A stretch of 64,000 nucleotides of DNA from Acidobacteriota bacterium (GTDB taxonomy: Bacteria > Acidobacteriota > Terriglobia > Acidiferrales > UBA7541), in NCBI GenBank assembly GCA_003223245.1, contig QHYI01000104.1:88532-152531 (forward strand). The letters run 5' to 3'. Both the position numbers and the translations under genes were made by a program. The notes beneath the pieces were generated by a model, which had not been told where the DNA came from, did not search any database, and worked only from the letters and a program-made list of their open reading frames with translations. Numbering within the stretch: the stretch's first letter is position 1; every line of letters starts with the position of its first letter. This document shows positions 1 through 64,000 of the stretch, piece by piece.

Positions 1-2
1 CC

Positions 3-137
3 CGTTATCCGGAGTTTAAATCCGAACATTTTGCAGAATATTTTCTGATCGGCACGCTTCTGAGCTTCTCGATCGCGGTAATGGGCGGGGCCATTCTTGC
101 GCGCGTGGTCCTGGGCCAATTCCATGTCGCGGGCTGA
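3..137 (+). CDS. C-terminal end of a membrane protein (partial)
   Basis: An open frame enters from the left edge and stops at a TGA at 135-137, giving the last 44 residues of a protein. It starts with a short acidic/aromatic stretch and contains one hydrophobic segment (about residues 16-36: LIGTLLSFSIAVMGGAILAR) that reads as a terminal transmembrane helix, followed by a short polar tail. Too little is present to name the family. It is the only gene in the first 200 bases on this strand, and it ends about 60 bases before the MOSC gene. Confidence 0.5.
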   Translation, partial: RYPEFKSEHFAEYFLIGTLLSFSIAVMGGAILARVVLGQFHVAG

Positions 138-199
138 ATTTCCACAGAATCTTTGCTGATGGGTGCTGTTTCCCTTCGCAATTTTGTTAGAATTCCCCC

Positions 200-1006
200 G
201 TGGAAACCTCGACGGTTTCGCCGCGGCTTGCCATCATTCAGCTGCACCCGATCAAGTCGCTCGACCCGGTGCAGGTCAAGGAAGCGCGTGTCGGCCCTGG
301 CGGCGGGCTGGAATTTGACCGCGCCTGGGCTCTCTACTCCGGCGACGGGCAATGGGTGAACGGCAAGCGCACTGCGGCGGTTCACCTAATTCGTGCTGCG
401 TACGCCCCGGACCTCAGCTCCGTCACGCTTTCTGTTCCCACGAATCGCGGCAGCACTCCCACCAAGACGTTTGACTTTCCGGGCGGCTCGGCCGATGCCG
501 CACAATGGTTCAGCAAGTTCTTCGACCAACCCATTACGGTGCGTTATTCTCCCGAAGGTTTTCCTGACGACACCGTCGCCAATGGCCCTACGATCATCTC
601 CACCGCGTCGCTCGACGCGATTGGCACCGTATTCCCCGGGCTCACCGTCAGCGATATGCGCCTGCGTTTTCGCACCACGCTGGAAATCGATGGCGTACCG
701 GCCTTTTGGGAAGACCAGCTTTTCGCCGCAGACAAGAATGTTCTCGTGCCGTTTCGCATCGGCGAAGTGCAGTTCGAGGGCAGCAATCCCTGCGTGCGCT
801 GCCCTGTCCCTCCGCGCAATCCGCAAACCGGGGCAATCATTCCTGGCTTTCAGAAACTCTTTTCCGACTATCGCCGCAGCCACATCCCGAACTGGACTCC
901 CGAGGCGCGCTTCGACCATTACTACCTCCTAGCCACGAACACGCGCGTCGCCAAGTCAGAGGCCGGCAAGGTCCTCCGCGTCGGAGACCCGGTTGTAGTT
1001 GGCTGA
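200..1006 (+). CDS. MOSC domain-containing protein
   Basis: The 268-residue product has the layout of MOSC proteins with an N-terminal beta-barrel domain: an N-terminal strand region (residues 9-45, with HPIKSLDPV) and a C-terminal MOSC core ending in GKVLRVGDPVVV. The conserved cysteine of the family, which in MOSC proteins and mARC-type enzymes binds sulfur or molybdenum cofactor, is probably the one in the NPCVRCPVPPRNPQTG motif (about residues 195-210). The exact substrate cannot be read from sequence. The start is taken as GTG at 200; no strong ribosome-binding site is visible. It stands alone between the partial membrane gene and the convergent HEPN cassette. Confidence 0.85.
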   Translation: METSTVSPRLAIIQLHPIKSLDPVQVKEARVGPGGGLEFDRAWALYSGDGQWVNGKRTAAVHLIRAAYAPDLSSVTLSVPTNRGSTPTKTFDFPGGSADAAQWFSKFFDQPITVRYSPEGFPDDTVANGPTIISTASLDAIGTVFPGLTVSDMRLRFRTTLEIDGVPAFWEDQLFAADKNVLVPFRIGEVQFEGSNPCVRCPVPPRNPQTGAIIPGFQKLFSDYRRSHIPNWTPEARFDHYYLLATNTRVAKSEAGKVLRVGDPVVVG

Positions 1007-1039
1007 ATCAGACAAACTTCGGATTTGGTTTCAGTCTCT

Positions 1040-1387
1040 TTACAGAGGGAGGATGGCCTTTTTTATCGCATCCAATTTATGTTGCGCGATAATGGTGTCC
1101 TTCTGGTTAAAAACAACCGGCGGCTCGTACCGCGCGGTGCGGCTCTCATTTAGCAAATCCCGGTAATCCCGACGAATCCGCTTCAATTTTGCGCTTCTTT
1201 CTACGTAAGTGAGACGAGCGGCATGCGTTGGCGGGTGGACACCCAAAGTTGCCAAATAGGCATCCACATATTGCAACGCGGAATAAAATATCCCGGTCAG
1301 TTTCCAATCAAAGAACGGATTATCCGTGGACTGTGCGAAGAACTCGTTGTGTTGCGCTCGTGCGAGATGGTCGTCCTTGCTGGGCAA
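1040..1387 (-). CDS. HEPN-domain protein, last gene of a three-gene cassette
   Basis: The 115-residue, mostly helical product resembles small stand-alone HEPN proteins, with a DDHLxxAxHNExF opening (residues 5-17), a hydrophobic helix around FFDWKLTGIFYSALQYVDAY and a basic central helix rich in Arg and Lys. The R-x4-6-H motif of RNase-active HEPN toxins is not present, so nuclease activity is doubtful. The start is a TTG at 1387 preceded by GAGAGG about eight bases upstream. It lies six bases downstream of the nucleotidyltransferase-like gene, which suggests one transcript. HEPN partners of nucleotidyltransferases are usually toxin-antitoxin or defence components; that role is an inference here. 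Confidence 0.7.
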   Translation of the reverse strand: MPSKDDHLARAQHNEFFAQSTDNPFFDWKLTGIFYSALQYVDAYLATLGVHPPTHAARLTYVERSAKLKRIRRDYRDLLNESRTARYEPPVVFNQKDTIIAQHKLDAIKKAILPL

Positions 1388-1393
1388 AACGCA

Positions 1394-1783
1394 TCACCTC
1401 TCAAACACAATTTTGCCCACCTTGCTAATGAGGTCGTCAAGCCTGCGATTCATTCTAGCTAGAACGTGAAAATCAAATCTCACACCAGGATAGATCGCCA
1501 TGATTTCTTCTTCTCGAGCATAAACCTTGTCTCGAATCGCTGCATCGCGCTCATTAACAACAGAGATCACGCGAAACTCGCCATCCGCGTTGCGCTCAAC
1601 GATAACTGCTTCGATTTCGGGAACCAGAGACAATTCAATTTGAAGGCATGCCTCTATGCTGAATATGGGCCTGCTCGAGACAGACGGGCGTTGCGGTTCC
1701 ACGTTAACAACTGCGCTTTTCTCGCTGCTAAAGAACGGAAAAGCGGACGCGGCTTGGTTGTTCCAATTGGTTGTTTCAATCAT
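1394..1783 (-). CDS. Nucleotidyltransferase-like protein paired with HEPN, probably inactive
   Basis: The 129-residue product has a variable N-terminus (1-45) and a compact C-terminal half with an alternating pattern: a helix (SIEACLQIELSLVPEI), paired strands (EAVIVERNADGEFRVISVVN), a helix rich in charged residues and a final strand FDFHVLARM. This order suggests a nucleotidyltransferase fold, but the GSxARG signature and the D-x-D metal pair are missing, so catalysis is unlikely. Its start overlaps the stop of the upstream small gene in an ATGA arrangement, and the HEPN gene follows after six bases. The family assignment is inferred from pattern and partner; a plain hypothetical protein is the alternative. 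Confidence 0.6.
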   Translation of the reverse strand: MIETTNWNNQAASAFPFFSSEKSAVVNVEPQRPSVSSRPIFSIEACLQIELSLVPEIEAVIVERNADGEFRVISVVNERDAAIRDKVYAREEEIMAIYPGVRFDFHVLARMNRRLDDLISKVGKIVFER

Positions 1784-1989
1784 GCTCTTTTTTTCAATTG
1801 ATCGGGGACGTCTGTCGCCACAACGTTGGATGCATTCACCATGTACATGGGATCACCGTTCGGGAGGTACTCGTCCAGTCTAATAACGCTCGCAACCACC
1901 GCTTTCATTCGGAGTTTTGTGCCGTCGGCGAGAATGTAGGTATTCCACTTTTCGCCGCCATCTGGCTCGAAATCAACTTCTTCTCCCAT
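1780..1989 (-). CDS. Small beta-rich hypothetical protein, first gene of the HEPN cassette
   Basis: A 69-residue product (81 residues if the upstream ATG at 2025 is used). The ATG at 1989 is preferred because GGGAGAG lies just upstream of it, while the ATG at 2025 has no site at a proper distance. The body (KWNTYILADGTKLRMKAVV, then a strand ending MYMVNASNVVATDVP) reads as a small beta barrel or sheet. I do not recognise the family well enough to give a function. It overlaps the nucleotidyltransferase-like gene by four bases, so translation of the two is probably coupled. The region 1990-2215 upstream should carry the cassette promoter. Confidence 0.6.
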   Translation of the reverse strand: MGEEVDFEPDGGEKWNTYILADGTKLRMKAVVASVIRLDEYLPNGDPMYMVNASNVVATDVPDQLKKRA

Positions 1990-2215
1990 AATTTCTCTCC
2001 CGCCGATATTGTACTTTTTCTTCATCGGGGGAACGGCAATCTCCTTTGTTGATTTGAGCCTGCAATAAGTATCACACAGAACAGCAGCCGTGCAATGAGA
2101 ACGTCGTACCGCTCATCCTGCTCGTAAGGGCACCTGTCTTTTGTCGCTTGAGCCCAGAACGTGGCCCGCTCTTTCCTACGGCACGAGTTCGGAAAACAAC
2201 TAACTGAAGGAGGAA

Positions 2216-2692
2216 TCAGCGAAAGGAAGTTGCTGGGACGGCGGCGCCCTTTTCGAGGAGTTGCTCTTTGCGGTAAACCAGAGAATTGATGTCGTACGTG
2301 GCTAGTTCAAAGCCGTGCCCATGCGTGATCGCATCCGTGGGACATGCTTCCACGCAATAGCCGCAGAAGATGCACCGCGAATAATCAATGTTATACACCT
2401 TCGCATAACGCTCTCCCGCCGAGATGCGCTTCGCGTCCGTGTTTTCCGCCGCTTCGATGTAAATGCAATTAGCAGGACAAGCCGCCGCGCACAGGAAGCA
2501 CCCGACGCACTTCTCCAGCCCATTTTCGTCGCGGTGCAGCACATGAATCCCGCGATACCTGGCCTGAAAATGCACCGGCTCATGCGGGTAGTTCTCCGTG
2601 ACCGTCTTCCGGAAGATATTCCGGAACGTCACGCTGAAGCCCTTCACCAGTGCCTTGAACGTCTCGCTCATTTCACGCAGTACAGATGGCAT
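2216..2692 (-). CDS. nuoI: NADH-quinone oxidoreductase subunit I
   Basis: A ferredoxin-type subunit of respiratory complex I that carries two [4Fe-4S] clusters in the peripheral arm and passes electrons towards quinone. Both binding motifs are intact: CVGCFLCAAACP and CIFCGYCVEACP. The N-terminal part (KALVKGFSVTFRNIF) is the amphipathic membrane-contact helix usual for NuoI. The start is uncertain: ATG at 2692 is given (158 residues) and ATG at 2671 (MSETFKALVKGF) is equally plausible; neither has a clear ribosome-binding site. No other nuo gene is in the window, so nuoI is either detached from the main operon or present as an extra copy. Confidence 0.93.
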   Translation of the reverse strand: MPSVLREMSETFKALVKGFSVTFRNIFRKTVTENYPHEPVHFQARYRGIHVLHRDENGLEKCVGCFLCAAACPANCIYIEAAENTDAKRISAGERYAKVYNIDYSRCIFCGYCVEACPTDAITHGHGFELATYDINSLVYRKEQLLEKGAAVPATSFR

Positions 2693-2762
2693 AACACAGC
2701 AGTCTAACAAAGCGCACAGAGCCCGGCAAATGACCTAAACTGCGGCTTTCACAAAAACCAGC

Positions 2763-3734
2763 TCACTGTTTCAGGGATTGCGCGATCTGTTTCCCATGAA
2801 ACCGCCCATTCTCAATGAAAATTTCTCCCGTGTGGCGGCCTCCAATCACAACTCCCGCCAGGTGAATTCCCGGCACATTGCTTTCGAGCGTCTCCGGATT
2901 CAGCGCCGGCTTTTTAGTCTCCGGATCCAGCTTCACACCGATGCTTTCCATGAACGAAAAATCTGGGTGATACCCCGTTAGCGCGAACGCCTGTTTTGCG
3001 GGAAGGCGCCTCGTATGCGCATGATTTTCCACCACCACTTCATCGCTCGTGATCTCCTCAACCCGCGTGTTCAATAGCGCCGTGATCTCGCCGGCCTTGA
3101 TGCGATTTTCGATGTCCGGCCGCACCCAGTATTTGATTGTCGAGCCTAATTCTTTCCCCCGATGCACGAGGGTGACCCGCGCGCCATTCCGATATAGGTC
3201 CAGTGCCGCTTCCACCGCTGAATTTTTCCCGCCAATCACCACCACGTCCTGCTTCCAAAACGGATGCGGCTCGGTGTAGTAATGCGAAACATGTGGCAGT
3301 TCCTCGCCCGGTACGCCAAGCATGTTCGGCAGATCATAGTAGCCTGTGGCCACGGCAATCTTTTTCCCTCGATACCTTTCCTGCGCGCCCTTTTCCGTCT
3401 TGGCCACTACCGTGAACTTCCCGTCGTTTCCGTCAACATGCAACACGCGCTCGAACAGACGCAATTCCAATTCATAGTGCTCCGCGGCCTTTCGGTAGTA
3501 TTTCAGCGCCTCCACGCGTGTGGGCTTTTCCGCCGCGCTCACGAGCGGGAGGTCCCCAATTTCCAGCAGTTCCGGCGTGGTGAAAAACACCATGTTCACC
3601 GGATAGTGGTAGAGCGAGTTGCACAGGCAGGCCTTGTCAATCACCAGCGGCTGCATGCCAGCGCGTTTCGCTTCGATGGCGGTCGCCAGGCCGGTTGGCC
3701 CTGCGCCGATACAGATAATGTCGTAGGTTTTCAT
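2763..3734 (-). CDS. ypdA: YpdA-family bacillithiol disulfide reductase-like flavoprotein
   Basis: A 323-residue FAD/NAD(P)-binding oxidoreductase. The N-terminal dinucleotide fold is seen in IICIGAGPTGLATAIEA, followed by CLCNSLYHYP, which matches the conserved single-cysteine region of YpdA, and a second nucleotide-binding fold in VVIGGKNSAVEAALD at mid-protein. YpdA enzymes reduce oxidised bacillithiol with NADPH in the cytoplasm. The C-terminal end (GVVIGGRHTGEIFIENGR) is also characteristic of the family. The ATG at 3734 is preferred over the GTG just before it. It follows the small gene at 3783-4118 and precedes nuoI, all on the same strand. Use of bacillithiol in this organism is inferred, not shown. 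Confidence 0.88.
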   Translation of the reverse strand: MKTYDIICIGAGPTGLATAIEAKRAGMQPLVIDKACLCNSLYHYPVNMVFFTTPELLEIGDLPLVSAAEKPTRVEALKYYRKAAEHYELELRLFERVLHVDGNDGKFTVVAKTEKGAQERYRGKKIAVATGYYDLPNMLGVPGEELPHVSHYYTEPHPFWKQDVVVIGGKNSAVEAALDLYRNGARVTLVHRGKELGSTIKYWVRPDIENRIKAGEITALLNTRVEEITSDEVVVENHAHTRRLPAKQAFALTGYHPDFSFMESIGVKLDPETKKPALNPETLESNVPGIHLAGVVIGGRHTGEIFIENGRFHGKQIAQSLKQ

Positions 3735-3782
3735 CACAATTTGAGTTTGCCGCGAGGCGCCAAGAATTGCAATTCGGTGGAA

Positions 3783-4118
3783 TTATTGCCTTATGGGGGA
3801 CTCCAGGATTTCCTGCAGTTCTTTCTTGAACGACTCGAGTTCCCGCACTCTCTCTGGCGTCGCTTCCACTTCCCTTTTCTTCCAAACAAATACCTCGCCA
3901 GATCCTCTCTTCAACTTTACGCTGAAGTTTCCGTCAACCAGGTAAGTGGGAGGCGCTAACAATTTCAGTCCACCATTTGGAACTGGCGCCAGCGCAGCCA
4001 CGCAATCGCCCTTTCTCATGCACATTGCATTCTCGTAAGGCGGAATCGCAAGCGCGCGGAAGCCGGCTTCGACCAGCCGCTCCATCAGCTGCATTTGGCG
4101 CGGAGAAAGCTCTAGCAT
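3783..4118 (-). CDS. Hypothetical protein, 111 residues
   Basis: The product begins with a helical segment (LSPRQMQLMERLVEAGFRAL), has a central part with two cysteines (NAMCMRKGDCVAALAPV) and a short beta region (FSVKLKRGSGEVFVWKKREVEA), and ends in a charged helix rich in Glu and Lys. There is no signal peptide or membrane segment, so it should be cytoplasmic. I do not recognise a family. It sits between parB and the YpdA-type gene on the same strand, with 52 bases to parB, and may be the last gene of the par transcript. The composition matches real coding sequence. Confidence 0.65.
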   Translation of the reverse strand: MLELSPRQMQLMERLVEAGFRALAIPPYENAMCMRKGDCVAALAPVPNGGLKLLAPPTYLVDGNFSVKLKRGSGEVFVWKKREVEATPERVRELESFKKELQEILESPIRQ

Positions 4119-4170
4119 TTCACAGCTTCATGGTGACCGGGATTACAACAGCTTCGCAAGCAACTTGCAG

Positions 4171-4992
4171 CTAAGCGGCGGTAGTATCCGCCTCGGAGGA
4201 ACTTCCTTCCAACTGTCGAAGAATCTCGCGCAGAGTCGAAATCAGCTCGTCGCGCGAAACATGGCTCTTCTTGAATTGAATCCGGAACTTGAAGGTTTCG
4301 CTCGGCGGCTCAAATTGAAAGATGAACGGCCTCGGGCGCTGTGGTCCAGTTTTCTCTTGCCGGCGCTCCCGCCGCGCTTCGTCGCGAGTCAATCCGCCCT
4401 GCAGAATGCGCTGAAACATCTCGACCATTTTCTTCTCCGTCGGTTGCCGCGCAATCTGCAGCAGAAGCGATTTTGAACTGATTCCGTGATCCATGCATCT
4501 CCTACGCAGCGATTCCGGAATGTTCCGCAGCGAAAGCGTCTCCGTCACCGAAGAACGCGCCCGCCCGATTTTCTTCGCGATGTCCTCGTGCGTGTACTCA
4601 AACTGCGTGCTCAGTCGGTGCAAACCCTCCGCTTCTTCAAACGGCGTCAGGTCTTTGCGCTGGATATTTTCGATCAGTCCCAGCTCCAGCGTCTCCGCGT
4701 CGTCGGCCATTTTCTCGATGCACGGCACCTCGCGCAATCCCGCCGTGCGCGCCGCATGGTATCGCCGCTCCCCCGAGATGATGTAGTAGCAGTCTTCGCG
4801 CGGCACGTAGCGCACCAGCAGCGGCTCCAGCACGCCTTTCTCGCGCACCGATTCGGTCAGCTCGCGCAAATCCCCCAGCGCTTTGCGCGGCTGGTCCGGG
4901 TTCGGGCGAATCTGATCCAGCCGGATCATCCGTCCGACCGCCGCCCCGCTGTAGCTTGTTAGCGATTCTACGTAGTGCGCGTCATGCCGCAT
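4171..4992 (-). CDS. parB: Chromosome partitioning protein ParB
   Basis: A 273-residue ParB/Spo0J-type protein. The CTP-binding N-terminal domain is seen in IRLDQIRPNPDQPRK and SGERRYHAARTAG (GERR box), then ENIQRKDLTPFEEAEGL and a helix-turn-helix (EDIAKKIGRARSSVTETLSL) that binds parS. The C-terminus is a charged dimerisation region. The ATG at 4992 is chosen because it gives a normal length and overlaps the end of parA by 11 bases; longer versions would run far into parA. With ParA it segregates the replicated origin region. No convincing parS site is seen in the window. Confidence 0.93.
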   Translation of the reverse strand: MRHDAHYVESLTSYSGAAVGRMIRLDQIRPNPDQPRKALGDLRELTESVREKGVLEPLLVRYVPREDCYYIISGERRYHAARTAGLREVPCIEKMADDAETLELGLIENIQRKDLTPFEEAEGLHRLSTQFEYTHEDIAKKIGRARSSVTETLSLRNIPESLRRRCMDHGISSKSLLLQIARQPTEKKMVEMFQRILQGGLTRDEARRERRQEKTGPQRPRPFIFQFEPPSETFKFRIQFKKSHVSRDELISTLREILRQLEGSSSEADTTAA

Positions 4993-5782
4993 CTTCAGCG
5001 TGACTGGCAACCCGATCCTCTTCGACACGTTGGATAACCTCCCCCGCAAGCTTCTTGTACTCGACGGCCCCGGGCGATTTCGGTGCAAACGTAAAAATTG
5101 TTTCCTTGTACGCCGGACTTTCTTCGAGCCTCACGTTCTTGGTGATTTTCGTTTTAAACAGCACTTCGCCGAACACGCTGCGGATTTGTCCGTGCGTGTC
5201 CTTGGAGATGTTCGTCCGCTTGTCGTACAGCGTGATCACCACGCCGAGCACTTTCAGCCCGGGATTCGGCCGCGCGCGAATGCGCTCGTACGTTTCCAGA
5301 AGATCGTCCGTGCCTTCGATCGCGAAATACGCCGCCTGGATCGGAACGAGCAAATGCGTCGCAGCCACCAGCGAATTCACGGTCAAAATCCCGAGCGAAG
5401 GCGGAGTATCGACGATCACGTAGTCGTAATCCTTTTCCACCGGCGACAGCGCATCTTTCAGCCGGAACGGCGCGTCAAATTGTCCCGCGAGTTGTTGTTC
5501 CAGCTTCGCCAACGCCAGCCGGCCGGGGCACAAAAACAGGAGTGGATCCTTCGTCGGTTTGATGACCGTGGCAATTCCCACCCGGCTGTCGCTCAGCACC
5601 TCGAACATCGAAGAGGAAATTTCTCCTGCGTCATAAAAGGCGATGGTGGTATTTGCTTGGGGATCGAGATCGATGAGGAGGGTTTTCTTTTCGCGATTGG
5701 CCAGCGCCGCTGCCAGATTAATTGCAGTTGTTGTCTTGCCTACGCCACCTTTTTGATTCGCAATCGTGATGATGGCAGTCAT
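4982..5782 (-). CDS. parA: Chromosome partitioning ATPase ParA
   Basis: A 266-residue Walker-type ATPase of the ParA/Soj family. The deviant Walker A motif KGGVGKTTTAINLA (residues 11-24) is complete, with the signature lysine before GVGK, and the second nucleotide-binding region is seen in LLIDLDPQANTT and YVIVDTPPSLG. ParA moves ParB-parS complexes using ATP-dependent DNA binding. The ATG at 5782 is preceded by a modest purine-rich stretch. It is the first gene of a parA-parB pair with overlapping ends. The 265 bases upstream, to the small ORF at 6048, should hold its promoter. Confidence 0.95.
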   Translation of the reverse strand: MTAIITIANQKGGVGKTTTAINLAAALANREKKTLLIDLDPQANTTIAFYDAGEISSSMFEVLSDSRVGIATVIKPTKDPLLFLCPGRLALAKLEQQLAGQFDAPFRLKDALSPVEKDYDYVIVDTPPSLGILTVNSLVAATHLLVPIQAAYFAIEGTDDLLETYERIRARPNPGLKVLGVVITLYDKRTNISKDTHGQIRSVFGEVLFKTKITKNVRLEESPAYKETIFTFAPKSPGAVEYKKLAGEVIQRVEEDRVASHAEDAA

Positions 5783-6047
5783 CTTCTTCTGCCTCCGCCC
5801 GCTTGCCCCAGCCAGGAGGCCTGTCCTCGCCAGTGGCGAAGGGCGCGCGCACGAGCAAGCTGCGATCTGGCAACTGGGTTCCTATATATGGGTGTTGCCT
5901 CCTAAAAACCCCCAAGGCCTGGGTCAACTCTACGTTCCCAACCCGCGCGTTGCAAGGAAAAAGTACAAGATTCTTTATTTTTTGCAGGGGTGTGGAAAAT
6001 TCCGAGTTCCGATCGGACCGGAAACTCATATCTGCCTTGCGGTTTCC
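5783..6047. other. Intergenic region upstream of parA
   Basis: This stretch holds no gene that I can support. It includes short runs such as CCTAAAAACCCCC near 5900 and a low-complexity T/A tract near 5970-5985. A minus-strand open frame across 5902-6114, rich in Gly, Lys and Arg, has no ribosome-binding site and no recognisable similarity. Confidence 0.4.
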
Positions 6048-6224
6048 CTACTTCGCCAGTGCCCGGGAACGCCGGTTTGGCGTACCTACCCTTCCGCCCG
6101 TACGGCTTTCCCATCTTCGTCGCACGCGATGGCTGCCCGCCGGTAACGCCCTATCCGCTCGAACAGGGCTCCCCGAAAAGCACAGGACGAGCATGGCTGC
6201 GGCAATTTGCTTGACCCTCCGCAT
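6048..6224 (-). CDS. Possible small exported peptide, 58 residues
   Basis: An ATG at 6224 is preceded by GAGGAGGAGCTA, one of the better ribosome-binding sites in the window, and opens a short frame whose first 23 residues (MRRVKQIAAAMLVLCFSGS, then PVRA) form a textbook Sec signal peptide: basic start, hydrophobic core, A-x-A-like cleavage end. The mature part is very basic and Ser/Arg rich with no known domain. The combination of site and signal peptide is better than chance, but the length is short and no homologue can be checked. It faces away from the MATE gene and lies upstream of parA. Confidence 0.35.
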   Translation of the reverse strand: MRRVKQIAAAMLVLCFSGSPVRADRALPAGSHRVRRRWESRTGGRVGTPNRRSRALAK

Positions 6225-6437
6225 TAGCTCCTCCTCATCCCGATCACGATACAAGCCCAAGCTACGGTCAAGCATCCGAAGCACGCCATCGTAGGGGCAA
6301 AGCCCTCCGAAAGAACTATAAGAACTGTCTCCGTAAGATGGATACCGTCCAGGCCTTTCCCCTGGAAAGATGAGTCACGTCCTTTATTTGCTCCCCGTGC
6401 CGCCCCCGCTTACACTCTCTTCGCCCCGCGCGCGCAC

Positions 6438-7799
6438 ATGATCAGCTTCCAGGCACTTCGCGACGAACTTCGACCCACGATCCGGCTCGCTTTGCCTTTG
6501 GTTCTCGCCGAAATCGGCTGGATGAGCATGGGTATTGTGGACACGATCATGGTCGGCCACCTTCCTGACAGCGCCCGCGCCATCGGTTCGGTCAGCATCA
6601 GTTCCAACCTTTTCAATGTCCTGGCCTTCTTCGGCGGCGGCCTTCTCATTGGCCTCGATACCCTTGTCGCGCAAGCCTTCGGCGCTGGCAAGCGCGAAGA
6701 CTGTCACCGCTCCCTCATCAACAGCATTTATCTCAGCATTGTCATGACGCCTTTCCTGATGACGCCCGTGTGGTTTTTCAACCCCCTTCTTCGCCGTTTG
6801 CACATCGACCCGCAAGTCTCGGCCCTCGCCGTCCCTTACATGAAGGCGCTGGCCTTCGGTCTTTTCCCGCTCTTGCTGTACTTCGCTGTTCGCCGGTGCC
6901 TGCAAGCCATGAACATGGCACAACCCATTGCTTTCGCGCTGGTCAGCGCCAACATCATCAACGCCTTCTTCAACTGGATTCTCATTTATGGCAAATGGGG
7001 CGCGCCCAGGATGGGCGTGGTCGGCTCAGGCTGGTCGACGGCCATTTCCCGCGTGTATCTGGCCGCGGTGCTGGTGAGCTATCTTCTTTGGTACGACCGC
7101 CGTCATCGCACCGAACTCCTGAAAACGCCCGTCAACATCGATTTCCTTCGCATTCGCCGCCTCATTTCTCTCGGCCTGCCCGCGGCTGTGCAGATTACGC
7201 TCGAAATCAGCGTGTTCGCTCTTGCCACGGCCCTGATCGGCCGCTTGGGAGCGGTGGCCCTCGCCAGCCATCAGATCGCGCTCAATACCGTTGCGTTCAC
7301 CTACATGGTTCCTCTGGGAATTTCGTCCGCTGCCGCCGTTCGCGTTGGCCACGCCATTGGGCGCGGCAAGCCCGCTTCCGCGGGAGACGCTGGGTACACC
7401 GCCATCTTTCTTGGCGCTGGATTCATGACCCTTGCCGCGATTGCGTTGTTAGTCTTTCCCCGTTGGATCGCGCGCATGTACACGCCGGACGAAACGGTCA
7501 TTCGCGGCACTTCCCTCCTCCTGATCGCAGGCGCTGCGTTTCAATTGTTCGACGGGATTCAGACCGTGGCCACCGGCGCTCTGCGCGGAGCAGGCGACAC
7601 GCGCACGCCGATGGTTTGCCACTTCACGGCTTATTGGGTGATTGGTCTGCCGCTCGGCGCGTGGCTGTGCTTCGCGCGCCACTGGGGCGCGTTTGGGATT
7701 TGGTCAGGGCTGAGCCTGGCGCTCATCCTCATTGGCATGGTTCTAATCTTTGCCTGGCGCCACACCGTGCACCGCATCAATCGGGGATTTCCTGCATGA
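6438..7799 (+). CDS. MATE family multidrug/cation antiporter
   Basis: A 453-residue inner-membrane protein with about twelve hydrophobic segments arranged as two homologous halves, as in NorM-type MATE exporters. The first half opens with ALPLVLAEIGWMSMGIVDTI and MVGHLP, and the second half repeats the pattern with GLPAAVQITLEISVFALATA and IGRLGAVALASHQIALN. MATE proteins expel cationic compounds in exchange for sodium or protons; the substrate cannot be told from sequence. The ATG at 6438 lacks a strong ribosome-binding site. It converges on the bifunctional nuclease gene, whose stop is 11 bases away. Confidence 0.92.
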   Translation: MISFQALRDELRPTIRLALPLVLAEIGWMSMGIVDTIMVGHLPDSARAIGSVSISSNLFNVLAFFGGGLLIGLDTLVAQAFGAGKREDCHRSLINSIYLSIVMTPFLMTPVWFFNPLLRRLHIDPQVSALAVPYMKALAFGLFPLLLYFAVRRCLQAMNMAQPIAFALVSANIINAFFNWILIYGKWGAPRMGVVGSGWSTAISRVYLAAVLVSYLLWYDRRHRTELLKTPVNIDFLRIRRLISLGLPAAVQITLEISVFALATALIGRLGAVALASHQIALNTVAFTYMVPLGISSAAAVRVGHAIGRGKPASAGDAGYTAIFLGAGFMTLAAIALLVFPRWIARMYTPDETVIRGTSLLLIAGAAFQLFDGIQTVATGALRGAGDTRTPMVCHFTAYWVIGLPLGAWLCFARHWGAFGIWSGLSLALILIGMVLIFAWRHTVHRINRGFPA

Positions 7800-7810
7800 A
7801 ATTGAGGAAA

Positions 7811-8296
7811 TTACATCTTGTAGCGGCCCAGGTCCTCGTCGGAGAGTCCTTCCAGCCAATTGCGCAGTTGCTCGTTGGTATTTTTCTCGGAAAACGCGCT
7901 GGACACTTTGGAGTTCTTTAGCACGGTTTCATCCACGTAGATGGGGCAATCCACGCGCAACGCCAGGGCAAGAGCGTCGCTCGGGCGCGAGTCGATGGTC
8001 ATCATCTGCCCGTCGCGCTCCACCCAGATCAGCGCGTAAAACGTATCGTCCTTCAAATCGTTCACCACAATTTTCTGGACGCGCACCTCGAGCCCGAGCA
8101 ACACGTTCTTCAGCAGATCGTGCGTCATCGGGCGCGGCGTATGCACTTTTTCGATTTCCAGCGCGATGGCGTTGGCCTCGTAAACACCAACCCAGATTGG
8201 CAGGATCGCCTGGCCTTGCACGTCTTTCAGCACGACAATCGGCATGTTCGTTACGGGGTCCATCATCAAGCCGCGGATTTTCATTTCCACTTCCAT
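7811..8296 (-). CDS. Bifunctional nuclease family protein (DUF151)
   Basis: A 161-residue protein of the BFN/DUF151 family. The conserved core is present: MPIVVLKDVQGQAILPIWVG near the N-terminus, the ALEIE/RPMTHDLL segment and DSRPSDALALALRVDCPIYV. Family members are small cytoplasmic proteins; a plant member has RNase and DNase activity, but the bacterial role is unclear. The ATG at 8296 follows a strong GGGAGG site. It lies 15 bases downstream of miaB on the same strand, so the two are probably co-transcribed. Confidence 0.9.
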   Translation of the reverse strand: MEVEMKIRGLMMDPVTNMPIVVLKDVQGQAILPIWVGVYEANAIALEIEKVHTPRPMTHDLLKNVLLGLEVRVQKIVVNDLKDDTFYALIWVERDGQMMTIDSRPSDALALALRVDCPIYVDETVLKNSKVSSAFSEKNTNEQLRNWLEGLSDEDLGRYKM

Positions 8297-8311
8297 GGAG
8301 GCCTCCCTAGG

Positions 8312-9712
8312 TCAAACCACGTGCTCGCCCACCAGGCTATTCGGCGTCACCCCTGTCACACGAACTTGTACGTAGGTTCCCAGAAGTTGTTCCACATGGG
8401 AAGTAAAATTTGCCAGGCGATACGAACTGGTATATCCCGACCACTGGTTTTCGCGCCGGGATTTCCCACTCACCAGCACCTCAAATGTTTGCCCAATCAA
8501 CTTCCGGTTGCGCGCGGTCTGAATTTCCCGCTGTTTATTTTGAAGAATCGCGAGGCGGCGGCTCCTTTCCTCCTCCGGAATTGCGTCATTCATTTTCATG
8601 GAAGGGGTATGGGGCCGGGGCGAGTACTTGAACGAGAACAGGCTGTCGTACTTCACTTCATCGAGCAAACTCAGAGTTTCTTCAAAATCGGCCTCGGTCT
8701 CACCGGGGAAACCTACGATGATGTCCGTGGTGATTGCAATTGGCCTCTTCGCGCCGCGAATCACCGCGATTGTTTCCAGATATTCCTCGCGCGTGTAGCT
8801 GCGCTGCATCGCGCGCAACACTTTGGTCGAGCCTGACTGCACCGGCAAATGCACGTGCTCGCAAACTTTCGGGTGCGTTTCGATCGCCGCGACAATATCC
8901 GGCGTGAAATCGCTGGGATGCGATGTCGTGAATCGCACGCGCCGGATTCCTGGAACTTCGGCGACAGCCAGCAACAGTTCCGCAAAACGCATTTTCCGCG
9001 GCGATGGGTCGGCGTAAGAATTCACAGTCTGCCCCAGCAGCTGCACTTCGGAATAACCCAGCTCCGCGAGTTGCCGCACTTCGCGCAGAATGGCGTCGCT
9101 CGCGCGGCTGCGCTCCGGCCCGCGGGTATAAGGCACAACACAGTACGAACAAGCTTTGTCACAACCCTCGATGATGGTCAGATAAGCCCGAAAAGGATTG
9201 TCGCGCCGCGTAATCTCCGTCTCGAACGTTTCGTCCGTGTCCGTGTCGAGCCCCGTCACGCGGTGATTCCCCGACTCGAGCTGCGCAATCAGCTCCGGCA
9301 GTTTCCTATAACTGGCCGAGCCGCAAACCAGGCTGACCCACGGCGCGCGCTCGAAAATGCCTTCGCCTTCCTGTTGTGCCACGCATCCGAGCACGCCGAT
9401 GATCTTCCCTTCGCTCTGTTTGGCGCGATATTCGCCCAGCCGCGAAAAAACTTTTTGCGCTGCTTTTTCCCGGATGCTGCACGTATTGTAGAGAATTAAC
9501 CTGGCCGCTTCCGGCGTCTGCACTTGCCGGTAACCGCGCGACAGCAGAACCCCGGCCACTTTTTCCGAATCGTGGTCGTTCATCTGGCAGCCGAATGTTT
9601 CAAGAAAAAACGTCCCGCGTTCCTGACCGCCGTCGATAAACAGCGAGGGCGCGGAGGAATAAGAGTCCTCGCCCGTGAGTCTCCCCAATGCGACGTCAAA
9701 CGGTTTACTCAT
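8312..9712 (-). CDS. miaB: tRNA-2-methylthio-N6-dimethylallyladenosine synthase
   Basis: A 466-residue radical SAM methylthiotransferase that adds a methylthio group to i6A37 of tRNAs. The N-terminal domain has its three cluster cysteines (ETFGCQMND, YNTCSIRE, GVLGCVAQ). The radical SAM motif CDKACSYC is followed by VVPYTRGPERSR, the hallmark that separates MiaB from RimO and MtaB. The C-terminal TRAM domain is seen from about residue 390. The ATG at 9712 is used, giving the usual family length; an upstream extension has no similarity. It is followed closely by the bifunctional nuclease gene. Confidence 0.95.
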   Translation of the reverse strand: MSKPFDVALGRLTGEDSYSSAPSLFIDGGQERGTFFLETFGCQMNDHDSEKVAGVLLSRGYRQVQTPEAARLILYNTCSIREKAAQKVFSRLGEYRAKQSEGKIIGVLGCVAQQEGEGIFERAPWVSLVCGSASYRKLPELIAQLESGNHRVTGLDTDTDETFETEITRRDNPFRAYLTIIEGCDKACSYCVVPYTRGPERSRASDAILREVRQLAELGYSEVQLLGQTVNSYADPSPRKMRFAELLLAVAEVPGIRRVRFTTSHPSDFTPDIVAAIETHPKVCEHVHLPVQSGSTKVLRAMQRSYTREEYLETIAVIRGAKRPIAITTDIIVGFPGETEADFEETLSLLDEVKYDSLFSFKYSPRPHTPSMKMNDAIPEEERSRRLAILQNKQREIQTARNRKLIGQTFEVLVSGKSRRENQWSGYTSSYRLANFTSHVEQLLGTYVQVRVTGVTPNSLVGEHVV

Positions 9713-10027
9713 GCCCAATTCGCAGTTTACCACACCCGACTTTTTTGTACTTGTTGCCGCCTTTTCCCGGCGCAGCCCTTCGAGTCGACGCGGTTGCTCC
9801 AGTTGGTCGAACTCTCGGCCGCTTCCCCGACCTGCTCCGGGTTCCGCGACGACGCATAAGTCACGAGTCACAAATCACGAGTAACCGTCACCATTCATCC
9901 ACCATGCCCCTGTTTCCTCTTAAGCAGCAAAATCACAAACTCGTGCATCCCACGGTTGCGGGTGTTTCTTGCGTATGTTACGTTTCCTACGCCCAGACAA
10001 ATTTCGACTTTCGCTGAGGGGCACACC
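9713..10027. promoter_or_regulatory. Divergent intergenic region between miaB and tolQ
   Basis: These 315 bases separate two divergent operons and must contain both promoters, although I cannot place -35/-10 boxes with confidence. An 8-base direct repeat TCACGAGT occurs at 9861-9868 and 9875-9882, a 14-base period that could be a regulator site or a leftover of a small repeat. Confidence 0.35.
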
Positions 10028-10714
10028 ATTCTTCTTTTCAATGCGGTTTTAGCGACCGATGTTACAAACATTCTCTTGCAGACCGGACCGGTCGCTCGTG
10101 GCGTTCTTGCGATCCTTCTGCTCTTTTCCCTCATCGAGTGGGCCATGATTTTCCAAAAGTGGGGAATGTTTGGCCGCATTCGCCGTCAAAGCGCCCAATT
10201 TCTGCAGGTTTTCCGCGCCACGCGCGGCGTTGCCAGTCCGCAGGCTCTGACAGCTTCCAGCTCTCCGTTCGCCAGCGTCTATGCCGCCGGCTACCGCGAA
10301 CTGCAAGCGCAAGTAGGCGGCATCGCTCCGAATCCGCACCCGCCCAAGCTGAAAAGCTTGTCAGCCGTGACCGTCAACATGCAGCTCGCTTGCGCCGAAG
10401 AAGTACGCCGCGCTGAAAAGGGCATGTCGTGGCTTGCCACCACGGGCTCCGTCTCGCCTTTCATCGGCCTTTTCGGCACGGTTTGGGGCATCATTGACGC
10501 GTTCGCCGGTCTCGGCAACGCCGGCGCCGCGAGCCTTCGCGCCGTCGCCCCGGGCATCGCGGAAGCTCTGATCACCACTGCAGCGGGTCTGGCCACCGCC
10601 ATCCCCGCAGTCATCTTCTACAACCAATTTTTGCAGAACATTCGCGACCTGGCCCAGCGCTTGGACAATTTCGCCATGGAAGTCACCGCCCAAGTCGAGA
10701 AAGCCTTTAATTGA
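10028..10714 (+). CDS. tolQ: TolQ/ExbB-type proton channel protein
   Basis: The product has the MotA/TolQ/ExbB arrangement: a first membrane helix (GVLAILLLFSLIEWAMIFQK), a cytoplasmic loop, and two helices near the end, including LATTGSVSPFIGLFGTVWGI and AEALITTAAGLATAIPAVI. With TolR it forms the inner-membrane proton channel that drives TolA. No ATG lies in frame where the family normally starts. An ATT at 10028, six bases after GAGGGG, gives 228 residues, the expected length, and is chosen; TTG at 9956 or GTG at 9962 would add about 24 atypical residues. First gene of the tol-pal cluster. Confidence 0.9.
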   Translation: MLLFNAVLATDVTNILLQTGPVARGVLAILLLFSLIEWAMIFQKWGMFGRIRRQSAQFLQVFRATRGVASPQALTASSSPFASVYAAGYRELQAQVGGIAPNPHPPKLKSLSAVTVNMQLACAEEVRRAEKGMSWLATTGSVSPFIGLFGTVWGIIDAFAGLGNAGAASLRAVAPGIAEALITTAAGLATAIPAVIFYNQFLQNIRDLAQRLDNFAMEVTAQVEKAFN

Positions 10715-10752
10715 ATTTTCGCGGCTGTCCGCCGCAACCGAGCTAGGAAACG

Positions 10753-11169
10753 ATGCAGCTTTCGAAATCCACGCAAACTTCGCTCTCCGAAATCAACATG
10801 GTCCCGTTTGTGGACGTGGTGCTCGTGTTGCTCATCATCTTCATGATCACCGCGCCCATTCTGCAATCGGGCATCGAAATCGACGTCCCCAAAACCAAGA
10901 CTGTCAAAGACATCAGCCAGGACCGCATCGTCGTCAGCATCGACAAAGCGCAACGCGTCTACATTGGCAATGACCCCGTCAATATTCACGAGCTCGGGGC
11001 CAAAATTCACGCACAACTGAAAAATTCCCGGGAGAGTGTCTTTTTGCGCTGCGACGAGAAGGTGCCCTTCGGCGTTTTTGCCTCTGTCGTCGACACCCTG
11101 CGCGTTTCCGGCATCAATAATATTAGTATCGTGACCGAGCCGCTTACGGAGCGCGCGCGGTCGAAGTAA
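10753..11169 (+). CDS. tolR: TolR/ExbD family biopolymer transport protein
   Basis: A 138-residue protein with a short cytoplasmic start (SEINMVPFVDVV), a single transmembrane helix (VLVLLIIFMITAPIL) carrying the conserved Asp just before it, and a periplasmic domain of about 95 residues (DRIVVSIDKAQRVYIGNDPV). It partners TolQ in the proton channel of the Tol system. The ATG has an AGGAAACG site upstream. It lies 38 bases after tolQ and nine bases before tolA. Confidence 0.93.
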   Translation: MQLSKSTQTSLSEINMVPFVDVVLVLLIIFMITAPILQSGIEIDVPKTKTVKDISQDRIVVSIDKAQRVYIGNDPVNIHELGAKIHAQLKNSRESVFLRCDEKVPFGVFASVVDTLRVSGINNISIVTEPLTERARSK

Positions 11170-11178
11170 AATAAAGGT

Positions 11179-11982
11179 ATGGCCACGGCTCTCGCCATTC
11201 CGAATGATCTCTCGCTGAAAAAATACTTTTTTCGCTCCGTCGTTTTCCATGCTTTGCTGATTGGCGCAGTCGTGGGCGCCGCCTATTTTGACCATCAAGG
11301 CAGTTACTGGGGCGGCGTAGGCAGCAAATCTGCCGGCGGCACGAAAGTGAATCTCGTGAGCTCGGCCGGCATACCCATGCCCAGAGAAGAAAACGTCACG
11401 GAAAGCAAAGTCATTGACCCCACCAACAGTCTTCACAAGGAAGAACCCAAGCCTTTGCCGCCGGAGCCAAAGACCGACGCCGCCAAGATTCCCAAGTTTC
11501 AAAAAGAAAAGCCTCTGCCGCCGTCCCGCAAGTCTCGAACGCTCGAGAACAAAGTCCCGGAACAGGACAATGCCATCCCGGGCCATGGCGGCACTCCCAA
11601 CCTGCCGACGGGATACTCGCAGACTCCTGGAGCTTCTTCTGCCGGTGTGTCAGCGATTGGCCAGGGAGGCGGCGATTTCGCCGGCCGGTATCCCTGGTAC
11701 GTGGATGCGGTCCGCAACCGCGTTGAGCAATCTTGGGATCAGACCGCCGTTGACCCAGCTACCCGCGCAGCTCATCGAGCCCACGCGGTAATGACTTTTA
11801 GGATTAACGCGAATGGCTCCATTTCCAACATTCGTTTGGTCCAAAGCAGCGGCAACTCCTCCATGGACTATTCCGCCATGCGCGCGCTACAAAGTATTGA
11901 TGCTTTCCGGCCCCTTCCCAACGATTACATGGGGAAGTATGTCGATGTGACGTTTGACTTCGATCTGTCATTGACCCAGTAA
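11179..11982 (+). CDS. tolA: TolA/TonB-like energy transducer
   Basis: A 267-residue protein anchored by one N-terminal helix (VVFHALLIGAVVGAAYF), with a Pro/Lys/Glu-rich linker (about residues 75-120) that would span the periplasm and a C-terminal TonB/TolA-type domain from about residue 175 (YPWYVDAVRNRVEQSWDQTA, then a strand-rich part ending VDVTFDFDLSL). Between tolR and tolB it takes the TolA position, linking inner-membrane energy to the outer membrane through Pal and TolB. The linker is shorter than the long helix of E. coli TolA, which is common outside Proteobacteria. Confidence 0.88.
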   Translation: MATALAIPNDLSLKKYFFRSVVFHALLIGAVVGAAYFDHQGSYWGGVGSKSAGGTKVNLVSSAGIPMPREENVTESKVIDPTNSLHKEEPKPLPPEPKTDAAKIPKFQKEKPLPPSRKSRTLENKVPEQDNAIPGHGGTPNLPTGYSQTPGASSAGVSAIGQGGGDFAGRYPWYVDAVRNRVEQSWDQTAVDPATRAAHRAHAVMTFRINANGSISNIRLVQSSGNSSMDYSAMRALQSIDAFRPLPNDYMGKYVDVTFDFDLSLTQ

Positions 11983-12031
11983 CCGCGCTTGTTCTCGAAG
12001 AAGATTTTTTCAGTAACCAAAGGGGGGAACC

Positions 12032-13378
12032 TTGCTGAAATCTGTGAGATGTTTGGGACAGTTGTTTTTCGTTGCGGTCATTCTCATGGCCTGCCGTTCG
12101 GTGTCAGCGCAAGACCGGATTCGCATAGCCACGGGACTTGGCCAAACGAAGATTCGCGTGGCCCTGGCCGACTTCGGCCCGCGCTCGGACCTCGCCAAAT
12201 CTCATGCTTCTCTTTTCACACAGGTCGTCCGCAATGACCTGGAATATAGCGGCATCCTCGAGCTCGCCAGCCCCAGCTTTTATCCGACGCAAGTGCCTAC
12301 CGTCCCCACGGAGCTAAAACCGCCGGCTTGGAGCGCGCAGCCGACCAACGCCAACTATGTCGGCTTCGGGAATCTGAGTGAGTCCAGTTCCGAAGTTAAC
12401 ATCCAGGCCTGGCTCTTTGACGTGCGCAATCCCTCTTCTCAGCCCGTGGTCGGCAAAGTCTATCGCGGCGCTCCCACAGATTTGCAGGTTCGCAAATATG
12501 CCCACGACTTCGCGGATGAGATCATCAGCAAACTTACCGGCGGGCTGCCGAGCGTCGCTTCCACGCAGATCGCTTTCGTGCGCTCCACGAGTCCCGGGGT
12601 CAAGGAGATCTGGGTCATGGATTACGACGGGGCCAATCAGCACCAACTGACCAATCTTCACTCAATTGCTCTCACGCCACGCTGGTCGCCGGACGGCTCC
12701 CGCATCGCCTTCACCTGCTTTGCGCCCTACAAGGGCATTGTCAGCGCGCAAATCTGTATGTATTCGATGGATCTCGGCAAGGTCATCGCTTTCCCGCGTT
12801 TTCCCGGGACCAATACCACTCCGGCTTGGTCGCCCGATGGCACGGAGATTATGTTCTCCTCTTCCATGCAAGGGAAGAGTTCGGAGCTCTATGTCTGCGA
12901 CGTCAACTGCCTCCATCCCAAGCCCATTACCCATGCCGAGGGCACCAACGTGTCACCCGCCTGGAACCCAAAGACAGGCCAAACCGTCGCTTTCGTGAGC
13001 GACCGCGGTGGAACTCCCCAGCTCTATTTAATGAATGCCGATGGTACCGGTGTGGCGAAACTCGATATGCCGGACAAGGGCTATGTCATCGACCCCGCCT
13101 GGTCGCCCAACGGCCAATTGCTGGCTTTCAGTTGGCGACGCCCGAACGATAACTACGATCTCTACATCATGGATCCCACTTCCATGCAGATTCTCGAATT
13201 GACCCGCGATCAGGGCCGCAACGAGCGTCCCAGTTGGGCGCCCGATGGCCGCCATCTGGTTTTTGAATCCACGCGCTCGGGCGAACGCCAGATTTGGACC
13301 ATGCTCGCCGACGGTTCTCAGGCGCATCAATTAACCACCAGCGGCCACAACGAGTCGCCCAATTGGTCTACCCATTAG
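12032..13378 (+). CDS. tolB: Tol-Pal system beta-propeller protein TolB
   Basis: A 448-residue periplasmic protein with a signal peptide (residues 1-26, core LFFVAVILMACRSVSA), an N-terminal alpha/beta domain (residues 27-160) and a C-terminal six-bladed propeller made of repeated WSPDGxxIAF-type blades (TPRWSPDGSRIAF, TPAWSPDGTEIMF, DPAWSPNGQLLAF, RPSWAPDGRHLVF). TolB binds Pal and links the inner and outer parts of the Tol machine. The start is TTG at 12032, preceded by a GGGGGG run at a good distance. It follows tolA by 49 bases. Confidence 0.94.
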   Translation: MLKSVRCLGQLFFVAVILMACRSVSAQDRIRIATGLGQTKIRVALADFGPRSDLAKSHASLFTQVVRNDLEYSGILELASPSFYPTQVPTVPTELKPPAWSAQPTNANYVGFGNLSESSSEVNIQAWLFDVRNPSSQPVVGKVYRGAPTDLQVRKYAHDFADEIISKLTGGLPSVASTQIAFVRSTSPGVKEIWVMDYDGANQHQLTNLHSIALTPRWSPDGSRIAFTCFAPYKGIVSAQICMYSMDLGKVIAFPRFPGTNTTPAWSPDGTEIMFSSSMQGKSSELYVCDVNCLHPKPITHAEGTNVSPAWNPKTGQTVAFVSDRGGTPQLYLMNADGTGVAKLDMPDKGYVIDPAWSPNGQLLAFSWRRPNDNYDLYIMDPTSMQILELTRDQGRNERPSWAPDGRHLVFESTRSGERQIWTMLADGSQAHQLTTSGHNESPNWSTH

Positions 13379-13404
13379 CCGTTAGCGCAAAGGAGTGCGA
13401 GAGC

Positions 13405-13469
13405 GTGTCATTCCGAGCGAAGCGAGGAATCCTGGCTAGATTTATGCGCGGCGCGACTCGGCGTGACAC
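13405..13469. repeat. REP-like palindromic element
   Basis: A 65-base unit with imperfect inverted ends: the left end GTGTCATTCCGAG pairs with the right end CTCGGCGTGACAC (11 of 13 positions). The left part reads ATTCCGAGCGAAGCGAGGAAT, itself a palindrome-like hairpin. Elements of this kind are scattered in intergenic DNA of acidobacterial genomes. Only one copy is seen in this window. Confidence 0.6.
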
Positions 13470-13619
13470 CGCAAGGCATTTTATCAACAGCTTGGGTGAT
13501 TCTTGGCGTGGAACCAGAGAAGCCGCGCGCGCATCTCATGACCGGACCCGCCGTCGGCGGGTGTTGCTCCCCTGGGAATTTTGTTTTTGTTGTTCGTTCG
13601 CTTGCGTTTTCCGGGCGTC

Positions 13620-13625
13620 TATAAT
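13620..13625 (+). promoter_or_regulatory. Possible -10 box for pal
   Basis: A perfect TATAAT lies about 105 bases before the pal start codon, in an AT-rich patch of otherwise GC-rich DNA. The best -35 at a 16-base spacing is the weak TCGCTT, so the assignment rests on the -10 alone. Confidence 0.35.
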
Positions 13626-13730
13626 ATATCGTGCTACGATATTTTGCCCGGGCCCAGCCAGCTGGTGTTACCATACTGGGTTCGTTGGGGCGAACACGGG
13701 GATTCTACTAATCGCTTGAGGAGGATCTGC

Positions 13731-14477
13731 ATGACTTTGGCTTCGCGCTTGTCTGTTCGCGCTGGACTGCTCGCTTTGTTCGGCGCAGCCGTTCTTATTT
13801 CCGGTTGCCACAAAAAAGTGACTCCACCACCGCCTCCGCCGGCACCTGTTCCCGCTCCTGCTCGTCCAACCGTGACCTTGCAGGCCAATCCAACGACCAT
13901 TGACAAAGGCCAATCCTCGACGCTCACCTGGAATTCCACCGACGCCACGGAACTCTCGATTGAGCCCGGCGTCGGCACCGTAACCGCCCAAGGCTCCACA
14001 AAAGTGTCTCCAACGGATTCTACGACCTACACTATTACCGCTACCGGCCCCGGCGGCTCTGCCACTGCTACCGCTGCGGTCTCCGTGAATGCTCCTCCGC
14101 CGCCGCCCGCTCCGAGAGAACCCTCTCTCGACGAACTCTGGGCCAGAGATGTAAAAGACGCTTTCTTCGATTATGACAAGTCGGACATCCGCCCCGACGG
14201 TCAGCAGGCGCTCTCCAGCACTGCGGATTTCCTCAAAGCGCATCCCTCTGTGAGAGTGACCATCGAGGGCCACTGCGACGAGCGCGGCTCGACCGAATAT
14301 AACTTGGGCCTTGGCGATCGTCGCGCCAGCGCCGTGAAGCAGTACCTCGTGTCGCTGGGTGTTCCTGCCGACCGCATGACCACTGTCAGCTTCGGCAAGG
14401 AGAAGCCCTTCTGCACGGAGCACAACGAAACCTGTTGGCAGCAAAATCGCCGCGGCCATTTTGTCAGGGCCAACTGA
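13731..14477 (+). CDS. pal: Peptidoglycan-associated lipoprotein with an Ig-like insert
   Basis: A 248-residue outer-membrane lipoprotein. The signal peptide ends in the lipobox LISGC (Cys at about residue 25), followed by a Pro-rich linker (PPPPPPAPVPAPA). Residues 45-120 form an unusual beta-rich domain (VTLQANPTTIDKGQSSTLTW and TTYTITATGPGG) like small bacterial Ig-like modules. The C-terminal OmpA domain (FFDYDKSDIRPDGQQAL, VTIEGHCDERGSTEYN) binds peptidoglycan. The ATG follows GAGGAGG at a good distance. Classic Pal lacks the central module. Confidence 0.93.
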   Translation: MTLASRLSVRAGLLALFGAAVLISGCHKKVTPPPPPPAPVPAPARPTVTLQANPTTIDKGQSSTLTWNSTDATELSIEPGVGTVTAQGSTKVSPTDSTTYTITATGPGGSATATAAVSVNAPPPPPAPREPSLDELWARDVKDAFFDYDKSDIRPDGQQALSSTADFLKAHPSVRVTIEGHCDERGSTEYNLGLGDRRASAVKQYLVSLGVPADRMTTVSFGKEKPFCTEHNETCWQQNRRGHFVRAN

Positions 14478-14522
14478 GCCGCTCTCACGTCTGTTTTTGG
14501 TTATAACTGATTCGTAACCGAG

Positions 14523-14557
14523 AGGCCGCCGGGCAAACCCTTGCCTGCTTGCGGCCT
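14523..14557 (+). terminator. Hairpin between pal and cpoB
   Basis: AGGCCGC at 14523-14529 pairs with GCGGCCT at 14551-14557, with an inner GGCAA/TTGCC stem. The trailing T-run is poor (TGTTAATT), so it may be a weak terminator, an attenuator or an mRNA-stabilising hairpin. Confidence 0.4.
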
Positions 14558-14628
14558 TGTTAATTAGAGTGGAAACTATTCCCAGGCCTGTTTTGGAAGT
14601 GGTTCTTTTAGACCCCTAGGAGGGTGTC

Positions 14629-15558
14629 ATGCGTATACGGAACATTGCCATTTTTAGCGCTGCCGTTTTCGCCGGCGCCGTTTGTGGAAGTCTCATCGGC
14701 CCGCGTCCGGTCGAAGCTGTCGCCAGGGAAATCATCGATCTCCAGCGCGACGTCACTTCCCTGCTGCAGGGGCAAAAAGATCTCTCCACCCAAATGACCC
14801 AGGATCACACGGTCATCAAGACTATCGTCAGCGGTTTCAATGACAACATCAACCACCTCAGCGGCAACATGGGCTCACTGCAAAAGTCCGTTCAGGACCT
14901 GCAAGCCAACTCCGGCACGCGCTTGGACACCATGGGCACGCAGGTCCAGGGACTATCGGACAATCTTGAGGAAATCAAGTCCCGCCTCGGCAAGCTCAAT
15001 CAACAACTCGTGGATTTACAGAATGCCGTGCAAAGCATGGATGCAAAGATTTCCTCCGGCGCAGCAACCCCTCCCTCCGCCGCACCGGGCGCAACGACTC
15101 CAACCGCTAGTGCTGCTCCGCCGACCGGCGCTGGCAGTGCAGCTCCGTCCATGCCGGCACCCTCAGCCGATACTCTCTTTACCAACGGCTTGCGCGACAT
15201 TCAGACGGGCAAATATGAGCTGGCGCGCGCCGAATTTCAGGATTACGTGAAGTATTACGGCAGAAGCGACTCCGCAGCCGACGCGCAATTCTTTCTCGGC
15301 GAAATCGCCTACAAGCAGAAACAGTATCAGCAGGCAATTGCGGAGTACGACAAACTTCTCAACAACTATCCCAAAACCTTTAAGCTGGCTCCCGCCCTGC
15401 TCCATCGCGGCATGGCGCTGGTCGCGTCGGGACAGAAGAGTTCCGGTATCCGCGATCTTCGCGAAGTGGTGCGACGTTTTCCCGGCAGCGAAGAGGAACG
15501 CTACGCTCGCGCAAAGCTCAAAGAACTGGGGGTGGCCGTCTCGGCCTCCCGCCGCTAG
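14629..15558 (+). CDS. cpoB: Tol-Pal system protein CpoB/YbgF
   Basis: A 309-residue periplasmic protein. A signal peptide covers residues 1-30, followed by a long coiled coil (about 33-135, with heptad-like SLQKSVQDLQANSGTRLDTM), an Ala/Pro/Thr-rich linker (140-175) and C-terminal TPR repeats (TLFTNGLRDIQTGKYELA, then FFLGEIAYKQKQYQQAIAEY). CpoB coordinates peptidoglycan synthesis with Tol-driven outer-membrane constriction. The ATG follows AGGAGGGTGTC. Its place after pal and its domain order fix the identity. Confidence 0.93.
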   Translation: MRIRNIAIFSAAVFAGAVCGSLIGPRPVEAVAREIIDLQRDVTSLLQGQKDLSTQMTQDHTVIKTIVSGFNDNINHLSGNMGSLQKSVQDLQANSGTRLDTMGTQVQGLSDNLEEIKSRLGKLNQQLVDLQNAVQSMDAKISSGAATPPSAAPGATTPTASAAPPTGAGSAAPSMPAPSADTLFTNGLRDIQTGKYELARAEFQDYVKYYGRSDSAADAQFFLGEIAYKQKQYQQAIAEYDKLLNNYPKTFKLAPALLHRGMALVASGQKSSGIRDLREVVRRFPGSEEERYARAKLKELGVAVSASRR

Positions 15559-15714
15559 CTTCCTTCCTCGTTCTTCGTTCTGCAGTCGCCCTCCTCCCGC
15601 TCGTCCGGTGCCCGCATCGCTTCTCGCTCCGCAGCCTGTTGGTTCTCGTTCTAATTCAATGACGGATGGTTCTAATGGGGTGTCGCAGGGTACCTCTTCA
15701 CTTCCTGGAGCTCC

Positions 15715-17351
15715 TTAATTCCCTGCTTTTGGCACCAACTGATAGTTGACAAAGGCCAACTGCTTGCTGTCGGGGGACCAGGAGGGCACGTTGATCGTTC
15801 CTTGCCCGCCAAAGAGTTTGGCAAGCACGGTGATCTTCGCCTGTTTGAAATTTGCGCCTCTACCGCTGAGGTCTTTCAGGTTCATGAGCCGCAGCGAGAC
15901 ATCTTTGTTTTCCGGGTGGCCGGTCACGCTCGGGTCGTAGGTGAGAAAGACCATCGACTGGCCATCGGACGAGATGTGCGGGAACCAATCGTTCTCTTCG
16001 CCAAAGGTGACTTGCTCCTGCTCGCTGCCATCCGCGCGCATACGCCAGATTTGCATGTGCCCGGTGCGCTCGGAATTGAAGTAGATGTATTTCCCGTCGG
16101 GAGAATATTCCGGGCCATCATCTAATCCTTTGGCGGTGGTCAGGCGCGTCTCTTCCCCGCCCATTATGGGAATGGTGTAGATGTCGAAATTGCCGTTGCG
16201 CCGAAAGCCAGCGTTTTGCCGTCGCGCGACCAACCATGCAGGTAGGAAGGCGATTTTTGCGTGATGCGCCGCGGCGCGCCTCCGCCGATGGGCACGATGT
16301 ACACGAGCGACTGGTGGTTCTCCTGGGAATTGTCGCTGATCCCGAGTTGCGTGCCATCGGGCGAAATCAGGTGATCGTTGTTGCAGCGCGTAGCGAATCC
16401 GGTGTCGAGAACTTGCGGCGTGCCGCCGGCGAGGGGGATCTTCTCGATGCCGCCGTTGCGATTGAAGAGCAGCATCATGCCGTCCGGCATCCAGTTGGGC
16501 GCCTCGAAACGGTGCGGAGCGATGTAGACGACGCGGCGGTCGCTGGAGTCGATGGAGATGGTTTCGAGCACGCTGTAAAGCGTGACCGAAGGGGTGAGCG
16601 GCGCGAGAGGGTTGGTTGCTGCGCTCTCGCCTTCCATGTGTGGCGATTCGGGCTGCGCTTCGATGCTTACGTTTGAGAAGAGCGCCTTCTCAACCACGTT
16701 TGCATCGTGGCTGCAAACGCCGATGCCGACATACAAAGGCTCTTGCAGCGCGATGCGCGTCGCGCCACTGGCCAGCTGGAACTTGCCGCGCTCGTCGGCG
16801 AGCCACATCGAAAAATACGCGCCGCGCTTGACGAGGCGCAGGCGCTTTGGCGCCGACACGTTGGCCGGAATCTCGTGCGTCGCCGCGCCTTTCTCGTCGC
16901 GGTATTGCAGCGAAGTAAGCCCGTTGCCGTGCAGCGCCACATCCGCATATGCCGAGTCGGCATCCAGGCTTTGGCGAACCATCAGCACCGCTTTGCGATG
17001 CTCCTGCGCGCCCTTGCCGAGAAATGAAATGTCGGCGGTCAGCGTGACGTCGCCGGACGCCTTCTTCCACGCGAAGTGGAACGCATCTTTTGCGAACCAC
17101 ATGTTTTCGCCGCTTCCCGCAATCGTGTACGTTTGCTTTGCGGCGTCGTATTCTACCGAGCCCGGGTGCAGCACGGTGCCCACGTCGCCGTGCGCTTCAA
17201 AGATTCCTGGCGAATTCGCGCCTTGCAGTGCGGCTTTTTGCGCGGCGATATAATTCCCCGCGGTGAACGCGATCGCGAGAATTCCGGCAACCGCGACGAT
17301 TTTCGCGACTGCCCCGGCCCGCTGAGCAAACTTCTTCCACTGCCACTTCAC
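15715..17351 (-). CDS. TolB-like propeller protein with N-terminal DUF1349-like domain, frameshifted
   Basis: The reading frame from GTG at 17351 covers a membrane anchor or signal segment (residues 15-33), a jelly-roll domain resembling DUF1349/laminin-G proteins (about 50-235) and the first propeller blades ([30 protein letters not shown]). It leaves frame near 16196-16205. The neighbouring frame then continues the propeller without a gap ([45 protein letters not shown]) to the stop at 15715. One missing base restores a protein of about 545 residues. This is either a sequencing error or a recent pseudogene. The intact product would be a periplasmic WD40-like protein of unknown role. Confidence 0.75.
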
Positions 17352-17591
17352 AGTGCGTGCCTCTGTTTCGTATGCCTCGGGCTATCTTAAAGCGCCGAAA
17401 TGTGACGTTAGGATGCCCGGGTGCGCTTGTCAATTTGGCCGCGGACCGGCATTGGTACAGCTCGCGGCCAGTATCATGGGCGCCGCATCTGCGGGGACAC
17501 GGATCACAGGCCACGGGTTGCGTTGGTTGCGTTCCGGCGATTTCCCTTTTCCTTCTCCGCGTGCTATCTTCGCGGTGTTAAGGGGGGTTCC

Positions 17592-18077
17592 ATGTCCGTC
17601 AACAGAGTGATCTTGGTCGGCCGCTTGGGCCGCGATCCCGAAACGCGCTACACCGGCACCGGCCAGGCCGTGGCAAATTTCTCCGTGGCGACCGATGAAA
17701 CCTACAAAGACCGCAACGGCGAGCGCCAGAAGCGCACCGAATGGCACCGTATCACCGCCTGGGGAAAACTCGCCGAAATCTGCCAGCAATACTTGAAAAA
17801 AGGGACGATGGTTTACATCGAAGGCCGCATCCAATCCCGCGAATGGCAGGACAAGGAGGGCCAGAAACGCACGAGCTTCGATATCGTCGCGAACACGATG
17901 AAGATGCTCAGCTCGCGTGGCGAAGCCGCTGCTGCGGCCAGCGCCGGCGGAATGGGCGGCGGAGCCTCGCGCGGCGGTGAAGACTTCGATCAATCCGCTC
18001 CGCCGGAAGAAAGCTACCCCGCTGAAGGCGGGCCGGCCGGCGGTCCCGAAATCTCCGACGAAGACATTCCGTTTTAG
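17592..18077 (+). CDS. ssb: Single-stranded DNA-binding protein
   Basis: A 161-residue SSB. The OB fold occupies residues 1-110 ([55 protein letters not shown]), followed by a Gly/Ala-rich flexible region and the acidic tip ISDEDIPF that recruits partner proteins of replication and repair. The ATG at 17592 follows AGGGGGGTTCC, a good site; upstream in-frame sequence is not SSB-like. It is a single gene between the TolB-like gene, which faces away, and an oxidoreductase gene. Confidence 0.96.
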
Positions 18078-18175
18078 ACAAGGGGTCACGAATCGAACCG
18101 TTTAGATCCCTTCAGACCTCGACCCGGTCAGGGTCCGAAAGATGACCGTGACAGAGGTGTGCGGCTGAATTCAAC

Positions 18176-19180
18176 ATGGCGACCGTGAATCGCCAACTCG
18201 TTCTGCAGTCGCGGCCGAAGGGTATGCTCGCGCTGGGCGATCTGCAATTGCAGGAAACGCCGGTTCCCGAACTGCGCGATGGCCAGGCCCTCGGGCGCGT
18301 GAAATATCTCTCGATCGATCCGACAATGCGCGTGTGGATGGCAATGGACAGCTATCTTCCCGCCGTGGCCATCGGAGAAGTGATGCGCTCGCTCGGCTTC
18401 GCGGAGATTGTTGAGTCGCGTCATCCCGACTACAAAAAAGGAGATCGCGTCTCCGGCCTCACCGGGCTGCAGGAATATGTCGTCATCGATGCGAACGCCA
18501 AGCAGTCTCTAATCCAAAAGGTGCCGAAAATCCCTTTCGTTTCAGACACCGTGTTCCTGGGAACGCTTGGCATCAACGGACTTACGGCGTACTTCGGCAT
18601 GGAAATCGCACAACCCAAGAAAGGCGAGACGCTCGTCGTGTCCGCGGCCGCGGGCGCGACCGGAAGCATCGTTGGGCAGATTGGAAAAATTCACGGCTGC
18701 CGCGTCGTGGGCATCGCCGGGACAGACGAAAAGTGCAATTGGATCACGAGGGATCTAGGCTTCGACGCCGCCATCAACTATAAGCACACCGACTGGACGG
18801 AAAAGCTCGCCGCCGCTGTTCCTAGCGGGATCGATATTGACTTCGAGAACGTGGGCGGTGAAATCATGCAGAGCGTTCTCGGCCTGATGAACCTGCACGG
18901 TCGCGTCGCGCTTTGCGGATTGATCTCCGGCTATACGAAAGAAGATCCTGGTCTTGCCAGCTTCGCCGCCGTTCTAATGAAGCGCCTCCGCGTCGAAGGT
19001 TTCATTGTCTTGGATTATGCGCCGCGCTTTACGGAAGCGGGCACACAGCTTGCCCAATGGAAAATGCTCGGCAAAATCAAAGACCGCGAAACGATTGTCG
19101 AAGGTCTCGAAAAAGCCCCCGACGCCATCAATATGCTGTTCACCGGCGGCAACACCGGCAAACTCATCGTCAAAGTTTGA
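18176..19180 (+). CDS. NADP-dependent medium-chain oxidoreductase (CurA/PTGR type)
   Basis: A 334-residue zinc-independent medium-chain dehydrogenase/reductase. The N-terminal catalytic domain contains LSIDPTMRVWMA, the signature of the leukotriene B4 dehydrogenase/curcumin reductase group, and the nucleotide-binding domain has VVSAAAGATGSIVGQIGKIHG. Such enzymes reduce carbon-carbon double bonds of enones with NADPH in the cytoplasm. The physiological substrate cannot be told. It has no evident operon partner: ssb lies 98 bases upstream and the next gene is on the other strand. Confidence 0.88.
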   Translation: MATVNRQLVLQSRPKGMLALGDLQLQETPVPELRDGQALGRVKYLSIDPTMRVWMAMDSYLPAVAIGEVMRSLGFAEIVESRHPDYKKGDRVSGLTGLQEYVVIDANAKQSLIQKVPKIPFVSDTVFLGTLGINGLTAYFGMEIAQPKKGETLVVSAAAGATGSIVGQIGKIHGCRVVGIAGTDEKCNWITRDLGFDAAINYKHTDWTEKLAAAVPSGIDIDFENVGGEIMQSVLGLMNLHGRVALCGLISGYTKEDPGLASFAAVLMKRLRVEGFIVLDYAPRFTEAGTQLAQWKMLGKIKDRETIVEGLEKAPDAINMLFTGGNTGKLIVKV

Positions 19181-19204
19181 TTGGATTCCAAACCTTCGGC
19201 GGGT

Positions 19205-19606
19205 TTACTTCGCGGCGTTGTGTTTTCTTTCGGCGTCGAGTTTCTGGAGGAATGCTTCAAACTTTGGTTTTTGTTCCGGCGTGAGAATCGAGCGAATCTC
19301 GTCGCGGCCTTTCTGGCGTAACTGCTCAAACTGTGCATCCGACTGCTCGTGAATCGCTTTCGCCTGGCCGTGCCATTGCTGCAGAATCGTATCGAGCTGC
19401 TTCGCTTGATCGCTGGTCAGGCCCAATTCGTGAGTCAATTGTTCGACGCGACGTGCGCGCCTCTCCGGTTCAGGCATCGACGCGCTGGCGGCCGCCACCG
19501 ACCGATGCGCATATCCATAGCCAAACATTCCACCCACGACGGCGCCCAGCAGGAACACAATGACCACCCAAATCGCGGCCCTCCGCGAAGCAGGCGCCTC
19601 GTTCAT
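19205..19606 (-). CDS. Spy/CnrX-like periplasmic sensor protein
   Basis: A 133-residue protein with one N-terminal membrane helix (AIWVVIVFLLGAVVGGMFGY, about residues 11-30) and a periplasmic all-helical domain typical of the Spy/CpxP/heavy-metal-sensor group (LTHELGLTSDQAKQLDTIL and ILTPEQKPKFEAFLQKLDAE, containing the LTxxQ-like pattern). It is the last gene of a sigma/anti-sigma operon and overlaps the anti-sigma gene by an ATGA. By analogy with CnrYXH it may sense an envelope or metal signal, but it has few His or Cys ligands, so metal sensing is not assured. Confidence 0.75.
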   Translation of the reverse strand: MNEAPASRRAAIWVVIVFLLGAVVGGMFGYGYAHRSVAAASASMPEPERRARRVEQLTHELGLTSDQAKQLDTILQQWHGQAKAIHEQSDAQFEQLRQKGRDEIRSILTPEQKPKFEAFLQKLDAERKHNAAK

Positions 19607-20109
19607 GGCCTATCACCCACCTGGCTGACCAGGATATCGTCGGGCGCGGTCTGTTGCGGGGCCTCAAAAATGGACTCTTGCGAACCGCTCCTAGGATGGC
19701 TCGGCGCACGAAGCACGCTCTCGTAAAACCAAGTCGTGCTCGCTAACAACACGATGGCGGCAATCCAGGTGAGTCGCGAGGCAAAGCGCGGAAATTCTGC
19801 CCATGCGCTAACGCGTTCAGCCAATTCTCTTTCGCGCGAAGCGATGGCTGCCATAACGCGCGCGGAAAACCATGGGCGTTTTTGCCCCGCAAAGCTGGCT
19901 AAACCCTCGAACAACTCTTTTGTTGCTGCAAGTTCCTCTACGGCTTCACGGCAGTCGCTGCAACTTTCGATGTGCTTGCGCTCCTCCGCCGTCAATTCCT
20001 CTTTCAAACTTTCGACACTCGCGGCACTAGCGTGATGTACGGCCGCTTTTTCGAGCGCATCCCGAAACCTTCTACATTCCGCGTTGCTTCTCTTCAGCAG
20101 GTTCCACAT
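19603..20109 (-). CDS. Zinc-finger anti-sigma factor
   Basis: A 168-residue membrane protein. The cytoplasmic N-terminal part carries HIESCSDCREAVEEL, the H-x3-C-x2-C motif of ZAS anti-sigma domains (zf-HC2). A transmembrane helix follows at about residues 115-135 (LTWIAAIVLLASTTWFYE), with a short periplasmic tail. It lies 32 bases after the ECF sigma gene and overlaps the sensor gene by four bases, so it should hold the sigma factor inactive until the periplasmic side signals release. Confidence 0.85.
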   Translation of the reverse strand: MWNLLKRSNAECRRFRDALEKAAVHHASAASVESLKEELTAEERKHIESCSDCREAVEELAATKELFEGLASFAGQKRPWFSARVMAAIASRERELAERVSAWAEFPRFASRLTWIAAIVLLASTTWFYESVLRAPSHPRSGSQESIFEAPQQTAPDDILVSQVGDRP

Positions 20110-20141
20110 ATCGGCCTCCTTGCTGGCCGCCGATTATTTTC

Positions 20142-20792
20142 TCAGTTTCCAGAGCCCTTTGCCTGGCTGACCACGCGTCGCCGTGCCCGAAAGAGCCTCA
20201 CCTTCACGGTGTTCGCGTTCAGGTCCAGGACTTCTGCAATTTCTTCAATGGAGAACCCTTCCACTTCTTTTAGGATAAGCATGAGCCGGTCCCGCTCATC
20301 CAATCCATCCAGCAACCGCTCGACTCGTTGCCTGGCTTCCAAGCGCTCGCTGATGTCCGGCACGTCTTTGCCCTTCTGCGCCGAACTAATGACTTGCCGC
20401 GCCTGCTCTTCGCTCAAATCCGCTTCGTATACGAGCGGCCGGACCTTCTTCTTCCTCAACATGTCCCAGCATTCATTCACCGTAATCTTGTAGAGCCAAG
20501 TGCTGAATGCCGCTCGCTGGTCGAAGCGCTTCAGCGAAAAGTACGCTTTCACGAACACCTGCTGCGCGACGTCCTCTACATCCTCGCGCCGCCTGACAAT
20601 CCCTCCGGCCACAGCAAATACTCGATGCTGGTGCCGCCGGACGAGCTCCTCAAACGCCTCCTTGTCCTCGCGCTGGGCCCGCCGCACCAATTCGCGGTCG
20701 TCGAGCGCCCCGGCCGGGTGTACCGTACGGCTCCTCCCGGCCTTGGCTCGGGATGGGGCGTCCAGCGATTCTATTTTTGGGACGTGTGCCAT
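20142..20792 (-). CDS. ECF RNA polymerase sigma factor
   Basis: A 216-residue sigma-70 family factor of the extracytoplasmic-function type. Region 2 is seen in AFEELVRRHQHRVFAVAGGI and DVEDVAQQVFVKAYFSL (-10 recognition), and region 4 in DRLMLILKEVEGFSIEEIAE followed by LDLNANTVKVRLFRAR (-35 recognition). Residues 1-30 form a loose extension. It is the first gene of the sigma/anti-sigma/sensor operon and is probably autoregulated, but I cannot identify its own -35 motif in the 128 bases upstream. Confidence 0.92.
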   Translation of the reverse strand: MAHVPKIESLDAPSRAKAGRSRTVHPAGALDDRELVRRAQREDKEAFEELVRRHQHRVFAVAGGIVRRREDVEDVAQQVFVKAYFSLKRFDQRAAFSTWLYKITVNECWDMLRKKKVRPLVYEADLSEEQARQVISSAQKGKDVPDISERLEARQRVERLLDGLDERDRLMLILKEVEGFSIEEIAEVLDLNANTVKVRLFRARRRVVSQAKGSGN

Positions 20793-20920
20793 GGATTTTC
20801 GGTTACGTTTATTATGCCTGGGTTAGCCGGTCGAGCACGATTTATCTAATGCACCGGACGGAGCGGTTCCGCACGATCTTTTCGGTTGCTTTTCTTCTTA
20901 CCGCTAGCAATAATATCAGC

Positions 20921-21292
20921 ATGATTATCGGTGATCGTCTTCGCGCGCTCCGCGAAGAAAAGAAACTTTCTCAGGGCGACATCGAGAAGCGGACCGGGCT
21001 GCTTCGGTGTTACATTTCACGCGTGGAAAACGGCCATACTGTCCCCGCGATCGAAACACTGGAAAAGCTGGCTCGGGCTCTCGAATGCCCTCTCTACCAA
21101 CTCTTTTATGACGGTGAAGAACCGCCACAGTTGCCGAACCTCCCCAAGCGCAAGACGTCCGACGATATCGCCTGGGGTAGCGTCGGTAAAGAAGCACGCT
21201 TTCTCAATAAGCTTCGCCGCTTGTTGAGCAAGGCGGACGAGGGCGATCGCAAGCTGATTCTGTACATGGCTCAGAAGATGGCTAACCGCTAG
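20921..21292 (+). CDS. XRE-family transcriptional regulator
   Basis: A 123-residue DNA-binding protein. The helix-turn-helix is at residues 4-60 (LRALREEKKLSQGDIEKRTG, then CYISRVENGHTVPAIETLEK), followed by a proline-containing linker (EEPPQLPNLPKRK) and a C-terminal helical part that is probably a dimerisation region. The ATG at 20921 starts the HTH in the normal place, but no ribosome-binding site precedes it (the upstream bases read AATAATATCAGC), so the mRNA may be leaderless. It is divergent from the ECF sigma gene with 128 bases between, so it could regulate that operon; this is inference. Confidence 0.88.
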   Translation: MIIGDRLRALREEKKLSQGDIEKRTGLLRCYISRVENGHTVPAIETLEKLARALECPLYQLFYDGEEPPQLPNLPKRKTSDDIAWGSVGKEARFLNKLRRLLSKADEGDRKLILYMAQKMANR

Positions 21293-21454
21293 TTTGCCGC
21301 GATCCTCATCATTAGCGGGTCGCAATCACCTTACGCGCGGCAAGGAGAGGGAAGATTTTTGCCGTTTTGACCTTCTCCGGGGCTTTGTTGGCTTTCGCAC
21401 GATTCCCTGGTAAATTCTTCGGGTCCCCACTTCCAAGGTAGCGCCGGTCGGCTT

Positions 21455-23092
21455 CTATTCCCACTCAATGGTGCTCGGCGGCTTAGAACTTACGTCGTAA
21501 ACAACGCGAGTGACTCCAGATACTTCGTTGACAATCCTGGTCGAGATTCCTGCGAGCACTTCCCCAGGCAGTTTTACCCAATCGGCAGTCATGGCGTCAT
21601 CCGATTCGACCACCCGGACGACCACCGTTTGCCCGTAGGTTCGGAAGTCTCCCATCACCCCGACGCTGCGGATCGGCAGCAGCACTGCGAAAGCCTGCCA
21701 TACCTTCTCGTAAAACCCCGCCTTGCGGATTTCTTCAACTACAATGGCATCCGCCTCTCGCAACGTAGCCAGTTGGGTAGGATTAACTTCGCCCAAGAGC
21801 CGCACCGCCAGTCCCGGTCCGGGGAACGGGTGCTTCACCAAAACTTCTGCGGGCAGCCCCAATTCCTTGCCAATTTGACGCACTTCGTCTTTGAACAGGT
21901 CGCGCAGAGGCTCAATCAGCGCAAATGGCATTTTTTCCGGCAGGCCGCCAACATTATGATGCGTCTTGATCGTTGACGACGGGCCCTTGACGGAAACTGA
22001 TTCAATTACATCCGGGTACAAAGTTCCTTGCACCAGGTAGCCGATTTCCCCGTGCGCTTCGCCCGCTTGGAGCTTCTGCGCCTGTTCGGCAAAAACGGCG
22101 ATGAATTCCCTGCCGATGCGGCGCCGCTTTTCTTCGGGATCCGTGATTCCCTTTAGTTGCGCGAGAAAGCGGTCGGAGGCGTCCACGCCGATGACACGCA
22201 GCTTCAGGCGATCGCGCAACATTTCCAAGGTGCTTTCAAACTCGTGCTTTCGCAGCAGTCCTGTATTCACGAAGATGTTGGTTAGGCGATTTCCCATCGC
22301 ACGGTGCACCAGCACGGCCGCCACGGTCGAGTCCACGCCGCCGCTGAGCGCGCAAATCGCCCATTTATTTCCCACTTTCTCGCGAATCGCCGCTGTCGTT
22401 TCTTCGATAAATGCCGCCCCGCTCCACTTCGGCTCGGCTTTGCAGACGCCAAACAGAAAGTTTCGTAGCAGCTCTGTTCCCCGCTCCGTGTGCTTCACTT
22501 CCGGGTGGAATTCCACGGCGTAGATCTTTCGCTGAACGTCTTCTACAGCGGCAACGGCATTCTCGGTCATGCCGATGGTGCGAAAACCCGGCGGCAGCGC
22601 AAGGACCTGGTCTCCATGGCTATTCCACACGCGCAGAGCTGCGGGCACGCCGGAGAATAATGCCGAGCTCTCCGGTCCGCCTTCGCACCCCACCTTGAGC
22701 TGCGCGCGCCCGTATTCCCGACGCGCTGCTTTTTCGACTTTGCCGCCCAGCGTGTGGGTGATCCACTGCATCCCGTAGCAGATTCCGAGAACGGGAATTC
22801 CTAGCGCCAACACTTTTGGATCGCACTTCGGCGCATCGGCGTCGTACACGGAGCTCGGCCCGCCAGACAAAACGATTCCCGCTGGCGCCAACTTCTGAAT
22901 CTCTTCCACAGGCGCGGTACACCGCAGAATCGCGGCGAAAACCTGTTGCTCGCGGATGCGGCGCGCAATGAGCTGCGTATATTGCCCGCCGAAGTCCAGC
23001 ACGACCACTCCGCCGAGTTCCGCCTTCATCCTGCCTGCCTGCTCTTGCGCTCCGGCGAGCTCCGCCGCCAGCTTCGCCGCACTCTCCGTCAT
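21455..23092 (-). CDS. guaA: GMP synthase (glutamine-hydrolysing)
   Basis: A 545-residue enzyme that aminates XMP to GMP. The N-terminal class I glutamine amidotransferase domain has the nucleophile motif GICYGMQW and a HPEVKHTERG segment; the ATP pyrophosphatase domain opens with CALSGGVDSTVAA, and the C-terminal dimerisation domain ends in TRVVYDVSSKPPSTIEWE, the standard GuaA terminus. The ATG at 23092 is chosen because GAAAGGAGAGCGC precedes it; an in-frame ATG at 23107 lies inside the end of leuS. Third gene of an nfo-leuS-guaA transcript. Confidence 0.96.
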   Translation of the reverse strand: MTESAAKLAAELAGAQEQAGRMKAELGGVVVLDFGGQYTQLIARRIREQQVFAAILRCTAPVEEIQKLAPAGIVLSGGPSSVYDADAPKCDPKVLALGIPVLGICYGMQWITHTLGGKVEKAARREYGRAQLKVGCEGGPESSALFSGVPAALRVWNSHGDQVLALPPGFRTIGMTENAVAAVEDVQRKIYAVEFHPEVKHTERGTELLRNFLFGVCKAEPKWSGAAFIEETTAAIREKVGNKWAICALSGGVDSTVAAVLVHRAMGNRLTNIFVNTGLLRKHEFESTLEMLRDRLKLRVIGVDASDRFLAQLKGITDPEEKRRRIGREFIAVFAEQAQKLQAGEAHGEIGYLVQGTLYPDVIESVSVKGPSSTIKTHHNVGGLPEKMPFALIEPLRDLFKDEVRQIGKELGLPAEVLVKHPFPGPGLAVRLLGEVNPTQLATLREADAIVVEEIRKAGFYEKVWQAFAVLLPIRSVGVMGDFRTYGQTVVVRVVESDDAMTADWVKLPGEVLAGISTRIVNEVSGVTRVVYDVSSKPPSTIEWE

Positions 23093-23103
23093 GCGCTCTC
23101 CTT

Positions 23104-25647
23104 TCACCCCAAGACCAGATTCAGCAATTTGTCCGGCACGTAAATCTGCTTCACGACGCGCTTTCCGTTCATATGCTGCGCGACAGCAGGAAGCGCCAGC
23201 GCCAGGCGAACCACGTCCGACTCGGCGGACCCAACCGCAACTTTGATCCTTCCGCGCACGCGTCCATTGACTTGGACTGGAATTTCGACTTCCTCTTCGC
23301 GCGCGAGTTCCTGGTTGAACGCGGGCCAGCTTACTTTCCAGAGCCCTTCAGCGTGTCCCAACATTTCCCAAAGTTCTTCGGCCAAGTGCGGGGTCATGGG
23401 CGCGAGCATCAGCGTCAGCAGTTCGAGTACTTCCTTCCGCACCTCGGGCCGCACACCCTGTTCAAGAGGCTCATGGTCGGAGATCTCGTTCGCCAGTGCC
23501 ATGATCAGCGCAATCGCCGAATTGAAATGCCACCTCGTTTCGAAGTCGCTGGTCACGCGCCTGAGCGTCTGGTGTGCTCTCCGCAGCAGCGTTTTTTCTT
23601 TCAGCGATGCGGACACTGCTTCCACTTTGCCACCTTTTACGCTGCGTACGGCTTCCGCGTGCCGCTCGATGAGACGGTAGACACGATTCAGAAAACGCCA
23701 GGAACCTTCGATGCTTTCCTCGCTCCACTCCAAATCCTTTTCCGGCGGAGCGGCAAAAAGCGTGTACAGGCGCCCAGTATCCGCGCCGTACTTCTCTGCC
23801 ATCTCAATCGCGCCGACCACGTTGCCCTTGGATTTGGACATGGCCACGCCGCCCTTCAACACCATGCCCTGTGTAAACAGCCGCTGAATCGGTTCATCGT
23901 GCTGGACCAATTTCAAATCGCGCATCACTTTGCACCAGAAGCGCGAATAGAGCAGATGCAGGATGGCGTGGGTGATGCCGCCGATGTACTGGTCAATGGG
24001 AAACCAGTAGCTGACTTTTGCGGAATCGTAAGGCGCTTGGTCGTTGTGCGGATCGCAATAGCGATAGAAATACCACGACGAATCCACGAAGGTGTCCATG
24101 GTATCGGTTTCGCGGCGCGCCGGACCGCCGCACTTCGGGCACTTCGTGTTGACGAACTCAGGCGTAGCGGCGAGAGGAGATTCGCCTTCCCCGGTGAGCT
24201 TGGGATTGGGCGGCAGCAGCACCGGCAAATCCTTGTCCGGGACGGGGACCATTCCGTCCTTCGTGCAGTAAACGACGGGAATGGGCGTGCCCCAATAGCG
24301 CTGCCGGGAAATTCCCCAATCTCTGAGGCGGTAGACGGTCTCGCCGCATCCAAATCCTTTTTGTTCGGCGAATGCGGTCATTTTGGCGATCGCTTCTTCG
24401 GGCGAGAGGCCGTTGAAGGGCCCGGAGTTCACCAGTTTGCCTTGCACGGGCTCGTCGAAGGCCGTTTCTATCTTTTCCGCAACGAGTTCTTCCCCGTCGA
24501 TCGGCTGCACTACGACGCGCACGGGCAGCTTATATCTTCGGCAAAATTCCAGGTCGCGTTGATCGTGCGCGGGCACGGCCATAATTGCGCCGGTGCCATA
24601 CTCCATCAGCACAAAATTCCCGACCCAGATCGGAAGCATTTCGTCGTTGAAGGGATTCAACGCATAGCGGCCGGTGAAGAAGCCTTCTTTCTCCATCGTC
24701 GCGAGGTCTTCGGTTTTCACGGAAGTCTGGCGCATCTGGGCCAGCTTGGGCTCGGCTTCGGCGCGCATAGGCGAGCCTTCGAGCAGCTTGGTGACCAGCG
24801 GATGCGCCGGGGCGAGAATGATCGCCGTGGCGCCGTAAATCGTGTCGATGCGCGTGGTGAAAATCTCAATGGGACCTGCGCCCGCCGCGCCAGCTACCGC
24901 AAACTTCACTTTTGCGCCATGAGATTTGCCGATCCAGTTTTTCTGCATCAGGATGACGCGCTCGGGCCATCCACCTTCGAGCTGCTTTAAATCGTCGAGC
25001 AGTTGATCGGAATAAGCGGTGGTTTTCAGGAACCATTGCTCGATCTCGCGCGATTCCACGCGCGTTTCTTCATGCCGCCAGCAAAAGCCGCCATTGATCA
25101 CCTGCTCATTGGCCAACACGGTGCGGCATTTCGGACACCAATTCACCAGGCTCTTCTTGCGATGCGCCAGGCCGCGCTCCAACATGCGCAGGAAAAACCA
25201 CTGATTCCAGCGGTAATATTCCGGCTCGCACGTGGAAATCTCGCGTCGCCAGTCGTAGCTGAAACCGAAGCGGTGGAGCACGCGCTGGAATTCCGCGATG
25301 TTGTTATTGGTCCAAGTCCGCGGATGCGTTTTGTTCTTGATTGCAGCATTCTCGGCCGGCAGGCCGAACGCGTCCCAGCCCATGGGATGCAGCACGTTGA
25401 AACCGCGCATGCGCTTCACCCGCGCTACCACGTCGCCAATCGCATAATTGCGCATGTGGCCCATGTGCAGCGTGCCGCTCGGATAGGGCAGCATTTCGAG
25501 GACGTAGTATTTTGGCTTGGATGGGTCGGCTTCGGTTTCGAAAACACGAGCTTCAGCCCATCGTTTTTGCCACTTGGCTTCGACCTTTTGCGGGTCGTAA
25601 CCGCTCGCTGCTGTTCCACCCGCACCCGTTGTGTTCTGCTCCGCCAC
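23104..25647 (-). CDS. leuS: Leucyl-tRNA synthetase
   Basis: An 847-residue class I aminoacyl-tRNA synthetase. The ATP-binding HIGH-type motif is seen in [15 protein letters not shown] and the KMSKS-type motif in [12 protein letters not shown]. The editing domain lies between about residues 220 and 420 ([32 protein letters not shown]) and the anticodon-binding domain is at the C-terminus. Length is usual. The start appears to be GTG at 25647, only five bases after the nfo stop, which points to translational coupling. The stop is 11 bases before guaA. Confidence 0.97.
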
Positions 25648-25652
25648 GCAGG

Positions 25653-26822
25653 CTATCTTCTCCTTCGCGCTCTCATCGCCATCTTCGATCTCTTTTGCGT
25701 TCTTCCTTTCTTGCTTCTCGCTGCTGAGCTTTTCTTTCTCGGTGAACTCCGTGTCCGCTGCGATCTCTGCGCCGCCATCTTTCTTTTCAGCGCTGGCGTC
25801 AGCATCGAATAGCCTACTTCAGGTTCCGGAGCCTGTTGTTTCAGCCCCGCCAGTTCCCAGAGCATGGCCACATTGCGCCGGTCGTCGCCAGGATCGTCGA
25901 TCGGCGTCTCGGCTAGAAATGCACGCCCGGCAACCCCTGCTCCCGCCGACGGGCTCAACTGCGGGTGCTGCAGAATCCGTGCAAAGGCTTCTTTTCCGAT
26001 CTTTCCTCTCCCAATGTGCTCATGGCGATCCACGCGCCCGCCCAAAGGAACCTTGGAATCGTTGGCGTGGAAAACCGGCACGTTTTCCAAGCCGACGGTT
26101 CTTTCAATTTGCTCGATGGTTGAGGCAAGTCCGTTCTCGCTTTTGATGTCATAACCTGCCGCAAACAGATGGGCAGTATCCAGGCATGCCCCCGAAGGCA
26201 GGTCGCGCAGCAGTCCGGCTACGATTTCTCCTACTTCTTCGAGTCGCGAGCCGATCGCTGTTCCCATCCCCGCCGTATTCTCGATGAGAATCTTCAGCCC
26301 GCCGAGCGGCACGCGCTTGATGGCCTGCTTCACGGACTCGACAATTGTGGAAATCGCTTGCCCGGTGCTTCCTTCGCCTCGTGCGCCGGGGTGAACCACA
26401 AGAAAATCCGCTCCTAGCGCCACGGCGCGCACAATCTCATCGTGGAAAGCTTGAATGGAGCGCGTCCGCAGCATGGGCTGCGGCGCAGCCAGATTGATCA
26501 GGTAATTCGCGTGCACTGCCAGCGGCCCCAGCCGAAGCTCTCCTCTTCTTGAGCGAAAAGAGGAGGCATCGAGTTCCGGTATGCGCGCCGGGCCGCCCTG
26601 CCACATGCGAGGGCTAGCCGAAAAAATCTGCAGCGCGTTGCAGCCGAGCTTCCGGGCGGATTCCAAGGCATGGAGATAGCTGCCGGCGATGGACGTGTGG
26701 ATACCGATGCGAATTTTGCCATCCATCCAGGCGGGCGGCAGGGCTTCGGGCTCAGGTTCCGGGCGGTATTCGTCTTCGGGATCGAACTCGGCGGGTACAG
26801 CGATGCGTTGTTCTTCAGGCAT
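25653..26822 (-). CDS. nfo: Endonuclease IV with a long basic tail
   Basis: A 389-residue AP endonuclease that cuts DNA 5' to abasic sites. The zinc-binding core is complete: [83 protein letters not shown] and the ETP motif in FLAETPIDD. The core ends near residue 320. Two additions are unusual: an acidic/Pro-rich N-terminus (residues 1-33) and a C-terminal tail of about 45 residues made largely of Lys, Arg, Ser and Ala, which could bind DNA non-specifically. First gene of the nfo-leuS-guaA run. Confidence 0.93.
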
Positions 26823-27085
26823 GCCTTTCGGGATTTCTGCTCCGTTTATAAACTCCTTATTCTAGCACACGCCTCAAACCACCAAAGTTTTCGGGCAATG
26901 GGTGCAATGGGCTAAGTCGATTCACGTACGGCGAGACGAAAAAACTGCAGGCCCGCGCCCCCCGCGCTACAGCGGCATGCCAACCTGCGCACTTTTGAGT
27001 GATTGACAGATAGGTAGGCCGCCCCACGCAGTGGGCGAGTACCCCCAGAAACACGCCAACCCGAACGAGAGCTTTCTCGGACTGG

Positions 27086-27454
27086 CTAGCGTTCTCTGCC
27101 GAACATGGAGAACGGCATAGACCGTGGTTCCTCTTCTTTGAATCCGCTGGTGGCAGCAGGGATCGTCTGCTGCATGCTTTGGTCCAGGGAACGGTTCGAA
27201 AGGCGATCCAAGGCGTCCGCGATCCGCGACAGTTCATACACCAACTGGTCGCTCACCGCGGATCGTTGCAAAACGACCACACGCCTGCGGCGCAATTGCA
27301 GCACCCCCCAGGTCATTGCCACCACGACCAGAAACAGCAAAGCCAAAAACTGTTCGTGACCTGTAATCGTGATGGTGCGGCCGAAAAAGTGAAATGGATA
27401 ATCCGAGAGCACCTCATCCTCCCGGCTGGGCTGTTCCACGTGGTATGTCCCCAT
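27086..27454 (-). CDS. Small single-pass membrane protein, hypothetical
   Basis: A 122-residue product with a polar N-terminus (1-33), one clear transmembrane helix (EQFLALLFLVVVAMTWGVLQ, about 34-53), a basic stop-transfer RRRR and a helical cytoplasmic part (LVYELSRIADALDRLSN). I do not recognise a family. The start at 27454 has only a weak site (GGTCAGA). It stands alone, in the opposite direction to DAHP synthase. Confidence 0.6.
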   Translation of the reverse strand: MGTYHVEQPSREDEVLSDYPFHFFGRTITITGHEQFLALLFLVVVAMTWGVLQLRRRRVVVLQRSAVSDQLVYELSRIADALDRLSNRSLDQSMQQTIPAATSGFKEEEPRSMPFSMFGRER

Positions 27455-27782
27455 TCTGACCGGTTATATCCTCGAAAATCAAGAACCTTCGGCCCTAAAT
27501 ACAGTGCGCCAGGCTACAACCGGCATCCCCTGAAGGGCGAGCTTGCTGGACATCGGTCCTTCCGCGGGACCGGCTGGAGCGGGCAAAAAAACCCAAAGTG
27601 CGCCCCGTCCCACGCACGCAGAAACAGAAAGAAAAGATCTGATCCGAGCCTGGTCCGAGCATTCCGGCAGCCTATCTTCTTGGATTCGTAGACCCTTCCC
27701 TTCCCGGATTTGCGGCGCTTCACCGGCTTGCCGTAGACTTAGGCTCTGCCTAAAGCGCTAGCTTAGCTAGGGGGGATCGCGC
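27455..27782 (+). promoter_or_regulatory. Upstream region of DAHP synthase with two tandem hairpins
   Basis: The 328 bases hold no supported gene. Just before the DAHP synthase start lie two perfect small inverted repeats: TTAGGC-TCT-GCCTAA at 27739-27753 and CTAGC-TTA-GCTAG at 27758-27770. The second touches the GGGGGG ribosome-binding site, so it could hide it. I see no leader peptide rich in aromatic codons. Confidence 0.45.
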
Positions 27783-28811
27783 ATGCTGGTCGTCATGCAG
27801 TCTCATGCCACTGAGGAGCAGGTTCGCGCGGTCTGCCAGCGCATCGAGAGCCTCGGCCTGAAAGCCCACCCGATCCCCGGCTCTCTTCGAACCGCTATAG
27901 GCATCACCGGCAATAACGGCGAGATTGATCTTGGCGTGCTCGAGTCCCTACCTGGCGTTGTGGAATGCATTCCCGTCAGCAAGCCCTACAAGCTGGTCAG
28001 CCGTGACGCCAAGGAAGAGGATACGATCCTGCGCATTGCAACTCCTTCAGGCGAGGTAGTTGTCGGGGGCCAGCATGTCGCCCTGGTTGCCGGTCCCTGT
28101 GCTGTGGAAACCGAGGAGCAGTGCCTGGCCATCGCCGAACGCGTCAAGAAATCGGGCGCGCGACTTTTTCGCGGCGGCGCCTACAAGCCGCGTACCTCCC
28201 CTTACAGCTTTCAGGGACTTGGCGAAGGTGGCCTGAAGATCCTTTCGAAAGTGCGAGCGAAGTACGGTTTCGGCATCGTTACCGAGGCCATCGACAACGA
28301 GTCGCTCGACTTGGTCGAGGAATACGCGGACGTGATCCAAATCGGCGCCCGCAACATGCAGAACTTCTCTCTTCTCAAGCGCGCTGGACGTGCTAAGAAG
28401 CCCGTTTTGTTGAAACGCGGGATGGCCGCCACGCTCGATGAATTTCTGATGGCCGCGGAATACGTCCTTTCCGAGGGCAACTACGATGTGATGCTGTGCG
28501 AGCGCGGCGTTCGAACGTTCTCGGACTTTTCGCGCAACACCTTGGACCTGGCGGTCGTTCCGGCGGTGAAAAAGCGCAGCCACCTACCCATTTTCGTGGA
28601 TCCCAGCCATGGCACCGGGAAGCGCCATAAAGTTTTGCCGCTCTCCCGCGCTGCAGTGGCCGTGGGCGCCGACGGCCTGCTCGTCGAGGTCCATCACGAG
28701 CCAGAAAAGGCTCTTTCCGACGGCATGCAGTCCATTCTCCCGGAAGAATTCGCCGAGCTCGCGGACGAAATGCGCCAAATCGCCGCCGTCCTGCACCGCA
28801 CCGTAAACTAA
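27783..28811 (+). CDS. aroF: 3-deoxy-7-phosphoheptulonate synthase (DAHP synthase)
   Basis: A 342-residue enzyme that condenses phosphoenolpyruvate and erythrose 4-phosphate, the first step of aromatic amino acid synthesis. It has an N-terminal ferredoxin-like domain (about residues 1-70) usual for the type Ib beta group, where it mediates feedback inhibition, and a barrel with [40 protein letters not shown] and [10 protein letters not shown]. The ATG follows a GGGGGG site. No other shikimate gene is nearby. Confidence 0.94.
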
Positions 28812-29000
28812 CGTAAAAGCATTTCTCTGAGGCTCCTGCTCGGCAATTCACCGGAGAAGATTTCCGGGTTTGTCCTCGATTGGCAGCCTGCGGTGCTCAT
28901 GTTATCGGTGAGAGTAGAGTCGAGTTGAATCCGTTTCGCGCTGCATGGTTCGGCGGAGAATTCAACAGAACACGACGTAATCCCACCGTACTCGAAGGTT

Positions 29001-29342
29001 TTGACGAACGTGGAAAAGCGGCTCCCCATCGCACTGGTTGTGAACTTGGCCCCGGCACAAAGCCCCAAGGGAACTGAACTGACCTATACGGATAATGTGA
29101 GCGCTCACGGCGCGTGCGTGGTTTCGAGTCACTCGTGGCAACTGGGCGAAATAGCCGAGTTGACTTCGATGTCGGATCAGGTTGCCATGCGCGGAAAGGT
29201 TGTGCACTGCCAGAAACGCGGGGACGACCAGTATGTTATTGGTTTAAAGTTCCCGAATTGTGAGGTGGTTTGGTCTGTCTATCTGCGTTACGCTGGCAAC
29301 GCGCGAGAACCTATGCCCGCGAAGCACAGGTCTGCACGATAA
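29001..29342 (+). CDS. PilZ-domain protein
   Basis: A 113-residue product covering little more than one PilZ-like barrel: RLPIALVV at the start, TDNVSAHGACVVSSHSW in the place of the usual D/N-x-S-x-x-G motif, and a closing strand pair (VVHCQKRGDDQYVIGLKF). PilZ domains bind cyclic di-GMP; here the N-terminal RxxxR box is not evident, so binding is uncertain. The start is TTG at 29001 with GAAGG just upstream. It converges on a decayed PilZ-type gene. Confidence 0.7.
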   Translation: MTNVEKRLPIALVVNLAPAQSPKGTELTYTDNVSAHGACVVSSHSWQLGEIAELTSMSDQVAMRGKVVHCQKRGDDQYVIGLKFPNCEVVWSVYLRYAGNAREPMPAKHRSAR

Positions 29343-29379
29343 GTCTTGGGTGCATCACGCACATCCTCGAGCAGTCCTT

Positions 29380-29778
29380 CTACGCTTCCGTCTTAGGTCC
29401 TTCTGAGCGGGGCTTTTCCCGCGCGGCCAACCAAGCATCGAGGTGTTCACTGCCTTTTCCGCGCAGGCGTCTCGAGGACAATTCCCGCCACTCCCTCCGA
29501 ATTTACCCGAGCCAGTTGGCCCGTGGCGCTGATACGCACGCCCATAGATAGGCCGAAGCGCCTTTGCGCGTAGACTCGCTAAGCCCCAAAGCTCCAGGCA
29601 CCTCCTTGTCGAGGAAGACGCCGTCAATCTTCCTGCGCTTGAGCAATTCGCGTGCTTCGTGCGCGGTGGGAATCAGAACCAACTGGGCGCCAAGCTTCTT
29701 GGCAGCTTTGGAGACCACCTGCATGATCGCGTAGTCGCTGGACACAAGTACAAATTCGAGGACTAACGGCTGGCTCAT
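29380..29778 (-). pseudogene. Decayed receiver-PilZ type protein gene
   Basis: From ATG at 29778 the frame encodes a receiver-like start (VLEFVLVSSDYAIMQVVSKA, then IDGVFLDKEVPGALGLSEST) and breaks off after about 73 residues into an unrelated tail ending at 29503. A second frame continues with a PilZ-like end segment (FGLSMGVRISATGQLARVNS), and after another shift a third frame gives EHLDAWLAAREKPRSE and a stop at 29380. In intact proteins of this kind roughly a hundred residues separate these parts, so an internal deletion plus a frameshift have destroyed the gene. This is read directly from the three frames; the original function, probably signalling, is inferred. Confidence 0.65.
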
Positions 29779-29957
29779 GGCGGCGGGGATTCTCCATGCT
29801 CGGTGAAGATTTCTACTTCAAGTGTGCCGGTGCGGCCGAATTGCGACGGCAATTATACTGAAATGAATACTTCTGTCGAATGAGTTCCAGTCCTGCACTT
29901 ACATAAACAAAGTGGGTTCGATCTTTGGTAAAGGCGCTTGGTGCCAGTTGCCATGCT

Positions 29958-30629
29958 TCACGCGCTGGCAGTCTTTTTGAGTTTGCCTTCGGTGATGACT
30001 TCGCGGTCAATCAGCTCTAACGCTTGCCCGGTGTTAATTAGACGAGCGCCTTGAGATCGCAAGCCGCCGAGGATTTTGCGGCCTTTTTTTTCGTCGAGGG
30101 ATTGGATGGCGTCTTCCACGATGCTGACGCCGTAGCCTCGGCGCAGGAGACCGTCGGCGGCGCAGCGAACGCAGTATTCCGTGACCACGCCAAAGACGAG
30201 AAACGTAGAGTTGACATCGGCATCGGGTTGCCGCGAGCCTTTTAGGCGTGTGAGCAGCGCATCCGTATTGGGGTTATCGAACACATCCAAGGTATTTTTT
30301 TCTAGAAGAATCTGCTGGTAAGTATCGAGATCGGCCGGAAAAATAAAATCCTTGGCATTGGGAACGATAAGCTGCCGTGCTGCGCGCGCTTCGGGAATCA
30401 GTTCAGCTCCCGCAGTACCCTTTACGCAATGAGGCGGCCAGTCGCGGAACTCGGGGTCGTCAGGCTGGTGCGCGTCGGCCGAAGAAACCAGCAGAATCTT
30501 TCCCTGCCGCGCCGTTTCAACAAGGCGATACAGGTTTGGAATGATCTTCTCAGCGCCAGGAGCATAGAGTTTACCGCCTGGCAGCATGAAGTCCACTTGC
30601 GTATCTACTTCCCACAAAAATGTTTTCAT
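29958..30629 (-). CDS. pncA: Nicotinamidase (isochorismatase-like cysteine hydrolase)
   Basis: A 223-residue hydrolase that converts nicotinamide to nicotinate. The catalytic Asp is in EVDTQVDFM, the metal-binding and lysine region includes DWPPHCVKGTAGAEL, and the catalytic Cys is in GVVTEYCVRCAADG. The ATG at 30629 (AAGGTG upstream) is preferred over one 15 bases earlier. It is directly downstream of nicotinate phosphoribosyltransferase, 19 bases away, so the two form a nicotinamide salvage unit for NAD synthesis. Confidence 0.88.
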   Translation of the reverse strand: MKTFLWEVDTQVDFMLPGGKLYAPGAEKIIPNLYRLVETARQGKILLVSSADAHQPDDPEFRDWPPHCVKGTAGAELIPEARAARQLIVPNAKDFIFPADLDTYQQILLEKNTLDVFDNPNTDALLTRLKGSRQPDADVNSTFLVFGVVTEYCVRCAADGLLRRGYGVSIVEDAIQSLDEKKGRKILGGLRSQGARLINTGQALELIDREVITEGKLKKTASA

Positions 30630-30648
30630 GGAGTTCACCTTCATCTAT

Positions 30649-32031
30649 TTATCCGATGCGCGCCGTCCCCGCTACGGTTTGTCGCACCTGGTCGTGGAGC
30701 GCCTCGAGTCGCGTGCTATAGCGCACAGGAAACGGAAATTCCGCAGTGCGAAGCGCCAGGATGCTTTCCGGGATGCGGGCACGATCCGCGAGATAGCGGT
30801 CCCGCGCCCTCTGCATCGTAACCAGGGGGTCTTTCTCCACTTTTTCGAGCCGCCGGCCTTCGCGCATCACGGGAACCAGCAAAGGCGCACCGCCCTCGAA
30901 GGATTCCTCATCTAAGCCAATAACGTCGCTTGAGAATTTCCCGTCTTCCCCGGTAAACCGGGAAACTTGTTTACGACCGGGGTAGGTTATTTTTTCCTGG
31001 CTGAATTTAGCCGCGCTTCGAACCGTCTCGCCAAGATCCACTTCCACTAGTTTATAAATCATTCCGACATTAGGCGAATCCGCAGAAGTAGAAAGTGCCG
31101 TTCCCACACCAAAGGCATCGATGCGCGCACCATCCTGTAATAAAGCTGCGATGCGATCTTCGTCCAAGTCTCCAGAGGCGAAAATCTGCACGTCGTTCCA
31201 TCCGGCATGGTCGAGTCTCTGGCGAACCCACAAGCTATCGGTCAAGACATCCCCACTGTCTAGGCGCACGCCACTGGGCTTGCGGCCTAACGCGATGATT
31301 TTTTCGATTGCTGCGTGCACGTCGTAGGTATCAACGAGTAGCGTGGATTGCTCCGGGAAAACCTTCAGGAAGTCGCGGAAGGCGTCGGCTTCATCCTTGT
31401 GCGCCATGATCCAAGAGTGCGCCTGTGTTCCATAGACAGGAATGCCAAAGCGGCGGCCAGCATAGGTGTTTGAGGTACCTTCGCAGCCGCCGATGAACGC
31501 AGCGCGAGCAGCCAGCACTCCTGCTTCTACGCCATGAGCGCGCCGCGAACCGAATTCCACGACCGGGCGCCCCGACGCAGCGGTCGTTACGCGGGCGGCT
31601 TTGCTGGCGATCAGCGTTTGGAAATGAAGAATGCTAAGGAGGCTGGTCTCGACCAGTTGCGCGTCGGCGATTGGGGCGGTCACGCGAAGCAGCGGCTCGC
31701 CAGGAAAGAAAACTGTTCCTTCGGACAAGGCCCAAACGTCGCCAGTGAACTGGAATTCAGAGAGATAGTCAAAGAAATCGACGTGGACCTGGCGGAAACA
31801 AGGCAAGGCACGAAGATAAGAAATGTCTTCCTTCGAAAAGCGCACGTTTTCCAAGAAGTCGAGCGCCTGTTCCAACCCCGCGGCGACCAAGTAATTGCGG
31901 CGCCGCGGCAGGGCCCGCACAAAAAGTTCAAACGTAGCGCGCGCGCGGAAACGGTTCTGGACGTAGCCCGCCGCCATCGTCAGCTCGTACAGATCCGTAA
32001 GCAGGCCCGAGTATGATCCGCTTGGAAGCAT
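30649..32031 (-). CDS. pncB: Nicotinate phosphoribosyltransferase
   Basis: A 460-residue enzyme that joins nicotinate and phosphoribosyl pyrophosphate to nicotinate mononucleotide, the entry step of the Preiss-Handler route. The N-terminus LLTDLYELTMAAGY is diagnostic. VVEFGSRRAHG, GGCEGTSNTYAGRRFGIPVY and GVRLDSGDVLTDS match the family active-site segments. The ATG at 32031 is chosen; a TTG 39 bases upstream is less likely. It works with the downstream nicotinamidase. Confidence 0.94.
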   Translation of the reverse strand: MLPSGSYSGLLTDLYELTMAAGYVQNRFRARATFELFVRALPRRRNYLVAAGLEQALDFLENVRFSKEDISYLRALPCFRQVHVDFFDYLSEFQFTGDVWALSEGTVFFPGEPLLRVTAPIADAQLVETSLLSILHFQTLIASKAARVTTAASGRPVVEFGSRRAHGVEAGVLAARAAFIGGCEGTSNTYAGRRFGIPVYGTQAHSWIMAHKDEADAFRDFLKVFPEQSTLLVDTYDVHAAIEKIIALGRKPSGVRLDSGDVLTDSLWVRQRLDHAGWNDVQIFASGDLDEDRIAALLQDGARIDAFGVGTALSTSADSPNVGMIYKLVEVDLGETVRSAAKFSQEKITYPGRKQVSRFTGEDGKFSSDVIGLDEESFEGGAPLLVPVMREGRRLEKVEKDPLVTMQRARDRYLADRARIPESILALRTAEFPFPVRYSTRLEALHDQVRQTVAGTARIG

Positions 32032-32136
32032 GTCCCTGAACAGGGTATGCCAGGAGGAGCGAAACGGCAAAGGGAGACTGCAGTCGCGCTAGTCAATGTT
32101 AAAGCTATACGCACACCAAGGGCAAAAAATGCGCCA

Positions 32137-32748
32137 TCAATTTTGCTTCTGCCTGTTTTTCCGGCTGAGGTCGCAGAGCATGTCGGAGTGAATGTTCAGG
32201 CCGATGTTGGTCATGTTGTAGAGATGCTCGCTAGCAACAAGCCAGACGATCTCGCAGATTTGGCGCTCGGAATAATGCCCGCGTAGGCGAGAAAAGGTGT
32301 CGGGGCTTACTTGTTTGGTTTGCGTCAGCTCGGTGACGTAGTCCAATGCAGCTCGTTCGGCATCGTTGAAAAGAGCGTTCGTCCGGTACTCCTCGAGCGC
32401 ATCGAATTTCGCTTGATTCATCGAAGCTTTGATGGTGAACGCCCGGCCAATATCAATGCAGAACAGACAGACATTGGTGCGCGCCACCTGCTCGCGAATG
32501 AGCAGCACGGTCTCTGGCGGGAGTTGCAGCTTTTTGTCGAGATTGCTGACTTTTGCGTAAAACTGGCCGAAGGCAATCGGCAACCGTGCGGAATGGACTT
32601 TCAGCGGTGTAAGTACTTTGCCAAATTGCTTGCGTGTGAAGTAATACGCCAGCTTCATCATCAGGCTCTTGGGTTTTTCGATCGGGGGAAGAAATGTGTC
32701 CAAGTTTGTGGTTTCCACCTTAGCGCTCTCGACAGCCATGCGTTTCAT
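32137..32748 (-). CDS. Carboxymuconolactone decarboxylase/AhpD-like protein
   Basis: A 203-residue helical protein of the AhpD-like superfamily. The redox motif region reads ARTNVCLFCIDIG, with the C-x-x-C pair but without the usual following His, so peroxidase-type activity is not certain. A later helix ERAALDYVTELTQ and the segment ICEIVWLVASEHLYNMTNIG are typical. The ATG at 32748 follows a very good GGGAGGTGCAACA site; longer forms are unlikely. It lies 105 bases upstream of pncB on the same strand. Confidence 0.82.
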   Translation of the reverse strand: MKRMAVESAKVETTNLDTFLPPIEKPKSLMMKLAYYFTRKQFGKVLTPLKVHSARLPIAFGQFYAKVSNLDKKLQLPPETVLLIREQVARTNVCLFCIDIGRAFTIKASMNQAKFDALEEYRTNALFNDAERAALDYVTELTQTKQVSPDTFSRLRGHYSERQICEIVWLVASEHLYNMTNIGLNIHSDMLCDLSRKNRQKQN

Positions 32749-32969
32749 TGTTGCACCTCCCTTAACCTCCCTTGTTGCTCGTTCCGATTCCCTGGGCCGA
32801 GCGTCACGTCTCTTTTGGGCCGGCTTTTTGGCCTCCACCGATACGACGAATGAGAGAGCCGAAAATCGACAAGCGTCAAACAGCTGCGCGCACGGAAATT
32901 CTGAACGAGTCTATCCGCAGCGTTCTCTAGCCAGCGGTACCACCTGCGTGGGAGAATTTCGACTCCCCT

Positions 32970-34139
32970 ATGGGCCACCCAAGAAATTTTCGCGCGTACT
33001 TTCTGCTTGTAGTTCTAGCCATCGGTGCGCTCGCCGTTCTGCTGCGCGAGCATCGGCCTTCGATGCTGCGGCCGGATCTGCACTTATGCGCCTACGTGAC
33101 GACCGCCGATGGCGCGGTGACCGTCGTGGACCTCGTCAAGCTGAAAGCTGTAGCTCACATTCCCGTAGGGCCAGGTCTCTCGGGGATGCGCGAGCATCTT
33201 ACCCGGCCCGAGATCCTCGGCGTTAGTTCTCAGCGGGGTTTCGTCTGGATCCTCGATGCGCGCGCCTACCAGGTGACCGCACGAATTCCCGTGGGGCTGC
33301 TTCCCTACGCTTTGGATTTTTCGCCTGACGGAAATCGCATTTATACGACCACGTCCGGCAACGACACGGTGCTGGCGATTGACATTCGCTCGCGGGCGAT
33401 CGTGGCGCGCGGCCGCACGGGAAGAGAACCCGTGCTCGCGCACGTTTCGCCGGACGGAAAGACCGTAATGGTGGTGAATCGGAGAGACGGTACGCTCGGA
33501 ATTCATGACGCCGCGACTCTTGCCTTGCTCAGCACCGTTTCCGTGGTACGGCAGCCAGACGACGTGGCAATCGCGCCGGACAATTCCGTCGCATTTGTGA
33601 TGAGCCGCTCTGAGCCGCAACTTTCCGTTGTCGATTTGCGGCGAAACGTATTGGTGGCAAATCTCGACTTGGCGGGAAAACCCACGGACATGTTGCTAAA
33701 GCCGGATGGCGGAGAGCTCTACGTGATCTCGCCAGAAGCCCACGGACTGCAAGCTATCAATACGTGGACCCACGAAGTGGGCGACACAATGATACTCGGC
33801 TCGGCCCCGACGCGCGGAGTGCTCAGCTCGGACGGCAGCCTGCTCTATGTTTCGGACACCGCGGCAGGCTGGGTCATTCCGGTGGACATCGCGAATCGGC
33901 GGATCATCCGTAACCCCAACCTCGGAAAGGGATTCCCCGCATGGATGGTGCTGGCGATCCCCGCCGGAGATATGCCTGGGACATTGCGATTTGACCCGAA
34001 TGAAACTCTGCTGCTCGTAGTAAGCCAAGGCTCCGGTGACTTGGCGGTGATTCGCGTGGGCACAAATTTCCTGGTGACCATGGTTCCGGTGGGCGATCGG
34101 CCGCAAGATTTGGCGGTGAAATTGTACGGAAACAAGTAG
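32970..34139 (+). CDS. YncE-like beta-propeller protein
   Basis: A 389-residue protein with an N-terminal membrane anchor or uncleaved signal (FLLVVLAIGALAVLL, residues 11-25) and a seven-bladed propeller of the YncE/YVTN type: repeated blades such as ARIPVGLLPYALDFSPDGNR, TGREPVLAHVSPDGKTVMVV and TMVPVGDRPQDLAVK. Proteins of this family sit in the periplasm or on the membrane; the ligand is unknown. It converges with the GH57 gene, whose stop is 18 bases away. Confidence 0.82.
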   Translation: MGHPRNFRAYFLLVVLAIGALAVLLREHRPSMLRPDLHLCAYVTTADGAVTVVDLVKLKAVAHIPVGPGLSGMREHLTRPEILGVSSQRGFVWILDARAYQVTARIPVGLLPYALDFSPDGNRIYTTTSGNDTVLAIDIRSRAIVARGRTGREPVLAHVSPDGKTVMVVNRRDGTLGIHDAATLALLSTVSVVRQPDDVAIAPDNSVAFVMSRSEPQLSVVDLRRNVLVANLDLAGKPTDMLLKPDGGELYVISPEAHGLQAINTWTHEVGDTMILGSAPTRGVLSSDGSLLYVSDTAAGWVIPVDIANRRIIRNPNLGKGFPAWMVLAIPAGDMPGTLRFDPNETLLLVVSQGSGDLAVIRVGTNFLVTMVPVGDRPQDLAVKLYGNK

Positions 34140-34157
34140 CTTAAGAAGCCGAGAAAG

Positions 34158-36350
34158 CTACTCCGGAGACCAGGCGAAGTTATCTTCGCCAAGTTGGACG
34201 TCCAAAAGGCCTTCGGCGGGAAGAACATCCACGGGCAGCCCGCCATGCCAGAGGGCAACGCCGAGGGTCAGCTTGTTTTGGCCCTTGAGATCGAACTGGT
34301 CGCGATGGATGGCCACTTCAAGGATACGATCAAACGCGGCAACCGCGACGGATTCCAGATTCAGCAAGCAAATGCGAGCTTTTTCGACGGCGAATTCTTG
34401 AATGTGGCCACGCTCGAGTTTCACGACAATAACGAGTTCTTCGGCGCCACTGACGGTGATACGAAATTCCGGATCTTCCAGCTCGCCTATGGTCTCCGCG
34501 AAAGTGTCGATTCGGATGCAGAAACGGTCTTCTTCAAAACCGTAGCGCATCTCGTGAAGATAGAAGACGCGGCCGTGCATGGAGCCGCCGCGACGCTCGG
34601 GTGAGTACAAACCAGCGCCCAGCCATTCAAAGTAGGAAGTCTCGCGGCCGTCCACTTTGACACGCAAGTAGCCGGAGGGAACAAGCTGAAAGGCATGCTC
34701 CGGCCGGCGCTTGATGGGTTTGGCGAGTTCTTCGGGAGCGACCTCACCAAGCGCGAGATAAATTTCGGTGAGGTGTTTGCGGTAGAGGGCGTCGAACTCT
34801 GCGTCGTTTGCGGTGCTGTGCTCGGGACCAAACCACCAACACCAGTCGCTGCCTTCCGCCGCCAGTAGCGATTCGTGCGCCCTTTTGAGTGCCGTTTCTG
34901 TTGGCGCGCCCAGTCTCCCATTTTTGCGCGCATCAACAGCGCGCGCGTAGACCTCGCGGGCATCCCACAGGAGTTCCCACGCCATGACATCCTCGCTGTG
35001 ACCAATCCAAACATCGAAATTCGCATTGATCCAGGAGGCCGGGAAAATTCCGGTGGTTGTGGGAATTTCTCCCCCGGCGGCAATGGCCTCGCTGGCGGTA
35101 AGCGCGCGAAAATCCGTATCCGATTCGATGCGGCGATAAAACTCGCGCAGAAATTCCCGGCCATTGCCCGGGTAATATTCCCAGGCGTTTTCGCCATCGA
35201 GGAAAAGACAGACCGTGAGCGGCAGACCACTTGAGACTTTCTCACCAAGCAGGCGCAGGCGGGTATGAAGATCGGCTGCCGCGGCTTTTGCTTCCATGCG
35301 GCTGTAAACGAAGCCGATGAGATCAGAAAGATGGTGGTCGCGGAACAGCCCGGTGATGGATCGATCGCCAAGCTGCACGCGCCACGGCTTAAACAGGCGG
35401 TCGGCATTGGCGGGAATGCCATTGGAATCGCGCAAAAAGCCAACGTTCAGCGTGCGACCGAGCACGCCTTCATCGGTGCCGAACCATTGGAAGCCTTCTT
35501 CGGCGGCGATAGAAAGCGCTTGATCGGAGACCGAGCCCTCGGAGGGCCAAAGACCGACCGGTTTTGCCCCGAATGTCTTCTCGTGGTACTGGCGCGCAAG
35601 CTGCAATTGCTCGCGCGCGTCTTCTGGACGGCGGAAAGCGCGCCGCGGCAGTGGCGTCGAAGGATTCGCGACGCGCGCGATATCCGAGTCGCAGAGAAGT
35701 GGCAGAATGGGATGGTAGAACGGCGTGGTGCTGATCTCGATCTGCCCGCGCGAGGCCGCGTCGCGATACGCGGGCAGAACCAAGCGCAGCAGTTCTTGCT
35801 GTTTTTCCTTCAGGGCGGACTTGTCCATCTCCGTGTAATCTTTGCCTTTCGAGGCAAGGCGGCTGATGACTTCGTCTTTCTGAAACCAGGATTCCTCCAT
35901 CCACGCGAGCTGAGAGAGGAGTTGCAAGTCGCGCCAGTCGCGCGCCGTGAAGGCCACAACAGCTTGCGCGCCACCAGCCGGACGCGACCATTCGTAAAGC
36001 TCGAGGAAGCGCGGCCAGCGCGACATCAGCCGCTCATGATTGACCTGAAAGGCGCGCGAGAGAATTTCCGCCTTGTCTTCGCGCGTGAGTTCATCGGCAT
36101 TCTTGAAAGCCAGTGAAAACCACGGTTCGTTGAATTTCCCGCTGGCGTATTCCTCGAGCTGAACTCCAAGAGCCGGAACGATGTTGAAGGCCGCGTGAAA
36201 TTTGGGAAATTCGCGGAGCATCTCGACCATGCCGTAATAGTCCTTGAGGGCGTGGAGACGCGTCCACGGAAGGACATAGCGGTCGGTTGCCGGGTCGCGG
36301 TATTGCGGCTGATGCATATGCCACAACACAACTAAATGGATGCGATTCAT
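34158..36350 (-). CDS. Glycoside hydrolase family 57 protein
   Basis: A 730-residue cytoplasmic protein. The N-terminus LVVLWHMHQPQYRDPATDRY is the GH57 signature, followed by FPKFHAAFNIVPALGVQLEE, KPVGLWPSEGSVSDQALSI (the region of the catalytic Glu) and a later segment with FLDGENAWEYYPGNG that would hold the acid/base Asp or Glu. The C-terminal 250 residues are a beta-rich accessory domain. GH57 enzymes act on alpha-glucans such as glycogen. Its start codon is only 32 bases from that of the divergent lptFG gene, so each promoter must lie within the other gene's 5' end. Confidence 0.92.
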   Translation of the reverse strand: MNRIHLVVLWHMHQPQYRDPATDRYVLPWTRLHALKDYYGMVEMLREFPKFHAAFNIVPALGVQLEEYASGKFNEPWFSLAFKNADELTREDKAEILSRAFQVNHERLMSRWPRFLELYEWSRPAGGAQAVVAFTARDWRDLQLLSQLAWMEESWFQKDEVISRLASKGKDYTEMDKSALKEKQQELLRLVLPAYRDAASRGQIEISTTPFYHPILPLLCDSDIARVANPSTPLPRRAFRRPEDAREQLQLARQYHEKTFGAKPVGLWPSEGSVSDQALSIAAEEGFQWFGTDEGVLGRTLNVGFLRDSNGIPANADRLFKPWRVQLGDRSITGLFRDHHLSDLIGFVYSRMEAKAAAADLHTRLRLLGEKVSSGLPLTVCLFLDGENAWEYYPGNGREFLREFYRRIESDTDFRALTASEAIAAGGEIPTTTGIFPASWINANFDVWIGHSEDVMAWELLWDAREVYARAVDARKNGRLGAPTETALKRAHESLLAAEGSDWCWWFGPEHSTANDAEFDALYRKHLTEIYLALGEVAPEELAKPIKRRPEHAFQLVPSGYLRVKVDGRETSYFEWLGAGLYSPERRGGSMHGRVFYLHEMRYGFEEDRFCIRIDTFAETIGELEDPEFRITVSGAEELVIVVKLERGHIQEFAVEKARICLLNLESVAVAAFDRILEVAIHRDQFDLKGQNKLTLGVALWHGGLPVDVLPAEGLLDVQLGEDNFAWSPE

Positions 36351-36382
36351 TCGGCGGGTTTCCCGAAGCGAGGCTCACGCAG

Positions 36383-38749
36383 ATGGTTTATAGCCGCAGG
36401 CATGCACAGAAAGTATACAAGCAACCGGGACCCCTAGCAGCGCCTCTGGGCGAGGTCTCCCGCCACGCATTTCTCGGACTGGTCGTCTTCACCTTCGTAT
36501 TTCTAGTGCCCCGCTTGGTGCGGGTGATGGAAATTTATGTGCGCCATGTAGGCTCGGGCGCGCAGATCCTGAAGTTGTTCCTGTGCATTTTCCCAGGCGT
36601 TTTCGTTTTCACCGTGCCGATGGCCACGCTGATCGGCGTCTTGCTCGGGCTCGGACGAATGTCGGCAGATAGCGAGATCATTGCGTTGACCTCGCTGGGG
36701 GTCGGGCGGCGGCGCATCCTGCTCCCGGTAGGTGTGCTTGCGCTGGCAGGAGCGCTGCTTACATTGCTGATGACGGCGTGGGTGGGACCTGCGGCGCTGC
36801 GGACGCTGCATACCGCAGAAGCGCAACTGATTAGCTCGCAAGTTTCCTTTCAAGTGCAACCGCGCGTGTTCGACGAGCGATTTCCGAAGAAGGTTCTGTA
36901 CGTGAACGATGTCTCCTCCAGCGGGACGCAGTGGCATGGAATCTTTGTGGCGGAGACGGGCGGCGAGAGCGGTTCGCGCATCACGCTGGCGGACAGCGCG
37001 ATTGTAATTGCCGAGCCGCGGCAGGGCAAACTGGAACTGCACCTGCACGGCGGCACCACACATGAGTTTTCACGTGAAGATCCCAATCACTATTCGGTTA
37101 CCTCGTTTGGTCAGAGCGACTGGCCGATTGAAGTGAGCGGGCTGAGGTCCCAGCAACCACGTCAACGAAGCATCCCCGAACAATCGATGAAGGAGTTGCT
37201 TGCCGAAAGGCACGCGGGATCGCGCGAAGCAAGCGTGGAGTTGCACACACGGCTGGCGTTTCCTGTTGCGTGCCTGGTATTTGCGTTGGTGGCGGTCCCG
37301 CTAGGAGCGCAGCCACGGCGTGGCGGGCGTGCCGCGGGATCCCTTTTGGCAGTCGTACTGATTGCAGCGTACTACTTGCTGCTGGTTTTTGGGGCGGGTC
37401 TGGCGCGCCAGGGGAAGATCTCGCCTGCGGCAGGAATCTGGATGGCTAACGCGATCCTGGCGGCTTTAGGGATCGCTCTGCTGCCAAGGATGGAGCAGTT
37501 TCGCGGAGAGAGCCGCTGGCTGCGGCCGTTCGGATATCTCAGCCGGCGAATGCGCCTGGCGCGGCGTCGAAGAGCGCAAGCCCGCGCGCGTGCGGCAGCT
37601 GCGCTTCTGACGAACGGAGAACGCACCGCTCATGAGATGCCCGTGCCTTCCAGCGGCAGCTTCCCGCGGTTGATGGACCTCTACATCCTGCGAAAGTTCT
37701 TTTTTTATCTCGGAGTGCTGCTCGTGGTGTTTGTTTTTCTCTTTGAGGCCTTCACTTTTTTTGAGCTGCTGGACGACATCGGGCGCCATCGCGTGCCTTT
37801 TCTGACCGTGGTCGAGTACTTCCAATACCTCACACCGTATCTGGTGTACAACCTGGCGCCGCTGGCAGGACTCGTAGCGGTGCTTGTAACACTGGGAATC
37901 ATGAGCAAGAACAACGAGATTGTGGCCATCAAAGCCAGTGGCATCAGCTTGTTTCGCGTAGCCGTTCCGCTGCTCCTGGCGGGCTTGGCGGTGGCGGGAA
38001 CGTTGTTGCTGCTGGACGATACCTATCTCCCGTACGCGAACCAGCGCCAGGACGCCCTGCACAACCAGATCAAAGGCCGGCCGCCGCAGACTTATACACA
38101 TCCGCAGCGCTGGATTTTTGGAGAGAACTCCAAGATTTACAACTACGACGTATTCGATCCGGAGCAGAACATGTTTGGCGGGCTCAGCGTTCTGGAGCTC
38201 GACCCCAGCGACTTTCACTTGCGGCAGCGGATCTTTGCCACACGCGCGCACTGGTCGGAAACTCAGCATGTCTGGGTGCTTGAGCAAGGCTGGATTCGCG
38301 ATTTCTCGGATGGCACCGTGACAAGGTTCGAGACTTTCACAGCGGCCGCCCCGCCGGAATTGTCCGAGCCGCCCAGCTATTTCAACCGCGAAGTGCGCCA
38401 GGCCTTTCAGATGAGCGTGGGGGAGTTAAGGGAGTACATCGACGGATTGCACCGGGCGGGCTTCGACGTAGCAACGCTGATGGTGCAGTGGCACAAAAAA
38501 ATGGCCTACCCGCTGATGGCGCCCGTGAGCATGTTGCTGGCGATTCCGTTTGCGTTCCTGGTGGGGACCCGGGGAGCTGTCGGCGGAGTTGCGTTAGGAA
38601 TAGGAATCGGGGTCGCTTATTGGGCGATGGCCGCGTTGCTGGAAGCCATGGGCGGGGTGGGGCAACTCCCGCCGCTTTTGGCTGGTTGGTCGCCCGATAT
38701 CATTTTCTTTTTCCTGGGGATGTATTTCTTGTTCAAAATGCCAACGTGA
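36383..38749 (+). CDS. lptFG: LptF-LptG fusion, lipopolysaccharide export permease
   Basis: A 788-residue membrane protein that joins two normally separate permease subunits. Residues 1-370 form an LptF/YjgP-like unit (GLVVFTFVFLVPRLVRVMEI, a periplasmic domain, then helices around LLAVVLIAAYYLLLVFGAGL). A basic linker (RRMRLARRRRAQARARAAAA, about 390-415) is followed by an LptG/YjgQ-like unit (LMDLYILRKFFFYLGVLLVV to the end) with its own periplasmic domain. Together with LptB they would extract lipopolysaccharide from the inner membrane. ATG at 36383 with GAGG upstream is chosen over a longer start. lptB is not in the window. Confidence 0.93.
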   Translation: MVYSRRHAQKVYKQPGPLAAPLGEVSRHAFLGLVVFTFVFLVPRLVRVMEIYVRHVGSGAQILKLFLCIFPGVFVFTVPMATLIGVLLGLGRMSADSEIIALTSLGVGRRRILLPVGVLALAGALLTLLMTAWVGPAALRTLHTAEAQLISSQVSFQVQPRVFDERFPKKVLYVNDVSSSGTQWHGIFVAETGGESGSRITLADSAIVIAEPRQGKLELHLHGGTTHEFSREDPNHYSVTSFGQSDWPIEVSGLRSQQPRQRSIPEQSMKELLAERHAGSREASVELHTRLAFPVACLVFALVAVPLGAQPRRGGRAAGSLLAVVLIAAYYLLLVFGAGLARQGKISPAAGIWMANAILAALGIALLPRMEQFRGESRWLRPFGYLSRRMRLARRRRAQARARAAAALLTNGERTAHEMPVPSSGSFPRLMDLYILRKFFFYLGVLLVVFVFLFEAFTFFELLDDIGRHRVPFLTVVEYFQYLTPYLVYNLAPLAGLVAVLVTLGIMSKNNEIVAIKASGISLFRVAVPLLLAGLAVAGTLLLLDDTYLPYANQRQDALHNQIKGRPPQTYTHPQRWIFGENSKIYNYDVFDPEQNMFGGLSVLELDPSDFHLRQRIFATRAHWSETQHVWVLEQGWIRDFSDGTVTRFETFTAAAPPELSEPPSYFNREVRQAFQMSVGELREYIDGLHRAGFDVATLMVQWHKKMAYPLMAPVSMLLAIPFAFLVGTRGAVGGVALGIGIGVAYWAMAALLEAMGGVGQLPPLLAGWSPDIIFFFLGMYFLFKMPT

Positions 38750-38823
38750 GACCACCTTGATGCTCGTCATTTTCGCCCCATCGCAAAGAGAGGGAGTTAT
38801 GGATTTGAGGGCCAAATCCGCAG

Positions 38824-41559
<2,736 letters not shown>

Positions 41560-41659
41560 CCTCACTTCCTATCGTTTTGTTGCGGCAGTTGATTGCCATT
41601 GCCGGGAACTTCTATGCGTGGCCCCAAATCGAAATGTCGGCAGGCCGACTTTGCTTGAA

Positions 41660-41676
41660 TTAAAGTAATACTTTAA
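41660..41676. repeat. AT-rich perfect palindrome at the glyS stop
   Basis: TTAAAGTAATACTTTAA is a perfect palindrome around a central A, in GC-rich surroundings, about 100 bases upstream of ppdK. The extended 16-mer at 41663-41678 recurs inverted at 38822-38837, over the ppdK stop codon. It could be an operator or only a codon coincidence. Confidence 0.4.
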
Positions 41677-43826
41677 CTCGCCCCTGCCCGCTCTTCTCCC
41701 CCAATCTCGGAAAAATCCGCGATCGTAGTGAACTCCCCCAACAGGTTGGCGAGCAACGCGAGGCGATTCTTGCGCACCTCTTCTCTGTCCGCCATCACCA
41801 TCACGCCGTCAAAAAACCTGTCCACCACGGGGCGCAGCCCCGCAATCACTTCCAGCGCCTCCTGGTACTTCCCTCCTCGCTTGAGCGTTTGCACTTTCGT
41901 GGCCGCCGCGGTGGCCCCCGAGTGCAGCTCGCGCTCCGCCGGGCTCTCAAAAAGCTCCGGGTTCACTCGGCCATCTCCTCCGGGAGCGACGCCTGCCTTT
42001 TCCAGGATCTTGCGAATGCGCTTGAAGGAGATAGCCAGTGGTTCAAAGTTCTTCGACTTGCGAATCGCCCGGAGCGCGAGGAGTCGTTTCTGGGTATCCA
42101 CGAGATCATCCGCCCCGACCCGAAAGACGGCGGCGACTTCGTCGTAGGCAAACTGTTCCTTTTCCCGGAACACGAAGCGCGCGCGGTCCAAGAGGAAATC
42201 CACAATTTTCGATTCCTGGTCCGGCGTGACTCCGCGCTTCGGCTTGTGCACCAGTAGAGCCTTCCCCGCAGCTCCGACCGCCAAGGAGAGCGACAGGGGC
42301 AGTTTGTTCTCCAAAATGATTTTGACGATGCCCAGGGATGCGCGGCGCAAGGCAAACGGATCACTCGAACCTGTGGGAGTGATGCCTACGGCAAGACAGC
42401 CAACTACGGAATCGAGCTTGTCCGCAAGTGCCACAGCACAACCGGTAAGGTTTCGCGGAATAGGGTCATCGAGCCCGACAGGGCGATAGTGGTCATAGAC
42501 GGCATTGGCAATTTCGTCCGGCTCGCCTTGCGCCCGAGAATAAAGCCCGCCGACAATGCCTTGGAGCTCCGGAAACTCGCGAACCATCTCTGTGGCGAGA
42601 TCGCACTTGGAAAGTTCCGCCGCGCGGTCCGCTTCAGCCACATGCGCCTGGTGCATGCCGAGATTGAACCATTGCTCCGTCAACCAGCGCGCGACATCGC
42701 GCATACGTTCCACTTTATCGCGATAGCTGCCCAGGCGGGATTCGTAGGTAACGCGCTCCAACTTGGGAAGATAGTCGGCGAGCCGACATTTCTGGTCGGC
42801 CTCCCAGAAGAAGCGCGCGTCGGCGAACCGGGCTCGCAGGACCCGCTCGTGCCCTGCGCGGATAAGGCCCTTGGTGTCTTTGTCGGAATTGATGACCGCC
42901 AGAAATTGCGGCGCAAGTTCTCCATTCTTCTTTTCCACGGCGAAGTACTTTTGGTGGTCGCGCATGACGGTGATGAGAATCTCGTCGGGCAAGCCGAGGA
43001 ACGCGGGATCGAACTCGCCCTGGATGACCGTCGGATGCTCGTTGAGATAAATCACCAATCGGCGCAGGCCCGGATCCTCATGAATACGGTAGTTGCCGCG
43101 CTTGGCAAAGGCCTCCAGTTCCTTGCCGATTTTTTCCTGGCGCCGGGCCGGGCGAATGATTACCCCGTTCGCGTGCAACTTCTTTTCGTAATCGAGAAAG
43201 TTGCGCACACGAATGCTTCTCGAACCGAGAAACCGATGGCCCGAGGTGGAATTGTTGGCGGCAATCCCCGCCACCCTGAGCCCCAGAGGCTTGCCGTCGA
43301 GAACCGCTACCACCCACCGAATCGGACGAATGAAGCGGGGGCCGGAAAGGCCGGTCCACGTCATGGTTCGCGGCCAGCTCAAATCGTGAACCGCCCGCGG
43401 AAGAATCGCCGTCAAAATCTGTTCGGTAGTGCGGCCGACCTTGACCTGTTTGACGGCCAGATGCTCGCCCTTGGCAGTTTCGACCAGGTAGACGGAGCTC
43501 ACAGGCACGCGCTGCTTTTCGGCGAAGCTGAGCGCGGCGCGTGTCGGCGCGCCGACCGCATCATAGGCCACAGATTTGGGAGGGCCGGTGACTTCCAGCT
43601 CGACATCCGCCTGCTTCGCCGGCAGCCCGCGAACCCACGCCGTCAAGCGCCGCGGAGCGCTAAAAGTCTCGACCGTTACGTCTTTGGAAAGGTCTTCGGC
43701 GGCAAGGAGCTTTTCGAGATTGCCGCGAAGTTCTTCTTCCGCCTTGGGCAACATCCCGGCCGGAATTTCTTCGCAGCCTATTTCGAAGAGCAGCTCGAGG
43801 GGCTTCTGCTGGGTAGCAGGCTTCAT
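41673..43826 (-). CDS. glyS: Glycyl-tRNA synthetase beta subunit
   Basis: A 717-residue protein matching bacterial Gly[21 protein letters not shown] at the N-terminus, then VEVTGPP-like core ([17 protein letters not shown]), [20 protein letters not shown] and a C-terminal anticodon-binding-like domain. It forms the alpha2-beta2 glycyl-tRNA synthetase with GlyQ; the beta subunit recognises tRNA-Gly. Its start overlaps the glyQ stop in an ATGA, so the two are translated together. Confidence 0.96.
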
Positions 43827-44767
43827 GCGCGAACTCCCGCAGCCGTCTCAGCCCCGCCAAGCTGCTGAAGATAGGAAGCCGCGGTGCGGCATGCCAGTGT
43901 CCGCACGCGCGCCATCAGCGCCGCACGCTCGGTTGTCGAGATCACCCCGCGCGCGTCCATCAGATTGAACAAATGCGAGCACTTCAGGCAGTGGTCGTAG
44001 GCAGCCAGCAAAGGGTACCGCGCACGGCTCTTCCCTTCCGCGGTCTTAAAACCGTCAAGAAGCTCTTTGGCTTGCTTTTCGTGCAGCTCAAATTCCGCGC
44101 TGATGGAAGCGGCGTCGCTGCGATCGAAGCTGTACTCGGACAGCTGCTGCTCTTCGAGCAACCGTATATCGCCATAGGTTTTGTCCGCGGACCAGCGCAA
44201 CTCGTAGACACTCTCAACGCCTTGCAAGAAGGCACAGATGCGCTCTAAACCGTAGGTGAGTTCGACCGAGATCGGATCAAGATCGATCCCGCCGCTCTGC
44301 TGAAAGTAGGTGAACTGGGTAATTTCCAGCCCATCCAGGAGAACCTGCCAGCCGATGCCCCACGCGCCAAGCGTCGGCGATTCCCAATTGTCTTCTTCGA
44401 AGCGAATATCGTGTTTCTTGAGATCAATCCCAAGGGCCCCGAGACTCCTCAAGTAAACGTCCTGGACGTCCTCGGGCGAAGGCTTGAGAATCACTTGAAA
44501 CTGCGTGTGCTTGTAGAGGCGGTTCGGGTTCTCCCCGTAGCGGCCGTCGGCGGGCCGACGACTAGGTTGCACAAATCCGACGCGGTACGGCTCGGGACCA
44601 AGGACCCGCAGAAAGGTCTCCGGGTGCATCGTCCCAGCGCCGACCTCCACATCGTACGGCTGCTGCAGGACACACCCTTGCTTCACCCAAAATTCAGAGA
44701 GCTGCAGGATCAAATCCTGAAAAGTGAGATCCTTTGCTCTCTCCTCAAGCTTTACTTTAACGGTCAA
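43823..44767 (-). CDS. glyQ: Glycyl-tRNA synthetase alpha subunit
   Basis: The catalytic subunit that forms glycyl-adenylate. [20 protein letters not shown] is the canonical N-terminus, followed by [37 protein letters not shown] and [20 protein letters not shown]. The start is assigned to a TTG at 44767 that overlaps the recO stop as TTGA and is preceded by GGAG at five bases, giving 314 residues. An ATG at 44824 would lie 60 bases inside recO and add 19 residues without similarity. Middle gene of recO-glyQ-glyS. Confidence 0.95.
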
Positions 44768-45504
44768 GCGGTCTCCAATAATACCGGCGTCGTCAAGCGC
44801 CGCTCCGAGTTCAACTCGATCCAAGCAAAAGCGGCAAAACGCAGTTGCGCGGCGCTGGCCTCGAGGGCCTTCTCAAAACCGATGCGGTCAAGCCGCTCGC
44901 CGGTGAAACGCTCCGCCAGGGCCCTGGCCTGGTACTCGAGGGGCTGCATCCCCGGCTCGCGGCACTTCGCGCAAAACAACCCGGCGCGATGCGCATCGTA
45001 AAAAGCCGCGCCTTGCTCAAAGACCGCCCGGCACGCAGCGCAGCGATCAAAGCGCGGCAGCCACCCGCCAAGTCGCACCGTCCAAAACGCAAAATAGCTC
45101 AGCGGCAATTGCCAGCTCCCGGCCCGTTCGATCTCGCGCGCCGCCAGGAGAATCAATCGAAACATGGCCTCGGAAACTTCGCGTTCCGGCAACACGCGCT
45201 CGGCAATTTCGCTGATCACCGCCAGGCCCGTGCTGAGCCCATAGTTGCTTTGCGCTTTATGCAGCGATTCCAGCAATTCGGTTTGCTGAATGCGCACCAG
45301 TTCCCGCGTTTCCCGCTCGACGTACCAAATCTGGACGTGAGAGAGGACCTCAAGGGTTGAGCCAAAGCGGTTCTTCAGGCGCCGCGCGCCGGCGGCCACA
45401 CCACGAAGACGCCCCGAACTGCGGCCGAGAAAACTGACGATGCGGTCCGCCTCGCCCAGCGGAAATGTTTTCAGGATGATGGCTTCCGTTTCCCGGGCAG
45501 GCAT
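44764..45504 (-). CDS. recO: DNA repair protein RecO
   Basis: A 246-residue recombination mediator that loads RecA through the RecFOR pathway. The OB-fold N-terminus reads [20 protein letters not shown] and [20 protein letters not shown], followed by a helical domain with the zinc-finger cysteines CAACRAVF and FCAKCREPG. The ATG at 45504 starts the OB fold in the usual place; a longer form from 45561 would add 19 residues. It is the first gene of recO-glyQ-glyS. Confidence 0.93.
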
Positions 45505-45894
45505 GGGCAGTCGGCGCGCCGACGTTGCGCCGGACAACTGCGACAGGTCCGAAGCACGCACACGCAGAACTCATTTACTTACCACAGGCCTGTGCAGGAC
45601 GCAATGCTTGCTTCATCGAACCCCGCATCCGCGCGGCTACAAGGAGAGGCATCACCTTTCGGCCACTCCCCCTTTCCCCGTCAAATGAAAGCCGGGGCCT
45701 TGACGCGCAACCCCAAGCCCCATGCCGATTCCCCCGTGGCCCTACCTAATCCCTTGGTAACGCGCACAAATACAGGCACTTTCTATGGCAAAAATGTTCT
45801 GTTAACCAGCCTGCTTCCACTACAAACATTATCGGACGCGCCGGCGGCCTTTTCATTTCCTTCGTGGTTCGCTACTCTGCTGCGGGCCTATTTC
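45505..45894. other. Intergenic region between recO and the rhomboid gene
   Basis: These 390 bases separate two divergent genes. The rhomboid frame stays open upstream to about 45592, but this extension is Pro/Ser-rich, shows no conserved pattern and probably is not translated. Both promoters should lie here; I cannot place them. Confidence 0.4.
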
Positions 45895-46563
45895 ATGTTT
45901 ATCCCGCTCAGAGACATCAACCCGTCGCGCAGCTACCCGTTTGTCAACATTTCGCTGATCATCGCCAACGTGGCCCTCTTCGTCTATCAATTGAGCTTGC
46001 AATTCACACTGGCTCCACGGGCTTACGCCGCGTTCCTATTGAGCTATTCCACGGTTCCGGCGCGCATCCCTTCTTATTTCGCCGGGCACGGCACCTTCGA
46101 GACGGCGTTTCTCCCGATTCTTACCAGCATGTTTCTTCACTCCGGCTTTTTGCACCTTGCCGGGAACATGCTTTTCCTGTGGATTTTCGGCGACAACGTG
46201 GAAGACTTCTTCGGCCACTTTGCATATTTGTTCTTTTATCTGTTTTGCGGAATGGGAGCCGGGCTATCTCATGCGTTCTTCAATCTTTACTCGCATGTTC
46301 CGGCTCTAGGCGCCAGCGGGGCGATCTCCGGGGTGATGGGCGCGTACATCCTGCTTTATCCGCGAGCGCGGATTCTGACGCTTGTTTTTGTTTTTCTGCT
46401 GCCGATCCCGGCCGTGGTTGTTCTCGGTGAGTGGTTCCTGGTTCAGTTCTTGGCGGGGATCAATACACTGGGCGGGGGCTCTTCGGGCGGTGTGGCCGTG
46501 ATGGCCCACCTAGGAGGGTTCATTCTCGGGATGTTGATAACTGCCATCGTAAGGTGGCGCTAG
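45895..46563 (+). CDS. Rhomboid-family intramembrane serine protease
   Basis: A 222-residue membrane protein with six helices. The catalytic Ser lies in ALGASGAISGVMGAY and the catalytic His in MAHLGGFILG. The segment HSGFLHLAGNMLFLWIFGDN contains the conserved H-x3-H/N residues of the oxyanion region. Rhomboids cut other membrane proteins within the bilayer; the substrate is unknown. The start MFIPLRDINPSR matches the usual N-terminus of this group. A long loop separates helices 1 and 2 (PARIPSYFAGHGTFETAFLP). Confidence 0.92.
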   Translation: MFIPLRDINPSRSYPFVNISLIIANVALFVYQLSLQFTLAPRAYAAFLLSYSTVPARIPSYFAGHGTFETAFLPILTSMFLHSGFLHLAGNMLFLWIFGDNVEDFFGHFAYLFFYLFCGMGAGLSHAFFNLYSHVPALGASGAISGVMGAYILLYPRARILTLVFVFLLPIPAVVVLGEWFLVQFLAGINTLGGGSSGGVAVMAHLGGFILGMLITAIVRWR

Positions 46564-46589
46564 GAGCGCTCAGCAGCCCCCGCATCACT

Positions 46590-47693
46590 TCATCTGCCGG
46601 CGAAATTGTTCTTCTCGACAAAATCCACTAGCCAGTCGGCAACCTCCCCGGTGGTCTTGCCTCCACCGAGGTCAGGTGTTACGTAATTCTCCCGAAGCGC
46701 GGCGCGCACGGCAGCCCGGACTAACTCAGCCTGCGGCTTCCATCCAAGAAAATCGAGCATCATGGCTGAGGTCAGAACCGAGCCTAGTGGGTTTGCGATC
46801 CCTTTCCCGGCGATATTTGGCGCTGAACCGTGGACCGGCTCAAAGAGAGAGGTTTTGCCCGGATGGATGTTTCCCGAAGGTGCCAGCCCCAGACCGCCAG
46901 CAAGTTGCGCTCCGAGGTCGCTGATGATGTCGCCGAAGAGGTTGCACGTCACGATGACATCAAACTGTCCCGGGTCGCGCACGATTTCCATCGCCAGCGT
47001 GTCGATAAACAGGTGGCGGGAATCGATGTCCGGGTATTGCTGGCGGACTTCCTTGAACACGCGCTGCCAAAGACCATGCGCGAAGGTCATGGCATTGGAC
47101 TTGTCGCTCATGCACACGCGCTTCAAGCCGTTTTGCCCTGCATACTCGAACGCATAGCGAATAATCCGCTCGACCCCTTTACGGGAGTTGACGTCTTCCT
47201 GCACCGCAATCTCGTCGGGCGTGCCCTGCTTGAAGACTCCGCCCACGCCGACATACAGCCCCTCGGTGTTCTCGCGAAACACCATCAAACGAATGTCCTT
47301 TTCGGTGCGATCGCGAAGCGGCGTAAGGCGGTCGTCAAGCAGTTCCACGGGGCGCGCATTGACGTACAAATCCAGCTTGAAGCGCAAGCCGAGCAGAATG
47401 TCGGCCGCGTGCTGATTCGAGGGAACTCGCGGATCGCCTAATGCCCCAAAGAGGATGGCGTCAAATTCGTCGCGCAGCAGTTCAACCGCGCCGGGCGGCA
47501 GCGTCACGCCCTCGCGCAAAAACTTGTCGGCGCCCCAGTCAAACTCGACGAACTCCATCGGCCGACGGGCGGCAGCGCGCACCGCCTTCAACACTTTCAC
47601 TGCCTGCGGTGTGACTTCAGTTCCGATGCCATCGCCAGCAATCACCGCGATGCGTGCCTTCGGACCTCCGTTTCGCATGGGCACTCCAGCCAA
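46590..47693 (-). CDS. leuB: 3-isopropylmalate dehydrogenase-type beta-decarboxylating dehydrogenase
   Basis: A 367-residue NAD-dependent dehydrogenase of the isocitrate/isopropylmalate family. IAVIAGDGIGTEVTPQAVKV is the N-terminus, the substrate loop is KLDLYVNARPVELL, catalytic Tyr and Lys segments are NTEGLYVGVGG and VCMSDKSNAM, and the NAD-binding GSAPNIAGKGIANP is typical of LeuB and tartrate dehydrogenase. The best start is a TTG at 47693 behind GGAGGAGGGCGC; ATG at 47678 is an alternative. No other leucine gene is nearby, so tartrate/malate-type substrates remain possible. Confidence 0.85.
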   Translation of the reverse strand: MAGVPMRNGGPKARIAVIAGDGIGTEVTPQAVKVLKAVRAAARRPMEFVEFDWGADKFLREGVTLPPGAVELLRDEFDAILFGALGDPRVPSNQHAADILLGLRFKLDLYVNARPVELLDDRLTPLRDRTEKDIRLMVFRENTEGLYVGVGGVFKQGTPDEIAVQEDVNSRKGVERIIRYAFEYAGQNGLKRVCMSDKSNAMTFAHGLWQRVFKEVRQQYPDIDSRHLFIDTLAMEIVRDPGQFDVIVTCNLFGDIISDLGAQLAGGLGLAPSGNIHPGKTSLFEPVHGSAPNIAGKGIANPLGSVLTSAMMLDFLGWKPQAELVRAAVRAALRENYVTPDLGGGKTTGEVADWLVDFVEKNNFAGR

Positions 47694-47836
47694 GCGCCCT
47701 CCTCCTCGACGGCCGCAGCGAACCGCTCAAACAAACACCTCAGTTTATTTGACGGCGCTATTCTTCCATTAAAGGCAGGCTCGCGCCAAGTCTCGGCGCG
47801 CCGTGAGAAGGAATCGCGGTCAGAATTCGGATGGCA

Positions 47837-48049
47837 TTATTTCAGCTTGGCAAATTCCGCGCGCGCGGCTCTGAGCACGGGAATGTCGGAGTCGGCGGTC
47901 TTCCAAAGTTCGAAGAAGCGCTGGTAGGAGCTGCGCGCCCCATTTGCGGAACCTGACATAGCCTGGGCGCGGGCCTGCCCCAACAGACCGAGCGCCCCGG
48001 ACCAGCAATTCCCGACGATTCCTCGGCTATCGCTGAGCTTCTGAAACTC
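47837..48049 (-). pseudogene. Detached C-terminal fragment of the TPR protein
   Basis: About 70 residues (VEFQKLSDSRGIVGNC to ARAEFAKLK) read as the last TPR-like helices of the gene upstream (48052-49701), but in a shifted frame that begins right where that gene stops. A segment of roughly 25-30 residues seems to be missing at the junction. No independent start signal is visible. Confidence 0.55.
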
Positions 48050-48051
48050 CA

Positions 48052-49701
48052 CTAGGGGTAACTCAGATTACCGATGAGCTGCCCGCGTTCGTAAGGCTTC
48101 GCGGTCTCAAGCGACTCAACCGCTTGCGCGGGCTTCTGAGCCACCAGGTTGGCTTGCGCGCGAATGGTGGGCAGCCAGGCCGATTGCACCAGAGTATTCG
48201 ACACATGCGTGGCCGCTAGATCGGCGAGCATGGCCTTTGCGCGGGCCGAGTCACCGGTGCGAGCTAATACCAAAATTGCGAGGATCTGAGCATCGCGACT
48301 GTTGGGGGCCAGATCGAGCATCTGATCCGCCCCTGCTCGGGCCCCTTGCATTTTGCCGTAGACCGCATCACGCAGCGCGCTGAGCCCCTGCCAAATGGCG
48401 GCAGGTTCGGCAAGGTTGGCGGCCTGCGCGACCTGCACGGCGCGGCGGGAGAGTTCCTGCGCCCTCTGCAGATGCCCCGCGTACGCTTCCGTGTCTGCCT
48501 GCAGGGCAAGCATGGCGTCTTCGCCCCCGGCCTTGCCGACCGACCATTCCATCTCCTGCCGCATGCCCTGGTCGTCGCCCCGAAGAAAAGCCAGGGCATA
48601 AAGGGCCGTATGCATGGCGGTATCGTCCAGTTTTCGAGAAAATCCCAGGTTAATGATGTTGCGGGCTTCCTCGAGACGCAGCAGCGCGATGTCCGCCGCC
48701 GCAACGTTTTCATACCAGGCAACGCTCCCGGCATCGAGGCGCAGCGCTTGCGACGCAAAGTTGGCGGCTTGCTCGTAGTCCCCGACCAGGAAATACTCCG
48801 ACGCCAGATTGCCCTTGGCGATGTCGTCCCGGGGGTAGAGTTCGACCCATTGTTGGTAGCTTTGAATGGCTTTGCGGATGTCTCCCGTGCCCAGGTCGTA
48901 GTAGAGCGTGGTGATGTGCAGGCGGTCGCGGACGGTTTGCCGGTCAGCAAGCTCGAAGGCCTGGCGGATGTTGTCGGTAGCCAGCGCGTTCTGGTTCAGG
49001 TTGTAATAACTGACGGCAAGATTGGAGCGGGCAAGGGCAAACCGGGGATCGAGTTCAATCGCTTTCTTCAGGGCGGGAACAGCCTCGAGCGAACCTGACT
49101 CATGGGTCAGCCGCCGGCCTTCGGCAAAGGATTGCAGGGCGTCCACCGACGAACTGCTCGCGCGCTCGAGAGGCACATTGAAGGTTCTCAGCGAATCCGC
49201 AGTTTCGCCGAGTTCGCTGCGTAATTTCGCTGCCGCGTCTCCCAGTGCATGGACCACTCCATCTTTCCCCTTGGATTCGGTCGTTACCCTGGCAATCTCT
49301 CTGGAAGTGGCGCACTGGAAGGTGTTCAGCTTTAACCCATAACTGCTGCTGTCTTTAGTAATAGCTCCCGTCAGGAACACGGTTGCTCCTAGCTGCGAAC
49401 AGAGCTTAGGAGCGAACTCGCGCGTTACCGGAGTGCTTATGGGGAGCCCTTGGGAACGCAGTGTTTCGTCCACCTTTGCGGCAGAGATCAGATTCAGCAA
49501 AGGCGACTGCGCCAGGCCAATGGACAAAGCCTCTCGCAGGGACCCCTCGAAAACGGGATCGCCGGTGGAGTTTGCAAAGTCACCGACCAGCAGGGTGTCC
49601 TTGTCTGTGAGCTTCACGTTCTGGGCGCGATACCAGTAAGCTCCTGCCGAGAGCGAGAGAAGGATGAGAAGCAGCGCCGCAAGGATGAGCTTGGTCCTCA
49701 T
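48052..49701 (-). CDS. Membrane-anchored TPR sensor-like protein, C-terminus truncated
   Basis: A 549-residue protein with one N-terminal membrane helix (LILAALLLILLSLSAGAYWY), an extracytoplasmic domain beginning TDKDTLLVGDFANSTGDPVF (about 30-190) and a long array of TPR helices. In acidobacteria this layout is usually the outer half of a Ser/Thr kinase or winged-helix regulator; here the signalling domain is absent and the protein starts at the membrane helix. It stops at a TAG after NLSYP, and the rest of the TPR region follows in another frame. The start ATG has GAAAGG ten bases upstream; a longer form from 49770 is possible. Confidence 0.75.
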   Translation of the reverse strand: MRTKLILAALLLILLSLSAGAYWYRAQNVKLTDKDTLLVGDFANSTGDPVFEGSLREALSIGLAQSPLLNLISAAKVDETLRSQGLPISTPVTREFAPKLCSQLGATVFLTGAITKDSSSYGLKLNTFQCATSREIARVTTESKGKDGVVHALGDAAAKLRSELGETADSLRTFNVPLERASSSSVDALQSFAEGRRLTHESGSLEAVPALKKAIELDPRFALARSNLAVSYYNLNQNALATDNIRQAFELADRQTVRDRLHITTLYYDLGTGDIRKAIQSYQQWVELYPRDDIAKGNLASEYFLVGDYEQAANFASQALRLDAGSVAWYENVAAADIALLRLEEARNIINLGFSRKLDDTAMHTALYALAFLRGDDQGMRQEMEWSVGKAGGEDAMLALQADTEAYAGHLQRAQELSRRAVQVAQAANLAEPAAIWQGLSALRDAVYGKMQGARAGADQMLDLAPNSRDAQILAILVLARTGDSARAKAMLADLAATHVSNTLVQSAWLPTIRAQANLVAQKPAQAVESLETAKPYERGQLIGNLSYP

Positions 49702-49878
49702 GCAATGGAAACCTTTCGGGGTGAGAGTGAACTGGCGGCTAACGGGCTCGCGTCCCAGTCGGATCCTCAAACCATGCGCTGCGGGAAATAACCGGAGGGC
49801 CGTGCCGACTTGGTTTGATGGTAGGGGTCCAGCACCGCACCCGTCAATGCCGTTTCACACCGCAGTTACCTAACAGTA

Positions 49879-50838
49879 TCAGCTTTCACGGGGCACTCGG
49901 CTGGACTCGATCCCGTACACTCCGCCGAGCGCCATCACTCCGCCCAGCACCTGTCGCCACGAACCCATTTCTCCCAGCAGGAGAATCCCAAGGACGGTTG
50001 CCAAGACCGGGAGCAGGTAGGTGAATGCCGCTAACTGCGAGGCTTCTAGGTAACGAAGCAGCCAGAAATAGAACACATAAGCCAAAGCCGAGCTGAAGAC
50101 TGCCATATACGCGACAGCCGCCCAAGCGCGCCAAGGCTGTTTCCAATGAGCGGTCGTAGAAAAAGTCCACGCTTTGTGAATCGCTAAGGGAAGCACAATA
50201 AGTGCGCCGGCAAAATGATTAAACGCGGTCATGGTCAACGAGTCGTACTTCTCCGCTACGCGCTTTCCGAGCACCGCATACATGGCTAACCCAAGCGACC
50301 CGGCCATGGTGATGGCATCGCCCTCGAGCGACGCCGAGTGCACGGAGATCCCGTTTTCCGACGCGAGCACTGCGACTCCAGCCAGAGCCATAAGCATCCC
50401 CACAACTTTGTGGCCGGTGGCGCGTTCCAGGCCGAAAAGGACCGCCAGCACGAGAATGTAGATTGGCCCCAATCCCACAATCACGGCGGAATGGCTAACG
50501 TGCGTAAAATACAAACCAATCGTGAAGCACATCTGATTTACGGTCACACCGAAGAAACCGAGGTACAGGAAAGTCCAGAGATCGCGTCGACGGAACCCAC
50601 GGCGGCGAAGCTCCGCCGCCTCAGCGAACGCCTTCAGCTTCGAGCAAGAGAAATACACCGGAATCATCACTACGCCCGCCAGCACCACGCGGAAAGAAGC
50701 CATGGCCAAAGGTGGCAGATAGAGAAGCCCGATTTTTGCCGCGATGAAGTTGACCGCCCAAACCACGACCAAAATACCGATGCCCGACGCAATCGCAGGG
50801 CGGCTCGGAGCGCGGCCCGTAGACGAGGCAACCTCCAC
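49879..50838 (-). CDS. EamA/DMT-family transporter
   Basis: A 319-residue inner-membrane protein with about ten helices arranged as two EamA repeats (IASGIGILVVVWAVNFIAAK and SASLEGDAITMAGSLGLAMY begin the halves). DMT transporters export or import small metabolites such as amino acids. The start is GTG at 50838, four bases after the racemase stop; a start at 50907 would overlap that gene by 65 bases. As last gene of the mazG-GNAT-racemase set it may move the amino acid substrates or products, which is inference. Confidence 0.85.
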   Translation of the reverse strand: MEVASSTGRAPSRPAIASGIGILVVVWAVNFIAAKIGLLYLPPLAMASFRVVLAGVVMIPVYFSCSKLKAFAEAAELRRRGFRRRDLWTFLYLGFFGVTVNQMCFTIGLYFTHVSHSAVIVGLGPIYILVLAVLFGLERATGHKVVGMLMALAGVAVLASENGISVHSASLEGDAITMAGSLGLAMYAVLGKRVAEKYDSLTMTAFNHFAGALIVLPLAIHKAWTFSTTAHWKQPWRAWAAVAYMAVFSSALAYVFYFWLLRYLEASQLAAFTYLLPVLATVLGILLLGEMGSWRQVLGGVMALGGVYGIESSRVPRES

Positions 50839-50842
50839 GGAC

Positions 50843-51949
50843 TCAGACCAATCGCTCTTTGCGAACCGTGAGTTTTTCGATGAGGTCGAGCCGCGGCTCG
50901 AATCCAATGCCGGGTCCGGTAGGTACGCGAATCGTTCCCTGCGCCGACACCGTGACTTCCGGAGAGATGATGTCTTCTGCCCAATAGCGTTTGCTGGCGG
51001 TCACGTCGCCTGGGAGCGAGAAATTTGGCAGCGTGGCTAGCGCAATATTGTGCGCGCGCCCAATCCCGGATTCGAGCATGCCGCCGCACCACACGGGAAT
51101 GGCGTGCTGCTGGCAGAGATCGTGTATTCGGCGAGACATCGTAAAGCCACCCACGCGGCCGAGCTTGATATTAATGATCCTGCATGCGCCAAGCTCCACT
51201 GCCGCGCGCGCCTGCTCCTCGCTGTGAATGCATTCGTCGAGACAAATCGGCGTTTCGAGTTGCTTCTGAAGCTCGATGTGGCTGTACAGATCATCCCAAC
51301 CGAGCGGCTGTTCCATCATCATCAGGTAGAAGCCGTCGAGCTGCTTCAAAAGTGCAAAATCTGCAAGCGTGTAAGCGGAGTTGGCGTCAACCATTAGTTT
51401 GATTCGCGGGAATTCCTGTCGCAAACAGCGCACTTGCTCCAGGTCTTTTCCCGGCTTGATCTTGATCTTGATGCGCTGGTAGCCGGCCGCCAGCTCCTTC
51501 TTCACCGCCGCCACTAACTCGTCGAGCGAATCCCTGATCCCGATCGATACGCCGCAAGCAATTTCTTCGCGCGTTCCACCAATCAGCTTCGCTAGCGGAA
51601 CGCCCTTCTGCTTGGCCTCCGCGTCCCACACCGCGGCTTCCAGGCAACCCTTAGCCATGTTGTGTCCGCGTACGCGCTTGAGGAGATTCCACACTTCGCA
51701 AGCGGAGTTGAATTTCTTGCCCTTCAACATCGGCCACAAAAAATCGCGCAAGATCGGCCAGGCGGTATCCGCATACTCCGGGCTGTAGAATGGCGCTTCC
51801 GCCGCCACGCATTCGCCCCAGCCGGTCACGCCGTCTACCTTCGCCTCCAGCAAAACAATGCGCCGAACCTCGAGGCGGTCCATGCTGGTTTCAAACGGCG
51901 CCACCAGTTTCATGGATAATTCACGAAGCGTGATCTCTTGAATTTTCAT
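50843..51949 (-). CDS. menC: Enolase-superfamily o-succinylbenzoate synthase/N-succinylamino acid racemase
   Basis: A 368-residue member of the MenC type 2/NSAR group. The capping domain starts with ITLRELSMKLVAPFETSMDR and ends near VTGWGECVAA; the barrel carries the first catalytic lysine pair (YQRIKIKIKPGKD), metal ligands in MVDANSAYTL, MMEQPLGWDDL and CLDECIHSEE, and the second lysine in NIKLGRVGGF. Enzymes of this group make o-succinylbenzoate for menaquinone or racemise N-succinylamino acids. No men gene is in the window and a GNAT acyltransferase gene is 31 bases upstream, so the racemase role is favoured; the symbol reflects family only. Confidence 0.85.
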   Translation of the reverse strand: MKIQEITLRELSMKLVAPFETSMDRLEVRRIVLLEAKVDGVTGWGECVAAEAPFYSPEYADTAWPILRDFLWPMLKGKKFNSACEVWNLLKRVRGHNMAKGCLEAAVWDAEAKQKGVPLAKLIGGTREEIACGVSIGIRDSLDELVAAVKKELAAGYQRIKIKIKPGKDLEQVRCLRQEFPRIKLMVDANSAYTLADFALLKQLDGFYLMMMEQPLGWDDLYSHIELQKQLETPICLDECIHSEEQARAAVELGACRIINIKLGRVGGFTMSRRIHDLCQQHAIPVWCGGMLESGIGRAHNIALATLPNFSLPGDVTASKRYWAEDIISPEVTVSAQGTIRVPTGPGIGFEPRLDLIEKLTVRKERLV

Positions 51950-51980
51950 AACTGCCCCGGCGGAAACCCTTCTTAAAATC

Positions 51981-52721
51981 TCAGAAGTCGCTCCAAGGAG
52001 CCAGCAAATAGGCCCGGCTGCCCGGTCCGCCGCGCAACGCCACCGCGGCGTATCCCTTGGCAAACCAGTGGGCGAACTCTTCCCGGAGCCGCGCCTGCAC
52101 TTTCTCGATCCCCGGCGAATTTTCCTGCTGCCAGCGGTCCAAATCAGCAGCCAAATCAATGACTGCCGGCGCTTCGGCTGGCTCTTTTGCGAGGTTTTGG
52201 ATCGCCGCAACCGCGCGCGCCGAGTCGAGATGCCACTCCACCAGCAAGCGGTCCGTCGCCAAGCCACGATGCAGCGGGCTGGTTGTGGTGCCGTAAAGAT
52301 TCGGAAGATATTGCCTGCAGATCGCTCCCAGGCGGTTCAAATTGAAGTGCGCGTTGCGCAATTCCAAAGGATCAAAGGTCCATTGAATCAGGCGGATTCC
52401 TCGGCTCAGCGCCTCATCGCGCTGGAAAAGTTTCAGCATGCGCCCAACGCCCCGGTCGCGACAATTGCTCAGCACGCCGGTCATGTGCGAATGAAGATAC
52501 GGTACGTGATCCTGCAAGCCTGCGATCGCAAGCGTGTAACCGATCATGCGTCCGTTATCGAACGCGCCAAGCACCTGGCCGCCCGTATGCGCCGCCACCA
52601 CAAACATTGTCACCGGCTCGACTTCCAGGTCCGCCTCGCCCCAAATCTGCCGCTGCAGTTCCACGCAGCAGTGGAACTCCTCGAGCGTCTCGCACTTGCG
52701 CACCTGAATGTCCCCGCTCAT
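51981..52721 (-). CDS. GNAT-family acyltransferase (COG3375 type)
   Basis: A 246-residue protein with a GNAT fold: IQVRKCETLEEFHCCVELQR at the N-terminus, the acceptor-side strand GQVLGAFDNGRMIGYTLAIA and the CoA pyrophosphate loop in CRDRGVGRMLKLFQRDEAL (RGVG in place of Q/RxxGxG/A). The segment IQWTFDPLELRNAHFNLNRL is characteristic of this subgroup, which is often found beside NSAR-type racemases. It would acylate (perhaps succinylate) amino acids with an acyl-CoA. The start overlaps the mazG stop (ATGA), and the racemase follows after 31 bases. Confidence 0.82.
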   Translation of the reverse strand: MSGDIQVRKCETLEEFHCCVELQRQIWGEADLEVEPVTMFVVAAHTGGQVLGAFDNGRMIGYTLAIAGLQDHVPYLHSHMTGVLSNCRDRGVGRMLKLFQRDEALSRGIRLIQWTFDPLELRNAHFNLNRLGAICRQYLPNLYGTTTSPLHRGLATDRLLVEWHLDSARAVAAIQNLAKEPAEAPAVIDLAADLDRWQQENSPGIEKVQARLREEFAHWFAKGYAAVALRGGPGSRAYLLAPWSDF

Positions 52722-53671
52722 TTCCGCGCCTTTGCCAGCTCGTTGATCTCTGACTTCCCTTCCCTGTTTTTGGTCGCAACCCACAGCGCTTCCATCTCCC
52801 CACGCTGAAGGTCTTTGAATTCGCGGCCGGACTTGCGCGCCATCGCTTCCATGGCGCGAAACCGTCGCGAGAATTTCGCATTCGCTTTCTTGAGCGCAAT
52901 CTCCGGGTCCACGTGCAGGAATCGCGCGAGATTTACCGCCGCAAACAGGAGATCGCCCATTTCTTCTTCCCATCTCTGCTTGTCCTTGTCGTTTAGCGCG
53001 ATTTCCAACTCCGCCGTTTCTTCGCGGATCTTGTCAATGACCCCGTCTGCATTGTCCCAATCAAAACCGATTCGCGAAGCCTTGCGCGTCAGCTGAAATC
53101 CTTCAAGCGTTGCGGGCAGGGCGCGAGAAACGCCGTCTAGCAGCGAAGGTGCCTCCGTCTGAGTTTCTCTGCCCTCGCCGTGTCCCTTGCTTGCTCGCCG
53201 CTCTTCGGCTTTGATCTGCTCCCAGTTCCTCAGCACTTCCGCCGAGTCCTTAGCCCTAACCTCTCCAAAAACGTGCGGGTGCCGGCGGATCATCTTGTCG
53301 TGAATTTCGCGGATCACGTCGGCCACGCCGAAGCGGCCCTGTTCGCGCGCAATCTGCGAATGAAAAACAATCTGCAGGAGCAAATCCCCCATTTCTTCGG
53401 CAAACTTCGCGTCGTTTCCCGTGTCGAGAGCTTCCAGGACCTCGTAAGCCTCTTCCAAAAGATAAGTCCGCAGGCTGTGATGGGTTTGCTCACGGTCCCA
53501 AGGGCAGCCTCCGGGGGCCCGCAGCCTCGCTTGCACGGCGACGAGTTTTTCAAACCATTCGCCGGGAGTCAATTGTTTCACCTTCGCACCGCGTGTCTTC
53601 GCCGCGTGCTTCTTGCTTCTTTGGCTGTTTTGTTTCCTTTGTGCGGGCATCGGTTTGTCGGCTCTTGGCAA
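52718..53671 (-). CDS. mazG: Nucleoside triphosphate pyrophosphohydrolase MazG
   Basis: A 317-residue housecleaning enzyme that hydrolyses nucleoside triphosphates to monophosphates and pyrophosphate. It has two MazG domains: the first at about residues 50-165 (PWDREQTHHSLRTYLLEEAY, EEMGDLLLQIVFHSQIA) with the E-x-x-E and E-x-x-D metal motifs, and the second from about 195 (RIGFDWDNADGVIDKIREET, EEMGDLLFAAVNLARFL). The N-terminal 35 residues are Lys/Arg-rich and unusual. Upstream lies the divergent DUF1844 gene. Confidence 0.94.
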   Translation of the reverse strand: MPRADKPMPAQRKQNSQRSKKHAAKTRGAKVKQLTPGEWFEKLVAVQARLRAPGGCPWDREQTHHSLRTYLLEEAYEVLEALDTGNDAKFAEEMGDLLLQIVFHSQIAREQGRFGVADVIREIHDKMIRRHPHVFGEVRAKDSAEVLRNWEQIKAEERRASKGHGEGRETQTEAPSLLDGVSRALPATLEGFQLTRKASRIGFDWDNADGVIDKIREETAELEIALNDKDKQRWEEEMGDLLFAAVNLARFLHVDPEIALKKANAKFSRRFRAMEAMARKSGREFKDLQRGEMEALWVATKNREGKSEINELAKARK

Positions 53672-53788
53672 TGTGAATCAAATGTTCCACTCTAAGGGGC
53701 AACCGGTACTTTTACAAGGCGTTCCGGCGACTTGCGCCGGCCAGCCATGTTAAACTGAAAATCGAATTTTTCACTTGGGGAATGCACC

Positions 53789-54259
53789 TTGTCTGACCAC
53801 AAACAGGATGAAACATTTCGCGTTATTGACCGCCGCCCTTTCACTTCCGAGGGCGAACTGCGCAAAGACGTCGTGAAAGAGGAGCGCGAAGCCAAAGTGG
53901 ACACCGCCAAGACCGCGCCAGCCGAGCAAGCGAAGGCGCCTGCGAATCCTCCCCCCGCCGACGCGCCTCAACGCGCGCCCGCGTTCGAAAGCCTCGTGCG
54001 CATGCTGGGGCAGAACGCCGCGATGGTCCTGGGCGCGTACGCCGACCCGCGCACCGGCCAGCCCATGATTGATCCCGAGGCGGCGCGCGAACTGATCGAC
54101 ATGCTCGATGCCTTGCACGAAAAGACCAAGGGCAATCTGGCGCCGGAAGAAGAAAATCTCCTTCTGGACTTGCTCGGCAAGCTCAAGCTGACTTACGTGG
54201 AGATTAATCAGGCGGTGGCTGCGCAAGCATCGACAAAAGCGAAAGCCAAAACGCGCTGA
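53789..54259 (+). CDS. DUF1844 domain protein
   Basis: A 156-residue cytoplasmic protein. A charged, Ala/Pro-rich N-terminal half (residues 1-62) leads to the DUF1844 core: FESLVRMLGQNAAMVLGAYA, then DPEAARELIDMLDALHEKTK and EENLLLDLLGKLKLTYVEIN. The domain function is unknown; it is common in acidobacteria and relatives. The start is TTG at 53789, about nine bases after TTGGGG. It precedes the MBL-RibF fusion by 54 bases on the same strand and may share its transcript. Confidence 0.85.
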   Translation: MSDHKQDETFRVIDRRPFTSEGELRKDVVKEEREAKVDTAKTAPAEQAKAPANPPPADAPQRAPAFESLVRMLGQNAAMVLGAYADPRTGQPMIDPEAARELIDMLDALHEKTKGNLAPEEENLLLDLLGKLKLTYVEINQAVAAQASTKAKAKTR

Positions 54260-54313
54260 GCGGGCACGCCACGCCGCTCCCGAGCGTTCCCCGATTTCTG
54301 CGGCTCGTTCAAG

Positions 54314-56272
54314 ATGCCTCGTGCTCCATTAAAAATCACCGTGCTGGGTTCCGGCACTTCCATGGGCGTGCCCACGCTCGGGTGCCCTTGCCGCGTCTGC
54401 AGCTCCACCGACCCGCGCGATAAGCGCTTGCGTCCCTCCATTCTAATTTCCCGCGACAGCCACAACGTGGTCATCGACACCACTCCCGACTTTCGCCAGC
54501 AGGCCATGCGCGCCGGGCTGCACCGCCTCGACGCCATTCTGCTCACCCACGGCCACGCCGACCACATTCTCGGGTTCGATGATATTAGGCCGTACAACAT
54601 TCACCAGCGCGCGGCCATTCCGGTTTACGGCAATGAGGACACCTTTCGAATCATCCGGCGCATCTTTGCCTATGTCTTCGACGACAAGCCCACGCTGAGC
54701 ACCGTGCCCAGCGTCATCCTGAATGTCGTCCGCGAGCGCCCCTTCGAATTGCTTGGCATCCCATTTGTTCCCATCCCCCTGCTGCACGGCGATGTCAAAG
54801 TGCTGGGTTTTCGCTTCGGACGCGCCGCCTATCTCACCGATTTCAGCACCCTTCCGGATTCTTCGATGGCGCTGCTCGAAGGGCTCGACGAACTCATCCT
54901 CGACGCGCTGCGCGACGTCCCTCATCCCATGCACCAGACGGTCGATCAAGCCCTCGCGCTCATCCAAAAGCTCAAGCCCCGCCGCGCCTGGTTCACGCAT
55001 ATTGCCCACGACCTCCCTCACGCCGAAACCAACGAACGGCTCGTGAAACTCGGCTTCCCTTACGTGCAACTGGCTTACGACGGCTTGCAGTTCGAAGTTC
55101 GTGCGGATGCAGCCGATGAGCCCTTCGATGAACGGGAAGAACCCACCGGACGGCGCGCAACCACTCTAGTGAGCGGAACGCCGCGGTTCTCCACGTTCAC
55201 TTCTTCGGAAGCCTGGGCTTCGCGATTTGGTAAGTCTGGTCACAGCAGCGTGCTGGCCATCGGCAGCTTCGATGGCATCCATCTTGGCCATCAGGCCATT
55301 TTGCGATCTGTCGCAGCTCGCGCCCGCGCGCTCAACGCGGTGCCGACCGCGCTGACCTTTGACCCTTCGCCGCGGAAAGTCCTTCGGCCGGAGGAGGCGT
55401 CTCCGCAACTCTCGACCATTGCTCAGCGCCTCGCCGGATTCCGCGCGCTCGGACTGGAAGCCGCCGTCGTGCTTCCTTTCACGCTGGAATTGTCGCGCCT
55501 CACACCCGAACAGTTCGTCGAACAAATCCTCCTGCGCGACTTGCGCATCAAAGCGCTGTTTGTCGGAGAGAACTTCCGCTTCGGCCACAAGCAAGCCGGC
55601 GATGTGAATTTGTTGAGAAACCTGGGCGTTCAACACCACTTCGAAGTCGTGGTGCTTCCGCCGGTGATTTGCCGTGGAGAAGTTGTCTCGAGCACGCTCA
55701 TTCGCAAGGAAATCGCAGAGGGCGACGTGGCCCGCGCCGCGCGGCTGCTGGGACGCCAGTTCGTCCTCACAGGCGAGGTGATTCCCGGCACAGGCACCGG
55801 CCGTCGCTTCACCTTTCCCACGTTGAATCTTTCCACCGAACAGGAATTGCTCCCCGGCCGCGGGGTTTACATTACCCGTACCAGCCTCGACGGCGAGCAG
55901 CGCAGCCGCCGTTCGGTCACGAACGTCGGCAGCCGCCCCACCTTCAACAGCTCGACCCTCAGCCTCGAAACGCACGTTCTGGACTGGTCCCAAGGTTTGA
56001 ATGTAGCGGCGGACTCGAGTCCCCCCTCCGGCGTGGCGCCCGCCGACGCGTCGGCCGCACCCCACTCCCGCGCCCCCAAACGCATCGAGGTCCGCTTCTG
56101 GGAACGCCTTCGCGACGAGAAGAAATTCAGTGGCCCCGAAGAACTGCGCGCGCAAATCGCACGCGACATCGCCGCCGCCAACAGGTTTTTTTTGCGTCTG
56201 CGGCGTCTCAGATCAATTCGTCAGCCCGTCCCCTCTCGCCGGTCCTCCAGCGAATGGTGGGTGGTGAGGTAA
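54314..56272 (+). CDS. ribF: Fusion of a PhnP-like metallo-beta-lactamase hydrolase and RibF
   Basis: A single 652-residue frame with two enzymes. Residues 1-255 are a metallo-beta-lactamase-fold hydrolase (GSGTSMGVPTLGCPCRVC, metal motif THGHADHILGF), similar to PhnP-type phosphodiesterases. A linker (about 256-305) leads to a bifunctional riboflavin kinase/FAD synthetase: VLAIGSFDGIHLGHQAIL (adenylyltransferase), ENFRFGHKQAGDVNLL, SSTLIRKEI, then the kinase part GTGRRFTFPTLNLS and NVGSRPTFN. The kinase domain carries an Ala/Pro/Ser-rich insert of about 28 residues before RIEVRFWERLRDEKKF. The two parts are usually separate genes; no stop or start signal is seen at the joint. Confidence 0.9.
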   Translation: MPRAPLKITVLGSGTSMGVPTLGCPCRVCSSTDPRDKRLRPSILISRDSHNVVIDTTPDFRQQAMRAGLHRLDAILLTHGHADHILGFDDIRPYNIHQRAAIPVYGNEDTFRIIRRIFAYVFDDKPTLSTVPSVILNVVRERPFELLGIPFVPIPLLHGDVKVLGFRFGRAAYLTDFSTLPDSSMALLEGLDELILDALRDVPHPMHQTVDQALALIQKLKPRRAWFTHIAHDLPHAETNERLVKLGFPYVQLAYDGLQFEVRADAADEPFDEREEPTGRRATTLVSGTPRFSTFTSSEAWASRFGKSGHSSVLAIGSFDGIHLGHQAILRSVAARARALNAVPTALTFDPSPRKVLRPEEASPQLSTIAQRLAGFRALGLEAAVVLPFTLELSRLTPEQFVEQILLRDLRIKALFVGENFRFGHKQAGDVNLLRNLGVQHHFEVVVLPPVICRGEVVSSTLIRKEIAEGDVARAARLLGRQFVLTGEVIPGTGTGRRFTFPTLNLSTEQELLPGRGVYITRTSLDGEQRSRRSVTNVGSRPTFNSSTLSLETHVLDWSQGLNVAADSSPPSGVAPADASAAPHSRAPKRIEVRFWERLRDEKKFSGPEELRAQIARDIAAANRFFLRLRRLRSIRQPVPSRRSSSEWWVVR

Positions 56273-56393
56273 CTCCCGGACCCGGTCGCGCGCCTTTGGC
56301 GCGAAATGGGGGTGAGGAACCTGCTTTTCGTTTTCCTGCCACTCGTTTACCCCGAGCCGCGAGGGGGGCTTCAAAGGGTCACTCGCCACTGCT

Positions 56394-56420
56394 CTTGGGT
56401 TAGACTTGGGTTAGACTTGG
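56394..56420. repeat. 11-base tandem repeat before the VOC gene
   Basis: CTTGGGTTAGA occurs twice in direct succession (56394-56404, 56405-56415) and a third copy starts (CTTGG). It ends three bases before the VOC start codon, where a ribosome-binding site would be expected, so copy number could affect translation. Confidence 0.55.
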
Positions 56421-56423
56421 CCT

Positions 56424-56792
56424 ATGCTCCGTCAGATTGTGCCGGTGTTCTTCACCAGGGACATTCCCGCAACGCTCGCCTATTACACAGGCAAGCTGGG
56501 CTTCCAATGTCTGGGGACGTGGCAGGATCCGCCGGTCTACGCCATCGTGGCGCGCGACCGGCAGGTGATTCATTTCCGCTGCGCCGCGCCGCCTACCGCC
56601 AATCCTGACAAGTACGCGGACGAATTGCTCGACGCGTACCTGTTCGTGGAAGATGCCGACGCACTTTATGGGGAGTACGCCGCCCAAGGCGTAGAGTTCG
56701 CTCGCGGACTTGGCAACATGCCCTGGCACTGCCGGGAGTTCGTGGTGAAGGATTGCGATGGCCGTCTGCTGGCTTTCGGCGCGAACCTATAG
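56424..56792 (+). CDS. VOC-family (glyoxalase/bleomycin-resistance fold) protein
   Basis: A 122-residue protein with two beta-alpha-beta-beta-beta units: VPVFFTRDIPATLAYYTGKL GFQ at the start and the second unit with LLDAYLFVEDADALYGEYAA, ending CREFVVKDCDGRLLAFGANL. The fold binds metals or small ligands; members are lyases, dioxygenases or drug-binding proteins, and the activity here is unknown. It is a single-gene unit downstream of the MBL-RibF fusion. No clear ribosome-binding site exists because a tandem repeat lies directly upstream. Confidence 0.82.
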   Translation: MLRQIVPVFFTRDIPATLAYYTGKLGFQCLGTWQDPPVYAIVARDRQVIHFRCAAPPTANPDKYADELLDAYLFVEDADALYGEYAAQGVEFARGLGNMPWHCREFVVKDCDGRLLAFGANL

Positions 56793-57166
56793 CCTTCTTC
56801 CAAGGGAAAATCAGAAAACGTCGCGTCTTTCCCGAGTTTCCTGGCGCGGATGATGTAAGCATTTCTGTACGGCCGTGTAACAGGCGCTTGCTGGTTGCTT
56901 CGGAGTGGTGCGGGAGTAACCGGCTCTAATCGCAAACACTCGAAGAGTCCTCCGTCGTAAGGCATCGGAAAGGTAGTGTCGTTGAAGGGCGTCCAAGGCC
57001 GGATACAACTGATGCCGCAGACCACTGCACATTTCGGTGCCTCAGTAGGCCTCAGACGGGCGACCGGGTCGGGGGCAATTTTGTTTCGTGTGCTGGAAGC
57101 GTATGCCGAGACACAAGGAAGAAGAAGGACGACGGCGGCGATGCCCAGCTTGTAGCAGAGTCTCAT
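56666..57166 (-). CDS. Possible exported protein, doubtful C-terminus
   Basis: From ATG at 57166 the first residues (MRLCYKLGIAAVVLLLPCVS, then AYA) form a good signal peptide, followed by a cysteine-containing stretch (KCAVVCGISCIRPWTPF) of secreted character. I do not recognise a family. The frame runs about 127 bases into the convergent VOC gene, which is clearly coding, so the last 42 residues are suspect and the real gene may end earlier or be broken. There is no strong ribosome-binding site. Confidence 0.35.
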   Translation of the reverse strand: MRLCYKLGIAAVVLLLPCVSAYASSTRNKIAPDPVARLRPTEAPKCAVVCGISCIRPWTPFNDTTFPMPYDGGLFECLRLEPVTPAPLRSNQQAPVTRPYRNAYIIRARKLGKDATFSDFPLEEGYRFAPKASRRPSQSFTTNSRQCQGMLPSPRANSTPWAAYSP

Positions 57167-57537
57167 AATGAGAGCCGACTGGCCTCTGCGGTGCAGCCTC
57201 GATTTTCTAGCTTCAACCGAGTCGCCCAAGTTGTCGTTGTCGAGCGACAAATAGGCTCTCACATCGGCGCTAGCCAGAGACCTATCTTTGCCGGCGGGCG
57301 GCGCAGCCTATTCCCTACTTCGCTGCCGCAGGCTCCAGGGCTGGCGGCTTTGCGCCTTTGATGCGGTAAGCTGCCGGCCGCGAGCTTCTTCTCTGTGCCC
57401 TCAGTGAACCCGCCTCTGTCAACTCTGTGTTAAGTTTTGTTCTTGGCTTTGACTGTCAGCTGTCGGGTGTTAACTTCTTCTCTCCCCGCTCGTTTACATT
57501 GCTTGCCTCGAGCTTCGAGGGGAGTGGAGTCGCAGGG
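57167..57537. other. Region between the exported ORF and fur without a gene
   Basis: 371 bases without a supported gene. Its right part (57488-57548) resembles a segment at 56342-56389, sharing CTCGTTTAC at one end and AGGGTCACTCGCCAC at the other. Confidence 0.45.
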
Positions 57538-58038
57538 TCACTCGCCACGATTCATTTTTTCCAGGCATTCAGCGCAGTAGCCGCCGACTTCGGTGCGGGA
57601 AACCGTGACTTTCATTTTGAAGTCGCGGGCAATTTGATTTTTCAGTTGTTCGTAAAGATTGCTCTCGAATTCGCGGACTTTGCCGCAGCGGAGGCAGGCC
57701 ACATGAATGTGGTCGCGGGGCCCGTGGGTTTCGTAATAGTGGCGGTCGCCGCGCAGATGCAGCAGGTCCAGTTCGTCGATCAGGCCTTCTTTTTTCAGTA
57801 GGTCAATCGTGCGGTAAACGGTGACGAGATGCACCCCGGGGTCAATCTTTTGCGCGCGCTCGAAAATTTGGTCGACGTCAAGATGCTGCTCCGCGTCGTC
57901 CATCACTTGCAAAATGACGCGGCGCTGGCGGGTCATGCGGATGCCGCGCGAGGCTGCGGCTTGCTGCAGTTTTCCAGTGGTTTCCGCGGTATTGAGACGC
58001 TCACCGGTGGAAACGCGGTGCGCAGGTGAAGCGGGCAT
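57538..58038 (-). CDS. Fur-family transcriptional regulator
   Basis: A 166-residue metal-dependent repressor. The winged-helix DNA-binding half contains GIRMTRQRRVILQVMDDAEQ, HLDVDQIFERAQ and VHLVTVYRTIDLLKKEGLI. The C-terminal half has the metal-binding DHIHVACLRCGKVREFES and a second zinc pair CAECLEK. The subtype (Fur, Zur, PerR) cannot be decided with confidence. The ATG at 58038 behind GGGGAAAAATC is better than a TTG at 58065. It follows rseP by 36 bases. Confidence 0.9.
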   Translation of the reverse strand: MPASPAHRVSTGERLNTAETTGKLQQAAASRGIRMTRQRRVILQVMDDAEQHLDVDQIFERAQKIDPGVHLVTVYRTIDLLKKEGLIDELDLLHLRGDRHYYETHGPRDHIHVACLRCGKVREFESNLYEQLKNQIARDFKMKVTVSRTEVGGYCAECLEKMNRGE

Positions 58039-58074
58039 GATTTTTCCCCGACGCGGAGGCTTCAAGCGCTCAGG

Positions 58075-59412
58075 CTAGGAGTGAATGGGAAGCAACCGCA
58101 TCACGTCATTGTACATAACGTACGCGAAGAGCACCAAGAGGAACACCAGGCCCACTTGAACGAAGCGTTCCTTGAAGCTCAAGCTGAAATCGCGGCGGCG
58201 GATGCCTTCCATGGCGAGAAGCAGGATGTTTCCGCCATCCAGGATGGGAATAGGCAGCAGATTGAGGACGCCAAGGTTCAAACTCAAAACCGCCATCAGC
58301 GTGATGACGGCAAAAGTTCCCTCTTGCACCGCCTGGCCCGCTTCGTTGGCTATGCCGATGACGCTCTGGAGTTGCTTGGCTGCCACTTTGCCGGTAATCA
58401 GCTTCCCGACGATGTCAATGACCTGCCAAGTCCCGCTCACGGTGAAATCGGTCGAAGTGGTCACCGCTTGCATCACGCCGACTCTGCGGAAAGAGTATTC
58501 CTGACCGGGCCGGATGCCGATAATCCACGTCGGCTCCCCTTTGTCATTCTTGTCGGAAACCGGGGTGATTGTGAAAGATAGCGTTTGATTCTTGCGCCGC
58601 ACCGTGGTGTGAATGGGTTTGCCGCGAGAGCTTTGGATCGCCGTCACCATTTCCTGCCAGTTGTGGATGGCCTGGCCATTGATGGACTGGATGACATCGT
58701 CGCGGCGAAGTCCGGCACGGTAAGCGGGCTTGTCTCTCTCCGCGCTGCCAACAATGGGCTTGTTCGGAGGATAGCCAAAAAGCAAGTCCGGCTCCTGCAT
58801 GCCCGAAGCCATTACTTCAGCGGAGTGAATTTCGCCTTGATGCTCGAAGCGGATTTGAAACCTCTTTCCGGCAATGCCCTTCCCGAACTCCACGTTGCGG
58901 ATGTTCCACCACGTTGGATTGGACAGGCCGTTCAGCGAAACGATGCGGTCGCCCGGCTCAACCCCTACTTTGTTCAACGGCGAATCCTTGGGCAGGCTCA
59001 GAATCACCAGCGGCTCGTCCATGTACTTCGGGTAGGGGTTGCCTTTCACGACGAAGTAGCCGGTGAGCAAGAACAGCGGAAAAATCAGATTGACCACCGG
59101 ACCTGCCAGAGAGATCAGAGCGCGCTGCCAGCGCTTCTTGCTCATGAGTTCGTCGGGAGCGCCCGTGGGCTTTTGCTCCCCGGCATCGATGTCGCTCAGG
59201 TCTTGCCCCGCCATGCGCACGTAACCGCCAAGGGGAACCGCGCTGACCCGATAATCCGTGGCGCCCCGCTTCCAACCAAAAAGCCGCGGGCCGAAGCCGA
59301 TGGAAAACACGTCCACGCGCACGCCGAAGAAGCGCGCCACGATGAAGTGTCCCCATTCGTGCACCAGAATCAGGATGCCGAGGACGAGGACGAAGCCAAT
59401 TGCGACATTCAT
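58075..59412 (-). CDS. rseP: RIP metalloprotease RseP
   Basis: A 445-residue site-2 protease in the inner membrane. The zinc motif HEWGHFIVARFFGV lies in the first helix, the second ligand region is near VNLIFPLFLLTGYFVV (from LAGPVVNLIF), and two PDZ-like domains lie in between (PDZ: GVEPGDRIVSLNGL and GLRRDDVIQSINGQ). The last helices contain LNLLPIPILDGGNILLL. RseP cuts anti-sigma factors and signal peptide remnants. The ATG at 59412 puts the HExxH at the normal position. Confidence 0.95.
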   Translation of the reverse strand: MNVAIGFVLVLGILILVHEWGHFIVARFFGVRVDVFSIGFGPRLFGWKRGATDYRVSAVPLGGYVRMAGQDLSDIDAGEQKPTGAPDELMSKKRWQRALISLAGPVVNLIFPLFLLTGYFVVKGNPYPKYMDEPLVILSLPKDSPLNKVGVEPGDRIVSLNGLSNPTWWNIRNVEFGKGIAGKRFQIRFEHQGEIHSAEVMASGMQEPDLLFGYPPNKPIVGSAERDKPAYRAGLRRDDVIQSINGQAIHNWQEMVTAIQSSRGKPIHTTVRRKNQTLSFTITPVSDKNDKGEPTWIIGIRPGQEYSFRRVGVMQAVTTSTDFTVSGTWQVIDIVGKLITGKVAAKQLQSVIGIANEAGQAVQEGTFAVITLMAVLSLNLGVLNLLPIPILDGGNILLLAMEGIRRRDFSLSFKERFVQVGLVFLLVLFAYVMYNDVMRLLPIHS

Positions 59413-59456
59413 GCTTTCGTACAAAGCCTCTTGTTTCACTTGCACGCGGAATTAGT

Positions 59457-60656
59457 TTACGCGCTGCGGACTTGCGCTGCCACTCCCCCCGCTGCCTTGG
59501 CTATCTCTTCCTGGGCCATGCGGCGGGCTTCGGCATCTGCCGTAAACACCTCTTCGATGCTCTCTATGCGGCGGCGCGGCGTGCGGGCAAGCACGCGCTC
59601 AATCACTTCCGGGATTCCCAAGAACGGCAGGCGCCGCTCCAGAAATGCCGAAACAGCAACTTCATCCGCGGCATTCAAGGCGCAGGGATACGGACCGCCT
59701 TTTCTCATGGCTTCCCGCGCTAGCCGCAGGCAAGGAAACCGCCTTGTGGAAGCTTTCTCGAAATCCAGCCGCTTCAGCTTGGTCCAATCCAGGGCTATTT
59801 GCTTTGATGCCACCCGCTCTGGATAGGTTAGCGCATATTGGAGAGGCAGGCGCATGTCGGTGGGTCCGAGCTGCGCCAAGACGGAACCATCCACAAATTC
59901 AACCATGGAGTGAATCGTGGATTGAGGATGGATCACCACCTCAATCTGGTCTGCGCTCAGGCCGAATAGCCAGTGCGCTTCGATCACCTCGAAGCCTTTG
60001 TTCATCATTGTTGCGGAATCAATGGTGATGCGGTTGCCCATCCGCCAGTTGGGATGCGCCAGAGCCTGTTCCGGGGTAACGTTTTCGAATTCCGCGAGGG
60101 GCGTTTTGCGAAACGGCCCACCGGATGCGGTTAACACAAGCCTTCGCACCTCTCCGTACGCGCCTCCGCGCAAGCATTGGTGCAGCGCATTGTGCTCGCT
60201 ATCCACGGGAAGAAGTTCGCGCCCGGCCTTGTTGGCCGCGGCCATCACCAACTCGCCCGCAGCCACGAGAACTTCTTTGTTCGAAAGCGCAACTGTCTTT
60301 CCAAGTTTTACTGCTTCATAGGTGGCTTCCAGCCCCACAACGCCCACCGCCGCCGATACTACAATCTCTGCTTTCGTGTGCGTGCCGACGGCCAGCATGC
60401 CCTCGCGCCCGTGATGAATATCCGGCTTTTGCTGAATGCCCTTTTCGCTGAGTAATTGAGAAAGTTCGTCAGCTCGTCGCCGGTCGGCCACAGAGACCAG
60501 TTCCGGCTGATGCCGTTCAATTTGCCCGACTAATTCTTCAAGGTTCGCTCCCGCGGCCAGCGCAATCACGCCGAACCTTCCGGGCAGGGACTCCACGACC
60601 GAGAGGCATTGCCGCCCAATCGAACCCGTTGAGCCGAGGATAGAAAGCTGCTTCAC
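59457..60656 (-). CDS. dxr: 1-deoxy-D-xylulose 5-phosphate reductoisomerase
   Basis: A 399-residue enzyme of the MEP isoprenoid pathway, converting DXP to MEP with NADPH. The nucleotide-binding start is KQLSILGSTGSIGRQCL; VALSNKEVLVAAGELV, PVDSEHNALHQCLRG and NWRMGNRITIDSATMMNKG are the substrate and metal-binding segments. The start is GTG at 60656, which gives the usual length. It lies 50 bases after cdsA and 44 before rseP, in the common uppS-cdsA-dxr-rseP order. Confidence 0.96.
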   Translation of the reverse strand: MKQLSILGSTGSIGRQCLSVVESLPGRFGVIALAAGANLEELVGQIERHQPELVSVADRRRADELSQLLSEKGIQQKPDIHHGREGMLAVGTHTKAEIVVSAAVGVVGLEATYEAVKLGKTVALSNKEVLVAAGELVMAAANKAGRELLPVDSEHNALHQCLRGGAYGEVRRLVLTASGGPFRKTPLAEFENVTPEQALAHPNWRMGNRITIDSATMMNKGFEVIEAHWLFGLSADQIEVVIHPQSTIHSMVEFVDGSVLAQLGPTDMRLPLQYALTYPERVASKQIALDWTKLKRLDFEKASTRRFPCLRLAREAMRKGGPYPCALNAADEVAVSAFLERRLPFLGIPEVIERVLARTPRRRIESIEEVFTADAEARRMAQEEIAKAAGGVAAQVRSA

Positions 60657-60706
60657 GAAGTTTCTGTTTCCCTTTGTGCGAATTGAGGAGCTTTGCCGCC
60701 CTCGGT

Positions 60707-61581
60707 TTAGGATTGCGGCCGGTAGATCATGATCCAATAATACCAAACAACGGGAATCGCCAGGATGAGCGCGTCAATCCGGTCGAGCACGCCGCCATGC
60801 CCGGGCAGCAGGGACCCCGAGTCCTTGATGCCCGCACTGCGCTTATAGCCGGACTCCAGTAAGTCCCCCATTTGCCCTGCGACGTTTCCCAAAGCAGCCA
60901 TACCCAACAAATGAACCAGTGGCACGTTCACCCAAGGCATAAATACCAATGCCGCGGCGAGCGAACCGACAAATCCTGCCACCGCGCCTTCCCAGGTCTT
61001 CTTAGGACTAAGCTGAGGTGCCATCGGATGCTTGCCAGCGGCTCTTCCCACGAAATACGCCGCCGTATCGCTTACCCAGATGATGACCATCGCGAATAAC
61101 AGCAACGCGGGCCCCTGCGCTCCTAAGCCGTGAAGACGAATGGCAAACGAAAGTGGAAACGCGACCAGCATGAACCCGCTGGAACTGATTCCCGCCGCAG
61201 GAAGGATGTCGACGAGCGGGCGCTTGGTTGTCAGAGTTAGGACAGCAACGCCAAGAACGAACAAGAAAAAGACCGCGTCCAGGGGCAGGGCTCCGGCTGC
61301 CAGGGATCGGCCTCGTTCGTGCGCTATCAATCCCGGGCCGAGGCTGAACGCCGGCTCGGATGCCGCTCGCCACTGCGCATAAATGAGTAGTAGCGCACAG
61401 ATCCCGTCCAGAAGCGGTACGCGCGGTGTCCAATCGCTTCGCCCAAGGCGAAATATTCAAAAAGCGCGAGCAGCGTGAACAGCGCGATGGCCATCGCGAC
61501 GACCGCCGTAGAACCCCACAGCACCAGGCTCACAACCAGCGGAACCAATACCGCCGCTGTCGCTACACGTTTCCAGGTCAT
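60707..61581 (-). CDS. cdsA: Phosphatidate cytidylyltransferase CdsA, interrupted by a frameshift
   Basis: The enzyme makes CDP-diacylglycerol from phosphatidate and CTP. The frame from ATG at 61581 gives the first helices (VATAAVLVPLVVSLVLWGST) up to FWTG, then leaves frame near 61403-61410. The other frame continues at once with GICALLLIYAQWRAASEPAF and leads into the downstream portion (LIAHERGRS to IYRPQS), which holds the catalytic signature LLPGHGGVLDRIDALI. One missing base restores a protein of about 291 residues. Because cdsA is normally essential and single-copy, an assembly error is more likely than a real loss. It lies between uppS and dxr. Confidence 0.9.
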
Positions 61582-61769
61582 GAAACAGGAATTCCCTTGA
61601 GAATTTGCAGCCCCATCTCACCATAAGGAGTGAAAAAAATCACGTCACGCAAGCGAGCGGGGAGCCGATCACGCAACCCGGGTCCAACCCACGGCGATCC
61701 CCTACCTTCCGATTTTGACCTTTTCTTCATCTCAGGAATCCTGTTTCTATGCCTTCCGCTTATACCAGC

Positions 61770-62030
61770 CTATTTCTCGGTCGCGAAATGTGGCTTCTTT
61801 TCCACATGGAGCTTTAAGGCCACGCCGCAGGCCTTAGCAAGGCACTCCAGCATTGTGAGCGAGTACTCCGGGTATCCCAAGCGCCGCCGAGTTGCCCACC
61901 AAGGATGGAAGCTAGATGCAGCGATGTCGATCCAGTTCCTTCCGCCGACGTTAATCTGACGTACCGCAGCGGGGTTAAGTATTTCGAGTCTTTTTCGAAT
62001 TACAAGGTTAAGGGGGGCGAGCGCGTCCAC
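61770..62030 (-). CDS. Possible small protein or XRE-like antitoxin remnant
   Basis: A GTG at 62030 with GGAAAG five bases upstream opens an 86-residue frame. The last third (LTMLECLAKACGVALKLHVE) resembles the end of small XRE-type antitoxins, where such a helix precedes a final strand; the first part has no recognisable HTH. It sits between uppS and cdsA, which are normally adjacent. It may be a real short gene or a decayed fragment. Confidence 0.35.
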   Translation of the reverse strand: MDALAPLNLVIRKRLEILNPAAVRQINVGGRNWIDIAASSFHPWWATRRRLGYPEYSLTMLECLAKACGVALKLHVEKKPHFATEK

Positions 62031-62072
62031 GTTTCTTTCCGCGCGGCCAATTCGAGGAGAACAGGGGCCAGG

Positions 62073-62915
62073 TTACTCGCCGGCGACGCGCGCGGGCTTC
62101 TCCGAGGCGGGCTCGCCTTCGTGGATGCCGCCGTAGCGCCGCTCGCGTTTTTGAAATTCCACCAGCGCTTCCAACAGCCGCGCGCGGTTGAAATCGGGCC
62201 AGAGCGTGTCGGTCACGAAAATCTCCGCGTAAGCAATTTGCCAGAGAAGGAAATTGCTCACACGCATCTCACCGCTCGTGCGAATCAGCAGATCGGGATC
62301 GGGCAAGCCTTCTGTGTACAAATGCCGCGCAAGCTGCTCTTCGGTAATGCGCGGCGGACGATTTCCGTTGCGTTCGCTGAGGATGGCGTTCATGGCGTCC
62401 ACAATTTCCGCACGCCCGCCGTAATTCAGCGCGACGCAAAGCACCATGCCCTTGTTCCCTGCCGTCTTCTCCATGGCTTCGTGCACATCTTTCTGCACCG
62501 CGGGGGACAGCTCATCGATGCGGCCGAGAAAGCGCATGCGAATTTCATTTTTCTGGAGCAGCGGCATCTCTTTCTTCAGATATTCGCGCAAGAGCTGCAT
62601 CAGGAAATCGATTTCGGTTTTTGGGCGCCGCCAGTTTTCCACGGAGAATGCATAAAGCGTGAGCGCTTCAATCTTCAATCGCGCGCAGGTTTCGATGGTC
62701 GTGCGCGCAGATTGCGTTCCCGTGCGGTGCCCGGCGATTCTCGGCAAATGGCGCTTCTGCGCCCAGCGGCCGTTGCCGTCCATAATGACGGCCACGTGCC
62801 GGGGCAAGCGCGTCAAATCCAGCTTCTCCAGAAGCCGGGCTTCCTCCGCGGTTACCGGACCCAGCGACTCGAGCGACGGACCATTCAGCGTTCTATGGAT
62901 TTTGGTCTGCGACAC
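62073..62915 (-). CDS. uppS: Isoprenyl transferase (undecaprenyl diphosphate synthase)
   Basis: A 280-residue cis-prenyltransferase producing the lipid carrier for peptidoglycan and O-antigen synthesis. HVAVIMDGNGRWAQKRHLPR has the catalytic Asp and diphosphate-binding loop; LTLYAFSVENWRRPKTEIDF and the C-terminal DLLIRTSGEMRVSNFLLWQI complete the family motifs. The N-terminus is about 35 residues longer than in E. coli and the C-terminus ends in a charged tail (EGEPASEKPARVAGE). It begins the uppS-cdsA-dxr-rseP-fur row. Confidence 0.95.
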   Translation of the reverse strand: MSQTKIHRTLNGPSLESLGPVTAEEARLLEKLDLTRLPRHVAVIMDGNGRWAQKRHLPRIAGHRTGTQSARTTIETCARLKIEALTLYAFSVENWRRPKTEIDFLMQLLREYLKKEMPLLQKNEIRMRFLGRIDELSPAVQKDVHEAMEKTAGNKGMVLCVALNYGGRAEIVDAMNAILSERNGNRPPRITEEQLARHLYTEGLPDPDLLIRTSGEMRVSNFLLWQIAYAEIFVTDTLWPDFNRARLLEALVEFQKRERRYGGIHEGEPASEKPARVAGE

Positions 62916-62992
62916 AAACTTGTCTGGAATAATTTTTTTCGAAAATCCCTTTACGCCGCAAAGTTAACACACCCTTCCTGGCGGCGCAATGC

Positions 62993-63031
62993 CAACTGTC
63001 CTGGCGTGTCAACTGTCCTGGCGTCCTGGCG
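62993..63031. repeat. 17-base-period tandem repeat
   Basis: CAACTGTCCTGGCGT occurs at 62993-63007 and 63010-63024, and part of it (CCTGGCG) again at 63025-63031. It lies between the stop of the Nramp gene and the uppS start and would be in the 5' region of uppS. Confidence 0.6.
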
Positions 63032-63047
63032 AGCACTTCGACGGGCA

Positions 63048-64000
63048 TCAACCGACCGGCGCCGAACCAGGCCCAAACACAGACGTGTAGACGAGAACGA
63101 GAGTGATGGCGATCATGGCGATCGCTGTCGCCCAGGCCACGATGTTGTAGGTCATCGTGTTTATGTACTCGCCCATCAGATCACGCCGGTTGACAAGCAA
63201 CAGAATGAAGATGACCACCACGGGAAGCCAGATTCCATTGCCCACCTGCGAAAAAATCAAAATCTTCCACAATGGCGCACGAGGCATCAGCACGACTCCC
63301 GCTCCGACCACGATCAACACCGTATACAGCCAGTAGAAAATTGGCGCGTCTTTGAACTTGTGATCCAACCCGGCCTCGAACCCCAGCCCTTCGCAAATCA
63401 CGTGCGCCGTGGACAGCGGCAAAATGGATGCGGCAAACAACGAGGCATTCAGGAGCCCAAACGCGAACAAGGTGCCGGCCCATTTCCCTGCCAGGGGAAT
63501 CAGCGCCTGAGCCGCCATCCCGGCGTCGTTGATGTCGCGATGGCCGGAAACATACAGAGTCGCTGCCGTGCAGACGATGATGAAGAACACGATCAGCATG
63601 CAACTGATACTGCCGAAGATGACATCCGCGCGCGCTTGGGGATATTGGCGTGGACCAACCTTCTTCTCCACGAAGCCCGCCTGAAGATAGAAGAACTGCC
63701 ACGGAGCAATGGTCGTCCCGATCAGCCCCGTCAACATAACCAGATAGCCCGAATCCAGGCGCAGATTCGGAATCACGGTGTGCTTTGCGGCAATCAGCCA
63801 GTCCGGCTTTGCCAGGAATGCGGAAAACACATAAGACAAATACAACACGCAGGCAAACAGGAAGACGACTTCCACCTGCCTGTAAGTTCCTTGAATCACT
63901 AAAATCCATACGAGGATGGCCGCCAGCGGAACCGCCACATACTTGCTGACGTGAAAAATCTGCATGGCCGCCGCCACGCCAGCAAACTCCGCCACCACGT
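63048..64000 (-). CDS. Nramp-family metal ion transporter (partial, N-terminus outside window)
   Basis: The frame is open to the right edge and gives at least 316 residues with about nine membrane helices. FAGVAAAMQIFHVSKYVAVP, YLVMLTGLIGTTIAPWQFFY and ALIPLAGKWAGTLFAFGLLN match Nramp helices. In the helix 6 region, where Mn/Fe transporters carry an MPHN-like motif with a metal-binding Met, this protein has TIAPWQF, as in Nramp-related proteins that move other ions such as magnesium. Substrate is therefore open. The start lies beyond 64000. Confidence 0.88.
   Translation of the reverse strand, partial: VVAEFAGVAAAMQIFHVSKYVAVPLAAILVWILVIQGTYRQVEVVFLFACVLYLSYVFSAFLAKPDWLIAAKHTVIPNLRLDSGYLVMLTGLIGTTIAPWQFFYLQAGFVEKKVGPRQYPQARADVIFGSISCMLIVFFIIVCTAATLYVSGHRDINDAGMAAQALIPLAGKWAGTLFAFGLLNASLFAASILPLSTAHVICEGLGFEAGLDHKFKDAPIFYWLYTVLIVVGAGVVLMPRAPLWKILIFSQVGNGIWLPVVVIFILLLVNRRDLMGEYINTMTYNIVAWATAIAMIAITLVLVYTSVFGPGSAPVG

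Follow-up and report, generated by a model that had tools for sequence, protein, structure and literature searches.

The cassette and its insertion site

On the minus strand of the window, i.e. the whole 64,000-nucleotide stretch of Acidobacteriota DNA analysed here, lies a cassette of three short genes: a beta gene (2025..1780, 81 aa), an ORF for a nucleotidyltransferase (NTase)-like protein (1783..1394, 129 aa) and an ORF for a HEPN-like protein (1387..1040, 115 aa, with a TTG start). A four-base ATGA overlap (1783-1780) joins the first ORF to the second and a six-base gap (1393-1388) separates the second from the third, so that the coordinates bear out the same-strand arrangement described in a first-pass annotation of this DNA. 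The beta gene was there assigned 69 residues, corresponding to a start at 1989; we place its start at 2025, because relatives align from the resulting N-terminus and the structural model puts two confident strands there. All three are genuine genes, organised as an operon. Their identical order in five other loci (L012, L013, L015, L017 and L018), together with low dN/dS in close copies (0.09-0.49 across all three genes, indicating purifying selection), argues against a chance arrangement. Searches of Pfam, NCBIfam, PADLOC and PHROGs gave zero above-threshold matches for the three proteins of the window, and the three profiles retrieved nothing relevant from the sequences of the PDB. The L017 copy has an in-frame stop in its HEPN gene, which may be an error, its contig being low-coverage by its own title.

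The cassette occupies an insert (1007..2215) between a MOSC gene (200-1006, plus strand) and a Fer4/NuoI-like gene (2710-2216, minus strand). These two conserved genes are about 1.2 kb apart in the window, compared with 36-563 nt in ten same-genus genomes; in some others of this comparison the MOSC gene lies outside the fetched stretch. The alignment to relatives is lost near 990 and picked up again near 2150-2190, the cassette has a GC content of 49% where the window has 58%, and 35 genomes of the same genus lack HEPN. Around the insert we saw neither a clear terminal repeat nor a clear target-site duplication. The site is variable: the MOSC to Fer4 gap likewise exceeds 1.1 kb in two further members of the genus (L076 and L083), which may mark it as a hot spot for insertions. 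It may also lie close to a replication origin, since ORFs that we take, from reading their sequences, to be ParB-like and ParA/Soj-like are found about 2 kb away (4171-5782). More widely, HEPN is sparse, occurring in 4 of 297 genomes of an Acidobacteriota sample, 17 of 292 of a cyanobacterial sample and 8 of 301 of a Chloroflexota sample, and searches of plasmids yielded no useful relative of the module. The module is thus both mobile and sparsely distributed.

The HEPN protein

Taken alone, the HEPN protein of the window scores below the cut-off for PF05168 (13.5 bits, cut-off 22). PF05168 is matched by 6 of 18 of its relatives (best 1.4e-6), and an alignment of the family profile to canonical HEPN-T proteins encoded at other loci reaches E=2e-5; both results support the earlier description of the third gene as HEPN-like, and on this profile evidence the protein belongs to the HEPN-T (PF05168) branch. 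The profile alignment equates His55 with the conserved His, and Arg86-Tyr87 with the conserved Arg-Tyr, of canonical HEPN-T, and these positions are invariant in a family alignment of 44 diverse sequences. The R-x4-6-H motif, already reported missing from the window's protein, is absent throughout this alignment. The first-pass annotation, noting this, supposed that the HEPN protein would be inactive. However, in a survey of the HEPN superfamily PF05168 proteins often lack the motif His and have a conserved His elsewhere, and toxicity is reported for HEPN toxins lacking the motif (PMC3710099), whilst Class II HEPN/MNT toxins are also without RX4HXY (PMC7641770). The missing motif is accordingly a trait of the branch and no sign that this copy has been inactivated, and inactivity is unproven. 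His55 and Arg86 may instead form an alternative catalytic site, for which Csm6-2, whose paired Arg and His are widely separated along the chain, offers a precedent (PMC11229360). One genome that carries the module (L115) also encodes a fusion of a HEPN-T domain to a canonical, GSx10DxD-bearing MNT, and contains 16 PF05168 matches.

The MNT-like protein

The model of the middle protein, for which pLDDT mostly exceeds 90 over residues 36-129, has a helix-strand-strand-helix-strand order followed by a short end. Nine of the twelve best Foldseek matches (ranks 2-5, 7-9, 11 and 12, comprising 7aer, 5yep, 1no5, 8xeo, 7ae2, 6m6v and 8xeh) are MNT chains of the HEPN-MNT type, with probabilities of 0.97-1.00 but E-values no better than 2e-3 to 1.4e-2. 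Close behind them come ferredoxin-like domains, such as the C-terminal domain of MamM, and comparison with canonical MNT profiles gave no sequence-level link. These last two results would suit a protein unrelated to MNT, i.e. a ferredoxin-like antitoxin or adaptor that makes up, with HEPN, a toxin-antitoxin pair of independent origin. We consider this unlikely, given the preponderance of MNT chains among the best matches and the position of the gene, which is exactly that of an MNT gene beside HEPN. Descent of the middle protein from an MNT is, on the strength of the modelled fold, likely, though not proven as long as sequence profiles do not connect the two.

MNTs carry, between strands 1 and 2, a G-loop with the motif GSX10DXD (PMC11586414). 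In the middle protein these strands (57-64 and 70-76) are joined by five residues, too few to form a G-loop. GS-x8-13-DxD was not found in 32 relatives of the protein, and a looser pattern picked out a single GT variant (L067), apparently fortuitous, whose start lies within the first helix. As judged from the model and the sequences, the nucleotide-binding loop has been deleted and the protein should for that reason be incapable of AMPylation. The first-pass annotation, which saw the outline of an NTase fold with its catalytic residues gone, is in this respect consistent with both the Foldseek matches and the modelled link. That the cassette is a classical AMPylating (type VII) HEPN-MNT toxin-antitoxin pair, as gene order and folds might suggest, is hardly credible in view of so short a link and of the absence of GSx10DxD from all 32 relatives.

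A further possibility, favoured by the first-pass annotation, is that the HEPN and MNT-like proteins are both non-catalytic and form, with the third protein, a binding or sensing complex, acting for example as an RNA or nucleotide sensor, a regulator or a scaffold. It is true that both classical catalytic motifs (GSx10DxD and R-x4-6-H) are absent, as that annotation had stated, and that the G-loop is deleted. Nevertheless, residues that coincide with those of canonical HEPN-T are retained without exception over 44 sequences, and toxicity is on record for motif-less HEPN toxins (PMC3710099); we therefore think this explanation rather improbable.

Pairing of the MNT-like and HEPN proteins

A position-blind iterated profile search of the 1983 ORFs of the fetched loci converged on 26 middle proteins, every one of which (26/26) is encoded directly upstream of HEPN; as the loci had been fetched via HEPN, this figure describes what adjoins HEPN and does not measure how frequent the middle protein is on its own. 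The 26 members come from Acidobacteriota, Chloroflexota, Cyanobacteriota, Bacteroidota and phages, the Bacteroidota protein being linked by profile comparison (probability 91). Middle proteins of Nostocales have the same position and size with no clear profile link, and that of Thermus is recognised by position only. The MNT-like/HEPN pair thus travels as a unit in four phyla and in phages, in keeping with the proposal that this is a derived module. The third protein is not a fixed part of the module and is elsewhere replaced by unrelated proteins or by none.

An exchangeable third component

The model of the window's beta protein (pLDDT 89) is all-beta, with five strands, and a fold search of the PDB and BFVD found no match for it at E<=0.001. 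The same protein is the third component at six Acidobacteriota loci. In Nostocales and Thermus phages its place is taken by a protein of 71-103 aa from another family, and at four loci by one of 208-235 aa, among which that of L006 alone matches TIGR04255, weakly and below the cut-off. At the remaining module loci none of the three third-protein families was found, and pairwise profile comparisons between these families were negative.

A search of 347 genomes of the phylum with the beta protein identified four more genomes in which it has no adjoining HEPN. In two of them, both on the minus strand (L163, 980-1752, and L164, 866-1752), the beta gene is followed by a small ORF and then by a gene for a RelE-family protein, identified by PDB matches of 1.2e-5 and 4.7e-7; the L163 beta copy is 47% identical to that of the window. 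In the third (L165, minus strand, reverse-complement 1378-2640) it is followed by ORFs of 153 and 170 aa, which may represent a third module type, and the fourth locus (L166) is partial. The third component is therefore exchangeable, and RelE-type modules use the beta protein too, a revision of the first-pass annotation, which had listed it simply as a third protein of this cassette. The order beta, second gene, RelE mirrors the order beta, MNT-like, HEPN, which supports the assignment of the MNT-like protein as putative antitoxin and of HEPN as putative toxin. A lone relative of the beta protein, accompanied by neither a HEPN nor an MNT-like partner, is encoded close to a probable terminase gene of a phage contig (L178, 3917-4207).

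Phage, prophage and CRISPR neighbourhoods

In Thermus phage Tsatsa the third gene, the middle ORF and HEPN lie between a LexA-like regulator and an integrase, in a region containing HEPN for which a role in prophage defence has been proposed (PMC11437467). The arrangement recurs in two viral contigs, where a 324-aa ORF precedes it and an integrase comes next, and the copy in a Microcystis phage abuts an integrase. Acidobacterial copies occur near terminase genes (L015 and L018) or near a gene for a resolvase-family recombinase (L002).

At each of the Nostocales loci (six of six) a type III-D CRISPR operon ends with Csx21 and then the module; for L126, PADLOC identified Cas10, Csm3, Csx10, Csm2, Csx19 and Csx21 in this operon. 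This placement raises the possibility that the module serves type III CRISPR systems as an ancillary effector. However, in an order-wide sample only 2 of 29 Csx21 loci carry it, other lineages have it in phages, prophages or ordinary chromosomal sites, and its proteins showed neither a CARF nor another second-messenger domain; the module is not consistently linked to type III operons, and the ancillary role is very improbable. A general CRISPR function was set aside, the linkage being optional and limited to one Nostocales subgroup. In L123, one of the six type III-D genomes (L123-L128), a CARF-nuclease-like gene lies upstream as well. Searches of open-access literature yielded no account of the arrangement, either of HEPN with the third-protein families or of HEPN in the Nostocales III-D setting.

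Proposed function

The reading that we prefer, with modest confidence, is of a mobile, toxin-antitoxin-like defence module made up of a HEPN effector, a non-enzymatic antitoxin of MNT fold and an exchangeable third component. HEPN would act on RNA, either through the alternative His/Arg site or by RNA binding, and the MNT-fold protein would restrain it by direct binding, with no AMPylation. The beta protein, encoded first, might aid folding or stability of the antitoxin, by analogy with TAC systems (PMC9098466), or might sense the trigger. The order of MNT-like gene and then HEPN gene is that of HEPN-MNT toxin-antitoxin pairs (PMC3710099), and the phage, prophage and CRISPR neighbourhoods point to phage defence, which would be the selected function. 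Counting against this interpretation are the missing classical RNase motif, the moderate MNT fold matches and the presence of the module in only 2 of 29 Csx21 loci.

More tentatively, and with some doubt, the cassette could represent a widespread, undescribed tripartite family, in which an MNT pseudo-enzyme, its nucleotide-binding loop excised, acts as antitoxin to a HEPN-T toxin, an exchangeable third protein is common to different toxin types (HEPN and RelE), and the whole serves prophages and type III-D CRISPR loci as a plug-in unit of defence. If this is right, the MNT fold can work without catalysis, making binding versus AMPylation directly testable, and a third component moves between unrelated toxin types. 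The occurrence of the module in phages, prophages and type III-D loci makes it a concrete candidate for a phage-defence module missed by current defence libraries.

Comparison with known systems

HEPN-MNT pairs are reportedly a very abundant type of toxin-antitoxin system, and their known mode of neutralisation is enzymatic AMPylation. With the type VII pairs (HepT/MntA of Shewanella and the HEPN-MNT of Legionella) the cassette shares its gene order and the best fold matches of the middle protein, an MNT-fold gene lying directly upstream of the HEPN gene, with the fold match moderate; unlike them, it has a HEPN protein without RX4HXY and an MNT-like protein without the AMPylation motif. HEPN/MNT Class II systems (PF05168/PF01909, PMC7641770) similarly combine a PF05168-branch HEPN lacking RX4HXY with an MNT-fold gene directly upstream, but Class II MNTs retain GSX10DXD, whereas the family described here has lost the G-loop and often includes a third gene.

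TAC systems (PMC9098466) are also tripartite operons, in which a toxin-antitoxin pair is joined by a third partner. Their third protein, however, is a SecB-like chaperone encoded last, whereas the beta protein of the window is encoded first and has no known fold match; a SecB-like protein after the toxin-antitoxin pair is not found here. The putative prophage defence region of Tsatsa and IN93-like prophages (PMC11437467) contains a member of the same HEPN family, a middle ORF and a third gene, although the published account names HEPN only and the third protein comes from a family other than that of the window.

Follow-up and report, generated by a model that had tools for sequence, protein, structure and literature searches.

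A metallo-beta-lactamase (MBL) hydrolase and a complete RibF are joined in one gene of a soil acidobacterium, and this fusion is real and inherited within one lineage of soil acidobacteria. Judging from sequence and from analogy with a characterised relative, the product is probably a flavin protein with three functions: synthesis of FMN, synthesis of FAD, and cleavage of FAD itself or of its ADP-linked breakdown products. The gene lies in the window analysed here, a stretch of 64,000 nucleotides from a draft Acidobacteriota genome (6.31 Mb, 95.8% complete, 237 contigs), and its features, together with the gene preceding it, are as follows.

53789..54259 (+): DUF1844 gene, directly upstream, a conserved neighbour (Pfam PF08899, 7.9e-21)
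54314..56272 (+): fused ORF, predicted Fpd-like MBL hydrolase plus RibF (riboflavin kinase/FMN adenylyltransferase), supported by Pfam and NCBIfam and by genomes of the same genus
54314..55105 (+): MBL hydrolase domain, residues 1-264 (Pfam; nearest solved relative 6B9V, Fpd)
54383..54400 (+): C24-P-C26-R-V-C29, with H232 a likely structural metal site (alignment to PhnP C-x-C-x2-C)
54548..54565 (+): H79-G-H81-A-D83-H84, putative dinuclear metal motif, with H158, D176 and H229 as further ligands (alignment to PhnP and 6B9V)
55106..55234 (+): linker, residues ~265-307, poorly conserved, predicted disordered at 268-287 and strand/helix at 288-307
55241..55696 (+): FAD synthetase (FMN adenylyltransferase) domain, residues 310-461 (Pfam PF06574, 7.2e-45; G[NS]FDGxHxGH and SSTxIR motifs conserved)
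55748..56191 (+): riboflavin kinase domain, residues 479-626 (Pfam PF01687, 1.6e-29; GxGxxxxxPTLN motif conserved)
55994..56065 (+): kinase loop insert, residues 561-584, low-complexity and predicted disordered (pLDDT <50), present in the window (L001), L032, L034 and, in a different sequence, L040

The frame encodes 652 aa with no internal stop, and its three Pfam domains (Lactamase_B_2 at residues 50-230, FAD_syn at 310-461 and Flavokinase at 479-626) all score far over their curated cut-offs. The RibF half also passes the NCBIfam RibF model TIGR00083 (226 bits against a cut-off of 184). Two proposals of an earlier, sequence-only reading of this DNA are thereby borne out by frame and domains, namely that one uninterrupted frame joins the hydrolase to RibF and that the riboflavin kinase/FAD synthetase is complete. 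The protein consists of the MBL hydrolase (1-264), a disordered linker (~265-307) and the complete RibF (308-632). It resembles the bifunctional riboflavin kinase/FMN adenylyltransferases 2x0k and 1mrz in having both RibF domains with conserved motifs, but differs in its N-terminal hydrolase, its linker and, in a few species, the kinase loop insert. Each half is single-copy in the source genome, so the fusion is the sole RibF detected there.

The fused frame was found in 30 of the 36 genomes of the genus examined, in independent assemblies, including three loci cut by contig ends (L117, L132, L137). The remaining six comprise four two-gene loci (L167, L169, L170, L171), one locus with a frameshift in the linker (L168, the same one as in L057) and one genome with a trivial match only. 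In a scan of public genome contigs, the closest loci among the acidobacterial relatives inspected carried the same uninterrupted frame. Because the frame is common to most of the genus, loss of a stop codon through sequencing error is excluded. More generally, the idea that a missing stop or a frameshift error merged two genes in this assembly is refuted by the identical frame standing open in genomes assembled independently; nothing was found in its favour beyond the window coming from a draft of many contigs, and its probability is negligible. The sequence-only reading had left the matter between a fusion shared with other acidobacteria and two separate genes in all relatives, and it is the former that was encountered, both within the genus and at one locus beyond it. 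This locus (L158:1625-3445) belongs to a different genus of the same family; its fpd-ribF fusion has a far shorter linker and is the one confirmed among the family's other genomes, a part of which were read base by base. Of 40 regions elsewhere that were checked on account of their long open frames, L158 alone proved to be fused outside the genus.

Several loci depart from this pattern. At six loci from other families (L139, L140, L147, L155, L156 and L157) hydrolase and RibF lie in frame with one stop (TGA or TAG) between them, one mutation short of fusion or readthrough. At L057:3944-5841, from the same genome as L138 and L168, a frameshift in the linker parts the two frames, through either an error of sequencing or a genuine second separation of the genes. 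One genome (G334) carries, beside its fused copy, a second and more divergent adjacent fpd-ribF pair (contig C16:11258-13065; 50% and 43% identity), either a paralogue or contamination. Another of the same genus (G336, 95% complete) has no significant fpd or ribF match, owing either to a missing contig or to true absence.

In a tree of 60 loci based on both domains (a quick tree with SH-aLRT support and no bootstraps), three state changes are needed. One is a gain at the base of a clade formed by 27 distinct fused loci plus L057 (SH-aLRT 97), another is a separate gain in L158, which groups with separate-gene relatives (SH-aLRT 100), and the third is the L057 frameshift; the outgroups lead us to infer gain rather than loss as the direction of change. 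A sister clade in the same genus still keeps hydrolase and ribF as separate genes. Where the two genes are separate, the stop of the hydrolase and the start of ribF mostly overlap, as ATGA or GTGA, or lie almost in contact, and this includes pairs of the sister clade such as L060 and L063. Since RibF occupies a different frame in these pairs, they could be fused by a small indel immediately ahead of the overlap, and the overlap in the sister lineages suggests that two adjacent genes were fused when such an indel removed it.

Adjacency of fpd and ribF is old and common in Acidobacteriota. Among 70 genomes of the phylum at least 90% complete, tallied by hand from listed coordinates, 42 contain the hydrolase; in 26 of these it is fused to ribF or lies next to it, and in one more a gene-sized gap separates the two. 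The earlier statement that the two enzymes are normally encoded separately is thus true, but in this phylum they are commonly neighbours. Outside it, adjacency was seen in none of six Bacteroidota-like genomes with a full MBL match, a small sample of fragmented assemblies; that the hydrolase of these relatives does not lie beside ribF is a point against the reading as a trifunctional flavin protein. In the part of the window read, the immediate neighbours are homologues of DUF1844, MazG, Fur, RseP and Dxr, with no phn genes. The DUF1844 gene stands upstream in nearly all loci inspected, and its persistence beside fpd-ribF is a possible clue to DUF1844 function.

On sequence comparison and modelling, the hydrolase half is best read as the orthologue of Fpd, an acidobacterial diphosphatase of the PhnP family (6B9V; Beaudoin et al. 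2018, Biochem J 475:261). Against solved proteins it scores 322 bits with 6B9V (~53% identity), 177 with Brucella proteins and 53 with E. coli PhnP. An AlphaFold model built from 52 sequences of the window and the loci (with a mean pLDDT of 87.7) also finds its best fold match in 6B9V (TM 0.94 by target length, 1.5 A), the match to PhnP (3g1p) reaching a TM of ~0.76. The protein in 6B9V presumably comes from the acidobacterium Koribacter versatilis; at the loci whose hydrolases most resemble it (~63-65%), ribF is also next to or near the gene. The window hydrolase shares the metal motifs of 6B9V and the ribF neighbourhood of its acidobacterial homologues, but 6B9V stands alone, whereas the predicted Fpd domain of the window forms the N-terminus of a protein fused to RibF. 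Because identity to 6B9V is only 53%, substrate specificity may have shifted.

PhnP itself (5-phosphoribosyl 1,2-cyclic phosphate phosphodiesterase) shares the MBL fold, and both its C-x-C-x2-C site and its HxHxDH motif can be aligned; by analogy with PhnP, C24, C26, C29 and H232 would bind a structural metal. However, assignment as PhnP proper is rejected, since the window hydrolase, whose gene context is ribF, falls below the cut-off of the PhnP model TIGR03307 (87 against 272 bits) and is far closer to 6B9V. The earlier description as a PhnP-like MBL hydrolase therefore holds as regards the MBL fold and the motif THGHADH (residues 78-84 of the fused protein), but the label is corrected to Fpd.

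The 6B9V entry is titled 'Crystal Structure of a New Diphosphatase from the PhnP Family', and PMC7599082 gives it as an FAD photoproduct diphosphatase with Mn2+, Beaudoin et al. being included in its reference list. The earlier suggestion of a link to damaged flavin nucleotides is supported. Structures of the Brucella relatives were obtained with GMP and AMP.

Both halves are, on the sequence evidence, under purifying selection. No fused homologue with sequence at these positions deviates in the metal ligands H79, H81, D83, H84, H158, D176 and H229 or in C24, C26, C29 and H232, and the core RibF motifs are equally invariant. In the hydrolase and FAD synthetase domains most pairwise dN/dS values lie between 0.04 and 0.13; those of RibF are similar to those of the hydrolase, with a few outliers, most of which occur at low divergence. 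Taken together, the conserved ligands and motifs and the low dN/dS indicate that both enzymes have been kept functional. The linker varies in length and sequence among fused homologues and gives dN/dS mostly of 0.2-0.55, with values over 1 for two closely related pairs that differ little; it is under loose constraint only. In the AlphaFold model residues 268-287 are disordered, and the N-terminal edge of RibF (288-307) contains a short strand and a helix. With the linker unconserved and a pTM of 0.60, a fixed interface between the domains finds no support. Internal re-initiation yielding free RibF was also considered and rejected, as a search of 31 linkers for in-frame starts preceded by a Shine-Dalgarno-like sequence yielded none that is conserved, weak or unusual starts falling outside the criterion.

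From its family and intact motifs, the RibF half would convert riboflavin to FMN by phosphorylation and FMN to FAD by adenylylation. By comparison with its relative, the two-metal site of the hydrolase would cut the pyrophosphate of ADP-linked FAD breakdown products, and the domain probably also cuts FAD and ADP-sugars, giving AMP plus FMN or a sugar phosphate. A single polypeptide would then unite synthesis and the clean-up of FAD debris in a constant 1:1 ratio. The gene of Fpd was reportedly chosen for its clustering with FAD genes, and the enzyme is reported to cleave FAD photoproducts, FAD and ADP-sugars and to be almost inactive on riboflavin 4',5'-cyclic phosphate.

The titles of many of the source MAGs with fused or adjacent fpd-ribF (records L031-L069) read 20-100 cm, which suggests soil 20-100 cm deep, where FAD photoproducts made by light should be scarce; MAGs from deep soil sit oddly with an enzyme named after photoproducts. 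Such an origin would suit a protein whose real substrate is FAD, or ADP-linked metabolites such as ADP-sugars, and which both makes and degrades FAD and so sets the FMN/FAD balance. The adjacency to RibF is accounted for equally well in that case, and the breadth of the relative's substrates, as given above, includes these compounds. Nevertheless, an unregulated synthase-hydrolase pair would waste ATP, and the protein showed neither a regulatory domain nor a conserved interface. FAD turnover as the true role is rather unlikely, if worth keeping in mind. Far more doubtful is a domain that opens riboflavin 4',5'-cyclic phosphate (cFMN) or a damaged cyclic nucleotide in the way PhnP acts on cyclic phosphates. 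The superfamily and metal motif are shared with PhnP, and cFMN is a genuine product of FAD breakdown (PMC12838640). Against this stand the similarity scores, much higher for the diphosphatase 6B9V than for PhnP, and the missed PhnP cut-off. The near inactivity on this compound reported for the relative points the same way, and the cyclic FMN substrate of the sequence-only reading is accordingly disfavoured.

A different question is whether the joining matters at all, as both enzymes might work as before in a fusion made by an indel without functional effect. That would concern the coupling and not the activities, and it has somewhat less than an even chance. The variable linker, with its dN/dS well above the values mostly <0.13 of the domains, is consistent with it; the separate genes already overlap, so that one small indel suffices, and a sister clade of the same genus retains them apart. 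On the other side, the fusion has persisted while 27 distinct fused loci diversified, with at most one interruption (L057), and it arose a second time in L158. The converse, an enzyme that keeps its own cofactor clean because the hydrolase is coupled to RibF, is a speculative proposal to which only a low probability is given: FAD debris or excess FAD would be cleaved and the flavin returned to synthesis, in dark soil and after non-photochemical damage.

The partners and their genomic adjacency are essentially already known, and it is the domain arrangement that is new. A literature search for a link between PhnP and riboflavin kinase, or for a described fusion, returned none, which is weak evidence as most subscription papers were outside its coverage. 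The fusion does not reveal a new pathway. A fusion fixed across a lineage, with an independent second one, is direct evidence placing this PhnP-family diphosphatase in flavin metabolism, and it offers a single protein in which the coupling of cofactor synthesis to damage control can be tested.

The low-complexity insert of 28 residues noted earlier in the kinase is real. It spans residues 561-584 and is a variable loop of recent origin, predicted to be disordered and found in few homologues. It makes the window protein ~24 residues longer than a close relative lacking it, and a look for repeats within it gave nothing of note. Among 29 fused homologues with sequence at this position, the insert occurs only in the window, L032 and L034, while L040 carries one of different sequence.
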